This document shows positions 1 through 64,000 of a stretch of 64,000 nt of DNA, in pieces. Source of the DNA: Anaerolineaceae bacterium. Its GTDB lineage: Bacteria > Chloroflexota > Anaerolineae > Anaerolineales > Anaerolineaceae. The notes under the pieces are model-generated. The model was not told the DNA's origin. It saw only the letters and a list, made by a program, of their open reading frames with translations, and did no database searches. Numbering within the stretch: the first letter of the stretch is position 1; each line of letters opens with the position of its first letter. The position numbers and the translations under genes were made by a program. The DNA lies in assembly GCA_012839565.1 (NCBI GenBank), contig DUMZ01000008.1, positions 1 through 64,000 on the forward strand, given 5' to 3'.

Positions 1-174
1 GCTGACGGCAGCTTTATCTATATACCCAACGCTGGCTTCTATGGCGAAGATACTTTCACCTACAAAGCCTTTGATGGTGAATATTACAGTGAGGAAGTTA
101 CCGTTACCTTGATTATTGTCAAGAAACCGATTTGGAAACTCTACTTCCCCATCATCGTACCTGGTGGCATCTAG
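1..174 (+). CDS. C-terminal end of a secreted Ig/cadherin-like repeat surface protein (partial)
   Basis: The gene enters from outside the window; only its last 57 codons are visible, in frame from base 1 to TAG at 172-174. The visible part is one bacterial Ig/cadherin-like repeat of the type found in tandem in large adhesins: the segments IYIPNAGFYGEDTFTYKAFD and a following beta strand match the usual 'G-x-F-x-Y-x-P-x-x-x-F-x-G-x-D-x-F-x-Y' pattern. After the repeat comes the short tail KPIWKLYFPIIVPGGI. A similar hydrophobic aromatic-proline tail ends the candidate selenoprotein at 13732-15135, so it may be a lineage-specific sorting or anchoring signal (inference). A strong terminator follows at 207-245. 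The role is probably adhesion or cell surface; the substrate is unknown. Confidence 0.75.
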   Translation, partial: ADGSFIYIPNAGFYGEDTFTYKAFDGEYYSEEVTVTLIIVKKPIWKLYFPIIVPGGI

Positions 175-206
175 ATCGAAACCGTTTTTGAACCATAACT
201 AGCTAT

Positions 207-245
207 GAGGCTGGCAAACACTAAGATTTGCCAGCCTCAGTTTTT
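207..245 (+). terminator. Rho-independent terminator after the surface-protein gene
   Basis: Perfect 12-bp stem GAGGCTGGCAAA (207-218) / TTTGCCAGCCTC (227-238) with an 8-nt loop, followed by AGTTTTT. It isolates the upstream gene from the ABC exporter operon and argues against any ABC start upstream of about 250. Confidence 0.9.
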
Positions 246-287
246 AATACGTTACAATTACACAGAACAGTACGTTTGGATGAGCCT

Positions 288-1268
288 ATGATTAAAACAC
301 AAGACCTGAGAAAAATATTCAAAATTGGAAAGAAGCAAAAAGAAACCCTGGTCGCTGTCGATGGGCTGAACTTGGAAATATCGGAAGGTGAAGTGTTTGG
401 CTTTCTGGGGCCAAACGGAGCGGGCAAAACAACGACGGTGCGCATGCTTACCAGTCTAATCCGTCCCAGCTCCGGTTCAGCAGAAATTTACGGATTGAAA
501 GTTGGCGTAGATGATACTGAAATTCGACGCAACGTGGGCATTTTGACCGAATCGCCAGGCTTATATGAACGTCTTAGCGCGGAACAAAACCTGCGCATTT
601 TTGCTGAACTTTATGACATTCCGGATCCCGAAAAAGCCATCAACAAATACCTAAGTATGCTGGATTTGTGGGACAGGCGCATGGACGCTGCAGGAACATA
701 CTCCAAAGGTATGCGCCAAAAGCTGGCGGTTGCGCGGGCAATGCTTCATGAGCCAAAGGTGCTTTTCCTTGATGAACCAACCACAGGCCTGGACCCCGAA
801 GCTGCTAAAACTGTGCGTGATTTCATTGATGAACTCAAACATCAGGGTCGCACTATCTTTATGTGTACCCACAACCTTGATGAAGCTGAACGCCACTGTG
901 ACCGTGTGGGCATTTTCAAGCAACGTCTTTTAGCGTTGGACAAACCGTCCGCGCTACGCGAGCAGCTTTTTGGACGAAAAGTCGTTTTCCATTTGGCAAA
1001 CACGACGCCCGAAATGTGCGCTGCGGTTCAAGCCTTGCCTGATGTTAAAGCTTTGGAACAAATTGAGAACAAATTGCTGGTCAGTTTGGACGAGCCGGAA
1101 AAAATGAACCCAGTTATTACACGCATTTTAGTGGATAAAGGCGCGGATATCTTGTTTATTGGCGAAATCAAGCAATCTTTGGAACGCGTTTATCTGGAGA
1201 TGATCCGCAGTGAAGAATCCAGCCAGACAAAAAAGATTAACCAAAGCGTAGAAAGGAACCGGGCATGA
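288..1268 (+). CDS. ABC-2 type exporter, ATP-binding subunit (NatA/CcmA-like)
   Basis: Cytoplasmic ATPase that would power the membrane partner encoded immediately downstream. A single nucleotide-binding domain carries Walker A GPNGAGKTTT (about residue 40), the ABC signature YSKGMRQKLAVARAM and Walker B VLFLDEPTTGLD, followed by a switch-type His (CTHNLDEAE). The C-terminal 100 residues are the small extension usual in DrrA/NatA-type ATPases. The open frame extends upstream to 228, but that would start inside the terminator hairpin, so the ATG at 288 is preferred (326 aa). The stop overlaps the next start as ATGA at 1265-1268, which implies translational coupling. The family exports sodium ions, drugs or peptides; the substrate cannot be read from the sequence. 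Confidence 0.9.
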   Translation: MIKTQDLRKIFKIGKKQKETLVAVDGLNLEISEGEVFGFLGPNGAGKTTTVRMLTSLIRPSSGSAEIYGLKVGVDDTEIRRNVGILTESPGLYERLSAEQNLRIFAELYDIPDPEKAINKYLSMLDLWDRRMDAAGTYSKGMRQKLAVARAMLHEPKVLFLDEPTTGLDPEAAKTVRDFIDELKHQGRTIFMCTHNLDEAERHCDRVGIFKQRLLALDKPSALREQLFGRKVVFHLANTTPEMCAAVQALPDVKALEQIENKLLVSLDEPEKMNPVITRILVDKGADILFIGEIKQSLERVYLEMIRSEESSQTKKINQSVERNRA

Positions 1269-2074
1269 AAAACATTCGAACCATTATCAAAAAAGAATGG
1301 GCAGAAGTCTTCAAGCGACGGGTCGTTGTTTTAATCATGCTCCTTGTGCCTTTGTTGTTCACGCTCATTCCGCTGGTGATGTTGGGCGTGATGTCTAATA
1401 CCGGTGTTGGCGGGGACGTTAGTCCCGAAATGCTGGCACAATCGGGCTCAATGCCAGGGGATATGGAGACGGTTTGTGTGGGCTTGTCGGGTAATGATTG
1501 TATGCAAGTCATGATGGTGATTCAGTTTTTGCTTATGTTCATGATGATGCCTTTGCTTCTTCCCATTACCATTGCCGCTTACAGTATCGTTGGCGAGAAG
1601 ACAACGCGCAGTTTGGAACCCCTTTTGGCAACGCCCATCACCACGCTGGAACTCCTGGTGGGGAAATGTCTCGCCGCGGTCATTCCCGCGGTTGGTGCTA
1701 CCTGGGCATCGTTTGCTTTGTTTAATATAGGTTTGATACTCGTAAAAGTCAGTCCAGGAGTTAGGGCTTATATTTTAGGCCCAACCTGGCTTTTAGGCAT
1801 TTTGGTGCTGGGTCCCATTTTGGCAATTATCGCGGTGAATTTCGCGCTTTACGTTTCATCACGCGTTTCAGATCCACGTATGGCTGAACAGGTGTCTGGT
1901 GTACTCATTTTTCCTTTTATGGGTGTAATCCTGGCGCAATTGGCAGGCGTGATTACCATTAATATCAAGTTTATGCTCTTATCAATTGTAGTTTGTGCGC
2001 TTATTGCGGTGGGTATGTTTTATTTGGGAACAATTATTTTTGACAGAGAAAATATTCTTACTAAATGGAAGTAG
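1265..2074 (+). CDS. ABC-2 type exporter, membrane permease subunit
   Basis: A 269-aa integral membrane protein, start overlapping the ATPase stop by four bases. An N-terminal segment (VVVLIMLLVPLLFTLIPLVML) is followed by a short extracytoplasmic loop and about five more hydrophobic segments. The central stretch (YSIVGEKTTRSLEPLLATPI) is the conserved E-K-x-x-x-[ST]-x-E-P-L-L-A-T-P motif of ABC-2 permeases of the NatB/YhaP group. It should form the transmembrane pore of the exporter with the upstream ATPase. The loop contains two Cys residues (VCVGLSGNDC) that could form a disulfide outside the cell. Substrate unknown. Confidence 0.88.
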   Translation: MKNIRTIIKKEWAEVFKRRVVVLIMLLVPLLFTLIPLVMLGVMSNTGVGGDVSPEMLAQSGSMPGDMETVCVGLSGNDCMQVMMVIQFLLMFMMMPLLLPITIAAYSIVGEKTTRSLEPLLATPITTLELLVGKCLAAVIPAVGATWASFALFNIGLILVKVSPGVRAYILGPTWLLGILVLGPILAIIAVNFALYVSSRVSDPRMAEQVSGVLIFPFMGVILAQLAGVITINIKFMLLSIVVCALIAVGMFYLGTIIFDRENILTKWK

Positions 2075-2080
2075 GGTTGG

Positions 2081-2845
2081 ATGAAAAATAAGCCAGGTAT
2101 TGTTGGCGTCTTGATCGCTGTTTTTGTTTTGTTCTTGCTCGTTAGTCCTGCTTTGGCGAACGGTGAGGCTTATAGTCTGGTGTTCAGGCGCGAATTTGGG
2201 GTTGGTATGCCTGGCGCGGTGCAAGGGCGCATGAGTATGACCATCAAAGGCGATTTGGACGCTGTTGATAAAGTAGTCTATATGATTGATGGGCAAGAAA
2301 TGGCAAACATGACCGCGCCATCACTCAAGTTTCAGTTCAACACAGATGATTATCCGTCTGGTCAACATACTATTTATGCGCTTGTTACGACCAAAACTGG
2401 TGAAACCAAACAAACCGATTCCATTTCCGTAACATTCATGGCGGCTGATGAAGCTAACGTTATTATCCGAAATGTTTTTATTGGTGTTGGTGCGGTTTTA
2501 TTGGTAACTGTAATAGTGAGTGTTCTCGTAACAAAACGTCAGCTTGATGCATCAAAAAGCGATGGCGTAAGCACTACTGGACTGATGGGCGCGACAGTTT
2601 GCCCGAATTGTGGACGTGCATTTACACGAACGGTGATTGGCTTGAACTTGCTTAGCAAGCGCTACGAGCCCTGCCCACATTGCCGAAAATGGTCCATGAC
2701 CAACCGTGCTACAAAAGAGGAAATCGAGCAAGCTGAACAAAAATTCAAGGCAACGATAGCGGAAGAGATCTCAGAACTTATCCGGTCAGATTCGCAGGGC
2801 GACAAAATGGACTTGCTTGAGGAAAGCAAATACACGGAACTTTAA
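2081..2845 (+). CDS. Exported Ig-like membrane protein with a cytoplasmic zinc ribbon, linked to the ABC exporter
   Basis: Starts 6 bp after the permease gene, so it is probably the third gene of the exporter operon. Layout of the 254 aa: signal peptide ending near SPALA-NG; an Ig-like beta domain of about 90 residues (VDKVVYMIDGQEM... SGQHTIYALVTTKTG); one membrane segment (about residues 128-150); then a C-terminal domain with two CxxC knuckles, CPNCG and CPHC, about 25 residues apart, typical of a zinc ribbon. If the signal sequence is cleaved, the Ig domain faces out and the zinc ribbon faces the cytoplasm. The protein may sense or assist the exporter; I do not recognise a named family. 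Confidence 0.7.
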   Translation: MKNKPGIVGVLIAVFVLFLLVSPALANGEAYSLVFRREFGVGMPGAVQGRMSMTIKGDLDAVDKVVYMIDGQEMANMTAPSLKFQFNTDDYPSGQHTIYALVTTKTGETKQTDSISVTFMAADEANVIIRNVFIGVGAVLLVTVIVSVLVTKRQLDASKSDGVSTTGLMGATVCPNCGRAFTRTVIGLNLLSKRYEPCPHCRKWSMTNRATKEEIEQAEQKFKATIAEEISELIRSDSQGDKMDLLEESKYTEL

Positions 2846-2981
2846 TAGACAATTTCTTCTTCTATTGGACGTAAATTGCTTTTAAAAATAACATGAAAAA
2901 AGTATTCTGCTTTCACCATGGTTTACAAAGTGAATGAGTATGAGTGCACAAATAGATTGAAACTGTTTAGCATAATTTTCT

Positions 2982-2987
2982 TATAGT
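2982..2987 (+). promoter_or_regulatory. -10 box, possible leaderless start
   Basis: TATAGT is followed by exactly six bases and the ATG at 2994. No Shine-Dalgarno sequence precedes the start. The same -10/6-nt/ATG geometry recurs elsewhere in the window. Confidence 0.45.
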
Positions 2988-2993
2988 AAAATG

Positions 2994-3863
2994 ATGGCAC
3001 GTACGAGAAAAAATAACAGAAAAGTGAACATGTATAGTCAAACTCGATTAGTTCTAAGAAAAACGCATGATTTTGTTGACGCATTGATAGCAAAGATTTT
3101 AGGCGGAAAAACATTGGGTGAACTTTCCGAAGAATGCCTGGATAAAATGTCGATTCTTGAAAATATTGACAGCTTCGCTTATGCCAAGAAAAGTCATTTT
3201 CAGCATTTAGAAATCCCGGCAATGTATGCCAAACAATCCCTGAAAACCGCTGATATGAAAGCTTATCAGGACTCTTTAATCTTAACTTTTATCAAACAGA
3301 ACATTAAACCTGCTGCAAAGATACTTGAGATTGGTGGGGGGCAATCTCGTGTTATCCAACTGTTGCATGAAAACTACTCTTTCTGGAATCTTGACAAGCT
3401 GGAAGGCGCAGGCTTTGGCCCCAAAAGGCCCTACGATGCCCACGGACATGTGTTGGTTCAAGATTATTTGGGCGCATTCAGTCCAGAACTTGAAGACCAT
3501 TCCTTCGATTTCATCTATAGCATTTCAACCATTGAACATCTGCCACATGATGAGGAAACATTGACACGTTGCCTGGCTGACATGAACCGCCTGCTTGCTC
3601 CAGGTGGAGTTTGTTTGCATTGTGTTGACGCACTTTTGAAGCCGGATAAACTTGAAGTGCATCCGCTTGTTCCAAAAGTGCTTTCAGAAAACAGGACTGC
3701 CAGAACAAACTTGTGTTTTGATACGCTCTCAAAAGATCCTGATTTATGGAGTTTGCCCTTTTACGCTTATTACACTCGCTATTTTCATCTGACAAAAAAG
3801 AGACTTAAACCTTTCGGTAAGCCGATTACAATCAATGTTTATTGGGAACAAGACGAGACATAA
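2994..3863 (+). CDS. Class I SAM-dependent methyltransferase-like protein
   Basis: A 289-aa cytoplasmic protein. The central part has motif I AAKILEIGGGQSRVIQLL with a GxGxS/G-type SAM loop, an acidic residue after strand 2, and the later FDFIYSISTIEHLPHDEE and LAPGGVCLHC segments of Rossmann-fold methyltransferases. The N-terminal 95 residues are helical and not recognised. ATG codons exist at 2991 and 2994; 2994 is chosen because it lies six bases from a -10-like box. The family methylates small molecules or, in cell-surface loci, sugars; no neighbour identifies the substrate. The locus is more AT-rich than its neighbours and transcriptionally alone, so it may be accessory. Confidence 0.75.
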   Translation: MARTRKNNRKVNMYSQTRLVLRKTHDFVDALIAKILGGKTLGELSEECLDKMSILENIDSFAYAKKSHFQHLEIPAMYAKQSLKTADMKAYQDSLILTFIKQNIKPAAKILEIGGGQSRVIQLLHENYSFWNLDKLEGAGFGPKRPYDAHGHVLVQDYLGAFSPELEDHSFDFIYSISTIEHLPHDEETLTRCLADMNRLLAPGGVCLHCVDALLKPDKLEVHPLVPKVLSENRTARTNLCFDTLSKDPDLWSLPFYAYYTRYFHLTKKRLKPFGKPITINVYWEQDET

Positions 3864-4003
3864 TTCTTCAACAGAATTAAATTCTATCTTTTTCATTAGT
3901 GTTTAGAATTATTAATATTTATTCCAGAGGAATCTTTCATCTGGTTTTTATCGTGTTTAAAAGTCAAAGGGTTCTTTGCCTTGAAAAAGTGGTTCAACAT
4001 TAC

Positions 4004-4030
4004 TGTCACAAAAAGCACTTGAATGACGTT
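4004..4030 (+). promoter_or_regulatory. ECF-type promoter TGTCACA-N16-CGTT upstream of the sigma gene
   Basis: TGTCACA (4004-4010), 16 bases, then CGTT (4027-4030), about 30 bases before the sigma-factor start. TGTCAC-type -35 and CGTC/CGTT-type -10 elements are known targets of some ECF sigma factors (for example ECF41). This suggests that the sigma factor encoded at 4063 autoregulates its own operon (inference). Confidence 0.55.
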
Positions 4031-4062
4031 ATCCTTAACAAAGCGCGCGAAGATGGAGGTTT

Positions 4063-4554
4063 ATGCGAAAAGCTGAACTGAATGAATTTTACGATGAATG
4101 GATCCAAGCGATTTATCGCTATACGCTCTCAAGAGTAAAGCATGTGGATGATGCCCAAGACATTACCAGTCAAACCTTTCTCTCTGCCTGGCAAAATCGT
4201 GAACGGTATCAGGAACGTGGCGAGTTCGCCGCCTGGCTCTTTAGCATCGCGCGCAATAAAATCAAAGATCATTTCAGGCAAGCCCAACGAAAGCAGAATC
4301 GCATCCAAACGCTGGGCGATGATGAAATTTACAAACTATCCGCTGAACCGCAGCACGAAACGCTTATCGCTTTGCGCCAGGTCATCAGCACTTTATCAGA
4401 AAAAGACCAAGAACTAATTCGCCTGCGCTATGTGGCAGGGCTGGATTTTGCCACCATCGCTAAAATCAGCCGTCGCAGTCCAGCGGCGTGCCGAAAAGCC
4501 TGCAGTCGCCTGGTGGCGAAGCTAAAAGCTCATTTTGAACAAGAGCAAGAATAG
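4063..4554 (+). CDS. RNA polymerase sigma-70 family factor, ECF subfamily
   Basis: A 163-aa alternative sigma factor. Region 2 lies at about residues 8-75 (YRYTLSRVKHVDDAQDITSQ, then FAAWLFSIARNKIKDHFRQ), and region 4 at about residues 100-155 (LSEKDQELIRLRYVAGLDFA followed by the helix-turn-helix TIAKISRRSPAACRKACSRL). No region 1 or 3 is present, as expected for ECF factors. The start is fixed by GGAGG seven bases upstream. The gene for a membrane protein resembling an anti-sigma factor follows after 8 bp, so release from the membrane by an envelope signal is the likely mode of control. A candidate self-recognised promoter lies upstream. Confidence 0.92.
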   Translation: MRKAELNEFYDEWIQAIYRYTLSRVKHVDDAQDITSQTFLSAWQNRERYQERGEFAAWLFSIARNKIKDHFRQAQRKQNRIQTLGDDEIYKLSAEPQHETLIALRQVISTLSEKDQELIRLRYVAGLDFATIAKISRRSPAACRKACSRLVAKLKAHFEQEQE

Positions 4555-4562
4555 AGGACGAA

Positions 4563-6023
4563 ATGACAAAGCTTAATACGAATTCCTTAAATCCCTTTGA
4601 AGAAAAAATTTCCCTGGCGATACAGGTGAAAGACGCACCCGAAGACTTCACACAAACTTTAAAATCACAACTGGAAAGTATTCCAGAAAGCAAGGAGATG
4701 GCGCAAAACTTAAGGCTGAAATCTCCAAAAATGCGCTGGGCGGTGGCAGGCATCAGCTTGGCACTCATCGCCGTCATCGTCGTCTTTGCCATCGGTCCGA
4801 AAAAAGTTTGGGCGGAGATATCCAGTTTCTTACAACGTTTGCCTGGCGTGGGCAACGTGGAAGACCTAGGCGAAAGCTGCGTGCTGGCGAAGCCGATGAG
4901 CATTACCCAGGAGGGTTACACCATCACGCTTGAAGCGCTTAGCTCAACGGATAAAAAAAGCTGGGTGCGGTTTTCGTTGGATGGCTGGCAAGGTGACCGC
5001 GATTTTTATTACATGATGATACGCGAATTTGGCAAGTTGCAATATAACATCGATACCATCAAACCCCAGTCAACATTTGTTGGAGATATTTACCAGTCCG
5101 AGCTTTTATATCTGGAATATGAATTGCCGCCTGTTTGCCACGCCAAAGATTTCAGGCTCGCTTTTCTTAGCTTGCCTGCATCAAAGCAAAATATGGCACC
5201 AGAAGTATGGGAATTTGAACCCAAACTACGCGCCGCGCAAAAAGAAGATACCCTGCCCAAAAATGACCAGGGATTTCTAAGCAGCGAAGAGCACGAAGGC
5301 ATTACCATGCAAATACTGGCTTACTATGAAACCCCCAAATTCACAGGCTTATCTTACCGTTTTCAGACACCATCGCTCAGGAATAGCGTGTCTCTCCTGG
5401 GCGGATGGAATCCCAGCAACCCCATGATTGTTGATTCCGAAGGTAACAACTACTATGAGCAAGATAGAAGGTCCGCAAGCTCGCATTTTGGCTATTTCTC
5501 AATGGTGAACAAAATGCCACACGATGAAAGTTTCCACTTAAACAGCCCTTCAATGATGTTGTATTGGAATGAGCTGGATTTTGAAATACTCGAAAATAAG
5601 GCGCCCATTACAATTGACTTTAGTGCTAATTTTGAAAAGGGACATGAATGGAAACTGGATTTCTGGTATGAATATGACTATCCCCATAAAATATATTTTG
5701 ATAAAGTGGTCTATCGCGAAAGCCCACCGCATCTTGAAGTCCACTATGGGACAGATAACGACATTAATTATATTCAATTGTATTGCTTTTCTGATGTCGC
5801 GCCCTTGTGCAAAGGGTGTCCTTACAGCAGTACCGAAGGTGTTTTCCGGATTGGGCTGGCAGAAAAACCAAGCGGTCAGTTGAAGCTGGGACTTTATAGT
5901 GTTAGCAGAGAAATAGAGCCACCTGAAGGCTGGACAATAGACTTTACGCTGGACGAACTGCCCAAAGCCGAGTGGCTGCCCTTATACGATGTGCCTTACA
6001 TCGTGCCAGAACAACGTCCGTAG
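4563..6023 (+). CDS. Single-pass membrane anti-sigma factor-like protein (DUF4179-like)
   Basis: A 486-aa protein encoded 8 bp after the sigma gene. Residues 1-55 are cytoplasmic and would contain the sigma-binding part; a membrane segment at about residues 60-78 (WAVAGISLALIAVIVVFAIG) is followed by GPKKVWAEI and a large extracytoplasmic beta-rich region of about 400 residues. The segment just after the membrane (IGPxKVWAxI, then P-x-x-V/I-x-x-x-x-Y-x-I) also occurs in the protein at 29298-31181, which likewise partners an ECF sigma factor. No zinc anti-sigma HxxxCxxC motif is present. The outer region contains CKGC and other Cys residues that could respond to redox state (speculative). Confidence 0.78.
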   Translation: MTKLNTNSLNPFEEKISLAIQVKDAPEDFTQTLKSQLESIPESKEMAQNLRLKSPKMRWAVAGISLALIAVIVVFAIGPKKVWAEISSFLQRLPGVGNVEDLGESCVLAKPMSITQEGYTITLEALSSTDKKSWVRFSLDGWQGDRDFYYMMIREFGKLQYNIDTIKPQSTFVGDIYQSELLYLEYELPPVCHAKDFRLAFLSLPASKQNMAPEVWEFEPKLRAAQKEDTLPKNDQGFLSSEEHEGITMQILAYYETPKFTGLSYRFQTPSLRNSVSLLGGWNPSNPMIVDSEGNNYYEQDRRSASSHFGYFSMVNKMPHDESFHLNSPSMMLYWNELDFEILENKAPITIDFSANFEKGHEWKLDFWYEYDYPHKIYFDKVVYRESPPHLEVHYGTDNDINYIQLYCFSDVAPLCKGCPYSSTEGVFRIGLAEKPSGQLKLGLYSVSREIEPPEGWTIDFTLDELPKAEWLPLYDVPYIVPEQRP

Positions 6024-6059
6024 AGCATGTTTTAATGCGCAAGCTATTATAAAAAAGCA

Positions 6060-6092
6060 AAAACCCCTTTAATTCGTAAGGGGTTTTGTTTT
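6060..6092. terminator. Bidirectional-looking intrinsic terminator between convergent genes
   Basis: Stem AAAACCCCTT (6060-6069) / AAGGGGTTTT (6078-6087), followed by GTTTTTT on the plus strand; the A-rich 5' side gives a T-tract on the minus strand. It separates the anti-sigma gene from the convergent DNA methyltransferase gene. Confidence 0.85.
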
Positions 6093-6109
6093 TTAACAAT
6101 TAATGCGGT

Positions 6110-7210
6110 TTAAGACTCTTCAATATCTTCGCGGTATTTTTTGCGAATTTCATCAATTTTGCACTTTGATTGCGTGCTTTCGTCCCAGTAATACCAAAGC
6201 ATCCAGCCATTCGCGGGACGGCCGAGAATCTCACGCGCCAGGCGATGAATTGATCCACGTTGCCTGCCAACCACCAAAGCGCCATCGGCTTGCACGGTTG
6301 CCCAAATATGCCCCTCGTCGCCCAAACTCAAGCGGGTACCAGGCATAATGTAACCTTGCTCAACCAACAGACCAAAAGGAATCCGTTTGCGTGATCGCGG
6401 ATTAGGCGTGATCAAGAGTGGCGCGTCAAACTCCTGTTGCACGTTCTTGCTCAAGCGTTCGCGCGCGTGATAAACATAACGCGGATCAATTTCGATGCCG
6501 ATGTAATGCCGGCTTAGCTTTCGCGCCATCATGCCTGTGGTTCCTGTGCCAAAGAAGGGGTCCAGCACCACATCGCCAGGGTTAGTCGTTGCCATCAAAA
6601 TCCGATACAGCAAGGCTTCGGGTTTTTGGGTGGGATGCAAGCGCTTGCCACCTTCACGCAGGCGTTCTTTGCCTGTGCAGATGGGGATAAACCAGTCCGA
6701 GCGCATTTGCAGGTCATCGTTGAGCATCTTCATGGCTTGATAATTGAAGGTATAGCGCGCGCCCTTTTCTTTTTGCGCCCAGATGAGTGTTTCGTGCGCG
6801 TTCGTAAACCGCACGCCACGAAAATTTGGCATCGGGTTACTCTTGACCCAAACCACGTCATTGAGAATCCAGTAGTCCAAATCCTGCAGGATGCTCCCCA
6901 CACGGTAGATATTATGATACGAGCCAATCACCCACAAGGTGCCTGTTGGTTTGAGCACGCGCCGACAAGCGCTGAGCCACGCGGTCGTGAATTCATCATA
7001 TGCCTTGAGACTTTCGAACTTATCCCAGTCTTCGTCCACGCCTTGCACCAGGCTAAGGTTCGGGCGTAAAAGCTCACCTTGCAGTTGCAAGTTGTAGGGC
7101 GGATCCGCGAAAATCAGGTCTACCGATTCAGCCGGCAGGGTTGGGAGTATCTCGAGACAATCGCCCTGAACTGTCTGGTCAAGCCAGGAAGCTAGGGGGT
7201 GTTCGCTCAT
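6110..7210 (-). CDS. Adenine-specific DNA methyltransferase, CcrM-like with a C-terminal RAMA-like domain
   Basis: A 366-aa beta-class N6-adenine or N4-cytosine methyltransferase: the catalytic DPPY (residues 36-39) precedes the SAM-binding DPFFGTGTTG (about residue 218). After about residue 275 comes a region like the RAMA domain of CcrM (GTRLSLGDEGHIWATVQADG ... GWMLWYYWDE), which in Caulobacter CcrM takes part in DNA recognition. Length and layout match CcrM/HinfI-type enzymes (specificity GANTC), but the target here cannot be read from sequence. No restriction endonuclease gene is adjacent, so this is a candidate orphan, regulatory methylase. A -10 box lies six bases before the ATG without a Shine-Dalgarno sequence. 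Confidence 0.88.
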   Translation of the reverse strand: MSEHPLASWLDQTVQGDCLEILPTLPAESVDLIFADPPYNLQLQGELLRPNLSLVQGVDEDWDKFESLKAYDEFTTAWLSACRRVLKPTGTLWVIGSYHNIYRVGSILQDLDYWILNDVVWVKSNPMPNFRGVRFTNAHETLIWAQKEKGARYTFNYQAMKMLNDDLQMRSDWFIPICTGKERLREGGKRLHPTQKPEALLYRILMATTNPGDVVLDPFFGTGTTGMMARKLSRHYIGIEIDPRYVYHARERLSKNVQQEFDAPLLITPNPRSRKRIPFGLLVEQGYIMPGTRLSLGDEGHIWATVQADGALVVGRQRGSIHRLAREILGRPANGWMLWYYWDESTQSKCKIDEIRKKYREDIEES

Positions 7211-7216
7211 AGTCTA

Positions 7217-7222
7217 ATTGTA
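7217..7222 (-). promoter_or_regulatory. -10 box, possible leaderless start of the DNA methyltransferase gene
   Basis: On the minus strand TACAAT is followed by six bases and the ATG at 7210. No Shine-Dalgarno sequence fits. Confidence 0.5.
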
Positions 7223-7341
7223 ATGGATTTTGAACATATTTGGTGGATTTCATTAACGTAAATGATGCATATCAAGGTGTAAAGATTGTCTGTTTCACAG
7301 AAACAGCAGCGATGGTATCTGGCGTTTTCTGTAAAACCTTC

Positions 7342-7369
7342 TTGTATTTGCTTTGAACAAAGCTATAAT
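7342..7369 (+). promoter_or_regulatory. Sigma-70 type promoter of the thioesterase-M42 peptidase operon
   Basis: TTGTAT (7342-7347), 16 bases, TATAAT (7364-7369). The predicted start falls just before GGGGAGG (7374-7380), giving a very short leader before the ATG at 7386. Confidence 0.6.
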
Positions 7370-7385
7370 CGATGGGGAGGCAAAT

Positions 7386-7841
7386 ATGACATCAACCATT
7401 AACCCCGACTGGCAGGATTTTAAGTTTTACCAAGAGATTAAGCCCCGCTATGGCGATTTTGACACCCAACTGCACGTCAACAACCTGGCTTATCTTGAGA
7501 TGGGCGAAAGTGTGCGCATCGACTACTACAAGGATGTGGGCATTTGGGATGGTGTTATCCGCCCTGGTGGCTTTGGTATGCTGATGGCGTCTATTAAAAC
7601 TGACTTTGTCAATTCCATCAATTACGGTGACCCTGTCCACATCGGTTATAAAACTGCCCGCATCGGCAACAAAAGCATCACCTTCGCCTTCATCATCAAA
7701 AACCCACAAAGCAATCTCGTCTATGCGCGCGGAGAAGTGGTGGGTGTTTGCTATGATCATTTCGCCGGAAAATCTGTGCGCGTTCCCCAGGAATGGCGAC
7801 AAAAATTATCAGAATACGAAAATAACAAGGATTTACTATGA
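7386..7841 (+). CDS. Acyl-CoA thioesterase-like hotdog-fold protein (4HBT family)
   Basis: A 151-aa protein. The N-terminal RYGDFDTQLHVNNLAYLEMG segment is the conserved R-Y-x-D-x-D-x-x-x-H-x-N-N start of 4-hydroxybenzoyl-CoA thioesterase-type hotdog enzymes, with the Asp in the catalytic position. The middle (FVNSINYGDPVHIGYKTARIGNKSI) matches the central helix-strand region. A longer frame exists from a TTG at 7353, but the ATG at 7386 follows GGGGAGG at ideal spacing and is chosen. Such enzymes cleave acyl-CoA thioesters; the acyl chain is unknown. It overlaps the M42 peptidase gene by ATGA, so the two are translationally coupled although no metabolic link is obvious. Confidence 0.85.
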   Translation: MTSTINPDWQDFKFYQEIKPRYGDFDTQLHVNNLAYLEMGESVRIDYYKDVGIWDGVIRPGGFGMLMASIKTDFVNSINYGDPVHIGYKTARIGNKSITFAFIIKNPQSNLVYARGEVVGVCYDHFAGKSVRVPQEWRQKLSEYENNKDLL

Positions 7842-8902
7842 CCAAACCCACATTACCTAAAATTGATTACGCTTATTTGGAAACTTTTTTAGTTGATTTG
7901 CTCAACATTCCCAGCCCATCCGGCTACACCGATGCCGCAATCAGCTTTGTTGAAGAAGCCCTGAAAGATTTCCCTGAAGCGCGTGCTGAACGCACCAAAA
8001 AAGGCAGTTTGCTTATTCACGTTCCTGGCGAGACATCTCATGAAGCTGGCCCGCGACGGGCATTAACCGCCCATGTGGATACTCTTGGCGCGATGGTTAA
8101 GGAAATCAAAAGCAACGGCCGCCTGGAACTCACCGAACTGGGCGGATACGCCTGGGGCAGCGTGGAAGGCGAGAACCTGTTGGTGCATACCCGTCATCAT
8201 GGCACTGTGCGGGGCAGCGTCTTGCCCAACAAAGCGTCGGTGCATGTTTATAAAACCGTGCGCGATGACAAACGCAGCGCGGACAGCATGGAAATCCGCC
8301 TGGATAAACGTGTGGCAAACCCCGATGATGTACGCGCCCTGGGCATCGAAGTTGGCGACTTTGTCTCGTTTGACCCGCGCGTTGAACTGCACGATGGTTT
8401 TGTGAAGAGTCGCCACCTTGACGACAAAGCCGCTGTCGCGGTTGTGATGGCTGTCATTAAAGCTTTCCACGACTCGGGTACAAAACCGCTTGAGGACTTC
8501 TGCGTGCTGATTAGCACCTACGAAGAAGAAGGTATGGGTGGTCGCAGCGACTTGCCAGCCAGTCTGGAAGAACTCATCGCTATCGATATGGCTGCTATTG
8601 GCGCTGGGCAGGCATCGGACGAATTTCACGCGTCCATTTGCGTAAAAGATGCTGCCTTCCCTTACCATCATGGCTTTTCAAACAAACTGCGCGACCTTGC
8701 TGAGGCATACGATATCCCCCACAAGGTTGATATTTACGTGAATTACAGCTCCGACGCTACAACCTATTGGTCGGCGGGTGGTTCAGCGGCAGTCGCTTTG
8801 ATTGGCCCTGGTGTGGACAGCTCGCATCACTACGAACGTACCCACAAAGACGCGCTCATGGGCACTACAAGATGGGTCCTGGCGTACCTGCTGAATGAGT
8901 AA
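7838..8902 (+). CDS. M42 family metallo-aminopeptidase
   Basis: A 354-aa cytoplasmic enzyme. Metal-binding motifs are in order: AHVDTLG (His and Asp), SRHLDDKAAVAV (bridging Asp), YEEEGMGG (catalytic Glu and ligand), DMAAIG (Asp) and SSHHYERTH near the C-terminus (His ligand). The insert between the first two metal motifs is the PDZ-like domain typical of M42/M20-type di-zinc peptidases that form dodecameric shells. It trims N-terminal residues from peptides left by larger proteases. The start overlaps the stop of the thioesterase gene by four bases. Confidence 0.9.
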   Translation: MTKPTLPKIDYAYLETFLVDLLNIPSPSGYTDAAISFVEEALKDFPEARAERTKKGSLLIHVPGETSHEAGPRRALTAHVDTLGAMVKEIKSNGRLELTELGGYAWGSVEGENLLVHTRHHGTVRGSVLPNKASVHVYKTVRDDKRSADSMEIRLDKRVANPDDVRALGIEVGDFVSFDPRVELHDGFVKSRHLDDKAAVAVVMAVIKAFHDSGTKPLEDFCVLISTYEEEGMGGRSDLPASLEELIAIDMAAIGAGQASDEFHASICVKDAAFPYHHGFSNKLRDLAEAYDIPHKVDIYVNYSSDATTYWSAGGSAAVALIGPGVDSSHHYERTHKDALMGTTRWVLAYLLNE

Positions 8903-9036
8903 TAATTGGCGCATAAGCCAGCGTTGTAAAGCTCATTTTGAAACCTTTGCTAAGCTCATGGGTTTTTAATGATGACCGCGCCTAATCATTAAGGCGTGGT
9001 TCAAAAAAACTATTTTGAAAACAAAGGAGAGTTAAT

Positions 9037-9291
9037 ATGTTCTTTCAAAATATGCATTGGTTATGGGCGATTTTAGTCGGTGCTGTCATCGGGCTCCTGG
9101 CAGACATGGTTGTTCCTGGTGTAAAACTCGGCTTTCTTGGCGCGATTATTGTTGGTCTCATCGGCGGTCTCGTTGGTGGCTGGCTTTCTTCGTTGCTTAG
9201 CTTTGGTGGCCCACTTTGGGTTCAGTTGATTTTCGCCTTTATCGGCGCGGTGATCGTCCTGCTTATTTGGCGCTCGATTAAACGTAAGTAA
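9037..9291 (+). CDS. GlsB/YeaQ/YmgE family small membrane protein (transglycosylase-associated)
   Basis: An 84-aa hydrophobic protein with three predicted membrane segments separated by Gly-rich turns (VGAVIGLLADMVVPG, GFLGAIIVGLIGGLVGGWL, LIFAFIGAVIVLLIW). The pattern matches the GlsB/YeaQ/YmgE family, often stress-induced; the molecular role is not established. AAAGGAGAG upstream of the ATG supports the start. The gene is followed by a strong terminator and is monocistronic. Confidence 0.88.
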   Translation: MFFQNMHWLWAILVGAVIGLLADMVVPGVKLGFLGAIIVGLIGGLVGGWLSSLLSFGGPLWVQLIFAFIGAVIVLLIWRSIKRK

Positions 9292-9312
9292 AAAACAATT
9301 ATCTAATTTCCA

Positions 9313-9345
9313 CAAAAACGCGCCAGTTAACTGGTGCGTTTTTGT
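9313..9345 (+). terminator. Rho-independent terminator after the GlsB-type gene
   Basis: AAAAACGCGCCAG, loop TTAA, CTGGTGCGTTTTT (one G-T pair) with a terminal T-run. Confidence 0.9.
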
Positions 9346-9470
9346 ATGCTCAAGCCAACAATACAATACAATTTATTTATGAAAAGTTTGCTTTGTAAAT
9401 ACTATTAACAATGTATATCCGAGCCTGTTTACTGTGGTATCATTAAGAAAATTAATCTTATGGAGGGCAC

Positions 9471-9965
9471 ATGTCTTACCAACAACCACAACAACCTTAT
9501 CAACAGCAACCTTATCAACAGCAACCTTATCAACAACAGCCGTACCAGCAACAACCTTATCCTCCCCAAATGACTAAGTTAAGAACTGACTTTAGCATGG
9601 GAAAAACCGTTCTCTTGTCCCTTATCACTTTCGGTATTTATGGCATCGTCGTATGGTGTCGTCTTGTGGATAACATCAATACACTTGCAACGCCTTATGA
9701 CCGAAAAAACACCATGAATTATTTCCTGGCAATTCTCCTAGGCATCATCACCCTTGGCATTTATCCAATCGTTTGGAACCATCAGCTTTGTGATCGTATC
9801 GGAGATGAACTCCATCGACGCCGTATTAATTACGAATTAAGCAGCTCAACATATTGGCTGTGGGGTGTTTTAGGCTCACTGATCATTGTTGGACCATTCA
9901 TCTATATGGATAAAGTCTTCAACGCGACCAACATGCTCTCACAGCATTACAATCAATTTGGATAA
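9471..9965 (+). CDS. DUF4234-type membrane protein with a QQPYQ repeat N-terminus
   Basis: A 164-aa protein. Residues 3-33 are a low-complexity tract of about six Q-Q-P-Y-Q units, predicted disordered and cytoplasmic. The rest has four hydrophobic segments with the paired motif L-x-x-I-T-[FL]-G-I-Y-x-I-V-x-W (LITFGIYGIVVW and IITLGIYPIVWN), which is characteristic of DUF4234 membrane proteins. ATGGAGGGCAC upstream gives the ribosome binding site. The function of the family is unknown. A protein with a similar Pro/Gln-rich head followed by membrane segments is encoded at 51991-52440. Confidence 0.82.
   Translation: MSYQQPQQPYQQQPYQQQPYQQQPYQQQPYPPQMTKLRTDFSMGKTVLLSLITFGIYGIVVWCRLVDNINTLATPYDRKNTMNYFLAILLGIITLGIYPIVWNHQLCDRIGDELHRRRINYELSSSTYWLWGVLGSLIIVGPFIYMDKVFNATNMLSQHYNQFG
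9483..9562 (+). repeat. In-frame 15-bp tandem repeat encoding QQPYQ units
   Basis: About five near-identical copies of the 15-bp unit CAGCAACCTTATCAA, drifting at third positions towards the 3' end. The unit is a multiple of three, so copy-number change by slippage would keep the frame. Confidence 0.85.
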
Positions 9966-9988
9966 ACCAAAACCATTCGTTTAAAGAG

Positions 9989-10020
9989 AAAAGCGTACTT
10001 TTGACAGTACGCTTTTTTTA
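9989..10020. terminator. Rho-independent terminator between convergent genes
   Basis: AAGCGTACT (9991-9999), 6-nt loop, AGTACGCTT (10006-10014) and a T-run on the plus strand. The A-run preceding the stem makes it usable from the minus strand too. Confidence 0.88.
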
Positions 10021-10034
10021 TCGTAATAGTTTGT

Positions 10035-11024
10035 CTAGTCTACGCCGTCTTCCAGGAATGGCAAAATGGACTTCAGAGTCTTAATATCACCTTTTTCAAT
10101 TAATTTCCCGGCGTATTTCTTGACCGTTTTTGGATTAAGATGAGGGACAACATTTTCGATGTCAGGTGCCTTCTCCCCGCTGTCGATAGCCTTATCGACA
10201 AGCTGGCTGAGTGCGTCTTCGTCTAAAAATGGGGCGATTTTAGACAAATCATCCATGCGCAAGGATTTGCTCAGCTTAGCAAGCAAACGCATAATCTCAT
10301 CGCTTTTCAAAAATGGCAGGAATGGCAAAATGTCATTCATATTTTCAGGTTCAGCTTCTTCAATCAAGTCCATTAAGGTGTCTGTGTCAAGAAACGGCAC
10401 CAAAGGAAGCAAGAGACTGGCGTCATCATCATCGGCTATCAGGTTTTTAGCGATATCCGCAACAAAGCTTTCTTCCAGAAAAGGGACGATGCTGATAATA
10501 TCATCCAGATTTTCGTGCAATTCGCCTTGCTGAATGATGATAGTTTGCAATTGCTTGCTGTTCATAAATGGGGCGACAGGAACTAAGTCGCTAACGCGAT
10601 TAAAGCCAACACGCTCCACCAGTTCCATTAGCTTTTCTTCGCTCAAAAAGGGTGCCAGTTGCTGAAGATCTTTCAATTCAAGGCCTTCAACAGGTGCTTT
10701 TTCAAGTTCTTTTCCCAACTTTGAAGGCTTTAATAGCGGCGCGACTTCGGTAATTTCTTTGGCAGTCAGGGTTTCGTTCTCGTCCAGGGCGCGTTTAACA
10801 GTTTGGGCTTGCTGGCGGGAATCTAGTAATTCTTCAATACTCACATCCAGTATGCGTGCCAGGTCAACAAGCTTCGAAATATCTGGCATGCTGTTGCCTC
10901 TTTCCCAGTTGCTCACTGCCTGATAGCTTACCTGCATTAAATCAGCCAGTTCCATTTGAGTCATATCTTTGGCTTTGCGCAGGGTCATAATTTTTAAGCC
11001 TGTTTTTTGTGTGTCGAACATCAT
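10035..11024 (-). CDS. XRE-family regulator with a C-terminal array of 'PFL' helical repeats
   Basis: A 329-aa protein. Residues 12-67 are an XRE helix-turn-helix (LRKAKDMTQMELADLMQVSY, then AVSNWERGNSMPDISKLVDL). From about residue 90 the protein is built of ten or so units of roughly 22-28 residues, each with a core L-x-P-F-L-x-x-x-x-L-x-x-L (variants LAPFLSEEKL, VAPFMNSKQL, LVPFLDTDTL, IAPFLDEDAL, VVPHLNPKTV, ILPFLEDGVD). The regular helical repeat looks like a superhelical scaffold for protein or ligand binding. ATG codons are at 11024 and 11021 after GGAGTGA. A 10-bp inverted repeat just upstream is a candidate autoregulatory operator. Confidence 0.82.
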   Translation of the reverse strand: MMFDTQKTGLKIMTLRKAKDMTQMELADLMQVSYQAVSNWERGNSMPDISKLVDLARILDVSIEELLDSRQQAQTVKRALDENETLTAKEITEVAPLLKPSKLGKELEKAPVEGLELKDLQQLAPFLSEEKLMELVERVGFNRVSDLVPVAPFMNSKQLQTIIIQQGELHENLDDIISIVPFLEESFVADIAKNLIADDDDASLLLPLVPFLDTDTLMDLIEEAEPENMNDILPFLPFLKSDEIMRLLAKLSKSLRMDDLSKIAPFLDEDALSQLVDKAIDSGEKAPDIENVVPHLNPKTVKKYAGKLIEKGDIKTLKSILPFLEDGVD

Positions 11025-11034
11025 TCACTCCTTG

Positions 11035-11063
11035 TTTTGGTTTAGGTTTATCTTAGACCAAAA
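11035..11063. promoter_or_regulatory. Candidate operator (inverted repeat) of the XRE regulator gene
   Basis: TTTTGGTTTA (11035-11044), 9-base spacer, TAGACCAAAA (11054-11063): nine of ten positions are symmetric. It lies next to the Shine-Dalgarno sequence of the regulator gene, a usual place for autorepression (inference). Confidence 0.55.
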
Positions 11064-11145
11064 CGTTTCTTAATCCTATCAAGCATTGCTTGAATTTGGG
11101 CGATTCAATTACTGCTTGAGTTCAATATTTATCAATTCCGCGGGT

Positions 11146-11151
11146 TATAAT
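11146..11151 (+). promoter_or_regulatory. -10 box, possible leaderless start of the nuclease gene
   Basis: Perfect TATAAT followed by six bases and the ATG at 11158; no Shine-Dalgarno sequence. Confidence 0.6.
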
Positions 11152-11157
11152 ACTGCT

Positions 11158-12396
11158 ATGGTAAAAATTTTGCACTTTGCTGACGCCCATATCGACATGA
11201 GTAACTATGGCCAACACGACCCCATCAGCGGGTTGCCCATGCGCGTGATGGATTTTCTCAAATCGCTGGATACGATTGTAGATACTGCCATCGCTGAAAA
11301 GGTTGACCTGGTCATTTTCGCGGGTGATACCTACAAAGACCGCTCGCCCGCGCCAACCTTTCAGCGCGAATGGGGACGACGCATGATGCGCCTTTCGCGT
11401 GCCTGCATTCCGGTTTTGCTCGTCCCTGGCAATCACGACATATCGCCAAGTCTCGGACGCGCTCACGCATTGCAAGAGTACGAAACGCTTGATCCTGACT
11501 ATATCCACGTTGTTAGTCGCCCGGAATTGTATAAACCCGAACAACTCAACGATGTGCAGGCGCAGGTGATTGCTATCCCCTGGATCACCCGTCACAATGT
11601 GAAAGCGATGATGCAAGACCAGAGCGATGATGATATCGACCCGAATATGCAAATCGAACAGGCGCTTGCTGACTGGCTCGAAGAAACCATCGCGGATCTT
11701 GACGATGATTTACCCACTATCCTTACCGCGCACGCTTCTGTTTTTGGCGCTAAGTTTGGCTACGAACAAAACATTAAAATCGGTAAAGACCTTGTCTTGC
11801 CGCCCGGTTTCGTGAAACGCCCCGAATTTGATTATGTCGCTTTAGGGCACATCCACCGACATCAGGATCTCAATGAAGGCCGTCAACCGCCTGTGGTTTA
11901 TGCTGGCTCCATTGAACGCGTTGACTTTGGCGAACTGAACGAAGACAAAGGCTTTATTATCGCCGAGCTTAGCAAGGGCCACACCAGTTATATCTTCCAT
12001 AAATTAGATATCAGGCAATTTATTGACCGCACCATCGCGATAGATGAGAACTTTATGGTCACCGAACGTATTATCAGCGCTCTGCCCGCGCCTGATGAAC
12101 TAAAGGACGCCATCGTGCGCCTGACCGTACACTATCCGCGCGAGTTTGAGACACTCATTGACGAAGCGCAAATACGCAACTATGCCAAAGATGCTTTTGA
12201 GTTTTATCTGGTAAAAGTGCCCAGCTCCATGGCTCGGTCACGTTTACCCGATGGGCAGGAAACCAGTAGCCTCAGTCCTTTGGAACTTTTAGACCTCTAC
12301 TGGAAACAAGACCATAAAAAAGCTGAAGAACGCGAAGAGCTTGCCAAGCTGGCTGAAGAAATCATCAGCCAGGTGCACGGTGGTGAATCAGCCTGA
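11158..12396 (+). CDS. Mre11/SbcD/YhaO-like DNA repair exonuclease (metallophosphoesterase)
   Basis: A 412-aa calcineurin-like phosphoesterase with motifs in order: FADAHIDM (metal Asp, His), IFAGDTYKDR (Asp), LVPGNHD (Asn, His, Asp), LTAHASVFG (His) and ALGHIHRHQ (two His). This is the SbcD/Mre11 active site, followed by a capping domain and a C-terminal charged helix. The upstream frame extends to 11086, but the ATG at 11158 begins the conserved beta strand (VKILHFADAH) six bases after TATAAT. SbcD normally works with the ATPase SbcC to process DNA ends and hairpins; no sbcC gene follows, as the next gene is convergent. Confidence 0.88.
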   Translation: MVKILHFADAHIDMSNYGQHDPISGLPMRVMDFLKSLDTIVDTAIAEKVDLVIFAGDTYKDRSPAPTFQREWGRRMMRLSRACIPVLLVPGNHDISPSLGRAHALQEYETLDPDYIHVVSRPELYKPEQLNDVQAQVIAIPWITRHNVKAMMQDQSDDDIDPNMQIEQALADWLEETIADLDDDLPTILTAHASVFGAKFGYEQNIKIGKDLVLPPGFVKRPEFDYVALGHIHRHQDLNEGRQPPVVYAGSIERVDFGELNEDKGFIIAELSKGHTSYIFHKLDIRQFIDRTIAIDENFMVTERIISALPAPDELKDAIVRLTVHYPREFETLIDEAQIRNYAKDAFEFYLVKVPSSMARSRLPDGQETSSLSPLELLDLYWKQDHKKAEEREELAKLAEEIISQVHGGESA

Positions 12397-12526
12397 TTAT
12401 TTTCGGGTTTTCTCATTTCTCGATAAGCGTCTATCTTCCGAGAAAACATCAGCATGCGATTGATGACTCCCATCACATACGTTTGGTTGGAGACATATGG
12501 TAAACGTTTGGGTTTGTTACGTGCTT

Positions 12527-13561
12527 TTAAGGTGTGCTGGTTTGACTTGCTTCGGGCGGAAAAGGCATGGCTTCCACGAATATCTCAACATGGTGAATAT
12601 CTCCAGCCAAGGAATACACGGTAATTGAATAGGGCACGTTGGCGAATGTGCTGCTACTCTCAAGGGGTCCATTGCGACGCATTCCCAAAACCGCGCCATT
12701 TTCGTCATAAGCCACCGCGACGATATTCAGAGACATAAAAACGGTGTTTTTGTTTTCAAAACTAATCAAACCTTGCACTCTAGCCGCTTTTTTATTGTAG
12801 AGATAGTCAACTTTTGGTTCGAGTGCTTCGGTTTCCAGGTAACGTGTTTCACCTTCGCCGTAGGGCAGTTGAAAATCAAGTTCGGCAGATACGGTCAGCG
12901 TTTCTCCCCACTCGGGCAAAAAATAACTGGCGGCAGGTAAACTGCTGTGGGGTGGAATAACGTTGATTAAGGTCGTGGCGATGGTTTGGGCCGTTTTGCC
13001 AGTTTCGTCACTTAGCGTTATCAAAAGAGAAACGTTTTCCAACGCTTCATCACTGTCATTTTCAATCAGGCTAAAGCAGTAAACAGCCTTGCTGGCATCA
13101 CGATAACAATAGCTTTTGTAGGTACTAACATGCTCTGGCGCGGGGATTGTTGAGGCAGATACGCCTGGACTTGGCTCATTCTCGTTGTCCACGCCCGGTG
13201 TAGGCGTAATGGGGATGATTAACTCAGTGCCGATGGACATCGCGTTGGGTATAACCTGGGGATTTGCGGTTTTCAGGGCTTCAAGGCTGACCCCAAAATA
13301 AAGCGCGATGCTGAACATATCGTCATTTTTGCCAACTTTGAATGTAATCGGTTCAGGTGTTGCGGTGGGCGAGGGCGAAGGGCTGGGACTGGCGGTATGG
13401 CTGGGACTTGGCAGGAAAGTTGGCGTAGCACTGCGCACAGATGTGGGTGTATGGCTCGGTTCTGGTGGCAGGATAGCAGGGATGTCCGGTTTGGGCCCAC
13501 AGGAACTCAAAAGAAGCATCATAATCAGAAAAAAAGTCTTTAAATAATTACGCATTTTCAT
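12527..13561 (-). CDS. LysM-domain lipoprotein
   Basis: A 344-aa exported protein. The lipobox MLLLSSC at residues 15-21 would be lipid-modified. A Pro/Thr/Ser spacer follows (residues 25-72), then one LysM domain (FKVGKNDDMFSIALYFGVSL ... TELIIPIT, residues 74-118) that binds peptidoglycan or chitin-like glycans. A second linker leads to a beta-rich C-terminal domain of about 180 residues (DNENEPSPG onwards), which I do not recognise by name and which contains segments like SYCYRDASKAVYCFSLIEN. It probably tethers the domain to the wall. A -10 box sits six bases before the ATG. The gene is downstream of the candidate selenoprotein gene but separated from it by a strong terminator. Confidence 0.82.
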   Translation of the reverse strand: MKMRNYLKTFFLIMMLLLSSCGPKPDIPAILPPEPSHTPTSVRSATPTFLPSPSHTASPSPSPSPTATPEPITFKVGKNDDMFSIALYFGVSLEALKTANPQVIPNAMSIGTELIIPITPTPGVDNENEPSPGVSASTIPAPEHVSTYKSYCYRDASKAVYCFSLIENDSDEALENVSLLITLSDETGKTAQTIATTLINVIPPHSSLPAASYFLPEWGETLTVSAELDFQLPYGEGETRYLETEALEPKVDYLYNKKAARVQGLISFENKNTVFMSLNIVAVAYDENGAVLGMRRNGPLESSSTFANVPYSITVYSLAGDIHHVEIFVEAMPFPPEASQTSTP

Positions 13562-13567
13562 TAGCTT

Positions 13568-13573
13568 ATTATA
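13568..13573 (-). promoter_or_regulatory. -10 box, possible leaderless start of the LysM lipoprotein gene
   Basis: On the minus strand TATAAT is followed by six bases and the ATG at 13561, without a Shine-Dalgarno sequence. Confidence 0.55.
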
Positions 13574-13665
13574 CTCATTTCGTGCAAGTTGCTATTTGGC
13601 ACAGTTGATTATATATGCGGGAAAGGCAAATGAGATATAGGATATAAACTTTGAGTAATTTTATT

Positions 13666-13703
13666 CGCAAATAAAACAGCCCCGTCATTTTGACGAGGCT
13701 GTT
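13666..13703 (-). terminator. Rho-independent terminator of the candidate selenoprotein gene
   Basis: Minus strand: AACAGCCTCGTCA, 3-nt loop, TGACGGGGCTGTT (one T-G pair), then TTATTT. It directly follows the stop codon at 13732. Confidence 0.88.
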
Positions 13704-13731
13704 GGTTTCAAATGTCCATTATCAACGGCGA

Positions 13732-15135
13732 TTAGTCATTGATATAGACCAGAGGCAAAAACAAATTATAAACGGGTTCCTGCCCACCTTCAGGAATATA
13801 AGTTATTTTTACGGTCACAGTCTTTTCGTGGTAATCTTCGCCATCTCTAACGATGATAGTACCTTCGTTTATGCCAGGAGCAAGTTTAGTTCGGTCAAAA
13901 TTCACTACGAGCGTTCCGGGTACGTTGCCACTGGTAGCACCCAGTACAATCCAATTATGGCTGGCTTCGGCTGTCCAGGTTTGGGGTGTGTCACCACTGA
14001 TGCGTATGCCTGCGGTTGGCCCGGGTGGGTCATCATGGCGGATGGTATAAACAAGCGATACAGGTAAAACTTTAAAATTAGGTGGAGGTGGGATAACAAA
14101 GGTGATGTTCACCAGGCCCGCACGTTGTCGTGTGCTGCCATTTTCAGATACAACAACCATGCCCTTGTTAAGCCCTTCAACCAGTTTGGTTTTATCAAAG
14201 CTTACGGTGATGGTATCGCCGTGAGCACCAGAGGCTGGCTCAATGGTCATCCATTCCACATTTGATTCTGCTGTCCAAGTCTTACCAGCACTCAAATTTA
14301 CAGTGAATTCACCAGTGGGAAGTTCCTGGTCACGCGCGCTGATGGTAAAGTTGTATTCTTCAGGGTCGATGTAGAACGGCAGTGGCGGTGTGACATCGCC
14401 AGGGGTGGCGATTACTGCTTGCGGTTGGTCATACTTTCCAGTGGCTTTTGTATCTACTGTTTTATAGTCAACCAAGACAATATAGTGGGTGTTAGCCCAG
14501 TTGACCACATTTTCCACTTCCATGGTAATGATATAGGTATCTGTAGCTCCATCAGCTAAATAGCTGATGTTTGTTTTGGCAGAGCCTCGTCCGATGCGGC
14601 TCGTCTTTTGAGCTTGATAATCTTCATAAACGATGGCATGCACCGCGGCATTGTTTGCAGCGGAGAGTAATACACCGCTTGAGTTTGTTACCGTTGCTTT
14701 AAAGGTAACAACATTGCCATCACGAGAATAGTTCGCCTGGATGGATGCACCAGCTTGACGCGCCTGTGAACGGTCAACAAGACCAACAATACTGGCATAA
14801 TCGACACCGGTTTGCCATTCATGGGTACTATCAATGAACATTTCGGGAACATATCGACCACCACCGCTTTCTTTTAAAATATTTATACGGTTGGCGGGGT
14901 AATAGGGATCGCCCCACTCAATAAAGGCGACAGGTTGTCCAGCATAAGTTGCTGCAGCTTGATCTACTGCCTGACCGGCAGGTCCACAATAAGGTCAACC
15001 CGCGCTGGAAATAAATTCCAAGACAGAGAATTTAACGGGGTTTTGCGCCTCAACTTGTTGTGGCGATACCATGCCCATCGCACCTAACACGATGGCGAGG
15101 GCTAAGAACACAGATAGTCTTTTAAATAACTTCAT
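13732..15135 (-). CDS. Candidate exported thioredoxin-fold selenoprotein with Omp28-like and BACON-like domains (UGA at codon 47 read as Sec)
   Basis: Reading from the ATG at 15135 (after GGAG at good spacing) gives 467 codons with a single in-frame UGA at 14995-14997. Layout: signal peptide 1-30 (LSVFLALAIVLGAMGMV, cleavage near VEA-Q); thioredoxin-like domain about 33-110, whose first strand (KFSVLEFISSAG) leads into U47-P-Y-C50 and whose VPEMFID matches the cis-Pro strand; a beta domain to about residue 260, as in Omp28-related proteins; two BACON-like repeats (TWTAESNVEWMTIEPASG and TWTAEASHNWIVLGATSG); and the tail NLFLPLVYIND. The reading frame on both sides of UGA is coding-like. A SECIS-like hairpin follows it. 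A predicted product starting at the internal ATG at 14841 would lack the redox motif. A secreted thiol oxidoreductase is the likely role; a nonsense mutation or sequencing error is the alternative. Confidence 0.85.
14967..14981 (-). promoter_or_regulatory. Bacterial SECIS-like hairpin
   Basis: Minus strand: CTGCC (14981-14977), loop GGTCA (14976-14972), GGCAG (14971-14967): a perfect 5-bp stem with GGU in the apical loop, as SelB recognises in known bacterial SECIS elements. The loop GGU begins exactly 18 nt after the UGA, the spacing I recall for E. coli fdhF. Confidence 0.8.
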
Positions 15136-15253
15136 CGGCACTCCTTTTTAAGTTTTGAATGGTTATCTGCTACATTGTATCAGCAAGATGGCAAATAATG
15201 AAAGAGATATCTACATCTTGTTGCTTTTTTGCTTTCCAAACCATAATTTGACG

Positions 15254-15259
15254 TATAAT
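15254..15259 (+). promoter_or_regulatory. -10 box of the P-type ATPase gene
   Basis: TATAAT in an AT-rich context, 38 bases before the ATG at 15298; the -35 is not clear. The ribosome binding site is GAAAGGAAT. Confidence 0.4.
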
Positions 15260-15297
15260 TACGTATACACTTTTTATCATGAAAGGAATACTGTCTT

Positions 15298-18222
15298 ATG
15301 TCTGAGAAGGAGCTTTTAGAACCCCAGAACGAACATCAACTCGACATCGTTTGGCATGCTTTAGACTCCGAGAAAGTACTTGAAGAGCTCAAAGTACCCA
15401 TTGATACTGGTCTGACAACTGAAGAAGTTGAAAGACGACTTAAAGAATTTGGGCCCAACGCGTTGCAAGAACGCGCCGGAACCACTTTTTGGCAACGGCT
15501 TTGGGCACAAATCAATAGTTTTGTTATTTGGCTGCTGATTGGCGCCGCGGTGATTTCGGGTATTACCGCTATCATCGAAAAATCTTTCCCCACCGAAATG
15601 ATTGCTATTATGGCCATTGTGATTCTTAACGCCATCATGGGTATGATACAAGAATCCCGGGCTGAAGCTTCCCTGGCAGCGCTCAAAAAAATGGCGTCGC
15701 CCGAAGCACATGTATTGCGTGACGGCCACCGCCAAACCGTCCCTGCACCAGAACTGGTTCCTGGCGATATCGTCTTCGTTGAAGCTGGTTATTTTATTCC
15801 CGCAGATATTCGCCTGTTGGAAGCGGTGAACCTTAGCGTTGAAGAAGCTTCACTCACCGGCGAAAGCGTCCCCGCGAAAAAGACTGCAGAAGCACGCCTT
15901 GAAAAAGATATTCCCCTCGGCGACCGCGAAAACTCAGCCTTTATGGGCACAACGGTTACCTATGGGCGTGGCAAGGGCGTTGTTACCAGCACCGGTATGC
16001 ATACGCAGTTAGGTCTTATTGCCACCATGCTACAAGCCGTGGAAGACGAAGAAACACCCTTGCAGAAACGGCTTGACCAACTTGGCAAGACCCTGGGCAT
16101 CGCTGCGATTATCATCTGTATTTTGGTCTTTTTGGTTTCCGCTGCCCGGTTAATTTTCATGCACGAGGTTGAACTCGGTGGAGAAGAATTCTGGCGTGAA
16201 ATAATCAAACTCTTTATGGTCGCGGTATCGCTTGCTATCGCCGCTGTGCCCGAAGGCTTGCCAGCTGTGGTTACCATCAGCCTGGCAGGGGGTATGCGCG
16301 AAATGGTCAACCGCCACGCGCTTATCCGCCGCTTAAGCTCGGTTGAAACTTTGGGTTCTGTTACCACCATCTGCACAGATAAAACCGGTACGCTCACCCA
16401 AAACGAAATGACCGTTACCAAACTTTGGGTTGACGGTAAATTTGTGGATATCACCGGCATCGGTTATGACCCCGTTGGTGAGTTTTATGTTGATGGCGAA
16501 CAAATTGACCTTGCAAAAACACTGCCTGCTGCCAACACCGCGCTCTGGGTAGGAACACTTAACAACGATGCCTCTCTGGAACATGTTGGTGAAGTGGACG
16601 GCAAACCCAGTTTCCGCATGATCGGTGACCCAACTGAAGGTTCAATCCTGGTTGCAGCGGTAAAAGCAGGTGCGGTAACAACCGAACTCAACGAAAAATA
16701 TCCCCGCGAACAAGAAATCCCCTTCGACTCAACCCGCAAACGCATGGTAACTGTGCACGAAATTGTCAACCCAGGTGGTGGTGACATCTCGCCGTACTAT
16801 GCTGACGAAAAAACCAACTGGTATACCATTGCCGTAAAAGGCGCACCCGATGTGGTTTTAGGCTTATGTACTTATATAAGTGACTATGACAACAAGCCCA
16901 TCCCCTTAACAGACGAAATGCGCAAAAAAGTTTTGGCAGCTAACGAGGCTATGGCCGACGATGCCTTGCGTGTTTTGGGTGTGGCATATCGCCCGGTAGC
17001 CGAAGTGCCTGAGAAAGCTGAAGCTGAACAACTTGAGCATGAACTCATCTTTGTGGGTCTCATCGGCATGATCGACCCCTCACGGCCAGAAGTCAAACCC
17101 GCACTTGCTGCAGCGCAAACCGCTGGTGTTCGTTCTGTCATGATTACCGGCGACTTCCCCAACACCGCGCGCGCTATTGCAGCCGACATTGGTCTGTTGC
17201 AACCCGGTCACCAGGTGCTCACCGGTATGGAACTGGATAAGATTTCTGATGAAGAAATGGTTGAAACGGTCAAAATCACCGACGTTTACGCTCGTGTTAG
17301 TCCCGAGCATAAGATGCGCATTGTAGAAGCGCTGCGCAAGAACGGCGAAGTGGTTGCCATGACCGGCGACGGCGTTAACGACGCTCCCGCCATCAAGATG
17401 GCAGATATCGGCGTTGCTATGGGCATCACCGGTACTGACGTCGCCAAAGAAACCGCCGACATGGTGCTTACTGATGACAACTACGCTTCTATCGTTTCAG
17501 CAATTGAACAGGGACGTGTCATTTACAGCAACATTCGCAAGTTTGTTTACTTCCTGGTTTCGTGTAATGTCGCTGAGATTATGATTATCTTCCTGGCTGT
17601 TCTGTTTGGATGGCCACCCCCACTCACCGCGGTTCAACTTTTGTGGCTCAACCTGGTTACCGATGGCGCTCCCGCCCTGGCACTTGGTTCAGAAAAAGGC
17701 GACCCGGACATCATGCTTCACCCACCACGTCCGACAGATGAGCCAATCATCAACCGTTATATGGTGCGTGGCATCATTGCCCAGACTATCGCTATTACAT
17801 CAGCAACCTTACTCGCTTTCTATGTCGGCTGGAAAGGTGTTTCAATTTTCACTGGCAGTCTTGCAACGCTCAACTTTGCTGGCAGCCTTGATCTAGGCGA
17901 AACGATGGCGTTTGTCACCCTTTCGCTCAGCGAACTCTTTAGAGCCTTCACCGCGCGGTCAGAGTATTATCCGCTCAGAAAAATCGGTGTCTTTAGCAAC
18001 CGCAACATGAACCTTGCCGTTTTGTTCTCCAGCATCATGGTTCTGTTGGTTGTCTATTTGCCCTTCCTGAACGAGCCCTTCAACACCGTCCCGCTGTCTT
18101 GGTTCAACTGGGTAATTATGTTGCCCTTGATTTTCCTTCCATCCATTGTGGCGGAAATCATGAAAGCCATTGCTTATAAAGATCGTTTATCAGAAATAAA
18201 AAAAATGCAAAGCAAAGCTTAA
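15298..18222 (+). CDS. P-type cation-transporting ATPase, calcium-type (P2A, SERCA-like)
   Basis: A 974-aa membrane pump. An N-terminal cation-ATPase domain (residues 18-85) is followed by the actuator motif SLTGES, membrane segment 4 with PEGLP (the calcium-site motif of P2A pumps), the phosphorylation motif CTDKTGTLT, the nucleotide-binding domain, the hinge MTGDGVNDAPA, and segment 6 with LNLVTDGAPA. About ten membrane segments are visible, with the usual C-terminal four. Length is normal. It probably exports calcium or a related divalent cation using ATP; PEGLP together with NLVTDxxPA favours calcium, but manganese or sodium cannot be excluded. It is monocistronic, with a terminator at 18246. 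Confidence 0.92.
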   Translation: MSEKELLEPQNEHQLDIVWHALDSEKVLEELKVPIDTGLTTEEVERRLKEFGPNALQERAGTTFWQRLWAQINSFVIWLLIGAAVISGITAIIEKSFPTEMIAIMAIVILNAIMGMIQESRAEASLAALKKMASPEAHVLRDGHRQTVPAPELVPGDIVFVEAGYFIPADIRLLEAVNLSVEEASLTGESVPAKKTAEARLEKDIPLGDRENSAFMGTTVTYGRGKGVVTSTGMHTQLGLIATMLQAVEDEETPLQKRLDQLGKTLGIAAIIICILVFLVSAARLIFMHEVELGGEEFWREIIKLFMVAVSLAIAAVPEGLPAVVTISLAGGMREMVNRHALIRRLSSVETLGSVTTICTDKTGTLTQNEMTVTKLWVDGKFVDITGIGYDPVGEFYVDGEQIDLAKTLPAANTALWVGTLNNDASLEHVGEVDGKPSFRMIGDPTEGSILVAAVKAGAVTTELNEKYPREQEIPFDSTRKRMVTVHEIVNPGGGDISPYYADEKTNWYTIAVKGAPDVVLGLCTYISDYDNKPIPLTDEMRKKVLAANEAMADDALRVLGVAYRPVAEVPEKAEAEQLEHELIFVGLIGMIDPSRPEVKPALAAAQTAGVRSVMITGDFPNTARAIAADIGLLQPGHQVLTGMELDKISDEEMVETVKITDVYARVSPEHKMRIVEALRKNGEVVAMTGDGVNDAPAIKMADIGVAMGITGTDVAKETADMVLTDDNYASIVSAIEQGRVIYSNIRKFVYFLVSCNVAEIMIIFLAVLFGWPPPLTAVQLLWLNLVTDGAPALALGSEKGDPDIMLHPPRPTDEPIINRYMVRGIIAQTIAITSATLLAFYVGWKGVSIFTGSLATLNFAGSLDLGETMAFVTLSLSELFRAFTARSEYYPLRKIGVFSNRNMNLAVLFSSIMVLLVVYLPFLNEPFNTVPLSWFNWVIMLPLIFLPSIVAEIMKAIAYKDRLSEIKKMQSKA

Positions 18223-18245
18223 TATAAACAACTAAAACCTTTAGG

Positions 18246-18281
18246 AAAGAGCTTGTCAATTTGTTTGACAAGCTCTTTTTA
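18246..18281 (+). terminator. Rho-independent terminator after the P-type ATPase gene
   Basis: Perfect 14-bp stem AAAGAGCTTGTCAA / TTGACAAGCTCTTT with a short loop and a T-run. Confidence 0.92.
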
Positions 18282-18370
18282 CTTAATACAGGATTTTTTG
18301 ATACAATCTGAACGTTGATGTTTCCCGTTATTCATCAATTACTATCACTACTGAAAAGGTTGGTCCGATA

Positions 18371-19711
18371 ATGAATATCCCAGAACACAAAACACAAGAG
18401 ACTAAAGAAGAAAAACGCGCAAGGCATGCCTGGTACGCCTACGATTTTGGCAATTCAGCTTATGCTTCCATTATCCTTTTGGCTGTATTTTCCGCCTATT
18501 TTAAAAACGTCGTCGTTGGTGGTGCTGAAGGAACCCGATTGTGGGGTATCGCGGTAGGCGCTGCGGCGATAATTGTTGCTATACTTTCGCCCATCTTGGG
18601 CGCGATTGCCGATGTTGCCCGCTCTAAAAAACTCTTTTTAGGCATTTTCACCGCCATATCTATCGCTTTTACTGCGGCACTCTTTTTTGTTGGTCCAGGC
18701 GATGTTGTTATGGCAATGGTATTCTTTATTCTGGCTGAAATTGGCTATCGGGGCGCGCAGGTCTTTTATGACGCACTGTTGGTAGATGTCTCAACCCCCG
18801 AAACAGTTGGTAACATTTCCGGCAAGGGTTGGGCGATTGGTATGCTGGGAGGTATCCTTGCCCTGGTTCTCGTCCTGGTACCCATGCAATTCGCTGGTGA
18901 AGTTTTTAAACCTAATCACGCTTTTCTGATTACCGCGGTTGTCTTTTTAGTATCATCTATTCCAACCTTTTTGTATGTCAAAGAAAAGCACGAAGTTGTT
19001 GAACAACTGCCCCTTGGAAAATTGATTAAGGACTCTTTCCAGAAGCTGGCAAACACCTTTAAAGAGATTCGCACCTACAAAGAATTCTTGCGTTATATGT
19101 TTGCCTTTCTTATCTACAACGACGGCATCATGATGCTGATGGACTTTGCCGCGATTATCGGTGGTACCCTGTTCGGACTGGGCACCGTCGAATTGCTGCT
19201 CTTTGTGATCCTTATCCACATCACCGGCGCGGTGGGCGCGTTGCTCTTTGGCCGCATCGCGGACCGTTACAGCAGTAAGATAAGCGTTATTTACTCCTTG
19301 CTTATCCTTATCGTTTCCCTGGCTTGTTTGTATTTTGTTGGTGACAGCAAGATAGCCTTTTTTATCATCGGCGCGTTTGCTGGCTTTTCGCTTAGTGGCG
19401 CGCAGGCCGTTAGCCGCACCATGGTCAGCCAGCTGGCACCACCCGATAAAATGACCGAATTTTACGGTTTCCTTTCTGTTGCCGGACGTACTTCAACCTT
19501 CGTTGGCCCATTGGTCTTTAGCACCCTGGCCTATCGCATGAACAACTACTACGTCAACATCGGCTGGACGGCGGAAGCCGCTGAAAATGGTGGTCAATAC
19601 TGGGGTATTGGCTCAATTATCTTCTTCCTTGTTGTTGGTTTAGCGATATTGTTGACTGTGCGCGAAGTTACTGCCAGTAACCCGATGGTCTATCCGGACA
19701 AACAACAATAA
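18371..19711 (+). CDS. UMF1-family (Atg22-like) MFS transporter
   Basis: A 446-aa integral membrane protein with about 12 membrane segments. The start WYAYDFGNSAYASIILLAVF is the hallmark N-terminal motif (W-x-x-Y-D-x-[GA]-N-[ST]-x-[FY]-x) of the UMF1/Atg22-like family, and the RGAQVFYDALLVDV segment matches its conserved fourth helix (Y-N-[AS]-x-L-x-x-[IV]). Family members are proposed to export amino acids or other small molecules; the substrate here is unknown. The gene is flanked by terminators or gaps on the upstream side and lies 37 bp before galE, so the two may be cotranscribed. Confidence 0.85.
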   Translation: MNIPEHKTQETKEEKRARHAWYAYDFGNSAYASIILLAVFSAYFKNVVVGGAEGTRLWGIAVGAAAIIVAILSPILGAIADVARSKKLFLGIFTAISIAFTAALFFVGPGDVVMAMVFFILAEIGYRGAQVFYDALLVDVSTPETVGNISGKGWAIGMLGGILALVLVLVPMQFAGEVFKPNHAFLITAVVFLVSSIPTFLYVKEKHEVVEQLPLGKLIKDSFQKLANTFKEIRTYKEFLRYMFAFLIYNDGIMMLMDFAAIIGGTLFGLGTVELLLFVILIHITGAVGALLFGRIADRYSSKISVIYSLLILIVSLACLYFVGDSKIAFFIIGAFAGFSLSGAQAVSRTMVSQLAPPDKMTEFYGFLSVAGRTSTFVGPLVFSTLAYRMNNYYVNIGWTAEAAENGGQYWGIGSIIFFLVVGLAILLTVREVTASNPMVYPDKQQ

Positions 19712-19748
19712 ACGACCTGGTTTCTAAAACCATAAAGGAGTTTGTGCT

Positions 19749-20762
19749 ATGAAAATTTTAATCACCGGTGGGGCTGGCTACATAGGCAGTACAATCGCAT
19801 CCGCGCTGGCAGATGCTGGGCATACACCCATTTTGCTTGACTCGCTCATCACTGGACGGGAAGAATTTGCCAAATTGCACACCTTTTATCACGCGGATAT
19901 CGCCGACCAGGACGCTGTACGCCAAATTTTTGAAGACCATCCCGATATTTACGCTACCATTCACTGCGCGGCGCTCATTGTCGTCCCCGAATCGGTGGAA
20001 AAGCCCTACGAATACTACACCGAAAACGTGGTCAAATCGATGCGCTTCTTCAAACAACTCGCTGACCTGGGCCATCACCGCGTTGTATTTAGCTCATCGG
20101 CAGCCATTTATGACGTTGTGCCAGGCTTTATGGTGCGCGAAGACTCACCTCTCATGCCACTTAGCCCCTATTCCCGCACAAAATATATGATGGAAATGGT
20201 GCTCAAGGACTTTTGCAAAGCTTATGGGCTCAATGCCATCGCTTTGCGCTACTTCAACCCCATCGGCGCCGATCCGAAGATGCGCACAGGTCTGCATATC
20301 CAGTACCCCAGCCATTTGATTGGTAAGCTGGTTTCGGTAGCTTTGGGACACGAAGAAGTCTTTAATCTCACCGGCGTGGACTGGCCCACGCGCGATGGTT
20401 CCGGTCTGCGCGACTATATTCACGTTTGGGATTTAGCCCAGGCGCATCTCAAAGCTGTTGAAAATTTTGAAAAAGCCATTACCCAGGGCGCGGAAGAAGA
20501 AGGTCTACCCTACATCGTCATTAATCTTGGCAGTGGCAATGGCGTGACCGTGAAAGAATTTGTCGCCGCGTTTGAAAAAGTTTATGGCCAAAAAGTGCCT
20601 GTTGCCATCAAGCCACCCCGTCCTGGCGACGTAGCCGGCGCGTATGCCAACGCTGACCGCGCAGAAAAGCTTTTGGGCTGGAAAGCGGAGCTGTCTATTG
20701 AAGAAGGCATCCGCGACGCGCTCAAATGGGGCAAGGTGAGAGATACGATTATTCACTATTGA
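19749..20762 (+). CDS. galE: UDP-glucose 4-epimerase
   Basis: A 337-aa short-chain dehydrogenase/reductase of the extended class. It has the NAD-binding TGGAGYIGS at the N-terminus, the catalytic Ser in FSSSAAIYD, and YSRTKYMME (Tyr-x-x-x-Lys). The later ALRYFNPIGADP and GSGLRDYIHVWDLA motifs are diagnostic of GalE. It interconverts UDP-glucose and UDP-galactose to supply surface polysaccharide and allow galactose use. AAAGGAG lies upstream of the start. No other gal gene is adjacent. Two hairpin terminators follow. Confidence 0.93.
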   Translation: MKILITGGAGYIGSTIASALADAGHTPILLDSLITGREEFAKLHTFYHADIADQDAVRQIFEDHPDIYATIHCAALIVVPESVEKPYEYYTENVVKSMRFFKQLADLGHHRVVFSSSAAIYDVVPGFMVREDSPLMPLSPYSRTKYMMEMVLKDFCKAYGLNAIALRYFNPIGADPKMRTGLHIQYPSHLIGKLVSVALGHEEVFNLTGVDWPTRDGSGLRDYIHVWDLAQAHLKAVENFEKAITQGAEEEGLPYIVINLGSGNGVTVKEFVAAFEKVYGQKVPVAIKPPRPGDVAGAYANADRAEKLLGWKAELSIEEGIRDALKWGKVRDTIIHY

Positions 20763-20778
20763 TGGTGTGATAAAATTT

Positions 20779-20802
20779 AACGGGGTCTTCTGACCCCGTT
20801 TG
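20779..20802 (+). terminator. Hairpin after galE
   Basis: AACGGGGTC, loop TTCT, GACCCCGTT: 9-bp perfect stem, short T-run only. Confidence 0.7.
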
Positions 20803-20821
20803 AATTGCTTATCTGTATTTT

Positions 20822-20850
20822 GCCGACAATTACTTTTATTGTCGGTTTTT
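20822..20850 (+). terminator. Second Rho-independent terminator after galE
   Basis: CCGACAAT, 7-nt loop, ATTGTCGG followed by TTTTTC. Confidence 0.85.
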
Positions 20851-20930
20851 CTTATTAATTTAAATTTCTCATCATAATAAATCACACGCCCACGATATTC
20901 GCAGGCGTTGTTCATTGCTGATTGAAATAT

Positions 20931-21614
20931 TTAATTCCAGTGCGGTGGTGCGGGGACAGGTTCCTTTACGCGTCCTTTCAGGAACAAGGCAATCAGCAGA
21001 CCAAACACAAATCCGCCAATGTGCGCCCAGTATGCCACACCGCCTTGCGCAGTGGACACCATGGAGCCTAGCCCACTGAAAAATTGCGTTACAAACCACA
21101 ATCCTAAAACCAGTACGGCCGGCAAGGGACGCAAGCGCATAAAGAATCCAAACGGGATAAAGGTGTAAACTCTGGAACTTGGGTAAAAGACGAGATAGGC
21201 ACCCAAAACGCCCGCAATTGCCCCCGATGCACCTAGCGTTGGCACAACAGAGTTGACGTTAAAGACAATATGCAAAATACTGGCAAAAACTCCAGCACCC
21301 AGGTAAAAAAGCAGGTAGCCCAAATGCCCCAGGCGGTCTTCAATGTTATCGCCAAATATCCAGAGATAAAGCATATTGCTGACCAGGTGCAACCAGCCGG
21401 CATGCATAAACATGGCAGTGAAGAAGTTTTTAACCACGCCCAGCGAGAAGTTTTGAGTGACTTCGGCTGGGATAAGTGCGTGTTCCATGACGATGGCTTC
21501 CGCTTTTTGCGGATTGACAAACATCGTCATAAAGACAATGATGTTAATAGCGATTAATGCGTAATTGACGTAAGGAATACGTTTGGTTCTAATTTCATCA
21601 CGAATAGGAATCAT
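20931..21614 (-). CDS. Rhomboid family intramembrane serine protease
   Basis: A 227-aa integral membrane protease. The catalytic Ser lies in LGASGAIAGVLGAY (GxSG, about residue 132) and the catalytic His in YWAHIGGFVFG (about residue 193). An N-terminal membrane segment and the MFMHAGWLHLVSNMLYLWIF helix (the HxxxN-type oxyanion helix) complete the six-helix fold. It cleaves membrane proteins inside the bilayer. AGGAGG precedes the ATG at 21614. It follows the acyltransferase gene by 8 bp and probably belongs to the minus-strand run that begins at 24949. Confidence 0.92.
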   Translation of the reverse strand: MIPIRDEIRTKRIPYVNYALIAINIIVFMTMFVNPQKAEAIVMEHALIPAEVTQNFSLGVVKNFFTAMFMHAGWLHLVSNMLYLWIFGDNIEDRLGHLGYLLFYLGAGVFASILHIVFNVNSVVPTLGASGAIAGVLGAYLVFYPSSRVYTFIPFGFFMRLRPLPAVLVLGLWFVTQFFSGLGSMVSTAQGGVAYWAHIGGFVFGLLIALFLKGRVKEPVPAPPHWN

Positions 21615-21622
21615 CGTGCCTC

Positions 21623-22321
21623 CTAAGATTCGGTAGCGTTTTTCTTTTCTTCAATTTCAGCCAAGAGGCTTTTTAGGCGCGGATGATCGGCATAAAAGCC
21701 ACGTTGCTCTTCGGGAATAAGGACGGCGATGCGACACATGATTTCATCCAGCGCGCGTTCCACGTAGTCACGGTTGTGTTCGTTTTCTTCGCGTTCTGGC
21801 AAATAAAAGGCTTCACCAAATTTAATGGTGACATCCATTTTGCGCCATTTTCTGATGGCTTTGCCCATATCCGCTGTTCCAACAAGCCCTACCGGAATAA
21901 TCGGCACACCGGTTTTCATGGCAATCAGCACCGCGCCTGGTTTAGCTTTGATTAATTTGCCGGAACGCGAGCGTCGTCCTTCAGGAGCAAGACCAACAAT
22001 CCAGCCTTTTTTAAGATAGTCAGCTGTTTCGCGCATGGCTTTAAAATCGCTTTCGCCACGGTCAAGCCATATAACCCCTAATTTTTTGAGTATCGTACCG
22101 AAAAAGAGCGCCCTGCGATAGTTACTTGCGGTCAAGGCAATCACATCTTTGCGTTTTGTGGAAAGCATCAAAAACACAACATCAAGACGGCTGATGTGGT
22201 TGGTAACCAGCAAGGCACCATTGAGCGATTCGGGAATTTCAGCATTATAAATTTTCTGATTGCAAAACCTGTCAATCAGTTTTTGGATTACATTCAGCAA
22301 GCCATCACGACTGATAGTCAT
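21623..22321 (-). CDS. 1-acyl-glycerol-3-phosphate acyltransferase (PlsC family)
   Basis: A 232-aa membrane-associated acyltransferase. The NHISRLDVVFL (NHxxxxD catalytic) motif and APEGRRSRSG (glycerophosphate-binding) motif are present, plus a later VPIIPVGLVG block. It would acylate lysophosphatidic acid in membrane-lipid synthesis. A longer frame begins at 22396 within the upstream gene; the ATG at 22321, four bases after the upstream stop and with TGGAG ahead, is more likely. It sits between the two intramembrane protease genes, which suggests coordinated membrane biogenesis (inference). Confidence 0.88.
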   Translation of the reverse strand: MTISRDGLLNVIQKLIDRFCNQKIYNAEIPESLNGALLVTNHISRLDVVFLMLSTKRKDVIALTASNYRRALFFGTILKKLGVIWLDRGESDFKAMRETADYLKKGWIVGLAPEGRRSRSGKLIKAKPGAVLIAMKTGVPIIPVGLVGTADMGKAIRKWRKMDVTIKFGEAFYLPEREENEHNRDYVERALDEIMCRIAVLIPEEQRGFYADHPRLKSLLAEIEEKKNATES

Positions 22322-22325
22322 CAGA

Positions 22326-23576
22326 TTATACGCTCCAGTTGGACATTCCCGCGGGATCGTGTGGCAAGTAAGGACTTGGCTGATGGTCTTTATCAATCGG
22401 CTCTCGCATAATTTTATGACTCAACATCAAATAAGCCACCATAATAGCCACAAAAAGGAAACCCAGGCTGAAATAAACAGTGGCATCGGGAACATTGATA
22501 GAAAATTGAGAAAGCAGCCCTTGCACAACCGCATTAGAATTCCACAGGCTATGCACAAGGAAAGCAATGATGTATGCCCCAAGAGCTTGTTTTGGGCGCT
22601 TTTCGCGCCAGCTTTTCGCCAGTCCCCATCCCACAATGCCACCGGTAAAAGTGTGCAGGACTAAAGCGCCCGCTCTGCCAAGCACAAAGTAAAGCCAATC
22701 TGGAAAGTTCGTCATCAACACACCTTGTACTGCCCCAAACATAAGAGATTCAATGAGTCCAAAGCCCGCGCCACTCATTAATCCCGCAATCCAACCTTCA
22801 CGCGGGCTGATATGGCGAGGTTTAAGGAACCAAACCCCAATCGTTTTAAAAAGTTCTTCAATGATCGGTCCGGAAATGGTGATCACAAAAAGAACAAGCA
22901 GAACAAAGTTACCATCAAACGACATGTCTTCAAGGTACGTTTCGGGATTCAGGGTTAAGTTATTCAACATTGCGCCAAGATCGATGTTCTTAAAAACAGT
23001 TGCCATAGTTATTGCAACAACAATAACAAAGACAAATATTTCCAGAAGAAGAATATAGAAAGTACTAAAGCTCATGCTGAAACTAAAGAGCCCGCTATCG
23101 CGCTTAACGTTCGCGCCCCAGGAATCGCGCAATCCGAGTTTTAGAATCCAAAGCATGGCGACGGATAATGCCAGGACGGTATTCAATGGGAGCAAAAACG
23201 CAGGCATACGCGGCGCGTTAATAACAAAGTATCCTGCTACGAGCAGCGGAGGCAAAAATGCGATGCTAAAATAGATCCATTTTGTGTCTTTCTTAGGCTG
23301 TTGTGCTTTGGTTTTATCATAATAGACCTGGCGAGACTTGATAGCCGATACCAAAGCTATTCCAGCTAAAAACAAAAAAACAAACCCCATCGTCCAAAAG
23401 GAGGGGATAGCCTCTCTTAATTCTCTCAGTGTTCCACTTACGGCAACGCCGACAAAACTTAAGATCGAAATTCCAAAAAAGACAAGAACAACAAGAATGG
23501 ACACCACCAGTTGGGCGGTATCCATCCATGTTGATTTTCTTTGCTTAGGCTCTTGTACAGCTTGTGGGTAATTCAC
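22326..23576 (-). CDS. PrsW-family intramembrane metalloprotease
   Basis: A 416-aa protein with about nine membrane segments. The family motifs are visible: GPIIEELFKTIG (EExxK, metal-binding), then GLIESLMFG, HTFTGGIVGWG and HSLWN further along, giving the conserved Glu and His ligands. PrsW in Bacillus cleaves the anti-sigma factor RsiW. Two anti-sigma systems are encoded in this window, so a link is possible but not shown by position. The frame opens with GTG at 23576, two bases after the stop of the upstream gene, consistent with translational coupling. It is longer than B. subtilis PrsW (about 218 aa), mostly from extra N-terminal helices. Confidence 0.85.
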   Translation of the reverse strand: MNYPQAVQEPKQRKSTWMDTAQLVVSILVVLVFFGISILSFVGVAVSGTLRELREAIPSFWTMGFVFLFLAGIALVSAIKSRQVYYDKTKAQQPKKDTKWIYFSIAFLPPLLVAGYFVINAPRMPAFLLPLNTVLALSVAMLWILKLGLRDSWGANVKRDSGLFSFSMSFSTFYILLLEIFVFVIVVAITMATVFKNIDLGAMLNNLTLNPETYLEDMSFDGNFVLLVLFVITISGPIIEELFKTIGVWFLKPRHISPREGWIAGLMSGAGFGLIESLMFGAVQGVLMTNFPDWLYFVLGRAGALVLHTFTGGIVGWGLAKSWREKRPKQALGAYIIAFLVHSLWNSNAVVQGLLSQFSINVPDATVYFSLGFLFVAIMVAYLMLSHKIMREPIDKDHQPSPYLPHDPAGMSNWSV

Positions 23577-23578
23577 GG

Positions 23579-24949
23579 CTAATTTTCTTCGATTGTGATT
23601 CTGATAATCTTGTCACCTTCAAAATCAGGCGCGGGCTGGGCGGAAGGATCGCGCAGCGTGATGCTCTTCAGCACATCTACGCCTTCAATCAATCGTCCCA
23701 TAATCGTATAGCCACCGTTAAGCCATTCGGCAGGTTCAAAGGTGATAAAGAACTGACTGCCACTGCTTGAAGGTGCATTGGTCTTTGCTACAGCCAACAT
23801 ATAGGGTTGGTCAAACAAAAGCTCGGGGTGCGTTTCTTCCGCATAGGTGTATCCAGGGCCAGACATACCTGAACCAGTTGGGTCACCTCCTTGTGCCATG
23901 AAGTCTTGCAGCACGCGGTGGAAGGTTACGCCATCATAAAAGCCCGATTGAGAAAGATACACGAAGGAGTTAACCGCCAAAGGCGCGACGTTGGGGTAAA
24001 GTTCAAAAACCATCTTGCCCTTTTCGGTTTCCATCGTGGCGATATAAGTTTTTTCCGGGTCGATAACGAAAGGAGGGCATTCAAACGAAAGTTTTGCCTC
24101 AGCTTTCATCGTGTCAACTACCAGTCCAAGGGTTGAGGCATACCAGCTTTGTTGCCAGGGATAACCATTGATAAACAAAGACGGGGTAGCGTTGATGCCT
24201 AGACTCAGATGAAATTCGGTTTGTTCGGTTATTTTATTAACGATTTCTTCACTGACGACATCAGCACTGAATTGTTCCACATCCAAACCAAGTTCTTCGG
24301 CGGCATCGTTTAACCACTCGGTAAAACCTTCAATGGTCAAACTATTCCAGTCTTGTTGTTTTGCAAAGATATGGTCATGCATTTCCCAGAACTTGCCTTG
24401 CAGACCAGCAGCTTCGGCAGCCTGTGCGGCAAGGGGAGCTAAATTATGGAATGACAAAGGCAAAGGGCGATAAACCAGGCGTACGTCATCGGGATAAGTT
24501 TCAAGCAACTTGTGAGATTCGCTGGCAAAAAGCGCGCAGTAAGGACATTGGAAATCGGTATAGAAAATGATGGTCATTAACGCATCTTCTGAACCCAAAA
24601 CCCAGTCTTCTTCACTGACTTCAGGAATGTCAGGAATTTGATATTGCACGCGGATCTCATCAGACAAAGGCGCGAACAGCGGTTCACCAGGCGTACAAGC
24701 CATGCGATTGTCATCAGTTGTCAGCGGATCAGTGCTCGTGCGCGTTAGCGCAAAGATGTCCTCAGCTGATTTACTGCCCAGTTCTGATTCTACGGCAGGG
24801 TCAGTAAGTTCGATTTCGATTGGTTCGTCGGTTTCTTCTTTGGAAGCTTGGGTAGACATGTTCTCGGGAACGGGCACTGTGCCTTTGCACGCGCTAAGCA
24901 ATAAAGCACCCATCAAGAGAACCAGCAAAAGTTTTGATATTTTTTTCAT
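23579..24949 (-). CDS. Lipoprotein fusion of a DsbA-like thiol oxidoreductase and a cyclophilin peptidyl-prolyl isomerase
   Basis: A 456-aa exported lipoprotein (lipobox LLLSAC, residues 16-21). Residues about 98-280 form a DsbA/DsbG-type thioredoxin fold: TDFQCPYCALF (CxxC) and NATPSLFING (cis-Pro strand). Residues about 300-455 are a complete cyclophilin domain: FELYPNVAPLAVNSFVYLSQ, FHRVLQDFMAQGGDPTGSG and GSQFFITFEPAEWLNGGYTI. The joined domains would make and rearrange disulfides and isomerise prolines in the same protein outside the membrane. The start follows AAAGGATC. The order Dsb-cyclophilin, PrsW, PlsC, rhomboid looks like an envelope-protein operon. Confidence 0.93.
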   Translation of the reverse strand: MKKISKLLLVLLMGALLLSACKGTVPVPENMSTQASKEETDEPIEIELTDPAVESELGSKSAEDIFALTRTSTDPLTTDDNRMACTPGEPLFAPLSDEIRVQYQIPDIPEVSEEDWVLGSEDALMTIIFYTDFQCPYCALFASESHKLLETYPDDVRLVYRPLPLSFHNLAPLAAQAAEAAGLQGKFWEMHDHIFAKQQDWNSLTIEGFTEWLNDAAEELGLDVEQFSADVVSEEIVNKITEQTEFHLSLGINATPSLFINGYPWQQSWYASTLGLVVDTMKAEAKLSFECPPFVIDPEKTYIATMETEKGKMVFELYPNVAPLAVNSFVYLSQSGFYDGVTFHRVLQDFMAQGGDPTGSGMSGPGYTYAEETHPELLFDQPYMLAVAKTNAPSSSGSQFFITFEPAEWLNGGYTIMGRLIEGVDVLKSITLRDPSAQPAPDFEGDKIIRITIEEN

Positions 24950-25008
24950 ATGATCCTTTCATCCGTTCAGGCAAACGCCTTTGTCGGTTCATTTACAATA
25001 GTTCGTAA

Positions 25009-25629
25009 CTATATTTTATCCTTTAATCGTTGCAATACAATCTGGCGTAACATGGTTTGCACTTCATCTTTTGGCTTTGAAGCGTCCACCCGTTGCCAGC
25101 GTTCAGGCTCTTCTTCAGCAAGTTGCAAATAACCAGCGCGGACACGCTCGTGGAACGAGACTTCATAGGCATCCAGGCGGTTCCATTCGTCAATGCTTTT
25201 CTTGCGTGCCAAACCTGTTTTGATATCCAAGTCCATGAGCAGGGTCAGGTCGGGTTTGAGTCCTTCGGTAGCAAAGTTGAGCATCGCTCGCAAGCTGTTC
25301 AAATCGAGACCATGTCCATAGCCCTGATAAGCCAAGGTCGAGTCACCGTAGCGGTCACAAAGCACCACTTTACCCTCGCGCAAAGCCGGTCGGATGACCT
25401 GCGCCACCAACTGCGCGCGGGCTGCCAAAAAAAGCAGTATTTCTGTGCGGGGCAAGAGTTCCGGGTTGTCCATGCTGGTTAATACCGCGCGGATTTGGTC
25501 GCCAATTGATGTGCCACCAGGTTCGCGCGTGCAAAGCACACGATAGCCTTGCGCTTCAAGATATTGTGCTAGCGCGGGTATTTGGCTGCTTTTGCCACTG
25601 CCTTCGGGTCCTTCAAGCGTTATAAACAT
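25009..25629 (-). CDS. tmk: Thymidylate kinase
   Basis: A 206-aa P-loop kinase: GPEGSGKSSQ Walker A, TREPGGTSIGDQIR (the DR[YH]/E-P-G-G motif that positions dTMP), and LCDRYGDSTLAYQG. It phosphorylates dTMP to dTDP for DNA synthesis. It starts one base after the stop of the R3H ATPase gene upstream, so the two form an operon. The window's 3' end of the gene lies just before the promoter region of the Dsb-cyclophilin gene. Confidence 0.95.
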   Translation of the reverse strand: MFITLEGPEGSGKSSQIPALAQYLEAQGYRVLCTREPGGTSIGDQIRAVLTSMDNPELLPRTEILLFLAARAQLVAQVIRPALREGKVVLCDRYGDSTLAYQGYGHGLDLNSLRAMLNFATEGLKPDLTLLMDLDIKTGLARKKSIDEWNRLDAYEVSFHERVRAGYLQLAEEEPERWQRVDASKPKDEVQTMLRQIVLQRLKDKI

Positions 25630-25630
25630 A

Positions 25631-27286
25631 TTAATCTCGATATATTCTCACGTAGCGGTTGGGGTCTTTTCCAAAAGACTGAGATACCAGGCCGTATTCT
25701 CTGGCCAGTTCGTGTTGTCTTTTGCGGATGTGGGCAACAGTTGGCTGCAAATCAACATAAGGCTCACCCGCCTGAAGCAAATCAACCGCGATGTCAACCT
25801 GGGCCAGGGCTTCGTCATCTTTTTCACGTTTTTCCTGGGGCGTGGCAAGTCCAAATGTATCCGCCAGGAATTGTTCAATTTGGGGCATTGAGTTCGAGCG
25901 GATAACAAAAATAGGCAAACCTTTCGTTTCGGCATCCACGATGGGCTGTAAACGGTCGCGATAGTAGCGACGCTGGGTAAGGAACATGTCCGCGTCTTTC
26001 AAGTCGCGCACCACGCTTACCGGCGCGTTCATGCTCTTAATGGCTTGCAACAAGCGGTTTCGCGCTACACCAAAGACAAACATGCGTTTTTCGCGACTGT
26101 CTTCCAGATTTAAGACCGGGTCTTCCGGGCTAACGAAGTCTTCGTAACGTTCTTTTCGGTTCTTTGCTTGTGCCTGTGGCTCGGCAAGTCCTGTCCGGCG
26201 TTGGAAAGGTGAGTTTTCCATGTTTTTACCAGCCCTTAAGCTTTGGGAAGCCGTAGGCGCTTTGGCTTGACTGGCACGCACCATGCGAATTTTGCCTTTC
26301 TCATCGCGATAACGCTCTTCAGGCGCCAGCGGATAGCCACGCAATATGGCATCCACCGCGCTGGCGATATCGCGGTGCACGTTCAGGCGATTGCGCTCCT
26401 GAATTTCAACCAGGATATTGAAAGTTGGGGGTGAACGGCGTTCCAGCACAGTTTTTTGCGTGCCCCGCCGGCGTGCTTCATCATCAGAAAGCGTAACCGA
26501 CTCGATGCCGCCAACCAAGTCAGAAAGGGTTGGATTCAAAAGTAAATTTTCAAGCGCGTTACCGTGCGCTGTGCCAATCAGTTGCACACCGCGTTCGGCA
26601 ATGGTGCGCGCGGCGAGTGCCTCAAGTTCGCGCCCGATTTCGTCAATCACAATAACTTCAGGGTTATGGTTTTCAACCGCCTCAATCATCACTTCATGCT
26701 GAAGCGACGGTTTAGGCACTTGCATCCGACGCGCGGAACCCACCGCGGGATGGGGCACGTCGCCATCACCACCGATTTCGTTGGAGGTATCCACAATAAT
26801 GACACGTTTTTTATCCGCCAGCGTTCGGGCTGCCTCGCGCAGGATGGTAGTCTTGCCTACACCCGGCTTGCCTAAAATGAGAATACTCTCGCCGGAATTG
26901 ACCAGGTCTTCGATGATATCAATCGTGCCATAGACCGCGCGCCCTACCCGGCAGGTGAGTCCGATAACCCGCCCGCGTCGGTTGCGTATAGCCGAAATGC
27001 GATGCAAGGTGCGTTCCATACCTGCGCGGTTGTCGGCGTCAAACTCGCTGATGCGACTGGTCACGTACTCGATATCGTCGTGTTCAACAAAACGGTCCAG
27101 CAAACGCACTTCGCCCGAAACAAAACGGGCGCTGGGACAACGTCCGAGATCTAAGATAATTTCCAGGAGATTGTCAAAATCGTTTTTTTGCCGAACGGCA
27201 AGCGCCACATCAACGGGCAAGACACCCAACAAGGCTTCAATATCATTTGAATTGCCTTGGGCTTTGTTTTTACTATCTTCATTCAT
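25631..27286 (-). CDS. AAA ATPase with R3H domain (Ycf45/SpoIIIAA-like)
   Basis: A 551-aa cytoplasmic ATPase. The P-loop GKPGVGKTT lies at about residue 139, with [14 protein letters not shown] and the Walker [16 protein letters not shown] further on. The HGNALENLL ... [14 protein letters not shown] block is typical of the Ycf45 family. The C-terminus has an R3H-like single-strand nucleic acid-binding region ([19 protein letters not shown], residues about 512-545). Chloroplast and cyanobacterial relatives are known; the molecular function is not established. Coupled to tmk by a one-base gap. TAAAAT lies eight bases before the ATG, so the transcript may be leaderless. Confidence 0.88.
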
Positions 27287-27294
27287 CGCCCATA

Positions 27295-27300
27295 ATTTTA
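27295..27300 (-). promoter_or_regulatory. -10 box, possible leaderless start of the R3H ATPase-tmk operon
   Basis: TAAAAT on the minus strand, eight bases before the ATG at 27286. Confidence 0.4.
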
Positions 27301-27410
27301 TCGTATTTGGCGGAATTAAGCATCACAGAAAAGCTTAGTGTATAGGATACTTATTAATCTTTGGGAGCCAGTTCTTTTTAAGCTACGCTGAGTGTTTAAC
27401 AAACTCGCTT

Positions 27411-28649
27411 TTATTTCTGAGATGGCAGAAACGTGGCATACCTAACTTTCCATTCACATGAGTCATAACCCTGTAATGAAAATTCGCTCTTGCTTCCATC
27501 CCTTTTTAATATATATGCTTTATAACCTACGGGAGGCAGGTCTGACCCTCGATAAACACTCGATAATGTAAAGAAAACCACCAGCGAGTTTTTGTCTGGT
27601 GTGGGTATTACTTCAGAGATTTCAAGTGTGTCTGGGGTATTAATTATTTGTATAGCGGACCAGTTTTCGTACCAGGTTATATTAGCATTTTCTTCGTAGA
27701 TTGTATAAACTACAAAACTGTTATCATCAATCCACTTAAACAGTCCAGAATCAATATTCAGTTCATCAACTTGCCAATTTTGCAAGTTTATTCGCATTGT
27801 TTTGACTAAGAGATTACCCATATCTATGTGCTGGACTTTTCTATACAGAAGCCATTTCGCGCTCGGTGATAATTGCAAACTTTCTGTATGGAGCCAATCT
27901 TCTTCCACTAGAAAATCGGTTAGTAATCCAGTGTTAATGTTGAGAAGATACAACTTGCGTCCAGTGATACAACCCTTTAAACAATCTTCGTAACCCATTT
28001 CATCTATCGACATCAAAAGCTCATCTTTACTAATCCACCCAATAAGCCTGGGGAGTTTGTCTTTTTGGAACCCAAACCGTTTTACAGAAGCGGTTTCCAC
28101 ATCCACTAATAGAATATCACCCGAATACACGTTTTCATTTTGAGTCATATAAGCGATGCTTAAACCATCTTCGTTCCAATAAAATTCTTGCGCGAGGGGT
28201 AACTCAGAATGCAACATTGAAAATGTGTTATCTTTTGGATTAAACAGAAAAACTCCATCCTGGTTTGCAAAAATGGCTTTTGAAAAATATGGGTTCCATG
28301 ATAAATAATTTTCCCGACCCAAGAACTCATCGTCCGTTGTAATAACAGTATGTGCCATCGGTGTAGTTATATCCACTAAATCAAAGTTGACTTCTATAAG
28401 ATGACTCTTAAATGGTGGTGCATAAGGGTCCAAAAACAAAAACAGTCGCCAAACCTGGTTTTCAATATCCAAAGAACTGGGTTGATTCTCTGTTGGAATA
28501 ATACTTACTGCCATTGGTGGCTCAAGGTCTTCATGACTCTTTAATTCATCAATAGGCCCAACTTCTGTTTTTTGAACAGGAACACATGAAATAAGGAAAA
28601 GTTGTGATAGCAGATAAAGGGTTATGGATAAGATTTGTTTTTTCTTCAT
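27411..28649 (-). CDS. Exported lipoprotein with a TolB/WD40-like propeller
   Basis: A 412-aa protein with an N-terminal signal and lipobox LFLISC (residues 17-22). The rest has repeated beta-blade segments with turns such as LSWNPYFSKAIFANQDGVFL, FYWNEDGLSIAYMTQNE, LQLSPSAKWLLYRK and PTPDKNSLVVFFTLS, as in TolB-like propellers. It is the last gene of the sigma/anti-sigma operon that begins at 31758 and would act outside the membrane, possibly as a ligand or signal protein for the anti-sigma factor. Contains a Cys-rich stretch YEDCLKGCITG. No named family recognised. Confidence 0.7.
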   Translation of the reverse strand: MKKKQILSITLYLLSQLFLISCVPVQKTEVGPIDELKSHEDLEPPMAVSIIPTENQPSSLDIENQVWRLFLFLDPYAPPFKSHLIEVNFDLVDITTPMAHTVITTDDEFLGRENYLSWNPYFSKAIFANQDGVFLFNPKDNTFSMLHSELPLAQEFYWNEDGLSIAYMTQNENVYSGDILLVDVETASVKRFGFQKDKLPRLIGWISKDELLMSIDEMGYEDCLKGCITGRKLYLLNINTGLLTDFLVEEDWLHTESLQLSPSAKWLLYRKVQHIDMGNLLVKTMRINLQNWQVDELNIDSGLFKWIDDNSFVVYTIYEENANITWYENWSAIQIINTPDTLEISEVIPTPDKNSLVVFFTLSSVYRGSDLPPVGYKAYILKRDGSKSEFSLQGYDSCEWKVRYATFLPSQK

Positions 28650-28676
28650 TTTATATGACAGGTGGATTGTTTAAGA

Positions 28677-28698
28677 GTGCGGGAGATAAGTCCCGCAC
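28677..28698 (-). terminator. Intercistronic hairpin (weak terminator or attenuator)
   Basis: GTGCGGGA, 6-nt loop, TCCCGCAC: perfect 8-bp stem between the PepSY-like gene and the lipoprotein gene, with no strong T-run. It may dampen expression of the last gene of the operon. Confidence 0.55.
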
Positions 28699-28703
28699 CT
28701 TCG

Positions 28704-29264
28704 TTAGTGATTGTCTGAAAACGGCAATGTGTTTACCAGGTTGAGAAATTGACCGTCTTTGGTAAAGCCAATTTGAACATAGTTTTTTCCGTACTCAGGT
28801 GTATTTGGTTGGTCAGTACTCCATCGAAAGAAATAGTTTGTTTCTTCTTTGTTAAAAATCTCTAAGTTCAGAGCTGAAAAATCGACATTAATTTTCGCTT
28901 TCACGATATAAGTTGTTGCCAGGTTTTCCAAATCATCTTCACTTAACCATGTTCCAACTATAGGGAAGAGTTTTCCAGGGTCTGTTGGCATTATTTCGAT
29001 AATTTGTCCAGACGCTGAGTCAATTCTAAACTGAAGATCACCAGAAACAAAAACTTCTAAGTCATTTTCCATACTGTAATAGGGTAATTTTTCATTTTCG
29101 ATCCACTGGACATCTTCGCCGGTTATCTCCCAAATTAGAGACTCCGATGTATTGGTCTGGGACAAGTAGCTTGCCATTGCGATATCAGTATGGTTATTAC
29201 TAATGCTTGCTAATACTATCAGCAACGAAACAATGCTCATGAATACTTTGTTTAATTTTTTCAT
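28704..29264 (-). CDS. Exported protein of unknown function (PepSY-like)
   Basis: A 186-aa secreted protein. The N-terminus is hydrophobic (VFMSIVSLLIVLASISNN), consistent with a signal peptide. The mature part has the pattern F-R-I-D-x-x-S-G-x-I-I-E (LQFRIDSASGQIIEIMP) followed by helix and strand segments, reminiscent of PepSY/YcdB-like repeats that inhibit proteases or fold at the cell surface; similarity is weak and the call is an inference. It is the third gene of the sigma/anti-sigma operon, 33 bp after the anti-sigma gene. Confidence 0.6.
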   Translation of the reverse strand: MKKLNKVFMSIVSLLIVLASISNNHTDIAMASYLSQTNTSESLIWEITGEDVQWIENEKLPYYSMENDLEVFVSGDLQFRIDSASGQIIEIMPTDPGKLFPIVGTWLSEDDLENLATTYIVKAKINVDFSALNLEIFNKEETNYFFRWSTDQPNTPEYGKNYVQIGFTKDGQFLNLVNTLPFSDNH

Positions 29265-29297
29265 TTATTCTCCTTTGTTTATTAATAATTATTAGCT

Positions 29298-31181
29298 TTA
29301 TTTTGGCTCCATTCGTACACCAACAATAAGTCCTGAATTATTTAAAATGCTATTGATTTCACAGTTTCCTATATCAATTAACAGCATCGAAAGAGTTTTC
29401 TCAGTTGACTGCTTGAGTTCTACAAACAATTTTGATGAATTGTCAGCCCAGAAATAGCTATCTATCGCTATTGGATCAATCATTGTACTTGCTACATCCA
29501 AAATTTGCGTTGTGTGACCATTTTCTAAGTTTTTAACATACAAAGTCCCTTGCTTGTCACCCAGGTAAACGACATTCTTCGTGTCAGATGAGATGCTTAT
29601 ATAGTTGTTTTTGGTGGCAGATTTATCCAAATAGAATATATCGTGATAAGTTCCATCGCCAAGTTGAATTTCTCGCAGAAGATAGCCTTTTCCTGTGATT
29701 TCAGGTACGCCAAACAGGATTGAACTGCCATCTTTCCCCCAGCCTGCCAGTTGCTCGCCGTTTTGTACAGTGTAAGATTTTTGTTCGCTTGACTCAACTG
29801 AATATAAAACTATTTCATTATCCGATTGAGCTGCGAGCCAGTTTGAGTTTCTGTCCCAGAAAGATTTAGGAACATAATCTCCAGAAATAATATGCTCATC
29901 TCTATTTCCAAGATTTATTATTTTTAAGTAATCTAAAAATACGATAGCGATTTTATTGCCATCTGGACTTAACGAAGCATATACACCGCCATCAGCAATT
30001 ACAGTTCTATTGTCAGTACCATCTGCAAGCACCCATGAACCATCGTTCATATGTAACAAGAGTTGAAGTCTATCTTGAACAGCAGGAAAATCTAAGCTGT
30101 TTGTTTTTACACTGTCAACACAAACCTCGCTCTCTGCTGATAAATCGAGCTCATTTGGTGTCCATTCAGTGACCCAAGTAAATTGCTCGCCAGAATAGAG
30201 ATCAGCAGTAGGTTGCGTACTTAGATTTACTGGAATGGCTATTTTAATTGGAAACTGCAAGCCCACCGAAGAAAACTTGAAATGATAATTTAGTGGTTTG
30301 CCTGAACTGCCTTCGACCATTTGAGCACCTTCAGGAGATTCATAAAAGACCATCTTACTTGTTGAATCCGAGATTACCGGAACGCCTGAAATATGGAAAT
30401 AGTAATCTTCATCTGGGTTTAACCGCAGTTCTGTTATCAAAACAAGATTATTGCCTTCAACAAATGTCTGCAAAACATTAATGGAACCTTTTTGTCTCTC
30501 TCCAAGTGGCACGGAAGTTTGGTTTATTTCACTCTCAGCAATGAGTGACTTGTTCTCCTCAAAATGAAGTAAGATGCCCTCATCCCACACTGACTCATCC
30601 GGAAGGCTGTCCGCGACACAGGGGAGAAACAGCCTGGCTTCAGTTGTGCCATTTGGCAAGACAGGAAAGAGCCCCTTGTTCGTTTCAAAGTACTTATGAT
30701 TATCATTTACTGTCAAATAAGCAGGCTCATTACAAGCGGTGATTTTACTTTCGCTCAAGCTTTCTCCTTTGAAAACAAGATAGCTTATAGAACTACGATC
30801 AACTGTTAGCGTAGCATCTTGTATGACAATGGAGTAGTATTCATCGCTCACATGGATTGGCTCCTGCAAACTCATCACCTTACCAGGCACACTTAATAAA
30901 CCTGCCTTTGGCTCATAAGCAAACCATTTTGTAATTTGAGCCCAGACTTTTGCTGGTCCAATAATAAGAACGCTTAAGATGATAATTACCAAAAGTGATG
31001 ATGCAAAACCCCAAGAGAGTTTTGCAAGGTTCAGCTTGGAATGATTTCTTGAGTGTCCATCTTCCCACTTTGTTTGCAGAATGTTATTTCTGAGAGTTTT
31101 TCTAAAGGTCTCAGAAATTTCCGGGCGTGTATACGAACGATATATTAAATTCTCGGTTTTTTTGTAGTTTTGATCTTTCAT
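29298..31181 (-). CDS. Membrane anti-sigma factor-like protein with an extracytoplasmic propeller
   Basis: A 627-aa single-pass protein encoded directly after its ECF sigma gene (1-bp gap). Residues 1-55 are cytoplasmic; a membrane segment at about 55-75 (ASSLLVIIILSVLIIG) is followed by GPAKVWAQI, the same juxtamembrane motif as in the protein at 4563-6023. Residues about 80-340 are a beta-rich domain similar in outline to that protein; residues about 370-620 add propeller-like repeats (VYASLSPDGNKIAIVFLDYL, NYISISSDTKNVVYLGDK). So the two systems share a signalling module but differ in the sensor part. Gene is AT-rich. Confidence 0.78.
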   Translation of the reverse strand: MKDQNYKKTENLIYRSYTRPEISETFRKTLRNNILQTKWEDGHSRNHSKLNLAKLSWGFASSLLVIIILSVLIIGPAKVWAQITKWFAYEPKAGLLSVPGKVMSLQEPIHVSDEYYSIVIQDATLTVDRSSISYLVFKGESLSESKITACNEPAYLTVNDNHKYFETNKGLFPVLPNGTTEARLFLPCVADSLPDESVWDEGILLHFEENKSLIAESEINQTSVPLGERQKGSINVLQTFVEGNNLVLITELRLNPDEDYYFHISGVPVISDSTSKMVFYESPEGAQMVEGSSGKPLNYHFKFSSVGLQFPIKIAIPVNLSTQPTADLYSGEQFTWVTEWTPNELDLSAESEVCVDSVKTNSLDFPAVQDRLQLLLHMNDGSWVLADGTDNRTVIADGGVYASLSPDGNKIAIVFLDYLKIINLGNRDEHIISGDYVPKSFWDRNSNWLAAQSDNEIVLYSVESSEQKSYTVQNGEQLAGWGKDGSSILFGVPEITGKGYLLREIQLGDGTYHDIFYLDKSATKNNYISISSDTKNVVYLGDKQGTLYVKNLENGHTTQILDVASTMIDPIAIDSYFWADNSSKLFVELKQSTEKTLSMLLIDIGNCEINSILNNSGLIVGVRMEPK

Positions 31182-31182
31182 C

Positions 31183-31758
31183 TTAACGCTTCACTTCAGT
31201 AGATATTTTCTTGATTATTTTGTAAAATTTCTTTTTTGTGACATTCACCGACTGCTTTAGCACTTTCGCTATATCCGAAAACGACAATTCTGCTACAAAT
31301 CGCAATCGTAAAAGTTCGGCTTCATCTTCTGGCAAATTGTCTATAATATTCCGCACTAAGATAATCTCTTCAGGTGCATAATGGAATTCACTTGTAGTTT
31401 TTGACTCTAATTCTTCAACAAACTCAAGCGGTATCTCATTATCTTTCTTCTTTTGACGAAAATAATCATAAGATTTATTTTTCGCAATTTGATAGAGCCA
31501 CGGGCGAAAACTATTCTTGTTTCTTAAAGTACCAATCGCTTTGAACGCGTACATAAAAGTTTCTGATGTTAAATCCTCTGCAACTGCCATAGATTTTGTT
31601 ATATCGAGAAGATAATAGAATATTTTCTCAAAATAACGATCATATAATTCTGCAAACGAACTGGAATCGTTAACTGCCAAACAAGCAAGTTCGTTATCAT
31701 CCAATTCAGACACCCTTATTTGTTGACTCATTGATTTTTTCCAAAAAACTTGTTCCAT
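31183..31758 (-). CDS. RNA polymerase sigma-70 family factor, ECF subfamily
   Basis: A 191-aa alternative sigma factor. Region 2 (FAELYDRYFEKIFYYLLDIT ... AEDLTSETFMYAFKAI, then FRPWLYQIAKNKSYDYFRQ) and region 4 (LPEDEAELLRLRFVAELSFS and the helix-turn-helix DIAKVLKQSVNVTKKKFYKI) are present. It is the first gene of a four-gene minus-strand operon (sigma, anti-sigma, PepSY-like, propeller lipoprotein). Lower GC than surrounding genes; possible horizontal acquisition. ATG codons at 31758 and ten codons downstream are both possible; the first follows GAGAGAAAA. Confidence 0.9.
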   Translation of the reverse strand: MEQVFWKKSMSQQIRVSELDDNELACLAVNDSSSFAELYDRYFEKIFYYLLDITKSMAVAEDLTSETFMYAFKAIGTLRNKNSFRPWLYQIAKNKSYDYFRQKKKDNEIPLEFVEELESKTTSEFHYAPEEIILVRNIIDNLPEDEAELLRLRFVAELSFSDIAKVLKQSVNVTKKKFYKIIKKISTEVKR

Positions 31759-31871
31759 TTTTCTCTCTCGTTAATAAGACGTGGAACTTACAGTTTCGTG
31801 CCGTTTTATAAAAATGTTTTCTACAGCGTGTTTTTACGGTTACATGAAAATCTCAGACAAATTTCTTTTTG

Positions 31872-31905
31872 TAAGATATTCACACATACGTGTGCGAATA
31901 TCTTA
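31872..31905. repeat. Long inverted repeat between the acetyltransferase and the sigma operon
   Basis: A 15-bp stem (31872-31886 / 31891-31905, one A-C mismatch) with loop TACG. It lies seven bases after the stop of the minus-strand acetyltransferase gene and upstream of the minus-strand sigma operon. No clear T-run follows on either strand, so it could be a weak terminator or an operator for the sigma operon. Confidence 0.7.
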
Positions 31906-31911
31906 TACATA

Positions 31912-32841
31912 TTAATTTTGCGATTCGGCAGAGAAGATACCACCTTCGGCGGGAGATTTTTCAAAGATGGTTTCGCCTGCTTGCTCAGGTTTTGCGTCTT
32001 TGATGGCCAGATGCCGGACGATGAGCGCGCGTTCGCCACTGGCTTGCGCGTCGAGTTTGTCCAGTGCCAAACGAAGCCAGGGCATATAAGATCGCGCACT
32101 GAAGGTTATCGGGCGTCCATATTCCATATAGAGTTCCCCAGCCAGGTCTTCCAAAACCTCGGGGCGGGATGCTTCGGGCAAAAGAAATAGCTGCGCCCAA
32201 AGGCCTTTGCTGCCATAATCAAGGTCCACATAACCCGTTAGATTGCCAGACGCATCAGAGATAACCTTACCCAAAACTTTTGACCGCGTCATCGGTTCAT
32301 ACTGGCGTATTCGCGAAGGCACCAAGCTTTGGTAAAGCGTTTTCATGTTCGCATAATCTTTTGCCGTCCAGGTGCGCCATGCGGAACTTTCGGACGCGCC
32401 CAGGACAGGCGCAGATAATGAATAAGAACGGTGACTCGCCCAAACGATAAAATTAGCCTTGCGAAAATCGCTTAGATAGATAGAATCCGTTGAAATATCG
32501 CCCATGACGCGTGTGAGGCCCCATGCGCCAATCTCTTTGAGCAAAGCCTCAAGCACAGCCACATTGTTGCTTTCGGCAGGTTCCATTGCGTTTATAAACT
32601 GAAGTTGCGCGAAGTCTTCATCTTGCCACTGAACAGCGCGTGCTACAACCAAAGGTTTGCCATCCAGCTCCAGCACGATGCCAGTATGCTTTTGCGCGAA
32701 GAGCGTGCTGGCCATGCCCATAAAACTGAGTGGCTCGCCATTCGTCACCAGGCGCAGCGTATCGAGATTTTCAAAGGTGTGACTTTGCCTTATCAGATAG
32801 CTGAAATCCAGGGCGTTAAGATTGCGTAAATTTGCGGTCAT
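31912..32841 (-). CDS. GNAT family N-acetyltransferase-like protein
   Basis: A 309-aa protein whose fold resembles a GNAT acetyltransferase with an extra C-terminal half. The central part (VLEALLKEIGAWGLTRVMGD ... DSIYLSDFRKANFIVWASHR) matches the last strands of a GNAT domain, where the acceptor channel forms; the acetyl-CoA P-loop motif Q/R-x-x-G-x-G/A is not clear, so catalytic function is uncertain. A second-half region (KGLWAQLFLLPEASRPEVLE) may be another GNAT-like unit. It might acetylate a small molecule or a protein N-terminus. The -10 box nine bases before the ATG overlaps the T-run of the pdxS terminator. Confidence 0.65.
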   Translation of the reverse strand: MTANLRNLNALDFSYLIRQSHTFENLDTLRLVTNGEPLSFMGMASTLFAQKHTGIVLELDGKPLVVARAVQWQDEDFAQLQFINAMEPAESNNVAVLEALLKEIGAWGLTRVMGDISTDSIYLSDFRKANFIVWASHRSYSLSAPVLGASESSAWRTWTAKDYANMKTLYQSLVPSRIRQYEPMTRSKVLGKVISDASGNLTGYVDLDYGSKGLWAQLFLLPEASRPEVLEDLAGELYMEYGRPITFSARSYMPWLRLALDKLDAQASGERALIVRHLAIKDAKPEQAGETIFEKSPAEGGIFSAESQN

Positions 32842-32850
32842 CGTACTCTA

Positions 32851-32856
32851 ATTATA
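32851..32856 (-). promoter_or_regulatory. -10 box of the acetyltransferase gene, overlapping the pdxS terminator tail
   Basis: On the minus strand TATAAT (32856-32851) comes directly after the TTTTCTTT tail of the pdxS terminator and nine bases before the ATG at 32841. Confidence 0.55.
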
Positions 32857-32862
32857 AAAGAA

Positions 32863-32889
32863 AATCAGCCCTGTGAGATAGGGCTGATT
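32863..32889 (-). terminator. Rho-independent terminator of pdxS
   Basis: Minus strand AATCAGCCCT, 7-nt loop, AGGGCTGATT followed by TTCTTTTATAAT. Confidence 0.88.
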
Positions 32890-32923
32890 AAATAAACTAA
32901 GTGGGCACCTGAATGATGGCAAA

Positions 32924-33811
32924 CTACCAGCCACGTTCAGACATACGTTCATTGTCGGCCAGTTCGCCAACCGAGCGGCCAACCATGGCTTCGCCCAGGT
33001 TTCGGCTAACCCGTGCCAGCACTTCGGGGTCCTTATAGTGCGTTGTAGCTTCGACGATGGCTTTGGCGCGTTTGAGTGGATCGCCAGATTTGAAAATGCC
33101 CGAACCAACAAAAACGCCTTCAACGCCCAGTTGCATCATCAGGGAAGCGTCCGCGGGCGTGGCAATACCGCCAGCGGCAAAATTGACTACAGGCAAGCGA
33201 CCCAGGCGGCGCACTTCCATACACTGTTCGTAAGGTGCCTGGATGTTCTTGGCAAAGGTCATCACTTCATCATCAGGCAGGGAAAGCAGATGGCGGATAT
33301 CGCCATACACACTGCGCGCGTGGCGCACGGCTTCGACCACATCACCCGTACCGGGTTCGCCCTTGGTGCGAATCATCGCGGCGCCTTCGCCAATGCGGCG
33401 CAGAGCCTCGCCTAAGTTGCGACAGCCACAAACAAAAGGCGTGTTAAAAACGTGTTTGTTGATGTGATATTGTTCATCAGCAGGGGTGAGCACTTCGGAT
33501 TCATCAATAAAATCAACACCAAGGCTTTCGAGAATCTGCGCTTCGGCGATGTGTCCAATGCGACACTTTGCCATAACGGGGATATCAACTGCCTCCATGA
33601 TTTTAATAATCAGTTCCGGGTCGCTCATGCGCGCGATGCCACCAGCCACGCGAATATCCGCCGGCACGCGTTCCAATGCCATAACCGCCACGGCGCCGGC
33701 ATCTTCAGCGATTTTGGCCTGGTCGGCATTGACCACGTCCATAATCACGCCGCCGACAAAGCTTTCAGCAACGCTTTTCTTTTTATCAAAACTGGAAACA
33801 GACTTTTCCAT
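32924..33811 (-). CDS. pdxS: Pyridoxal 5'-phosphate synthase lyase subunit PdxS
   Basis: A 295-aa TIM-barrel enzyme. The N-terminal [20 protein letters not shown] and [20 protein letters not shown] are diagnostic; the active-site Lys lies in VMAKCRIGH and the phosphate-binding glycines in [15 protein letters not shown] and [11 protein letters not shown]. It makes PLP from ribose 5-phosphate, glyceraldehyde 3-phosphate and ammonia supplied by PdxT. An upstream ATG at 33841 is possible, but the ATG at 33811 follows GGAGG and gives the usual length. No pdxT is adjacent. Confidence 0.96.
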
Positions 33812-34069
33812 TAGCAACCTCCAAATTATTACTTCTTTCATTTCGATTGTACCACTTAAGACCGTTAAAATCCTTAGAGAGACATTAATAATAGGCTTTG
33901 CAGAATGTGGCTTGGAAATTCTTGCTTGCTGGGAACAAAAATATTCACCCAGGTTTCCTGGTAAAGAAAATAAACCTGGCTCCTTGCCACGAAAAGGGTT
34001 TTTTCTTATAAAAGTAATGCACTCTGATGTATACTTTTACTAGATTAATAAACAAACTGGAAGGATGTT

Positions 34070-35839
34070 ATGACCGAAAAGACCTATACCCAATCCCCAT
34101 GGAGCTTGAAAGAGCTCTTTGATAGTTTCGACGACCCAAAAATGAACGAAGCTTATGTTGAGCTCGAAAAGTTGGTTAGCCAATTTGAAGCCCATCGTGA
34201 ATGCCTTAAGCCCGATATTGAGGCTGACACTTTCCTGGCACTGATTAAAATGCAGGAAGATTTCACCACACTCGCTTATCGTGTGTACGGTTTCGCCAGC
34301 CTTTCTTTCGCTGCTAACACTCAGGACCAAAAAGCGCAAATCGCGATGGCGCGTTTCCAACAGTTTGCTGCCGAGATGGGCAACCGCACGCTCTTCTTCA
34401 GCTTGTGGTGGAAGGCGCTTGATGAGGAAAATGCCAATCGTCTCTTAGACGCCAGTGGCGATTATCGTTATTGGCTGGTGCAGATGCGCAACTTTAAGCC
34501 TTATACCCTCAGCGAAGCGGAAGAAAAAATCATCAACATTAAGAACATCACCGGTACCAACGCGCTTGAGATGCTCTACGAATCCATTACCAATCGCTAC
34601 ACTTTTAAACTCGAAGTTGATGGTGAAGAAAAAGAACTGACCCGTGGTGAGTTGATGAGCCACGTGCGCTCCGCGGACCCTGACCTGCGCGCCCGAGCTT
34701 ATCAGGAACTTTACCGTGTGTATGGCGAAGATGCCCCTATTTTGGGCCAGATTTACCAAAACATCGCCCGCGACTGGAAAAACGAAAACGTAAGCCTGCG
34801 AAACTTTGCCAGCCCGATTACGGTGCGCAATACTATTAATGACCTGCCCGATGATGTTATTGACACGCTGATGGACGTTTCCCGCAAGAACATCGGTATT
34901 TTCCATCGCTTTTTCCGTCTCAAAGCGCAAAAAATCGGCATGGAAAAACTGCGCCGTTACGATATCTACGCGCCAGTTTCCGAATCAGACAAGCGTTTCG
35001 AGTTCAACGAAGCCGCCGCATTGACTTTTGAATCCTTCAATCGCTTTGACCCCAAATTTGCAGAACTCGCGCAAAAGGTTTTCGACCAGGAACATGTTGA
35101 CAGTGAAGTGCGCAAAGGCAAAATGGGTGGCGCGTTCTGCTCAACCCTGGGCCCCGAACTCACGCCCTGGGTATTGCTTAACTATCAGGGCAAAGCTGGT
35201 GACGTTAGCACCATGGCGCATGAACTTGGCCACGCCATTCACTCCTTGATGGCCGATGAGCATAGCATCTTTACCCAGCATGCCTGTTTGCCCTTGGCTG
35301 AGACCGCTTCAACCTTTGGTGAGATGATGCTTACTGACCTGTTGCTGGAACGCGAAACCGACGAAGGCGTGCGCCAGGATCTCTTATTCGCCCAACTTGA
35401 TGACGCTTTCGCGACGATTATTCGCCAAATCTACTTTGCCATCTTCGAAAAAGAAGCCCATGAGATGATAATCAACGATGCGTCTGTGGATGACCTCTGT
35501 GATGCCTATTTGGCCAACCTGAAAGAAGAATTTGGCGATGCGGTGGAGGTATCGGATGAGTTTAAGTATGAGTGGGTCTCCATTCCGCACATTTATGCAA
35601 CCCCGTTCTATGTTTACGCTTACGCTTTTGGCCAGCTTTTGGTCTTCGCGCTTTACAAACGCTACCAGGAAGAAGGCGAGAGCTTCAAACCCAAGTTCAT
35701 GCGCATCTTGTCTGCGGGTGGTTCTGTTGCCCCGGTAGAGCTTTTGAAAGAAGTTGGCATTGATGTCACTACTGCGGAATTCTGGCAAGGTGGCTTTGAT
35801 GTGATTTCGGGATTGGTGGATAAACTTGAGGCACTTTAA
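34070..35839 (+). CDS. pepF: M3 family oligoendopeptidase F
   Basis: A 589-aa cytoplasmic zinc metallopeptidase. The catalytic motif MAHELGHAIHSLM (HExGH) lies at about residue 385, with the third ligand Glu in LPLAETASTFGEMML about 30 residues later. The N-terminal helical domain and the GKMGGAFC ... PWVLLNYQG block match oligoendopeptidase F of the M3B group. It cleaves oligopeptides of about 7-20 residues, recycling peptides. GGAAGG precedes the ATG. A hairpin terminator follows at 35863. Confidence 0.93.
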   Translation: MTEKTYTQSPWSLKELFDSFDDPKMNEAYVELEKLVSQFEAHRECLKPDIEADTFLALIKMQEDFTTLAYRVYGFASLSFAANTQDQKAQIAMARFQQFAAEMGNRTLFFSLWWKALDEENANRLLDASGDYRYWLVQMRNFKPYTLSEAEEKIINIKNITGTNALEMLYESITNRYTFKLEVDGEEKELTRGELMSHVRSADPDLRARAYQELYRVYGEDAPILGQIYQNIARDWKNENVSLRNFASPITVRNTINDLPDDVIDTLMDVSRKNIGIFHRFFRLKAQKIGMEKLRRYDIYAPVSESDKRFEFNEAAALTFESFNRFDPKFAELAQKVFDQEHVDSEVRKGKMGGAFCSTLGPELTPWVLLNYQGKAGDVSTMAHELGHAIHSLMADEHSIFTQHACLPLAETASTFGEMMLTDLLLERETDEGVRQDLLFAQLDDAFATIIRQIYFAIFEKEAHEMIINDASVDDLCDAYLANLKEEFGDAVEVSDEFKYEWVSIPHIYATPFYVYAYAFGQLLVFALYKRYQEEGESFKPKFMRILSAGGSVAPVELLKEVGIDVTTAEFWQGGFDVISGLVDKLEAL

Positions 35840-35862
35840 GCCATTTCTTGTCTCGTTATAAA

Positions 35863-35897
35863 CAAACAGGCCAGTTAATGACACTGGCCTGTTTGTA
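35863..35897 (+). terminator. Hairpin terminator after pepF
   Basis: CAAACAGGCCAGT, 7-nt loop, ACTGGCCTGTTTG: a perfect 13-bp stem, with only a short T-run. Confidence 0.7.
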
Positions 35898-35951
35898 AAA
35901 CGGAAAATCGAGTTATCGAACAATTAAATCATGGAATCTACGGAGAGGAAC

Positions 35952-37727
35952 ATGAAAAGAAAAACATTATTAATCTCACTTGGCATCATTTTTGTTCTGT
36001 TCATCAGCACAGCGTGTAATCTTTTGCAATGGCTTCCGTGGAAATCTACTGTACCCGAGCCAACGCAGGTGCAAACCGAGCCTGGCTTAACGGCAGAGTC
36101 GACGGCCCTTCCAACTGCTATACCTACATCTGTTAAACCCAGTAAAGCACCGGCAGAGTCTCCTGAGTCATCTTCCACCGAGAGCCTATCTCCCACAGCC
36201 ACCCCATCGCTTGAGCCAGAACCTGAGAAAAATATCAATTCAACTAAAATGCAGGATGGCATTTGGTTTAGCTATGACAGCGCGCTTTGGGATGCAAGTG
36301 GCGATGCTTTCTTCCCATATTTGCAATTCAAAAGTGAATCTGACTGCCAGGTTTATCTGAACTACGGCCATGGTATGTCAGAGTTCTTTGAGTGGACGGA
36401 AGCTGCCAAGACCATCGCAGGGTTTAACTTTGTGGTCACCGAATGGCGATATACTGGCACGAGAGATATCATCCTAAAGGCCTATCGCTTAGGTGATGAT
36501 TTTCTATTCACCGTTGAAAACCCACAAGCTACCGCCTTAAGCGAACGCTGTCTTAACGAAGCTGAAGAGTTGCTAAAGCTTTCTGCCCAGCAAAGTTTTA
36601 AACCGTATACACAACAAGTACCTGCCACCGCTTCGGTTTTACCGCCTATTGTATATTCCAAAGAAGGCAATATCTATGCTTATTTCCTGGATTCCGAAAA
36701 TATTCTTTCCATAACAAAAGATGGCGGGAAGTACATGGGTGATATCTATGTTCGATACGCCAACCCACGTGTCTCGCTGGATGGACGTTTTGTGGCTTAC
36801 GAAAGGTTTGACAGTCAAAGTGTCTACATCTACTCCTTTGAAACTGGTCAGCGGTGGTCGATGGATATCGATTTGCCGAATGATTATTCCAGCGATCATA
36901 TTATGGGCTGGGACCGGAACAATCGGCTTTATATTTCGCGCGTCATTGGTGTGTGCAACAGTATGGTTGACCCGCCACAGGGGCCATATCAGTCTAATGT
37001 TTTGCGTTTTGATATGAACCAGGAGAAGCTTTCCTATCTTACAAGCCTGAAAGCCGTCGGCACGGACAGTACATCCTATTCGCGTGGCTATGATGTGTCA
37101 CCCAGCGGGCGTTTTTTGAGTTTCTGGTTAGCCGGCTGTAATATGGGGGACGTGCTTAAGGCAGGCGTTTATGACACTGAGACTGAAGACTTGTTTACTT
37201 TTGGCGCGGAGGAGCGTAAGAGTATCTCGAACGCAGAGGACCAGATGGTTTATTTTAGCGCGGATAAATTCAGGCAAGACCAAAATGTATACCCTGTCGT
37301 TTGGGATATATATGATGAGGGCGCAACGGGACTTGATATTTTTGATGAGCGGGGAACGGTTTGGGGCAATCCTTATTGGTCCTATGACGACCGTTATCTG
37401 ATACTAAGCCAAAATGCTATCCCGGATTTGTCTGTAAGGGACTATTCAGAGTTTTACTGGTGGGGCCTTGTAAACACAGATTTGGTCCTGGTTGATCTGT
37501 CAGGAAGCGTTGCCACGTCGGTGAATTTGACAGGAAACTATCCAGGGGCCAAAGATTGGGCTTTTGGCGCGTGGTCGCCGGTGGATTATCGCATGGTCAT
37601 CATTAATCGACCGGGACGGAGCGATTTCTCAGACTCTTTTGACGACGAATTGTGGCTGTATGATTTTACAACAGACCGTTTAATCCTTATTGATCAGGGC
37701 GTTGATATCGAAAGCGCGGACTGGTAA
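35952..37727 (+). CDS. Exported propeller lipoprotein with Ser/Thr/Pro linker
   Basis: A 591-aa protein starting at ATG 35952 after GGAGAGGAAC (an upstream in-frame start at 35931 lacks a ribosome site). The signal peptide ends in lipobox LFISTAC. A Pro/Ser/Thr/Glu linker (residues about 30-100) separates a domain of about 120 residues from a C-terminal propeller-like region with repeated YxxSPSGRFLSFW- and YWSYDDRYLILS-type blades. The layout (lipoprotein, linker, WD40/TolB-like propeller) recurs at 27411-28649. Function unknown; probably a cell-surface binding protein. Confidence 0.72.
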   Translation: MKRKTLLISLGIIFVLFISTACNLLQWLPWKSTVPEPTQVQTEPGLTAESTALPTAIPTSVKPSKAPAESPESSSTESLSPTATPSLEPEPEKNINSTKMQDGIWFSYDSALWDASGDAFFPYLQFKSESDCQVYLNYGHGMSEFFEWTEAAKTIAGFNFVVTEWRYTGTRDIILKAYRLGDDFLFTVENPQATALSERCLNEAEELLKLSAQQSFKPYTQQVPATASVLPPIVYSKEGNIYAYFLDSENILSITKDGGKYMGDIYVRYANPRVSLDGRFVAYERFDSQSVYIYSFETGQRWSMDIDLPNDYSSDHIMGWDRNNRLYISRVIGVCNSMVDPPQGPYQSNVLRFDMNQEKLSYLTSLKAVGTDSTSYSRGYDVSPSGRFLSFWLAGCNMGDVLKAGVYDTETEDLFTFGAEERKSISNAEDQMVYFSADKFRQDQNVYPVVWDIYDEGATGLDIFDERGTVWGNPYWSYDDRYLILSQNAIPDLSVRDYSEFYWWGLVNTDLVLVDLSGSVATSVNLTGNYPGAKDWAFGAWSPVDYRMVIINRPGRSDFSDSFDDELWLYDFTTDRLILIDQGVDIESADW

Positions 37728-37840
37728 ATTCGTAAAAAACGTCTTTGACTTAGTCATGCCAGTAAAAAATTTAAATAAATCTGCTAGAATCATCTCACAG
37801 CACAATGTCGTGCCGTGAGAATAGTTTAAGAACAAGGACA

Positions 37841-38362
37841 ATGCGCGCGATGCAATCAAAACAAACGGACACAATTGTTCTCGCCGGAGGATGCTTTTGG
37901 GGTATGGAAGAGCTATTCAGACAAGAGATTGGCGTTTTGGACACCGAATGTGGCTACACCGGTGGCGAAAACGAAAATCCCAGCTATCAAAATCACCCTG
38001 GGCATGCTGAAGCACTGAGAATCGTCTTTGATACTACCCAAACCAGTCTGTTAAAACTCCTGGATTTCTTTTTCCGTATGCACGATCCCACGACGCTAAA
38101 CCGCCAGGGCTACGACATCGGCACATCCTACCGCAGCGCGATATTTTACAAGGATGAAACGCAAAAACAATGCGCGGAGAAAATGATTGAGCTTGTCAAT
38201 ACAAGTGGCATGTGGCGCAATCTGGTGGCGACCACACTCGAACCCCTGGGTACTTTTTGGCCGGCTGAGGACTATCATCAGGACTATCTGCAAAAGAATC
38301 CCGGTGGCTACACCTGTCATTATATACGCAAGACTATCCCGACTTATCTCAAGGCGGACTAA
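37841..38362 (+). CDS. msrA: Peptide-methionine (S)-S-oxide reductase MsrA
   Basis: A 173-aa repair enzyme. The catalytic Cys is in LAGGCFWGMEE, followed by GYTGGENENPSY and HAEALRIVFD (the conserved MsrA motifs), with a further Cys in GGYTCHY near the C-terminus. It reduces methionine-S-sulfoxide in proteins, using thioredoxin. The start is taken at ATG 37841 (AAGGAC upstream); an in-frame ATG exists at 37805. The catalytic residue is coded TGC, i.e. Cys rather than Sec. A -10-like TAGAAT lies upstream at 37785. Confidence 0.94.
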   Translation: MRAMQSKQTDTIVLAGGCFWGMEELFRQEIGVLDTECGYTGGENENPSYQNHPGHAEALRIVFDTTQTSLLKLLDFFFRMHDPTTLNRQGYDIGTSYRSAIFYKDETQKQCAEKMIELVNTSGMWRNLVATTLEPLGTFWPAEDYHQDYLQKNPGGYTCHYIRKTIPTYLKAD

Positions 38363-38404
38363 TCTTTTCAGACTGTTAACAGTTCATCAAAAAAAGATGC
38401 TTGC

Positions 38405-38434
38405 GTTTGTGCAAACTCTTTGCTTTGGTACAAT
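38405..38434 (+). promoter_or_regulatory. clpC promoter with an inverted repeat over the -35
   Basis: TTGTGC (38407-38412), 16 bases, TACAAT (38429-38434). The -35 lies inside the inverted repeat GTTTG-TG-CAAAC (38405-38416). This is a possible operator; it does not resemble the known CtsR or HrcA/CIRCE sites. Confidence 0.5.
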
Positions 38435-38538
38435 CAATACAGGTTGGGTTGCTTACATGATTAGCTTGGTTTTCACTTTAAAGGAAAGCCTTTCCACGAT
38501 GGCGCAACCAACACTAATAATCTTACAGGAGGACTACC

Positions 38539-41115
38539 TTGGCTGTTATAAATAAATTTACACAAAAAGCAAAAAGGGTGCTCAGCCTGGCACAATTGGA
38601 AGCTGAACGATACAAAACCCAAAAGATTTCAAATGAACATCTTTTGTTGGGTTTGATGATTGAAAAAGGCACCATCGCCAACCGCGTTTTACAGGATCTT
38701 GGCGTGAGTGAAGAGGCAATTCGCAAAGTCGTTGAAGAAGAACATAAACCTGATGACGAGATAAAGTCTTACAGTCTCGCCGAAGAGACCAAAAACCTGC
38801 TTGAACGCGCGCTGGAAGAAGCAAAATTGGGCGGTGCGTCAATCGTTGGCACCGAACATCTCTTACTTGCCATGGCAACGGACGAGAAAAGTACAGGCAT
38901 GCAGGTGCTTTTGAGTTTAGGTGTGACACCCGAGCAAATCAGACGTCAGACCAAACGCGTCCTTAAGAGCGCGAAAGAAGAACTCGAAGAAAACGTTGAC
39001 ACCGCTCCTCCTAAAAAGGATACTGATGCCCCCGCCATGGCAGGCGCGCCACGTTTGCCCAGGCGCACACGCGTCGAGAAAGACGACAGCAAGACGCCCC
39101 TGGTGGACCAGTTAGCCACCGATCTGACTGCGCTTGCCGAAGCGGATAAACTTGACCCGGTCATTGGGCGCGAGAAAGAAATTGAGCGTGTCATTCAAAT
39201 TTTGGCGCGTCGCACTAAAAACAACCCAGCCCTGATTGGCGAGCCGGGCGTCGGCAAAACCGCTATCGTTGAAGGGCTTGCCCAGCGCATTCTCACCGGC
39301 GATGTTCCCGCATTGTTGCTTGACAAGCGCGTGTTGCAACTGGACGTGGGCTCTCTGGTGGCGGGCACGATGTACCGTGGTCAGTTTGAAGAACGCCTGA
39401 AACGTGTGATTGACGAGCTCAAGACCAGTGGCGCAATCGTCTTTATTGACGAATTGCACATGCTGGTTGGAGCTGGTTCAGCGGGTTCGCAAGTTGATGC
39501 TGCCAACATTCTTAAACCGGCTCTTTCGCGGGGTGAGTTGCAAGTCATTGGCGCGACCACTCTCAATGAATATCGCAAGAGTATCGAGTCTGATGCCGCG
39601 CTGGAACGTCGTTTCCAGCCGATTGTGGTTGAGCAACCCAGCGTGGATGAAACTATTGAAATTCTCTATGGATTACGCGAGAAATATGAAGAACACCATC
39701 GTCTGCATATCAGCGATGAAGCCATTGAAACCGCCGCGAAGCTGAGTTCGCGCTATGTCAGTGAGCGTTTCTTGCCCGACAAAGCCATTGACCTGGTGGA
39801 CGAAGCCGCTTCGCGTGTGCGCATGTACAAAAGCGACACCGCTGTCAACAGCAAGGATTTGATGAGTAAACTGCGTAAAGTCCGTGCTGAGCTCAAGGAA
39901 GCCCAGGCGGTTGAAGACAACGACAACATTCTGGCGCTGCTAAAACGTCAGGAAGAACTTGAAGCCAGCCTAAAAAGCTTGCAAACTGGTTGGGATCGCG
40001 CCAACGCGCCAACCGTTACTGGCGAAGATGTGGCAGAAGTCATCTCGATGTGGACGGGCATTCCTCTTACACAACTCGCTCAGGAAGAAAGCGAACGCCT
40101 TTTGAACATGGAAGAAGCTTTGTCCGAGTCGATTATCGGTCAGGAAGAAGCCATTACTGCCATCGCCAAGGCTGTGCGACGCGCGCGGGCTGGGCTTAAA
40201 AACCCACGCCGGCCAGTTGGCTCTTTTATGTTCCTGGGTCCTACCGGCGTTGGCAAGACCGAACTCACTAAAGCGCTGGCACGTTTGCTCTTTGGCAACG
40301 AAGAAGCGCTCATTCAAATTGACATGAGCGAGTTTATGGAGCGTCACAGTATGAGCCGTTTGGTTGGCGCACCTCCAGGATATGTCGGTTACGATGAAGC
40401 CGGTCAGCTAACCGAAGCTATCCGCCGCCGACCCTACTCGATTGTTGTCTTTGACGAGGTCGAAAAAGCCCATCCGGAAGCCTTGAATATGCTTTTGCAA
40501 ATCATGGAAGAAGGCCACCTTACCGATGCCAAAGGTCTGAAAGTGGACTTCAAAAATGCTATCATCATTATGACCACCAACGTTGGCGCGGAGGTCATAA
40601 AACAGCAGACAAACTTTGGTTTTGCCCTGGCACAGGACGAGGAACTTGAAGAACGCCTGGCATACGACGATATGCAGAAAAAGCTCATGGATGCCCTTAA
40701 GCGTCAATTCCGCCCGGAATTTATCAACCGCATGGATACGGTTATCGTCTTCCGCGCGCTCAACCGCGCCGATATCCGCAAGATTGTGGAACTTGAACTC
40801 GGGAAGGTGCAAGAGATGTTGATTGAACAAGACCTGACTATCTCCGCCACCGATGAAGCTTTTGACTTCATGGCTGAAGAAGGCTACGACCCTGAAATGG
40901 GCGCGCGTCCGGTACGCCGGGTGGTGCAACAAATGATTGAAGAACCTCTCTCCGACGCGCTTTTGATGGGGCAGTTTGAGGCTGGTGACCATATCATTGC
41001 TGAACTCGAAGAAGAAGACGATAAAAACCGGATTATCTTGCGCAAAGAAGAGCGCATCGGCATTCTTGACGAAGAACAAGAGCCCGAAGCGGAACTTGCG
41101 CCGGCAGGAAGCTAA
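38539..41115 (+). CDS. clpC: ATP-dependent Clp protease ATP-binding subunit ClpC
   Basis: An 858-aa Hsp100 unfoldase. Two Clp-N repeats at the N-terminus ([30 protein letters not shown]) bind adaptors. Two AAA domains follow: the first with [13 protein letters not shown] and Walker [11 protein letters not shown], and the second with [14 protein letters not shown] and [13 protein letters not shown] middle coiled-coil region lies around residues 425-460. It unfolds substrates for ClpP or acts with adaptors in heat stress. The start is TTG, placed by AGGAGG eight bases upstream. It is followed by radA after two bases, as in Bacillus-type stress operons. Confidence 0.95.
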
Positions 41116-41117
41116 CG

Positions 41118-42524
41118 ATGGCTAAAAGTTACACGCGCTACGTTTGTCAGGAATGTGGAAAAACCACGTCACGCATGTTTGGGCGTTGCCCAAGTTGCGA
41201 AAGCTGGGATAGCATGATTGAGGAGCTGATAGAGGCAGAGCCTGCTGCCAGCTCAAAAACTTATCAGCGTGGTTTGGTGGGCAACTCCAAGGTGCGCCCG
41301 CTGGCTGAAATCCAGGGCGCGCAGGAAGACCGTGTGCCCCTGCAGATGGAAGAGTTTGCCCGCGTTTTGGGTGGAGGCATTGTGCCTGGTTCGGTTGTGT
41401 TAATCGGTGGCGATCCCGGCATCGGCAAAAGCACGCTCATTTTGCAGATGGCCATGGAACTGGCGCGAAAGGATGTCGTGCTGTATGTGTCCGGCGAGGA
41501 ATCAGAACGCCAGATTAAAATGCGCGCTGACCGTATTGCCACGAAAGATGACACAGAGACAGCACATTTGCCCAAGAATTTACTCCTGGTAACAGAAACA
41601 AACCTTGGCACGATAATGCAACACATCGCTGAGCATAAACCAGCGTTGCTCATCATCGACTCCATTCAAACCATGACCTTGCCCAACATGGAGTCAGCGG
41701 CAGGTTCGATATCCCAGGTGCGCGAAAGTGCCAGTCAGCTACGCGAAATTGCCAAAACCACCGGGCTGACCGTGTTTATCATCGGCCATGTCACCAAAGA
41801 AGGCGCGATTGCTGGCCCACGTGTGCTTGAGCATATTGTGGACACGGTTTTGTATCTGGAAGGCGAACATTTCCAGAGTTACCGGCTTTTGCGGTCGGTA
41901 AAAAACCGCTATGGGGCTACCAGCGAAGTGGGCGTTTTTGAAATGCAGGAACGCGGCATGGTTGAGGTGCGCAATCCCAGCGAAGTCTTTTTGGCGGAGC
42001 GCATGGTCAACGCACCGGGTTCTGCTGTGGCAGTTACCATGGAAGGTACCCGTCCGCTTTTGGTTGAGGTGCAAGGCTTAACCACCCCCACTAATTTTGG
42101 CAACCCGCGCCGTATCGCGAATGGCATCAACTTCAATCGCTTGCTGATTATCGTGGCTGTTTTAACGCGTCGCGTGGGCCTTAATTTAGGTAATCAAGAC
42201 GTGATAACCAACGTGGTGAGTGGCTTAAGACTCGAAGAACCCGCGGCTGATTTGGCTGTGGCGACCGCTTTGGCGTCATCTATGCGCGACTTGCCCACAC
42301 GCGCGGATACCGTGCTAATTGGTGAGGTTGGCCTTTCCGGCGAACTGCGTATGGTAGGGCAAATGCCAACACGTCTGCGCGAAGCCGCGAAGCTGGGCTT
42401 TAAACGAGCCATCGTGCCCCGACGCGCGCGCAAAGGCGAACCCTGGCCCGATACCATTGAGATTTTAGAGGCACGTTCCTTGCGCGACGCGCTCAAACTG
42501 GCGTTTGTTGAAGAGGAAAAATAA
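41118..42524 (+). CDS. radA: DNA repair protein RadA
   Basis: A 468-aa RecA-like repair factor. An N-terminal zinc finger (CQECGKTTSRMFGRCPSC) is followed by a RecA-like core with Walker A GGDPGIGKST and the RadA-specific VKNRYGATSEVGVFEM, then a Lon-like C-terminal domain (residues about 300-465). It promotes branch migration in recombinational repair. Two bases separate it from clpC, so they form an operon. Start ATG at 41118. Confidence 0.96.
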   Translation: MAKSYTRYVCQECGKTTSRMFGRCPSCESWDSMIEELIEAEPAASSKTYQRGLVGNSKVRPLAEIQGAQEDRVPLQMEEFARVLGGGIVPGSVVLIGGDPGIGKSTLILQMAMELARKDVVLYVSGEESERQIKMRADRIATKDDTETAHLPKNLLLVTETNLGTIMQHIAEHKPALLIIDSIQTMTLPNMESAAGSISQVRESASQLREIAKTTGLTVFIIGHVTKEGAIAGPRVLEHIVDTVLYLEGEHFQSYRLLRSVKNRYGATSEVGVFEMQERGMVEVRNPSEVFLAERMVNAPGSAVAVTMEGTRPLLVEVQGLTTPTNFGNPRRIANGINFNRLLIIVAVLTRRVGLNLGNQDVITNVVSGLRLEEPAADLAVATALASSMRDLPTRADTVLIGEVGLSGELRMVGQMPTRLREAAKLGFKRAIVPRRARKGEPWPDTIEILEARSLRDALKLAFVEEEK

Positions 42525-42699
42525 GTACCACAGATATGCCCTGAAGTGTATCTGCGCATTTTGGTAAAAAGTTTAATAATGCAGCGCCAAAATAATCAAT
42601 AGCTTGGTAGAATCAGGATATAGTCTAAAAGACTTAACCATCATGCCAGCGGAAGAAATCGTTAAACGCTACGATTCCTTAGTATAAAAGAAGGTTGCA

Positions 42700-43218
42700 A
42701 TGAAAAAGAACATACTCGATTACATTCCCATCATCCGTCGTATTCGACGTAATCACGCTTTGGAACATGCCACAATGCATGTGCTTTCAGAGCGCTATCC
42801 GGGTTTGCGAATGATGGGCATTTCAAACCCGAAAGGTTTTCTGATGGTTGCCGACTTGCCCACCGAACTGATGACCGAAGCCACACTGGAGGCTAAGAAT
42901 CGTTTGAAAGCGGGTGAAACAGATTTGGCAGTACATCCAAATTGCGGATCGAATATCGCCGTTCCCACCTTGGTGGCAAGCATGGTCGCGGGCAGCGTTT
43001 TGGCTTTAAGCACTGTCAACGAAAAGAAACCGAAGTGGTATCACTATCTGATTGCCGCTGCGTCTGCTGTCCCCGCCTATTTTCTCGCCCGGCCTTTGGG
43101 TCCGATTACTCAAAAGTACATCACCACCAGTGGCGAAATTGAAGACACTCAAGTTAAGGGTGTACTAACCCAAAAGGTTTTGAATGGATCGGTTCATAAA
43201 GTAGATACTGAGGCATAA
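42700..43218 (+). CDS. Membrane-anchored protein of unknown function (resembles DUF6391)
   Basis: A 172-aa protein. Residues 14-60 hold a conserved-looking IRRNHALEHATMHVLSERYP block, with two membrane segments further on (TLVASMVAGSVLALS and YHYLIAAASAVPAYFLARPL). The NHALEHA motif could bind a metal through its His residues (inference). I believe this matches DUF6391, but recall is imperfect. AAGAAGG precedes the ATG. The holA gene follows after 3 bp, so they are probably cotranscribed. Confidence 0.65.
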   Translation: MKKNILDYIPIIRRIRRNHALEHATMHVLSERYPGLRMMGISNPKGFLMVADLPTELMTEATLEAKNRLKAGETDLAVHPNCGSNIAVPTLVASMVAGSVLALSTVNEKKPKWYHYLIAAASAVPAYFLARPLGPITQKYITTSGEIEDTQVKGVLTQKVLNGSVHKVDTEA

Positions 43219-43221
43219 AAT

Positions 43222-44244
43222 ATGTCTGATTCGTCTGAATCACCAAGTTTTTATCTCTTGCGGGGGGATGACAGCACACGTTTTCGTGAGCTGGTGGCAG
43301 GTTTTAAAGATGCTTTAGGCGATCCAGATACCGCTGATCTCAACACCACTCTCTTGGATGGCGAGACTTTAAATATTGACAGTCTGACTGCCGACGTCAT
43401 GGCAATGCCTTTTTTGGCACCACGTCGCCTGGTAATCGTTGAAAACGCGCGGAGTTTTTTGACGAAACAAGTCAAAAACGCCAAAGACCGCTTTCTGAAA
43501 TTGCTTGCAGAACTTCCCCAGACCACGCAATTGGTCTTGTTTGTTGACGACCAAATCATTAAACGCAGTGGCAAAGCCTACTGGGAAAACGTCAAAAGCT
43601 ATGACTGGGTGCTGGAATGGATCGGTCAAAATCCGTCCCGCGCGCAGGTGATGAATTGTTCCCTTCCCGATGTCGCCGATATGCCTGTGTGGATCCGACG
43701 CTACTGCAAAGATAAAGGTGGAACGATCGATAAGTCCGCTTCCGCGTTGCTTGCGCAATATGTGGGCAACGACACACTTCGTGCCGGGCATGAAATTGAC
43801 AAGCTCATCGCCTATGCCGGTGAAGGTGGCACCATCACCACCAAAGATCTTGTTTTACTCACCACGCAAGACCAGGAAGGGGATATTTTTGCCCTGGTGG
43901 ATGCCCTGGGCGAACGCAACGGCAAAAAGGCGATGGAGCAATTTTTGTTGCTTACCGAAAAAAGTGATGTCATGGAACTTACGGGCATGATACACCGCCA
44001 GTTCCGCCTGCTTATTCAAGCCCGCGAAGTAATGGATGAAGGCGGTCGACAGGACAAAGTTCAGAGTGAGCTCAAGGTATTATCTTTTATAGCAGGCAAG
44101 CTTTATAAGCAAGCCGGTCGCTTCTCGATGGCGCAGTTGCTTGATATTTATGCGCGCTTGTTAAAAATTGACGAAGATATCAAAACGAGTGGTATGCCCG
44201 GCATTATCGCTTTCCAGGTTCTGATTGCTGATTTAACTTTATAG
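43222..44244 (+). CDS. holA: DNA polymerase III subunit delta
   Basis: A 340-aa clamp-loader subunit. Residues 1-130 form the first AAA-like domain typical of HolA (YLLRGDDSTRFREL; NIDSLTADVMAMPFLAPRRL; LVLFVDDQ), followed by a lid and a C-terminal helical collar (FALVDALGERNGKKAMEQFL, then QFRLLIQAREV). HolA lacks a working Walker motif, as here. Delta opens the beta sliding clamp for loading onto DNA. The gene lies 3 bp after a membrane-protein gene. Confidence 0.92.
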   Translation: MSDSSESPSFYLLRGDDSTRFRELVAGFKDALGDPDTADLNTTLLDGETLNIDSLTADVMAMPFLAPRRLVIVENARSFLTKQVKNAKDRFLKLLAELPQTTQLVLFVDDQIIKRSGKAYWENVKSYDWVLEWIGQNPSRAQVMNCSLPDVADMPVWIRRYCKDKGGTIDKSASALLAQYVGNDTLRAGHEIDKLIAYAGEGGTITTKDLVLLTTQDQEGDIFALVDALGERNGKKAMEQFLLLTEKSDVMELTGMIHRQFRLLIQAREVMDEGGRQDKVQSELKVLSFIAGKLYKQAGRFSMAQLLDIYARLLKIDEDIKTSGMPGIIAFQVLIADLTL

Positions 44245-44395
44245 CGTATTGAGTGCCTTTACTCAAAATTTTCACGCAATAGATTTGCGTTTTTTATTAA
44301 ACTTTTACCCAGTTTTCCTAGCCGTTTGTATTGTTTCTTAGTAGAATAGATTAGATGACAAACACTAAACTATTGCCACGAATGAGGAGGTATTG

Positions 44396-46825
44396 ATGAT
44401 TTGTCCATATTGCAATACAAACAATAAACCTGGCAGCAATTTCTGCATGGGTTGCGGTAGTAAACTGGAGCAAAGTGCTCCCGTTGAGCCCGTTGCGGAA
44501 GAAAGTATTCAGGAACCAGTGGGTACAGAGCAAGAAGTTCCCGCGCAAAGTACTGATTCAGATGGGTTTGTGGACGCATATATTCCACCCGCACCTGGAC
44601 CTGTGCTCTACTCTCCACCCCCAGCCGACACACCCCAAACTGTGCCACAACAAGTTGGGCCACAACAAGGCGAATTTGTGAGTGCCCCCAGCCAAGCCAG
44701 TTTTGGACCTGGGCAAGCGGTTCCGCCAGGATTCCAACAGGCACCCCCGCCTCCCATCTACCAGGCGCCCCCAAAAAAGAAAAGTAATGCTCTTTGGATT
44801 ATCCTGGGCGTTGTGGGTGGTTTGCTGATTCTTTGTGTGATTCTGTACTTCGCTGTTATTCGACCGATCATCAATCGCACCAAAGACATTATCGAAGGTG
44901 AAATGCCAAATGTCATGGAGACAATAATCAGTGAATCTGTGGAAGAAACACCTGAAGTTTTGCCTACTGAAGCTGAAGTCCCTCTGCCAACAGAGCCCGC
45001 TGGCGGCAGTCTTATTGGTTCAGACACTGTCTGGGAAGGTTTCCCTGCGACGGCGGAAGAAATAACCGCTGAAAATGCCTATCGTATGGAACAAGGCATG
45101 CGCTTTGGCGATGGCTACAGTTTGGCGATTAGCTATTCGCCTGATGGCAAATATCTTGCTGTTGCCACGTCAATCGGTGTTGATATCATGGATCCAAACA
45201 GCGGACAAAAAGTGAAACGTTTGTTGGATGATGAACCTGTTTATGATCTCATTTTCGCTCCTAATGGTGATCTTCTCGCATCTACCTACGATGGCATATA
45301 CCATTTCACCGCGGACAGCTTCGAGTCAATCTCCATGTTTGCTGAGAACGCCATTAATTACGAAATGACCCTTTCAAGCGATGGGAGTATTCTGGCTTCT
45401 GACTATTATGACGTTGCCTTGATTTTTAAAAAGACTGGCCAAACTTATACTTACTCGCATGAGATTATTGATGGCGAAGATTATTATGTGATTGGTATTT
45501 CGCCTGACGGCACCAAACTCGCCTCCGGAAACAGTGATGGCGAACTCAAAATCTGGGACGTCGACTCTGGCAATCTCTTGAAAACAATAAATGCCCACAC
45601 AGATTACATCAATCAGTTGGCCTGGTCACCTGATTCCAGTTTGATTGCTACAGCAAGTGATGATGACAGTTTGGCGATCTATAATATTTCTTCAGGCGAG
45701 AAAGTCTTTAGCAACAGCTTTGACAGCACTAATGGTACCGCAGTAGTGTTTTCCGCAGATGGCACTAAGTTGATAGCAAATGGTGATTATTCAGAAATTG
45801 CCGTTTGGGACATTAACGCTGGGTCACTTCTCAAGGCTTTCACCTGGGGAGATACGTACTTCACGAACCTTGAGTTGAATACTGCCAACACAAGCATCTT
45901 CGCGCGCAATGATTATGGTCAGCTTATCCTTTGGGACTATGAAACCAACCAGCAAACCGAGTTGGCTGTAAACTATATTGATGCCTATTATTCACTTGCG
46001 ATTTCCCCCGACGGCTCACAATACTTCTATTTGGATAACAATGATTTAAGCATGATGATAGGCGAGAACGGCGAAGTTGTCTGGTCGCGGGTAGATGAGA
46101 GATTTGACCAAATGCTGGCGCCGGCTTTCAGCAAAGACGGTACGATGCTGTTGGGCGGTACCTATCATGGTTATTTCAATTTTCTCAAAGCGAACAATGG
46201 CACGGAGCTTGATTATTTCGATGCGCATGATGACTGGATTCGTGATATCGCGATATCTCCTGACGAGAGCAAAATTGCCACCGCCAGTGACGATGAAACC
46301 GTAAAAGTGTGGGATTTCAATACCTTTGAGCTTTTGTTCACACTTGAAGGACACACTGATTACGTGCGTACAGTAGCTTTCTCGCCAGATGGCCAGTATA
46401 TTGCCAGTGGCGGTGATGATGAAACAGTTCGCATCTGGGACGCGAACACCGGTGCCAGTTTGCACGTTTTGGAAGGGCACGAAAACTGGGTGTTTGCGGT
46501 AGCCTTTACACCAGACGGAAGTATGCTGGGTAGTACAGGCTCGGATGATTTTGTGCTCTTCTGGGATCCTGTTACCGGCAATCAGATTCGTAAAATTAAA
46601 ACAAGTGTATCTACAAAGTACAGTCTCGAATATACAAAGGACGGCAAAGCGTTTTGGGCACAAGATGGCAGGGAAGTAAAGCTTTATGATATTGAAGATG
46701 GTACCGTTCTTGTGACGCTCTCCGGGCATACCGGTAATATTGTTCGCGTGAAAATGAGCGCAGATGGCACTACCCTGGTGAGCGCTGGCTACGATGGTAC
46801 GATCCGCGTTTGGCGTGTGAAATAA
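44396..46825 (+). CDS. Zinc-ribbon membrane protein with an extracytoplasmic WD40 propeller
   Basis: An 809-aa protein. A cytoplasmic N-terminal zinc ribbon (CPYC, then CMGC after 11 residues) leads via a Pro/Gln-rich linker (residues about 30-120) to one membrane segment (about residues 131-155, LWIILGVVGGLLILCVILYF) and then a long propeller of about 12 WD40-type blades, with ends such as LKIWDVDSG, VKVWDFNTF, VRIWDANTG and IRVWRVK. The last five have the HTDYVRTVAFSPDGQYIASG form of canonical WD40 repeats. The start ATG at 44396 follows GAGGAGG. It may sense or scaffold extracellular proteins and signal in through the zinc ribbon (inference). Confidence 0.82.
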   Translation: MICPYCNTNNKPGSNFCMGCGSKLEQSAPVEPVAEESIQEPVGTEQEVPAQSTDSDGFVDAYIPPAPGPVLYSPPPADTPQTVPQQVGPQQGEFVSAPSQASFGPGQAVPPGFQQAPPPPIYQAPPKKKSNALWIILGVVGGLLILCVILYFAVIRPIINRTKDIIEGEMPNVMETIISESVEETPEVLPTEAEVPLPTEPAGGSLIGSDTVWEGFPATAEEITAENAYRMEQGMRFGDGYSLAISYSPDGKYLAVATSIGVDIMDPNSGQKVKRLLDDEPVYDLIFAPNGDLLASTYDGIYHFTADSFESISMFAENAINYEMTLSSDGSILASDYYDVALIFKKTGQTYTYSHEIIDGEDYYVIGISPDGTKLASGNSDGELKIWDVDSGNLLKTINAHTDYINQLAWSPDSSLIATASDDDSLAIYNISSGEKVFSNSFDSTNGTAVVFSADGTKLIANGDYSEIAVWDINAGSLLKAFTWGDTYFTNLELNTANTSIFARNDYGQLILWDYETNQQTELAVNYIDAYYSLAISPDGSQYFYLDNNDLSMMIGENGEVVWSRVDERFDQMLAPAFSKDGTMLLGGTYHGYFNFLKANNGTELDYFDAHDDWIRDIAISPDESKIATASDDETVKVWDFNTFELLFTLEGHTDYVRTVAFSPDGQYIASGGDDETVRIWDANTGASLHVLEGHENWVFAVAFTPDGSMLGSTGSDDFVLFWDPVTGNQIRKIKTSVSTKYSLEYTKDGKAFWAQDGREVKLYDIEDGTVLVTLSGHTGNIVRVKMSADGTTLVSAGYDGTIRVWRVK

Positions 46826-46849
46826 GCCTAAACAGATAATAGATTTTGT

Positions 46850-46877
46850 TTGAATTATGTAAGGAATGTGTTATCAT
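46850..46877 (+). promoter_or_regulatory. Promoter of the thiamine operon
   Basis: TTGAAT (46850-46855), 16 bases, TATCAT (46872-46877). Transcription would begin near 46884, just before the TPP riboswitch. Confidence 0.5.
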
Positions 46878-46888
46878 TCCTTACATAA
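46855..46888. repeat. Perfect 14-bp inverted repeat over the thiamine operon promoter
   Basis: TTATGTAAGGAATG (46855-46868), 6-nt spacer, CATTCCTTACATAA (46875-46888). No T-run follows, so it is not a typical terminator; it overlaps the promoter and is a candidate operator for a second layer of control. Confidence 0.75.
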
Positions 46889-46968
46889 CCCGGGGAGCTC
46901 GCAAGGGCTGAGAGGGACCAAAAGTCCGACCCGTAAACCTGATCCGGATAATGCCGGCGGAGGGATGG
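46888..46968 (+). ncRNA. TPP riboswitch (THI element)
   Basis: The conserved core is present in order: CGGGGAGCTC, GGGCTGAGAGGGACC, AGTCCGACCCGT, AACCTGATCCGG, ATAATGCCGGCGGAGGGA. CTGAGA and ACCTGATCxGGATAATxCxxGCG are signature positions for TPP binding. The 3' strand GGAGGG (46959-46964) can also pair with CCCTCC (46986-46991) in the following terminator, giving an antiterminator when TPP is absent. With TPP bound, the GGAGGG strand is held by the riboswitch and the terminator can form, so the operon is switched off. Confidence 0.95.
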
Positions 46969-46980
46969 AGCAAAAACGTT

Positions 46981-47010
46981 AAACACCCTCCCTGGCGAGG
47001 GTGTTTTGTT
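46981..47010 (+). terminator. Riboswitch-controlled terminator
   Basis: Perfect 10-bp stem AAACACCCTC (46981-46990) / GAGGGTGTTT (46997-47006), loop CCTGGC, ending TGTT just before the ATG at 47011. The GAGGGTG arm may also serve as the ribosome binding site. Confidence 0.85.
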
Positions 47011-47667
47011 ATGAAAAAAGAAAAACGTGCAATTTTATTTAGCAATGGCGAAGCGCAAAATCCAGAGCGACTGCAAATTCGCACGGATGACTATCTCATC
47101 GCTGTTGACGGTGGCCTGAAGCATCTTGAAAAACTGGGAATTAGTCCTGATTTGCTTATCGGCGATTTGGACTCTGTTGATTCACAAGATCTCCAAAACC
47201 TTGAAAGCAGCTCGGTAGAAGTTCTGCGTTTTAACCCCCAAAAAGATGATACCGACCTGGCACTTGCCCTGCGCGAGGCGATAAAGCGTGGATTTCAACG
47301 CATCGTCATTGCCTTTGGCCTGGGCGGACGTGTGGACCATCTATTAGCTAGCCTGGGCTTGCTCGAAGCAGCAAAAACCGAAGCCATAGAAATTTACTTT
47401 GATGATGGCACAACACGCGTATTTTTGTTTGACGACGAAATAATGCTTGATGCCGAGCCCCAGGATTTAATTTCGCTAATCCCCTGGCGCGGTGATACGC
47501 TGGTGCATGAAACCCAAAACCTGGCCTATGCCTTACGCGATGAATGGCTGCCTTTCGGTACAAGCCGTGGCGTCAGCAATCTTGCCCTTGCGCAAACCAT
47601 ACGGGTCAGTTTATCGAAAGGCGAGCTTTTAGTTATTCACACGAAAACAAATGCTGATAAAGCATAG
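47011..47667 (+). CDS. Thiamine diphosphokinase
   Basis: A 218-aa enzyme. The DLLIGDLDSVD and PQKDDTDLALALREA motifs are those of thiamine pyrophosphokinase, which transfers pyrophosphate from ATP to thiamine. LGGRVDHLLASLG matches the next conserved block. The open frame extends upstream into the riboswitch (46951), but the ATG at 47011, directly after the terminator hairpin, is the start. It is the first gene of an operon with thiamine uptake genes and is controlled by TPP, its own product. Confidence 0.93.
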   Translation: MKKEKRAILFSNGEAQNPERLQIRTDDYLIAVDGGLKHLEKLGISPDLLIGDLDSVDSQDLQNLESSSVEVLRFNPQKDDTDLALALREAIKRGFQRIVIAFGLGGRVDHLLASLGLLEAAKTEAIEIYFDDGTTRVFLFDDEIMLDAEPQDLISLIPWRGDTLVHETQNLAYALRDEWLPFGTSRGVSNLALAQTIRVSLSKGELLVIHTKTNADKA

Positions 47668-47678
47668 TTGAAAGGAAA

Positions 47679-48743
47679 ATGATGAAAAAACTTTTGCTTA
47701 TACTCACGATATTCATACTGCTCTTCGCTGCATGCGTGCCTGATGCAAATAATTTATCAGCAAGTCGGGTGCTGAATGTGATGACGCATGATTCCTTTGA
47801 TATCACTGCAGAACTCCTGGCGAAATTCGAGCGTGAAAACGATGTGCGTGTCAACATTATCAAGGCTGGCGATGCCGGCAGCGCGCTGAACCGTCTTATC
47901 CTTACCAGTACCGCAGGTGCCAGCGAAGCGGACGTTTTCTACGGACTTGATAACAGTTTTCTTTCCCGCGCCCTCGAAAACGAAATCTTCGAGGCTTATC
48001 AGCCCCCCGCTTTGACGCATATTGATGCCTGTTTTCAGCTGGATACATCCAACCGCGCCTTGCCGATTAACTATGGCGATGTCTGCATCAACTACGATAA
48101 AGCCTGGTTCGCGGAGCATGGACTGGCAGTACCCATTTCGCTTGAAGACTTGACCCTGCCTGCTTATCAGGGCCTGCTGGCTGTTGAAAATCCCAGTACT
48201 TCATCACCTGGCCTGGCGTTTATGATGGCGACCATCGCCCATTTCGGTGAGGATGGCTGGCTTGACTACTGGAAACAACTCAAAGACAATCAGGTCGTTA
48301 TTGCTGCAGACTGGGAAACCGCCTACTACAGCAATTTTTCAGGCTCTTCGGGCAAGGGGGCGCAACCGCTGGTTGTGTCTTATGCTTCCAGTCCTGTCGC
48401 GGAATTCATTTACGCCGAAGTAGAACTTGATGAAGCGCCGACGGCTTCCATCGTGGCAGAGCATGCCTGTTGGCGTCAAATTGAGTTCGCTGGCATCGTG
48501 AAAGGCACTCAGCAGCGCGCGTTGGCTGAAAAGTTTATTGACTTTCTCTTGAGCAAGGACTTTCAGGAAGACTTGCCCTTGCAAATGTTTGTTTATCCGG
48601 TATTGCCGGAGGCCCTTTTGCCCGATGAATTTACGCGGGCCAGCCAAGTCCCTGAAAAACCCGCCACGCTTGACCCTGCCGATATTGCCAAAAACCGTGA
48701 GTTGTGGGTTGAACAGTGGCTTGAGTTAATGTTAAGCAACTAA
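47679..48743 (+). CDS. thiB: Thiamine ABC transporter substrate-binding lipoprotein (ThiB/TbpA-like)
   Basis: A 354-aa lipoprotein (lipobox LLFAAC, near residue 18). The N-terminal RVLNVMTHDSFDITAELLAKF is the TbpA start, with VRVNIIKAGDAGSALNRLIL and ADVFYGLDNSFLSRAL next; the later GDVCINYDKAWF and SSPGLAFM blocks are typical. It captures thiamine or thiamine phosphates outside the cell and hands them to ThiP. ATG codons at 47679 and 47682 follow AAAGGAAA; either is possible. Operon position: 11 bp after the kinase gene. Confidence 0.9.
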   Translation: MMKKLLLILTIFILLFAACVPDANNLSASRVLNVMTHDSFDITAELLAKFERENDVRVNIIKAGDAGSALNRLILTSTAGASEADVFYGLDNSFLSRALENEIFEAYQPPALTHIDACFQLDTSNRALPINYGDVCINYDKAWFAEHGLAVPISLEDLTLPAYQGLLAVENPSTSSPGLAFMMATIAHFGEDGWLDYWKQLKDNQVVIAADWETAYYSNFSGSSGKGAQPLVVSYASSPVAEFIYAEVELDEAPTASIVAEHACWRQIEFAGIVKGTQQRALAEKFIDFLLSKDFQEDLPLQMFVYPVLPEALLPDEFTRASQVPEKPATLDPADIAKNRELWVEQWLELMLSN

Positions 48744-48790
48744 GCGAATGTTTGGTTGGATTATTGAAAGGACATAAAGAGAAGTACAAG

Positions 48791-50479
48791 ATGAAACGCT
48801 CCATTTGGCAAACACTATTGTTATGGGTGCTGCCACTCGCGTTTTTGCTGATTTTCTTTTATCAGCCCTTGTTGGCGATCTTCCGTTTGGTCTTTTCTGC
48901 CCAGTTTAGTCAGGGCTGGAAATTGTTCAGATGGTCGCAAATCACCAAACCACTTGCTTTTACCCTGTACCAGGCCACACTTTCCACTGTGCTGACGCTT
49001 GTTCTGGGACTGCCCGCAGCTTATCTGTTCGCGCGCTTTGATTTTGCAGGGCGCAAGTTTTTGCGGGTGCTGATTACCATTCCGTTTATTCTGCCCACAG
49101 TCGTCGTGACTGCCGCGTTTAACACACTTTTGGGTCCACGTGGCTGGCTGAATTTGGGCTTGATGTCCCTGTTTAACTTGAGCGCACCGCCTATTCATAT
49201 GCTCAACAGTCTTAGTGCCATTCTGTTGGCGCACATTTTTTACAATACGTCAATTGTGATTCGCATGGTTGGTTCTAATTTAAGTCGCCTCAGGCAAAAC
49301 CTGCCTTTGGCAGCGCAAAATTTGGGCGCGTCTCCCTGGCGGGCTTTTAAGGAAGTAACCTTACCCTTACTGATGCCAGCTATTCTTAGCGCGACGCTCA
49401 TGGTTTTTTTGTTTGACTTTACCAGTTTTGGCGTGGTGCTCATGTTAGGCGGTCCGCAATTCTCAACGCTTGAAGTGGAAATTTACAACCAGGCTATGAA
49501 CCGCTTCAATTTACCGGTAGCGGGCTTACTTTCAATTGTGCAACTTGCTTTTACGCTTTTGGTGAGTGTGTTAATCAATCGCAGTAAACAACCGCGTTAT
49601 GGCAAAGCAGCTTTGGCGTCTGAAAGCTCCGGTTTGCGCGAAGCCAGAACACGCTGGGAGAAAATTTTTGTCATCGTCATGGTTGTTGTTTTACTTTTAC
49701 TGATGGTAACGCCGACCTTGAGTTTGTTAACGCGTTCCTTTTTCACCTTTGACGCGGCGCGGGGTGAGCGTGGTGAACTAAAAACAGGGTTCACTTTGCG
49801 CTATTACCGCGAACTTTTCGAAAATCGGGAGCAATCCCTGTTTTATGTACCCCCCATTCTCGCGATTCGCAACTCTATGATTTACGCCGGCATAACCATG
49901 CTGCTGGCGACGGTACTGGGGCTGATATCGGTTTACGCTATTCAAAAGTCGGGCAAGCTGAGCCGTTTTTTGGAGCCCCTTATCATGTTGCCTTTGGGTG
50001 CCAGCGCGGTGACGCTTGGTCTGGGCTTTTTAATTGTCTTTGGTGGCACAGTGCTTACCCAGGGGCGTTTTCAGGCGCTCATTCCTGTCGCCCATACCTT
50101 GGTCGCTTTGCCCATGGTCATCCGCACGCTTTTGCCTGCCTTGCGGGGAATTCCGGAAAATCTGCGTCTGGCAGCGAAGAGTATGGGCGCCAGCCCTTTG
50201 CGCGTGTTTCGGGAAGTTGATTTGCCTGTCCTTTTTAGAGCGATTGCGGTGAGTTTGCTTTTCGCTTTTACGATTTCACTGGGTGAATTTGGCGCATCAA
50301 GCTTTTTGAGCAATACTGCCATGCCCACGATTCCGGTTGCCATCTATCGCTATCTTTCCCAACCCGGCGCGTTGAATTACGGGCAGGCACTGGCGATGTC
50401 GAGTCTTTTGATGGTGGTTTGTGTGGCAGGCAGTTTGATAATCGAGCAGATTCGTCTGCCGGGTGAGGAAGTGTTTTGA
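48791..50479 (+). CDS. thiP: Thiamine ABC transporter permease (ThiP-like)
   Basis: A 562-aa membrane protein of the ferric/thiamine type with two similar halves, each with about six membrane segments. The two EAA loops that dock the ATPase are AAQNLGASPWRAFKEVTLPL and AAKSMGASPLRVFREVDLPV. The upstream frame opens at a TTG (48752), but the ATG at 48791, after AGAGAAG, is preferred. It forms the thiamine pore with ThiB and the ATPase encoded next, whose ATG overlaps the stop here as TGATG. Confidence 0.88.
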   Translation: MKRSIWQTLLLWVLPLAFLLIFFYQPLLAIFRLVFSAQFSQGWKLFRWSQITKPLAFTLYQATLSTVLTLVLGLPAAYLFARFDFAGRKFLRVLITIPFILPTVVVTAAFNTLLGPRGWLNLGLMSLFNLSAPPIHMLNSLSAILLAHIFYNTSIVIRMVGSNLSRLRQNLPLAAQNLGASPWRAFKEVTLPLLMPAILSATLMVFLFDFTSFGVVLMLGGPQFSTLEVEIYNQAMNRFNLPVAGLLSIVQLAFTLLVSVLINRSKQPRYGKAALASESSGLREARTRWEKIFVIVMVVVLLLLMVTPTLSLLTRSFFTFDAARGERGELKTGFTLRYYRELFENREQSLFYVPPILAIRNSMIYAGITMLLATVLGLISVYAIQKSGKLSRFLEPLIMLPLGASAVTLGLGFLIVFGGTVLTQGRFQALIPVAHTLVALPMVIRTLLPALRGIPENLRLAAKSMGASPLRVFREVDLPVLFRAIAVSLLFAFTISLGEFGASSFLSNTAMPTIPVAIYRYLSQPGALNYGQALAMSSLLMVVCVAGSLIIEQIRLPGEEVF

Positions 50480-51486
50480 TGTTAAGCGTACGTGATATTT
50501 ATAAAACCTATGAAGGCGCGCCCTTATTGAACGGGCTAAGCTTTGATTTAGCTCAGGGCGAAATCATTGCCCTTTTGGGCACATCAGGCAGCGGTAAAAG
50601 CACCCTGTTACGCATAATTGCCGGGCTTGAGGAGGCGGAATCCGGCGCGGTTTACTGGGATGGTGTTGACCTTGCCCAAACACCTGCCCATCAGCGTGGT
50701 TTTGGTTTGATGTTCCAGGATTACGCCCTCTTTCCGCACCGTAATGTTTACGAAAATATCGTTTTTGGCTTGCGTATGCAAAAACGCCCTGAAGCGGAGA
50801 TTGAAAAAATCGTGGGTGAACGGCTCAAATCAATCCGCATGGAAAGCTTCGCCAAACGACCTGTGACCGAACTTTCGGGTGGCGAACAGCAACGCGTCGC
50901 TTTGGCACGTGCCTTGGCACCCGACCCGCGCCTCTTGATGCTTGACGAACCGCTTGGCGCGCTTGACCGTGGCTTGCGCGAAGAACTCACCAAGGAACTG
51001 CGCCAAACCTTGCGCGACAGCCACAAGCCAGTTATCTATGTCACCCACGACCGTCAGGAAGCTTTTGGTCTGGCGGACCGTTTGCTCATCTTGCATGATG
51101 GGGTGATTGTGCAAGACGGCAGTCCACAGGAGCTCTTTGAACGCCCGGCGAACGCCTGGGTAGCAGAGTTTTTAGGCTTGGGCAATCTCATCAGCGCGAA
51201 TGATTTGACGAAAAACGCCATTCAGGAAGAAAAGCCCAAGGCAAGCGACGATGACCGTTGGCTATTGCGTCCCTTCGACGCGCAAATCGGTGAATCTCAG
51301 ACAGATACCTCCTTTCAATTTGAAGGTGAGATTTTGGATTGTGTCTACATGGGGGAACGATACCAAACAGGGCTGCGTACCGCGCAAGGAACTGTGCTAT
51401 CCATCGAAACCCCACATTTGTGCGTGATGGGCGAAAAAATTAAGGTCTACTGGCCAGCGGAGAAAGTTCAATGCCTCAAAAGCTAA
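50479..51486 (+). CDS. thiQ: Thiamine ABC transporter ATP-binding protein (ThiQ-like, with C-terminal extension)
   Basis: A 335-aa ATPase. Walker A GTSGSGKST, signature LSGGEQQRVALARAL, Walker B LLMLDEPLGALD and switch His THDRQEA are present. The C-terminal 100 residues after about 235 resemble a TOBE-type regulatory domain as in PotA/FbpC ATPases; E. coli ThiQ (about 232 aa) lacks it. So ThiQ is assigned from operon context; a ferric- or spermidine-type ATPase would look similar. It overlaps thiP by one base and the next gene by 16 bases. Confidence 0.85.
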   Translation: MLSVRDIYKTYEGAPLLNGLSFDLAQGEIIALLGTSGSGKSTLLRIIAGLEEAESGAVYWDGVDLAQTPAHQRGFGLMFQDYALFPHRNVYENIVFGLRMQKRPEAEIEKIVGERLKSIRMESFAKRPVTELSGGEQQRVALARALAPDPRLLMLDEPLGALDRGLREELTKELRQTLRDSHKPVIYVTHDRQEAFGLADRLLILHDGVIVQDGSPQELFERPANAWVAEFLGLGNLISANDLTKNAIQEEKPKASDDDRWLLRPFDAQIGESQTDTSFQFEGEILDCVYMGERYQTGLRTAQGTVLSIETPHLCVMGEKIKVYWPAEKVQCLKS

Positions 51487-51959
51487 ACTTACACATTCCA
51501 AACCCTGCCAGACAACTCAAAATCATCAAACATCACGCTGGGTCAGAAAAGATATACACCTGGTCTGGTCAACTGCTTAGCGGAACGCCAAATAGTCGCC
51601 GTGTTAACGCTTGCTTCAATGGCAATCCTGGCTATGCTGGCAAGGTCTTGCTTGAGCCTGGCGACCGTTTTGTGGAATCTTACTTCACCGACTGCTGGTA
51701 CAATTTTTTCCAAATCTATGCCGGACAGAGCAACCTAATAAAATGTCTTTACTTCAACATATCCCGTCCGGCTGTTTTCTACGATGACCGCATTGAATGG
51801 GAAGATTTGTCACTTGATTTGCTCGTCTATCCTGATGGTTTAAAGCAACTATTAGATTTGGATGAATTCGCTCTTTTAAACATTGACGAAAAAACACGCC
51901 AAATCTGCTGGCAGACCATTTCTGATCTTGCAAACACAGACTTGACGTGTTTACTTTAA
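51471..51959 (+). CDS. DUF402 protein linked to the thiamine operon
   Basis: A 162-aa protein of the DUF402 family, whose known members include Ntdp nucleoside tri/diphosphatases and FomD. Visible features are RRVNACFNGNPGYAGKVLLE, CWYNFFQIYAGQSNLIKCLY, FYDDRIEWEDLSLDLLVYPD (the D-x-x-x-x-x-x-D-L-x-L-D-x-x-V acidic metal-binding strand typical of the family) and an acidic helix at the end. It overlaps the upstream ATPase gene by 16 bp, so it is translated from the same TPP-controlled transcript. A phosphatase acting on thiamine phosphates is a reasonable hypothesis, not shown. Confidence 0.75.
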   Translation: MPQKLNLHIPNPARQLKIIKHHAGSEKIYTWSGQLLSGTPNSRRVNACFNGNPGYAGKVLLEPGDRFVESYFTDCWYNFFQIYAGQSNLIKCLYFNISRPAVFYDDRIEWEDLSLDLLVYPDGLKQLLDLDEFALLNIDEKTRQICWQTISDLANTDLTCLL

Positions 51960-51990
51960 TTCGAGCTAAATATTAGCCAGTTTTCCTGAA

Positions 51991-52440
51991 CTAAGGCAGT
52001 GAGTGTAGCCATTCAAAGAATGGGCCACAAACCAGTGGGGTGCTGGTAATCATGCCGACCATAAACAAAACGCTTAGAACCACCATGATTATGCTAAATG
52101 CCAGCCCTACCCAGCCTAAGACGATACCGGCGATAGCCATGCCCTGGCCTTCCAAAGTGCCGTTGCTTTCGCGGATTTCGTTGCGCGCCACGTAACCGGT
52201 TACCAGAGCGGCAATGGCACCGAAAGGCGCAAACTTGAAGTTCAGAATGCCAGCGACCAGGCTGACAATCGCCCAAACGGAATACGATTTTTTGGGAGCC
52301 GGCGGAGGAGGGGGTGGCAAGGTTTGATAGGGTGCCGGTTGGGGCGGTTGTTGAGGCGCCTGATATGGCGCTGGGCCCTGGGGAGCCTGCTGTGGGGCTT
52401 GTTCCTGGGGTGGGATGTTTGGATCAAAGTTGTTGCTCAT
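51991..52440 (-). CDS. DUF4190 membrane protein with Pro/Gln-rich N-terminus
   Basis: A 149-aa protein. Residues 8-50 are rich in Pro, Gln and Tyr (APQQAPQGPAPYQAPQQPPQ); two membrane segments follow. The IVSLVAGILNFKFAPFGAIA and GMAIAGIVLGWVGLAFSIIM parts match the DUF4190 membrane domain. AAGGAG lies upstream of the ATG at 52440. The start overlaps the end of the upstream gene by 17 bp, so the pair is cotranscribed. The Q/P-rich head resembles that of the protein encoded at 9471. Function unknown. Confidence 0.78.
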   Translation of the reverse strand: MSNNFDPNIPPQEQAPQQAPQGPAPYQAPQQPPQPAPYQTLPPPPPPAPKKSYSVWAIVSLVAGILNFKFAPFGAIAALVTGYVARNEIRESNGTLEGQGMAIAGIVLGWVGLAFSIIMVVLSVLFMVGMITSTPLVCGPFFEWLHSLP

Positions 52441-53035
52441 AGTTCTCCTTTTTTAATCTAGCTTCCTTTTTGCTTCTTCGCTTCCTTACAATCCAGGCGA
52501 TGAGCCAAATCAGCAAGAAAACGAGAATAACCATAAGGATGGGGGCTACTACAGATAGTACGGATATGGCGACCGCTGAAGCGTCTTCGGCGGTACTAAC
52601 GACGGGCGCGCCCACGCCAGCGGTGCTCACATTGACGGCGGGTCTGACCACAAGCGCTTTTGTGGCGTGGACTGAACCAGCCACCAGCAAACCACAAATC
52701 AGGGACAGTACCGGGCTGATATCAGTGATGATGTTCGCGCTGGCAGCGAAGATAATTGCCCCGGCGACTGGGCGAATGACGCTTTGAACGATGTCGTTCA
52801 CATGGTCAACCGCGGGGACTTTATCGGCGACAATCTCTACAACTGACAAAACGATTAAGACACCGATGGTCCACCAGCTTTCCAAAGCGTCGAAAGGCGA
52901 GGCCAGCGTGATGGTGTTGGTGAACTTTGCCAGCAAAGCGACAACAAGCAGTGGGATATAAGCGTTAAGACCCGCTGAAGCTGAAAGACCAAACGCGCCT
53001 AATACGCCAAAAATGCCAGTTAGGGTTCCACCCAT
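52424..53035 (-). CDS. DUF4126 membrane protein
   Basis: A 203-aa protein with about five hydrophobic segments. The start (GVLGAFGLSASAGLNAYIPL) and the conserved ASPFDALESWWTIGVLIVLS segment followed by VADKVPAVDHVNDIVQS match DUF4126. A C-terminal basic tail (RKRRSKKEARLKKENYEQQL) is cytoplasmic. AAGGAAAG precedes the ATG. It is the first gene of a two-gene minus-strand unit. Function unknown. Confidence 0.8.
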   Translation of the reverse strand: MGGTLTGIFGVLGAFGLSASAGLNAYIPLLVVALLAKFTNTITLASPFDALESWWTIGVLIVLSVVEIVADKVPAVDHVNDIVQSVIRPVAGAIIFAASANIITDISPVLSLICGLLVAGSVHATKALVVRPAVNVSTAGVGAPVVSTAEDASAVAISVLSVVAPILMVILVFLLIWLIAWIVRKRRSKKEARLKKENYEQQL

Positions 53036-53123
53036 AATTGCTTTCCTTTCAAATAAGCATTAATCACACTACTATTATAGACTTTCTGTATAAGAAAAAC
53101 AGTAGATAATCTATGGAATCTCG

Positions 53124-53945
53124 CTACAGAACAACAGGTTCCCATGTTCCGGTTAACAAATAGCGCGCCAGGCTGATAAGACCGATTTGCGCTAAGACCA
53201 TGACGAAACCCAGCAGTCCCGGCAGAACCAAATCGCGCCATTGTTTGACCGTGTTGTTGCGTTTCAAGATAAAGCTTGCCAGGGTGGTGTGGATGACCCA
53301 AAGGGTGAGTAATATACCAAGCCCCATCAGCAAATTTGATACATAAAAGAAGACCGGCAACTGACTGTATACCGCCCAGCCCACAATGCCAAGTACTGCT
53401 ATTAATAAAGGAAAGCGATATCCCTTTTCGTAAGCGGAACTGGACAGCCACTTGTGCCACAGGGTTTGGTTGAAGATAGGCGCTAAAACAGAGCCGATTC
53501 CCAAGCCAACTGCCAGTCCTGTTATCAAACGGGTGAGATTAGTCGTTTCGTAGAAGCTGACCGATGGCAAAATGAGCCCGGCAGCGGAGTTGAGCCCGTC
53601 CAGTGCGAAGGCCAAAAGGCCTAATCCCAAAAAAATCAGAATCCAAAGTGGCGGAAACTTGCCATGTTTGCCCCAGATGAAGTGGGCAATGAGCGTGACC
53701 AACGCGCCCAGGTACATCCCCGCGCAGCGCGCGCAGAGAGGCGATTGAGAATCGCCCAACACAAAGGAACGCGGGGTAATTTGATGGCAAACACTGTAAC
53801 CCAGCGCGTTAACCTTGCCCCAAAAGCCACTGGGCGTGAACCAAATCCACAGCCCGATTAACACGCAAATCAGCACTAAAAGCAGGATAAGCCAAACGCG
53901 TGAACGCTTTGGATTATCCTGCCTGGTGGAATCATCTTGTTTCAT
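53124..53945 (-). CDS. DUF2085 membrane protein
   Basis: A 273-aa protein with about seven hydrophobic segments. The segment ALGYSVCHQITPRSFVLGDS followed by PLCARCAGMYLGAL is the C-H-Q ... C-x-R-C-x-G-x-Y-x-G signature of DUF2085 and suggests metal binding or disulfides. A TTG start at 53957 is possible; the ATG at 53945 is listed here. It lies close behind the aldo/keto reductase gene on the same strand. Function unknown. Confidence 0.78.
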   Translation of the reverse strand: MKQDDSTRQDNPKRSRVWLILLLVLICVLIGLWIWFTPSGFWGKVNALGYSVCHQITPRSFVLGDSQSPLCARCAGMYLGALVTLIAHFIWGKHGKFPPLWILIFLGLGLLAFALDGLNSAAGLILPSVSFYETTNLTRLITGLAVGLGIGSVLAPIFNQTLWHKWLSSSAYEKGYRFPLLIAVLGIVGWAVYSQLPVFFYVSNLLMGLGILLTLWVIHTTLASFILKRNNTVKQWRDLVLPGLLGFVMVLAQIGLISLARYLLTGTWEPVVL

Positions 53946-53961
53946 ATCTTGTGACAAGGCG

Positions 53962-55110
53962 CTATATCGTTTCGGTTAGATACTTATGCGCGACTTTGAG
54001 GGATTCAATAATCTCAATCTGCTGTGGACAAAGTGCCTCACAAGCCCCACACTCAATGCACTGATCAGCGCGTCCGTCCTTAGGTACCGAAAAACCATAA
54101 TTGCGCTGGCCATATGCCTGGAGATTAAACATCATCGCGTCGTTATAGATCGCGAAAATGCTGGGAATACGCACCCCTTGCGGGCAAGGCAGACAATACT
54201 CGCATTTGGTACAGGGTATCGGGCTGCAAGCGCGCATCGCCTGATGGGCGTCGCTAATCAGCTGACGGTCATCATCGCTAAGCTTACCCACGCCACTGCG
54301 ACTGGCAAATTGAACGTTTTGCTCAACCTGTTCGGGGGTAGACATGCCTGAAAGCACCACAGAAACTTCGGGCTGATCCCAAAGCCATTGCAGCGCCCAC
54401 TCGATGTGAGTCCATGGGTGTTCCGAGCGGGCAAAAACTTCCGCGACGCTTGGTGGTAAAACGGGGCTTGCCAACCCCCCACCGCGCAATGGCTCCATAA
54501 TGACGACCGCCAAACCCTTGTCGGCGGCCAGTTTAAGCCCTTTTACGCCAGCTTGCTCTTCGATATCCACATAATTGTATTGAATTTGGCAAAAGTCCCA
54601 GTGGTCGTAGCCATTGATGATTTCTTCAAAGACTTCGTAACTGTCGTGGAACGAAAAACCTACCGCGCGGATTTTCCCTTCGTCTTTCTTTCTCTCAAGC
54701 CAGTCAAAGATATTAAGGCTCAGATAGTTATCCCAGTAGCGTTTGTTAAGCGCGTGCAAAAGGTAACAGTCGATGTAGTCGGTTTGCAAACGTTCAAGCT
54801 GGGTGTTGAAGTGTTTGTCTAAATCTCCGGGTTCTTTAACCAGCCACGAAGGCATTTTGGTGGCTAGTTTTACGCGTTCGCGATAACCATCCGCCAGGAC
54901 ACGCCCTACAAAGGGCTCGGACTGCTCGCGGTGATAGCCCCAGGCGGTGTCAACGTAGTTCACGCCATTGTCAATGGCGTAACGCAGCATCTTCGCTGCG
55001 GTTGGCTCATCAATTTTGCTGCTGTCGCCATCAATAACAGGAAAACGCATCGTGCCAAAGCCGAGTGCGCTCACCTTCCAGTCTAATTTTCCAAAATTCC
55101 GATATTCCAT
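53962..55110 (-). CDS. Aldo/keto reductase with C-terminal 4Fe-4S ferredoxin domain
   Basis: A 382-aa oxidoreductase. The N-terminal AKR barrel holds the catalytic Asp and Tyr (VDTAWGYHRE), Lys (LATKMPSW) and His (YLLHAL). The last 80 residues add CTKCEYCLPCPQGVRI and CIECGACEALCPQQ, binding clusters like 4Fe-4S ferredoxins. This AKR-ferredoxin fusion is found in many anaerobes and probably transfers electrons between NAD(P)H and a ferredoxin-linked substrate. The substrate is unknown. Possible operon with the DUF2085 gene downstream. Confidence 0.92.
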   Translation of the reverse strand: MEYRNFGKLDWKVSALGFGTMRFPVIDGDSSKIDEPTAAKMLRYAIDNGVNYVDTAWGYHREQSEPFVGRVLADGYRERVKLATKMPSWLVKEPGDLDKHFNTQLERLQTDYIDCYLLHALNKRYWDNYLSLNIFDWLERKKDEGKIRAVGFSFHDSYEVFEEIINGYDHWDFCQIQYNYVDIEEQAGVKGLKLAADKGLAVVIMEPLRGGGLASPVLPPSVAEVFARSEHPWTHIEWALQWLWDQPEVSVVLSGMSTPEQVEQNVQFASRSGVGKLSDDDRQLISDAHQAMRACSPIPCTKCEYCLPCPQGVRIPSIFAIYNDAMMFNLQAYGQRNYGFSVPKDGRADQCIECGACEALCPQQIEIIESLKVAHKYLTETI

Positions 55111-55388
55111 TGAGCACTCCTTTACTATATGACTTGGTTTAATTTTACCCGTTTATCTCGTATGGTGACGGGGATTTAGCATAAGTTTCTTATCCGCTTT
55201 ATTAACCTTTCTTGTCCGCACGCAAATTTTGTTCTCCGGTTTGTAAAACATTTATCAGATGTTTTCCTCTTATGCAAAAACCTGATGATAAAGCCTTGAT
55301 TCGAGTGGTTGATTGTGGTTTTTTTGATAAAATGAGTGCAGGAACGATTGAATCAGCAAAGTGCTTGCTGAAAAGAAAAAAGGAAGTT

Positions 55389-56813
55389 ATGGACTCAAAC
55401 AAAGCAATACCTGAATCTGAAGAAAAGCCCACGCCATCAAGCGTGGAAAAGCCACGTTCCAGTCGTGGGGCGGTTTCTCCACCCTGGAGTTGGCAAATTA
55501 AGCTGGTTGTGGTCGTGCTTCTGTTAGGGGGCGCCATCGCTCTGGCAGTAAAATACAACAATTATCTGCAGTTGTTTCTCACCGCGATGTTGATTTCTTT
55601 TCTCATCCAGCCTGTTGTGCGTTGGATACACAAACACACCAAAATGAACTGGAAGCTCATCTCAGCCTTGCTGTATTTAATTATTCTCGGCTTGTTGGTT
55701 TGGGGTCTGTTTAGTGGCGGACGTGGCTTGGTAGGACAGATTACGGGCTTGTTCAAAACCTTGCAGGAAAATGTGGGGGCATTAACAGATTTTCTGGCGG
55801 GTTTGTCTAATCAGACTGTTCATATTGGGCCTTTGGAATTCAAAACACCCGATATTAACACCAAATTTATCACCGAAAAAATCAATGAATTTGTTCAGCC
55901 TTTGGTTGGCGAAATCACCAAGAACATGGGCAGGATGCTGGGTTCTGTGGGTAGCTTTTTGTTCAATCTGGTTACCGTTATTCTCGTCTCATTTTTTATC
56001 ACCGCCGAATCCGGTGGTCAGAAAAAACCTTTCCTGAACATTAAAAACCAGGAGTTCAATTACGATCTTCGCCGAATGGGGCGGGAGATATCGGGTAACT
56101 TCAACGCCTTTTTGCGGGGCACTTTCACGGTGGTTCTGATCGCCATTGTCGTTTACTCCGCTTTGCTGGGCGCGCTGGGTGTGCCCTATTATTTTCTGTT
56201 GGCGGTGATTGCCGGATTTGGGCGCTTCATTCCTTATCTGGGTGCCTTTATTGGCTGGGTGGGCTTCGCGATAGGCGCGCTGATTCAAAACCCAACGCCA
56301 TTTGGATTGACGCCTTTTGTGTATATGTTGCTGGTTTTGGGCGTTTCGCTGTTTATTGATGTGATTTTGGATCACCTTGTTACCCCCAGCGTGATGAGTG
56401 AAGCGCTGGACGTGCACCCTGCGGCGATTTTGATTTCCGCTTTGGTGGGCGGGCAAATGTTTGGTCTTTTGGGTGTCATCCTGGCCGCGCCGGCTTATGC
56501 CGTGCTCACCCTTCTGGTGCGTTACCTGGTGCGCAAACTGTTCGATGAAGACCCCTGGGAGGGCATGGTTTATTACCGCAAACCGCCTGAAGCTGGGGTG
56601 ATAAAGTTTTTACGCAAATGGGGTAAACGCTTTTGGCAATGGACCGAAAAACCCCGCCAGGCGATTAGCGCCTGGTTTGTGAAGTTATGGGGCAAAGTTG
56701 CCGGCTTCTTTAAAAAACTCTTCGCTAAACTGCCAAAATCCAAACGCAAAAAGCAGGATAAGGGCAAAGAAGAATCTCCGGACCTTGATTCTGACGGAAA
56801 AGCGCAGGAATAA
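55389..56813 (+). CDS. AI-2E family transporter
   Basis: A 474-aa membrane protein of the AI-2E/PerM family, with about eight hydrophobic segments and charged, mainly basic, N- and C-terminal tails. The segment VTVILVSFFITAESGGQKKP and the AVIAGFGRFIPYLGAFIGWV block (F-I-P-x-[IVL]-G-x) are family hallmarks, as is DHLVTPSVMSEALDVHPAAI. The open frame begins at 55212, but the ATG at 55389 is preceded by AAAAGGAAG and starts the usual N-terminus. Members export autoinducer-2 or other small molecules, or exchange sodium and protons; the substrate is not determined. Confidence 0.85.
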   Translation: MDSNKAIPESEEKPTPSSVEKPRSSRGAVSPPWSWQIKLVVVVLLLGGAIALAVKYNNYLQLFLTAMLISFLIQPVVRWIHKHTKMNWKLISALLYLIILGLLVWGLFSGGRGLVGQITGLFKTLQENVGALTDFLAGLSNQTVHIGPLEFKTPDINTKFITEKINEFVQPLVGEITKNMGRMLGSVGSFLFNLVTVILVSFFITAESGGQKKPFLNIKNQEFNYDLRRMGREISGNFNAFLRGTFTVVLIAIVVYSALLGALGVPYYFLLAVIAGFGRFIPYLGAFIGWVGFAIGALIQNPTPFGLTPFVYMLLVLGVSLFIDVILDHLVTPSVMSEALDVHPAAILISALVGGQMFGLLGVILAAPAYAVLTLLVRYLVRKLFDEDPWEGMVYYRKPPEAGVIKFLRKWGKRFWQWTEKPRQAISAWFVKLWGKVAGFFKKLFAKLPKSKRKKQDKGKEESPDLDSDGKAQE

Positions 56814-56857
56814 TCCCGGTCAAAAAGGCTGGCTTTCCTATCCGCCTTGCATTGCGA

Positions 56858-56863
56858 TATAAT
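56858..56863 (+). promoter_or_regulatory. -10 box of the small gene at 56893
   Basis: TATAAT, about 30 bases before the start and a short leader with AAGGAG. Confidence 0.5.
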
Positions 56864-56892
56864 TAGGCAAACGATAAACAAAGGAGTAAATT

Positions 56893-57084
56893 ATGACTAA
56901 CTCACAAGATCCTATCACCAGCACGATCGCCGAAACCGAGAATTATCTGGCATGGAAAGCCGAAGAACCCGATGGCGAAACAACCTATCACCTTGAACTT
57001 AATAATGTCACCCTGCACTTCTTTAAGGAAGAATGGGACGAAATTCTGCAACTGCTTGAAATCATTGTTGACGAAGAACTCTAG
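56893..57084 (+). CDS. Small acidic protein of unknown function
   Basis: A 63-aa open frame preceded by TATAAT and AAGGAGTAAATT at correct spacing, and followed by a strong terminator, so it is a true gene. The product is acidic, with the central HLELNNVTLHFFKEEWDEIL segment and a helical end. No family recognised. Confidence 0.72.
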   Translation: MTNSQDPITSTIAETENYLAWKAEEPDGETTYHLELNNVTLHFFKEEWDEILQLLEIIVDEEL

Positions 57085-57118
57085 TTTTAACGCCTGACAT
57101 TGAAAATAGCTCTTAATC

Positions 57119-57151
57119 AGCCAGCCCAGAGTGTTAGGGCTGGCTTTGTTT
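57119..57151 (+). terminator. Rho-independent terminator after the small gene
   Basis: AGCCAGCCC (57119-57127), 9-nt loop, GGGCTGGCT (57137-57145), then TTGTTTT. Confidence 0.88.
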
Positions 57152-57184
57152 TAATTCTATTGTGTTCTCAAAACACGATAAGCA

Positions 57185-58186
57185 CTAAAGCCTTATCGCC
57201 ATCCAGTCCAGGTCGTGGGCTAAGGTAAAGCCAGCTTCCTGAATGCCCTGCGTGGCGTGGCCCAGCGGGAAATCCATGTTGAGATAGCCATGGTTCCAGC
57301 GTTCCCTGACGAAGTGTCGCAAAAGCATGGACGCCCGCTGGTTTTCATCTTTGGGGTCTAAGCCGGGGGGCAGTGCCAGCCAGGCCTGGTCAATTTGCGG
57401 ACTGCGACGCTGGAAGGTCAAAACGCCAGCCAGGGTTTTTGCATAGCGCAGCGCGAAATGCTCGGTTTGGCTGACTTGTGGCCAGGCGAAAGGGTTCAGC
57501 CAGGCTAATGGCGAGAGATGGCGCGCCACCAGCCCCGCATACCAGCGCGTTTTTTGTGGATAGAGCGCGTCAAGCCATTCCTTTTGTTTATCCCAGTCCG
57601 GCGGGCGCCGTTTGCGGATGCTAAAACCGCTTTCAAGCTCCGCGCCACGTTTGCCAAGTCCATCCAAACCGCTCGGGCTGGGTCGCAACCGCCAAACGCT
57701 TACGCTGTGTAAAAAGTGAAAGCCCAAATCGCGGTAAAGCTGAATGGCGCCCTGGTTGTTGTGGCGAACTTGCAGGAAAACACCGCGCACGCCAAGCGAG
57801 CGACAATGCCGCAAAGCTTTGATGGTCAGCTCGCGGGCGATGCCTTTGCGTCGGTAATCATCCTGCACGGAAACGTTCGCAATCATGATAACGCGCCTGA
57901 AGCCGTCCGTGTGGGGAATGAGCGTGATGTTGCCCACCACTTGTCCCTGATCTTCCCAGACCAGACCGTTGGAATAGGAGGCTTTTACGCTGAGATTGTC
58001 CAGGAATGTGGCGTCCGCGCTTGCAAGCATACGCGCGTGCTGGCGCATATTGTGCACGACATTCATGCCTTCGGGGTCGTTTTTGAGTTCAAACGCCGTT
58101 TCAATCAGATTTGCCACAGCGTCAAGGTCGCGGCTTGGATCCATGCGGCGGACAAATCCTGGCGGTCGTGAAGGTGATGATGACAT
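57185..58186 (-). CDS. GNAT family N-acetyltransferase with a C-terminal extension
   Basis: A 333-aa protein. The N-terminal half is a GNAT domain: VSVQDDYRRKGIARELTIKA (the acetyl-CoA-binding R-R-x-G-x-A motif) and VRHNNQGAIQLYRDLGFHFL. The second half (about residues 175-330) is not recognised but may be a degenerate second GNAT domain, as in mycothiol synthase-type enzymes. The acceptor is unknown; RimI-like N-terminal acetylation and small-molecule acetylation are both possible. A TAAAAT -10-like box lies six bases before the ATG without a Shine-Dalgarno sequence. Confidence 0.82.
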   Translation of the reverse strand: MSSSPSRPPGFVRRMDPSRDLDAVANLIETAFELKNDPEGMNVVHNMRQHARMLASADATFLDNLSVKASYSNGLVWEDQGQVVGNITLIPHTDGFRRVIMIANVSVQDDYRRKGIARELTIKALRHCRSLGVRGVFLQVRHNNQGAIQLYRDLGFHFLHSVSVWRLRPSPSGLDGLGKRGAELESGFSIRKRRPPDWDKQKEWLDALYPQKTRWYAGLVARHLSPLAWLNPFAWPQVSQTEHFALRYAKTLAGVLTFQRRSPQIDQAWLALPPGLDPKDENQRASMLLRHFVRERWNHGYLNMDFPLGHATQGIQEAGFTLAHDLDWMAIRL

Positions 58187-58192
58187 ATCTTG

Positions 58193-58198
58193 ATTTTA
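58193..58198 (-). promoter_or_regulatory. -10 box, possible leaderless start of the acetyltransferase gene
   Basis: Minus strand TAAAAT followed by six bases and the ATG at 58186. Confidence 0.5.
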
Positions 58199-58221
58199 AT
58201 GCAAGATGCCCATATTGAATA

Positions 58222-58252
58222 AAAAAAGCTCCCATACATGATGGAAGCTTTG
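58222..58252 (-). terminator. Rho-independent terminator of the rpsU-infA unit
   Basis: Minus strand AAAGCTTCCAT, 5-nt loop, ATGGGAGCTTT (one T-G pair) followed by TTTT. Confidence 0.85.
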
Positions 58253-58302
58253 TGTTGGGTATGCTTTAGCCCTGGCGCAATGCCCTGGGCGATAAAACAT
58301 GC

Positions 58303-58557
58303 TTACGAAAAATCCGTGGGGTCGATTGGGCCAGTTCGGCGTTGGCGATACACAATCCTGCCACGGTCGAGGTCATAAGGAGACATTTCCACGCGCACCA
58401 AATCGCCCAGGAGAATGCGGATATAGTATCGGCGCATCCGTCCCGAAAGATAGGCGATGACCTCATGGCCGTTCTCGAGCTTCACCCGGAATTGCGTGCC
58501 GGGCAAGGCTTCGATGATGGTGCCTTCTACTGTAATTTTCTCATCTTCTCTAGCCAT
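58303..58557 (-). CDS. infA: Translation initiation factor IF-1
   Basis: An 84-aa OB-fold protein: [40 protein letters not shown] and [20 protein letters not shown] cover the whole IF-1 family. The standard protein is about 72 aa; this one has a 12-residue C-terminal tail ([13 protein letters not shown]). IF-1 binds the ribosomal A site during initiation. The GTGAGG site precedes the start. It follows rpsU by 23 bp, probably cotranscribed. Confidence 0.95.
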
Positions 58558-58580
58558 AAAACCTCACTTACTACTCTCGG

Positions 58581-58769
58581 CTAATCGTAGGACTTTCGGA
58601 AGTTACGACGAACAGCCTTTTTCTTATCCATGCGCCGTTGCTCGCTCTTTGAAACGAACCAGCGTTTGCGACGCACCGTGCTTAATACGCCACTCTTGAC
58701 GACTTTCTTGCGAAAGCGCTTGAGTAGAGAATCTTGCGATTCATTTTGTCTTAAACTGACACTTGCCAT
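58581..58769 (-). CDS. rpsU: Small ribosomal subunit protein bS21
   Basis: A 62-aa very basic protein: VSLRQNESQDSLLKRFRKKV and the Arg/Lys-rich C-terminus match bS21. It is preceded by a near-perfect GGAGGTGA Shine-Dalgarno sequence. bS21 helps mRNA start-site pairing with 16S rRNA; it is encoded just ahead of infA here, linking two initiation factors. Confidence 0.92.
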   Translation of the reverse strand: MASVSLRQNESQDSLLKRFRKKVVKSGVLSTVRRKRWFVSKSEQRRMDKKKAVRRNFRKSYD

Positions 58770-59042
58770 TGCTATTCACCTCCTTCCGGGCATAGAATAG
58801 GTCAAAATACACGTTAATCAGACGTGCTAGCGATTATACACGAAATGTCTAAAAAAACCTAGCACGAATTTGGTAAAAATCAAACGTATTTGAATCGGAT
58901 TTTGCCAGGCGCGGATAAAATTGTGTTTACAACACCGCCTGGGAAAAACACGCGATGGACAAGCAGGCACCAGTATCAAGCTATGGCGACAAACATCGCC
59001 CGTGGCCGGCAGATGACGGGCGAACAGACGCTGCTTGAAAAG

Positions 59043-59390
59043 TTAGCTTATCATCGGCACGAGCGTTTTGAGGAGTTCAAGCAAAAATTGGCGGTTTTCG
59101 CTGAGTGTGTTCCAAATCGTGTCTTCGCCAAGGATGGAGTATTTCCCGTTCGGCTCACTGGACTCGTAAACTACTATGCCCAGGCTGGGCAAACCCTTTT
59201 CAACGCGTCGCTCATCTTCTCCCACGACATCCAGCCATTCGTTTTCGTAGAACTCAGAAAGCGCGTCGCAACGCTGTTTGGATTCAATTAAAAACTGTGT
59301 GAAGGCTTCAATGGCTTTGTTGTCCTGGTCGATTCGCGCGTACAGGGTCTGCATCGCGCGCAGTTTATTTAAAAGCTCTTTGTTTTCCAT
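59043..59390 (-). CDS. DUF4298 protein
   Basis: A 115-aa protein with a mostly helical, charged sequence (IDQDNKAIEAFTQFLIESKQ, then SEFYENEWLDVVGEDERRVE) that matches the DUF4298 family; the Y-x-x-x-x-W-x-x-D block is typical. TGGAG precedes the ATG. Function unknown. An overlapping plus-strand frame from 58890 is a shadow. Confidence 0.75.
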   Translation of the reverse strand: MENKELLNKLRAMQTLYARIDQDNKAIEAFTQFLIESKQRCDALSEFYENEWLDVVGEDERRVEKGLPSLGIVVYESSEPNGKYSILGEDTIWNTLSENRQFLLELLKTLVPMIS

Positions 59391-59705
59391 CGTTTCTCCA
59401 GTCGCTTAACTCATTTTGCGAAGAACGCATATTAATCGCCCTAATTATACGTGTCGACGCACCAAAAAGTTCCCTGACACCAGATTAAACACTGTCAGGC
59501 ATCAATATCTTTTATTACTTCACGGGCTCATTGGTTCAAATAATGGGCAAAATGGATATGCCAGGAAGCATCAGGAGCCTGATGTATTTTGATATAGCTA
59601 TGATGTTATAATTCTATATAGTATAGTTTAGCTGGTAATAAGCCTACCTTTGAGTGTGCTTTGTAATAAGGTCGAAAGAAGGCCTTCAAGTTTGGAGTTG
59701 GAAAA
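59391..59705. other. Intergenic region with two inverted repeats
   Basis: No gene seen in these 315 bases. It holds CCTGACA (59473-59479) ... TGTCAGG (59493-59499) and a near-perfect palindrome around ATCAGG-AG-CCTGAT (59567-59580), then AT-rich DNA with TATAAT-like boxes upstream of the lipoprotein gene at 59706. Confidence 0.6.
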
Positions 59706-60386
59706 ATGAAAGCGCTGAAATCTTTCCTGTATATAATCGTCTCCGTTGTCTGCTTGATAACTTGCGTTTCATGCAAGAAAAACTATTCAGAAGAATTTCT
59801 AAAAAGCAGCTGTGATGCCCCTTGTTGGAATGGAATAGAGATTGGCATGAAAAAGCAAGATGTTTTCAGAGAAATAGAACATATCGAGAGTTTTTCTGTT
59901 CTTGGCGATACTATCGATGAGACTGAATCCTTTTATCGTTTACAGAATGAAAACAATTCTACAGTTGTAACAATGAAATTTGAACAAAATATTCTTACAA
60001 ATCTTGATTTTATTGTTAGCAAAGGTTACAACCTTCGTCTAAATGAAGTAATAGAACTTATTGGACAACCAACATATACTCTTGGTTGGTTTACAGGGCA
60101 TGGTCTAGCGAGCAGAAAAGTTTTCCTTTGCTATAGTGAAAAAGGTATTCAAGTGGACTTAGTGGGTGAAACACATCATGAACCACCAAATCATCCATAC
60201 AAGGTGAGCGAAGATTCTAAAGTATGGACTATTAATGTTTTTCGGCCTGATATACCAAATAATCTGAACAGTAACTACTACGCATGCTTGGAAGCCGAAT
60301 CTCATTATTATGTCCAAAAGGAATGGCACGGATATGGTGTGTATATAACCTGCGACCCGGAAACGATGGATTGGTGCGGTGAGTAA
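59706..60386 (+). CDS. Cys-rich lipoprotein-like protein, first of a tandem paralogous pair
   Basis: A 226-aa exported protein (signal peptide with Cys residues near residues 20-23 as lipoprotein acceptors). Shared with the next gene: C-x-x-P-C-W-N-G-I-E-I-G-M (residues 36-49), K-V-F-L-C-Y-x-E-x-G-I-Q, and the C-terminal HGYGxYxTCDPETMDWCGE. Several conserved Cys residues suggest disulfides outside the cell. TTGGAAAA precedes the ATG. The gene is AT-rich compared with the rest of the window. Family not recognised. Confidence 0.72.
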   Translation: MKALKSFLYIIVSVVCLITCVSCKKNYSEEFLKSSCDAPCWNGIEIGMKKQDVFREIEHIESFSVLGDTIDETESFYRLQNENNSTVVTMKFEQNILTNLDFIVSKGYNLRLNEVIELIGQPTYTLGWFTGHGLASRKVFLCYSEKGIQVDLVGETHHEPPNHPYKVSEDSKVWTINVFRPDIPNNLNSNYYACLEAESHYYVQKEWHGYGVYITCDPETMDWCGE

Positions 60387-60438
60387 TAGAAGGGTTTGCT
60401 TTTAGATTAATTGCTAAATAAATGCTGGAGACTGACAA

Positions 60439-61113
60439 ATGAAAAAGTTCCTAAAAGCTATTATTGCTTTTCTGATAATCATACTATTAACTACATCATG
60501 TGAAAGAACATCGGCATTAAGTCTAATAAACACTGATTGTGTCTTGCCTTGTTGGAATGGAATAGAGATTGGGATGACGAAAGATGATGTGCTAAGAGAA
60601 CTAACAATAGAAAAAAAGTATGAAGTTAGTGAAAAAAAGTTCAACGATAGGATTGAGTATTTGACAACAAGCCTAAGAAACGGAAAAGAAATAATCACTT
60701 TCCAGTTTAAAGATAATTTTCTCACAAACATCAATCTCGTTTTAAAAAAAGGGGCAAAACGTAAATTAGATGTTGCGTTAGAGAAATTTGGCGTTCCAAC
60801 ATTTGTAATAGGCACGTATTCTACCCATGTTTTTACTTACAACAAAGTTTTTCTTTGCTACTTGGAAGAAGGCATCCAAATTGAGTTGGGAGGGGAATTT
60901 AAAAGTGAAAGTCCATTTCATAATTATGAAGTAAATGAAAATTCAACTGTCTGGACTATCAATTATTTTAATCCTTCTGAATATGGACAAACTTATAACA
61001 GTTATTATGCTTGTCTTGTACCAGATAAAAAAGAATATATTTCACATGATTGGCATGGATATGGCAAATATGCAACCTGTGATCCAGAAACAATGGACTG
61101 GTGCGGTGAGTAA
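60439..61113 (+). CDS. Cys-rich lipoprotein-like protein, second of a tandem paralogous pair
   Basis: A 224-aa exported protein, lipobox LLTTSC. It shares the PCWNGIEIGM motif, the YNKVFLCYLEEGIQ strand and the end WHGYGKYATCDPETMDWCGE with the upstream gene, but about half of the other residues differ, so the duplication is not recent. GGAGAC precedes the start. The pair lies in an AT-rich stretch. Function unknown. Confidence 0.72.
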   Translation: MKKFLKAIIAFLIIILLTTSCERTSALSLINTDCVLPCWNGIEIGMTKDDVLRELTIEKKYEVSEKKFNDRIEYLTTSLRNGKEIITFQFKDNFLTNINLVLKKGAKRKLDVALEKFGVPTFVIGTYSTHVFTYNKVFLCYLEEGIQIELGGEFKSESPFHNYEVNENSTVWTINYFNPSEYGQTYNSYYACLVPDKKEYISHDWHGYGKYATCDPETMDWCGE

Positions 61114-61217
61114 AGCAAGGGAATAATTAACTATTGCCTAAAACAAGCCGTTGAGAGTTTGTCAAGAGCAATCTGAACAAGCTGCAACATTGACTGTTAA
61201 GAAGTTGGAATACGAAA

Positions 61218-61730
61218 TTGGATAGCAGAAAACGAATCAGAGTCATCTTATTTGCAATAGTAGCACTCTTGTTTATAAGTGCCTTGCTGTTACTGATTAA
61301 CAACCGCTGCAAATCAGTCAGCGCATATAATGCATTTGCGGAAACCATTGATTCGCGCAAAGAAAGCGATATAAGCTTGAAGATTTATGCGATGGGGCCT
61401 GGGTTGATATTTACACCCTATCCTTATAATACATCGGACTTACTCCGAAGCAGTTCGGTAATTGAGCTTGATGTGAGTGGGCAGGAGTTAAGTAATCACT
61501 TAAAACAATTTGAAGATCTTCAAAAGAATGCTTTTAAACCTGAGCTAAGCCGTGTATATCCAAGCGCGCGCGTCTATTATTATTTTGTGGTTGATGATGA
61601 AAAACAATTTGAAGTTGTGTTCCCGACAAGCAAGGGCGGTGTTCTGATTAACAATGTGGCTTATAAATGGAACCCTCTGTTTGAAGCGTTAATCCTTCCG
61701 TTTTTGCCAGAAGGTTTTCTGAACCCTTAA
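61218..61730 (+). CDS. Membrane-anchored protein of unknown function
   Basis: A 170-aa protein with an N-terminal membrane segment (VILFAIVALLFISALLLLIN, about residues 9-28) and an exported alpha/beta domain. The start is a TTG at 61218 after TTGGAATAC; no better start is in frame. It follows the lipoprotein pair and is also AT-rich. Not recognised. Confidence 0.55.
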   Translation: MDSRKRIRVILFAIVALLFISALLLLINNRCKSVSAYNAFAETIDSRKESDISLKIYAMGPGLIFTPYPYNTSDLLRSSSVIELDVSGQELSNHLKQFEDLQKNAFKPELSRVYPSARVYYYFVVDDEKQFEVVFPTSKGGVLINNVAYKWNPLFEALILPFLPEGFLNP

Positions 61731-61886
61731 AAACTGACACTCACTATTACAGACTGTTCTTGAATGACACGCTTTAGATTAAATACAAAAAAATTCTCAT
61801 TAGATTCATTATTTTCCCTTTGCTTTAAGCAAAACTATGGTACAATTTTTAGTTCATTGAAAAAGACGATTTGCTGGGAAAAACGA

Positions 61887-61915
61887 TTGACTCTCGAGCC
61901 AGTTTGTTTTATAAT
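61887..61915 (+). promoter_or_regulatory. Strong sigma-70 promoter of rpoB
   Basis: TTGACT (61887-61892), 17 bases, TATAAT (61910-61915): nearly consensus. The leader to the ATG at 61995 is about 73 nt long. Confidence 0.85.
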
Positions 61916-61994
61916 TATAAATTGCGCTTTATCCGTAAATTTCCGCGTGGGTTAGGCTATGCCCCCACGCTTTTAGCACGTACAGGAGATGTGA

Positions 61995-64000
61995 ATGACC
62001 GAATTGATGCCCCCAAAAAATTATGCGCGCATCCCAGTTGAGCAGGAACTGCCTCAACTCATCGAAGTTCAGCTTGAATCTTTTGAGCGCCTTAAGACTG
62101 AAGGTTTGGCTAATTTATTAAACGAAGTATCCCCCATCGTTTCTTATGGTGGTGATTTACGCTTGCATTTTCCCAGCAACACCCCGCTGGCGAAAGAGTT
62201 TGACCTGAAATTTTGGTTTGAAGAACCCAAGAACACCATTGAAGAATGTCTTGAACGCGACCTTACCTACGCGTGCCCGCTTTATGTTTCGGTGCTTTTG
62301 GAAGGTGCTGATCAAACCGAAGCGGTCAGACAGGATCTCTTCCTGGGCGATTTCCCTGAAATGACCCAAAAGGGCACTTTTGTGATTAATGGCACAGAGC
62401 GTGTGGTTGTATCGCAGCTAATCCGTTCGCCCGGTGTGTATTTTGAAGCGGATCAGGACCGCGCGACCGGTCGCATGATGTCGACCGCGAAGCTTATCCC
62501 AGACCGTGGCGCCTGGATGGAATTTGAGACGCGTAAAAACGATTTTATTATTCTTAAATTCAACCGCAAACGCACTGTGCCCATCACTGTCTTTTTGCGC
62601 GCTTTGGCGGCACTGGACGATGGCATCGCCGATTCGCCATTAAAAACTGGCAGCGATGAAGAAATCATGGCGCTTTTCGCGGATGTGGACAATAACCCGG
62701 AACATCCCTATATTGAAAACTCCTTCGCGCAGGAGCCTGAATATGTAACCGGCAAGGACATCGCTAAGGAAGCTTTGCTTGAGTTTTACCGCCGTTTACG
62801 CCCGGGCGAACCGCCCATCGTTGAAAACGCGGAAAACTATCTGCGCGAACAGCTTTTTGACCCGCGTCACTATGACCTTGAACTGGTCGGTCGCTACAAG
62901 CTGAATCAAAAACTGGACCTGTACGATATTATCCCTGGCACGCACCGCATGATTACCAAACACGACATCGTGCGCATCATTCGCCACATGATTCAGGTCA
63001 ACAACGGTGCCATTCCCAAGGATGACATTGACCATCTTGGCAACCGCCGTGTGAAAACTGTTGGCGAGCTGATTCAAAACAAACTGCGTGTGGGTCTGCG
63101 CCGTATGGAACGCGTTATTAAGGAACGCATGTCCATTCGCGATGCGGGTACATCGGTGTTGCCTGCCAGCCTGGTGAACATTCGCCCCCTGGTAGCCTCA
63201 TTGCGCGAGTTCTTTGGTTCAAGCCAGCTATCGCAATTTATGGAAGAAACCAACCCGCTTTCAGAGCTGCGCCACAAGCGCACCATCTCTGCCTTGGGTC
63301 CCGGTGGTTTGCGCCGCGAACGCGCCGGCTTTGATGTGCGTGACGTGCACTTCTCGCACTACGGACGTATCTGCCCCATTGAAACGCCAGAAGGCCCGAA
63401 CATCGGTCTGATTGGTCGTTTGGCAGCCTTTGCCCGCGTGAACGAGTTTGGCTTTATCGAAACGCCTTACCGAAAAGTTGCCCAAAACATGCGCGGTGAT
63501 GATCCGAACCTGGAAGGTCATTTGCTGAGACAAAACATTGTTGACCCCGAAACCGGTGAGATTGTTTACGAAACCGAAACACGGGTTGATAAGAAAATGG
63601 CAAAGAAAATCAAGGAACTCGGCATCGAAGTCGTTGACGTGCGTCCTTATATTACTGACCAGGTCGTATTCCTTTCGGCTGACGCGGAAGATAAGTATGT
63701 TATCGCCCAGGCGAACGCACCTTTGAACGAATATGGCGAATTTTTGCACCGTAACTCTTGCCGCTATGCCAACCAGTTCTCGATTTATAACTATGAAGAT
63801 ATCGACTTTATTGACGTTGCCCCTAATCAGGTTGTAGGTATTTCGGCCGCGCTGATTCCTTTCCTGGAACACGACGACGCCAACCGCGCGCTGATGGGCG
63901 CCAACATGCAGACCCAGGCCGTGCCCCTTTTGCGCCCGCAGGTGCCGATCGTTTCCACTGGTATGGAAGGTGTCGCGGTGGCTGACTCGGGCCAGATCGC
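61995..64000 (+). CDS. rpoB: RNA polymerase beta subunit (partial, 5' part)
   Basis: The frame runs off the right edge; 668 codons are visible. The beginning (ARIPVEQELPQLIEVQLESF) and the motifs DLFLGDFPEMTQKGTFVING, RVVVSQLIRSPGVYFE, ETNPLSELRHKRTISALGPG and HYGRICPIETPEGPNIGLIG are RpoB landmarks, including rifampicin-pocket residues. GGAGATG lies upstream of the ATG. A near-consensus promoter precedes it, and no ribosomal protein genes (rplJ, rplL) lie upstream, unlike the order in many bacteria. Confidence 0.97.
   Translation, partial: MTELMPPKNYARIPVEQELPQLIEVQLESFERLKTEGLANLLNEVSPIVSYGGDLRLHFPSNTPLAKEFDLKFWFEEPKNTIEECLERDLTYACPLYVSVLLEGADQTEAVRQDLFLGDFPEMTQKGTFVINGTERVVVSQLIRSPGVYFEADQDRATGRMMSTAKLIPDRGAWMEFETRKNDFIILKFNRKRTVPITVFLRALAALDDGIADSPLKTGSDEEIMALFADVDNNPEHPYIENSFAQEPEYVTGKDIAKEALLEFYRRLRPGEPPIVENAENYLREQLFDPRHYDLELVGRYKLNQKLDLYDIIPGTHRMITKHDIVRIIRHMIQVNNGAIPKDDIDHLGNRRVKTVGELIQNKLRVGLRRMERVIKERMSIRDAGTSVLPASLVNIRPLVASLREFFGSSQLSQFMEETNPLSELRHKRTISALGPGGLRRERAGFDVRDVHFSHYGRICPIETPEGPNIGLIGRLAAFARVNEFGFIETPYRKVAQNMRGDDPNLEGHLLRQNIVDPETGEIVYETETRVDKKMAKKIKELGIEVVDVRPYITDQVVFLSADAEDKYVIAQANAPLNEYGEFLHRNSCRYANQFSIYNYEDIDFIDVAPNQVVGISAALIPFLEHDDANRALMGANMQTQAVPLLRPQVPIVSTGMEGVAVADSGQI

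Follow-up and report, generated by a model that had tools for sequence, protein, structure and literature searches.

A candidate exported selenoprotein with a thioredoxin-like redox domain and a SECIS hairpin from an Anaerolineaceae bacterium

Analysis of a 64,000-nucleotide stretch of an Anaerolineaceae genome (the whole of it is referred to below as the window) revealed a gene on the minus strand that very probably encodes an exported selenoprotein, with selenocysteine (Sec) inserted at UGA codon 47 through a downstream SECIS element and with a predicted thiol-disulfide role. Comparison with relatives strongly supports the recoding of the UGA, the SECIS and the thioredoxin-like class of fold. 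The frame comprises 467 codons between an ATG at 15135 and a TAA at 13732. Its sole in-frame stop is the TGA at 14997-14995 (codon 47), followed by P-Y-C and by 420 open codons. On the minus strand AAAAAGGAGTGCCG precedes the ATG, with AAAAAGGAG upstream at a normal spacing from it. An earlier note, made from the letters alone, had described the ATG after GGAG, the TGA before P-Y-C, the long downstream coding frame and a signal peptide; the first three could be read directly, and residues 1-31 look signal-like by eye, with a hydrophobic start that is conserved across family members. The features are as follows.

15141..15144, minus strand: Shine-Dalgarno-like GGAG, read directly; a similar AAGGAG occurs in relatives
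13732..15135, minus strand: candidate selenoprotein gene, 467 residues with Sec47, stop TAA; from sequence and homologues
15043..15135, minus strand: predicted N-terminal signal peptide, residues 1-31, with a basic start, then a hydrophobic stretch and a V-E-A site resembling a cleavage site, by eye
14761..15030, minus strand: predicted thioredoxin-like domain, residues 36-125; AlphaFold2 model, thioredoxin profile match, HBP35 match
14995..14997, minus strand: in-frame TGA read as Sec, residue 47; Sec/Cys column in homologues
14986..14997, minus strand: U-P-Y-C redox motif, residues 47-50, aligning with the CxxC of thioredoxins
14967..14981, minus strand: bacterial SECIS hairpin CUGCC-GGUCA-GGCAG, 5-bp stem, -8.5 kcal/mol; folding, covariation, codon bias
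14458..14754, minus strand: predicted Ig-like beta-sandwich, residues 128-226; AlphaFold2 (pLDDT mostly about 90) and structure match
14143..14319, minus strand: BACON_2 domain (PF19190), residues 273-331; 35.7 bits against a cut-off of 25
13801..14013, minus strand: putative second BACON-like repeat, about residues 375-445, from alignment to homologue L022
13677..13701, minus strand: terminator-like hairpin CAGCCTCGTCA..TGACGGGGCTG followed by TTTT, read directly and unscored

In the proposed mechanism, the hairpin after UGA47 would recruit SelB with Sec-tRNA-Sec, itself made by SelA and SelD; Sec would be inserted at UGA47, and translation would proceed to the TAA. The mature protein would then be secreted. 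Its N-terminal thioredoxin-like domain, bearing a Sec-x-x-Cys redox centre, would be joined to the Ig-like sandwich, and the BACON domain or domains that follow may tether it to a glycan or the cell surface. Outside the cytoplasm it would most likely carry out thiol-disulfide exchange by selenenylsulfide chemistry, and the protein is probably an exported thiol-disulfide oxidoreductase.

An AlphaFold2 model built from 12 sequences (mean pLDDT 70.5, pTM 0.71) places Sec47 between a strand at 37-44 and a helix at 52-63. The thioredoxin part is of moderate confidence (pLDDT about 57-83 in the core), and in it UxxC appears to sit at the start of helix 1 of a beta-alpha-beta core, as in a thioredoxin-like fold. 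The family profile matched thioredoxin 6zom (E 5.8e-5) and the DUF1223 structure 2axo (E 0.0017), the Sec column falling on the first active-site Cys in both. The thioredoxin-like strand proposed earlier thus has a predicted counterpart ahead of Sec47, and Sec stands where it had been placed, at the first Cys of a CxxC motif. BACON is probably present twice, as BACON_2 matches L022 at 381-427. The Ig-like domain, the BACON domains and the paralogue family described below were absent from the earlier note. The best match among solved structures spans the thioredoxin and Ig-like domains: HBP35 (5y1a; Z 12.0, 183 residues, 3.8 A). Other matches reached Z 8.1 or lower, mostly over the Ig-like part. 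The HBP35 match was obtained with VIA-align among Foldseek's candidates; Foldseek alone put mostly Ig-like fragments first.

Proteins often employ Sec where Cys would react too slowly or become over-oxidised, and a selenoprotein with a special role has to be weighed, for example capture of heme or metal, as proposed for HBP35, or the detoxification of organo-element compounds or peroxides. HBP35, the top structural match, combines thioredoxin with hemin-binding activity (PMC2907840). Moreover, two Sec forms of the family carry Ser in place of the resolving Cys (UGIS in L069 of genome G191 and UDNS in L068 of G220), so this Cys is not always needed and the chemistry may vary across the family. 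Yet the window protein and HBP35 share about 14% sequence identity, neither a heme nor a metal ligand was identified, and neighbouring genes vary from genome to genome and gave no pathway clue. We consider such a special role unlikely, and take thiol-disulfide exchange as the working assignment in what follows.

Several observations concern the gene's surroundings. The selenoprotein ends in FLPLVYIND. A short YLPLV or FLPLV motif followed by a brief polar or basic tail recurs among family members, either at the C-terminus or N-terminal to the thioredoxin domain (window 13732-13760, L032, L035, L068, L102, L125, L069, L042, L071 and L072). This has the look of a tail shared across the lineage by exported Anaerolineae proteins, and may serve in sorting or anchoring. 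Next downstream, and on the same strand, the gene at 12527-13561 gave weak matches to LysM and FxLYD domains. Elsewhere in the window, a TPP riboswitch (46881-46982; 62.9 bits, above the Rfam threshold) overlaps the start of an ORF called at 46951.

A search over genome contigs with one protein as the query gave no matches, and an alignment of one paralogue clade, UWHC, used as the query retrieved homologues. A single TGA stands at the Sec codon in 27 further homologues drawn from genus, class and phylum (17-56% identity where measured): 13 belong to the same genus and 14 come from the class or phylum level. Together with the window gene this makes 28 genes with the same TGA codon, from 19 separate genomes. 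Six other genomes of the genus carry the gene with TGA, and in every case this codon, number 46-48, occupies a single alignment column and is the only in-frame stop. The genes of the genus form two paralogue clades, UPYC/UGYC, to which the window gene belongs, and UWHC; members of the two lie in tandem in five genomes of the genus. In the window genome the UWHC paralogue is found on another contig (G000:C19). The same genes occur in the records named Anaerolineaceae UBA4890, UBA5224, UBA5311 and UBA5404, Anaerolineales Chloro_02 and isolate AS06rmzACSIP_362.

At the class level, a profile search of 396 genomes revealed Sec forms in G377, G220, G191, G282, G154, G096 (two) and G127, and Cys forms in G386 (CGFC), G276 (CGFS) and G127 (CIVC); G024 has a further Cys form, CGIC. 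At the phylum level, where 400 genomes were searched, Sec forms were found in G456 (two) and in four complete genomes (1.8-2.1 Mb) of one genus, g269, and a Cys form in G735 (CGNS). The redox column holds Sec or Cys in all 33 genes, the window's included, with Cys in five. Thus, to the question whether homologues would carry random residues at codon 47, the answer is Sec or Cys; the exception, a short homologue outside the 33-gene count (L040, G010:C16:2922-3149), has lost both redox residues and is probably a remnant. On the tree, three changes between Sec and Cys states are needed, and supported branches make at least two of these unavoidable.

These data bear on whether the UGA is a true stop, which would leave a 46-residue exported peptide and a separate downstream gene begun at an internal start, for instance the ATG at 14841. 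A 369-aa ORF starting with ATG is indeed present, and termination would be normal without selenium. The stretch from the UGA to the next ATG is nevertheless conserved and evolves as coding sequence, with dN/dS of 0.16-0.30 in computable pairs (about 0.25 over the 51 codons to the ATG at 14841); purifying selection acts on both sides of the UGA. Cys homologues run uninterrupted through the same point, and the downstream ORF would be left without the signal peptide and half of the thioredoxin fold. We regard termination at codon 47 as very improbable, and the selenoprotein reading is retained for the analysis of the hairpin.

The hairpin begins 13 nt past the TGA. Published constraints for bacterial SECIS elements are a loop of 3-9 nt, a stem of 4-16 bp, G within the first two loop positions, a distance of 16-37 nt from the UGA and MFE <= -7.5 (PMC13188914); the window hairpin, with a 5-nt loop starting GGU, a 5-bp stem, 18 nt from UGA to GGU and -8.5 kcal/mol, lies within all of these. 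It was found at 14981-14967 as described earlier, GGU spacing included; that it says little when taken alone was not recognised in the note. Within a 43-nt piece it is not the minimum-energy structure, and the piece folds no better than shuffles (z -0.72). Moreover, among 39 candidate TGA-interrupted frames in the window, two others form hairpins of equal or greater stability. The hairpin by itself is weak evidence. Only the selenoprotein frame of the three runs on for 420 open codons, and it is this long frame, together with conservation of TGA, loop and stem in relatives, that lifts the case above chance. An Rfam search of the hairpin region returned no family even at E 10, so the SECIS call rests on covariation and the published constraints rather than on a model match.

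Starting at the UGA, the 22 Sec genes of Anaerolineae could be aligned free of gaps. The GGU loop lies 18 nt downstream in 20 of them (the exceptions are GGG in G011_b and AGU in G191), and columns 17-21 and 27-31 show standard pairing in 91.4% of cells. Double-sided changes numbered 16, compared with 4.0 in shuffles (0 of 500 shuffles as high). Related sequences may exceed such shuffles without any structure, so a slide control and the spread over genera weigh more than this count: shifting the partner by 1-3 columns abolished most of the pairing signal. An 8-bp version of the stem gave the same covariation picture. GGT encodes the loop Gly in 20 of 21 genes versus 144 of 536 (27%) other Gly codons of the same genes (p 1.6e-10), and the Ala codon before it is GCC in 14 of 15 (p 1.4e-6), both values taking no account of relatedness among the genes. 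Between closely related gene pairs, synonymous change is reduced directly after the UGA relative to both flanks. L031, the G011_b gene with the GGG loop codon, has an otherwise intact SECIS. G220 has a different stem, GCGCU-GGUGC-AGCGC, with unchanged loop position; in the UWHC clade a mismatch replaces the middle stem pair and the stem is extended below; the G456 and g269 relatives have other hairpins of 6-7 bp with GGC, GGU or GUC triloops at 17-18 nt. The whole set agrees with the published constraints on bacterial SECIS elements. Hence the loss of the hairpin in TGA-keeping relatives, which would have spoken against a SECIS, was not seen: the stem is maintained via compensatory changes.

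The five Cys forms give a mixed picture. Three clearly lack the hairpin, G386 has a stem but no GGU loop, and G735 keeps both. The last hairpin is as good as those of Sec forms and counts against the Sec reading; it may be a remnant, or the hairpin may be partly carried by codon constraint. In the G735 gene (L102, G735:C144:2444-3157; CGNS) the SECIS-like hairpin is complete, GGU included, and the genome encodes both SelA and tRNA-Sec; the gene likely represents a recent Sec-to-Cys change, with codon constraint as the alternative.

A nonsense mutation or sequencing error, which would make the gene a pseudogene or an assembly artefact with a true codon TGC or TGT, has in its favour that TGA is one base away from these codons and that single genomes do carry such errors; given the identical codon in 28 genes of 19 separate genomes, sequencing error is untenable, and purifying selection on both sides and the covarying hairpin likewise make this account scarcely credible.

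The earlier suggestion to look for selA, selB, selC and selD led to all four in the window genome (1.97 Mb, 20 contigs, 96% complete). SelA scored 570.7 bits, SelB 359.8 bits (above the cut-off and nearly the full model length) and SelD 356.2 bits; the tRNA-Sec scored 71.7 bits and was called by ARAGORN as tRNA-SeC with anticodon TCA. SelD is itself a Sec form, with an in-frame TGA in the motif GSAGUASK (L019, G000:C18:4435-5367). All 19 Sec-form genomes have SelA and/or tRNA-Sec. SelA is above the cut-off in 17, the exceptions, G024 and G282, having strong tRNA-Sec (72.3 and 70.0 bits); G154, which is 81% complete, has SelA and no tRNA-Sec above the cut-off. The Cys-only genomes G386 and G276, without a Sec-type hairpin, have neither. 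SelA occurs in most genomes of the genus with or without the selenoprotein gene, so the Sec machinery does not depend on this gene. Codes in which UGA is read as Trp, Gly or Cys, genome-wide or through a suppressor, exist in some bacteria; here we give such a change almost no credence, as TGA terminates 4 of the 43 long ORFs of the window and one paralogue (L033), the Sec machinery is complete, and homologues have Cys at this residue, with no instance of Trp or Gly.

Insertion of Sec at UGA47 being the reading we adopt, it raises the question of how a selenenylsulfide stays reduced outside an anaerobe's cytoplasm. More tentatively, Anaerolineae might keep a dedicated extracellular selenium redox system of paired UPYC and UWHC HBP35-like thioredoxins, tethered through BACON domains to the surface or glycans, with Sec ancestral and Cys forms as secondary losses; we would not yet favour this picture over its alternatives. 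The tandem Sec paralogues, Cys conversions and hairpin-keeping Cys form offer a natural series for studying Sec gain and loss. Since the stop codon separates the start from most of the fold, automatic annotation probably truncates or misses such genes.

We compared the protein with known families. HBP35 of Porphyromonas gingivalis likewise combines a thioredoxin-like domain with a second one alignable to the Ig-like sandwich, and the predicted model, of moderate confidence, suggests that the window protein shares this two-domain arrangement. HBP35 is exported, its thioredoxin activity requiring its two active-site cysteines (PMC2907840), via the Por (type IX) system (PMC3120885); besides the low identity, it differs in having Cys where the window protein has Sec. 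The Omp28-related selenoprotein NF045500 ('hypothetical protein GOS_C') is also thioredoxin-like with Sec in UxxC. Its model is weakly matched by the distant family members in G456 and g269 (18.6-39.9 bits against a 200-bit cut-off, a fifth or less even for these nearest relatives), whereas the window protein, which carries BACON, gave no match at E up to 0.1. DUF1223 (PF06764; 2axo) shares the thioredoxin-like core and type of active site, yet the window protein falls below its gathering score (21.9 versus 30.7 bits). The Rcas_1661/DsbG-like (seleno)lipoprotein NF041057, judging by the model name and Table 1 of PMC13188914, is exported, thioredoxin-like and UxxC-bearing as well, but its model and the window protein do not match. 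In NCBIfam 20.0, the window protein and close relatives gave weak sub-threshold matches, such as glutaredoxin 3 (16.5 versus 90 bits).

A 2026 inventory lists 119 prokaryotic selenoprotein families and subfamilies (PMC13188914, Table 1), and the window architecture is absent from the inspected parts of it. By title and abstract, the open-licence literature searched on Chloroflexi, Anaerolineae and Dehalogenimonas selenoproteins, DUF1223, and Omp28 with selenocysteine leaves the family undescribed, though a description may exist elsewhere; in these searches no described selenoprotein of comparable sort from Anaerolineae was found. The absence from those parts of the inventory, the lack of any NCBIfam match above cut-off and the sub-threshold DUF1223 score together argue for a new selenoprotein family of a known kind, one that would add to the prokaryotic selenoproteome from the mostly uncultured Anaerolineae.
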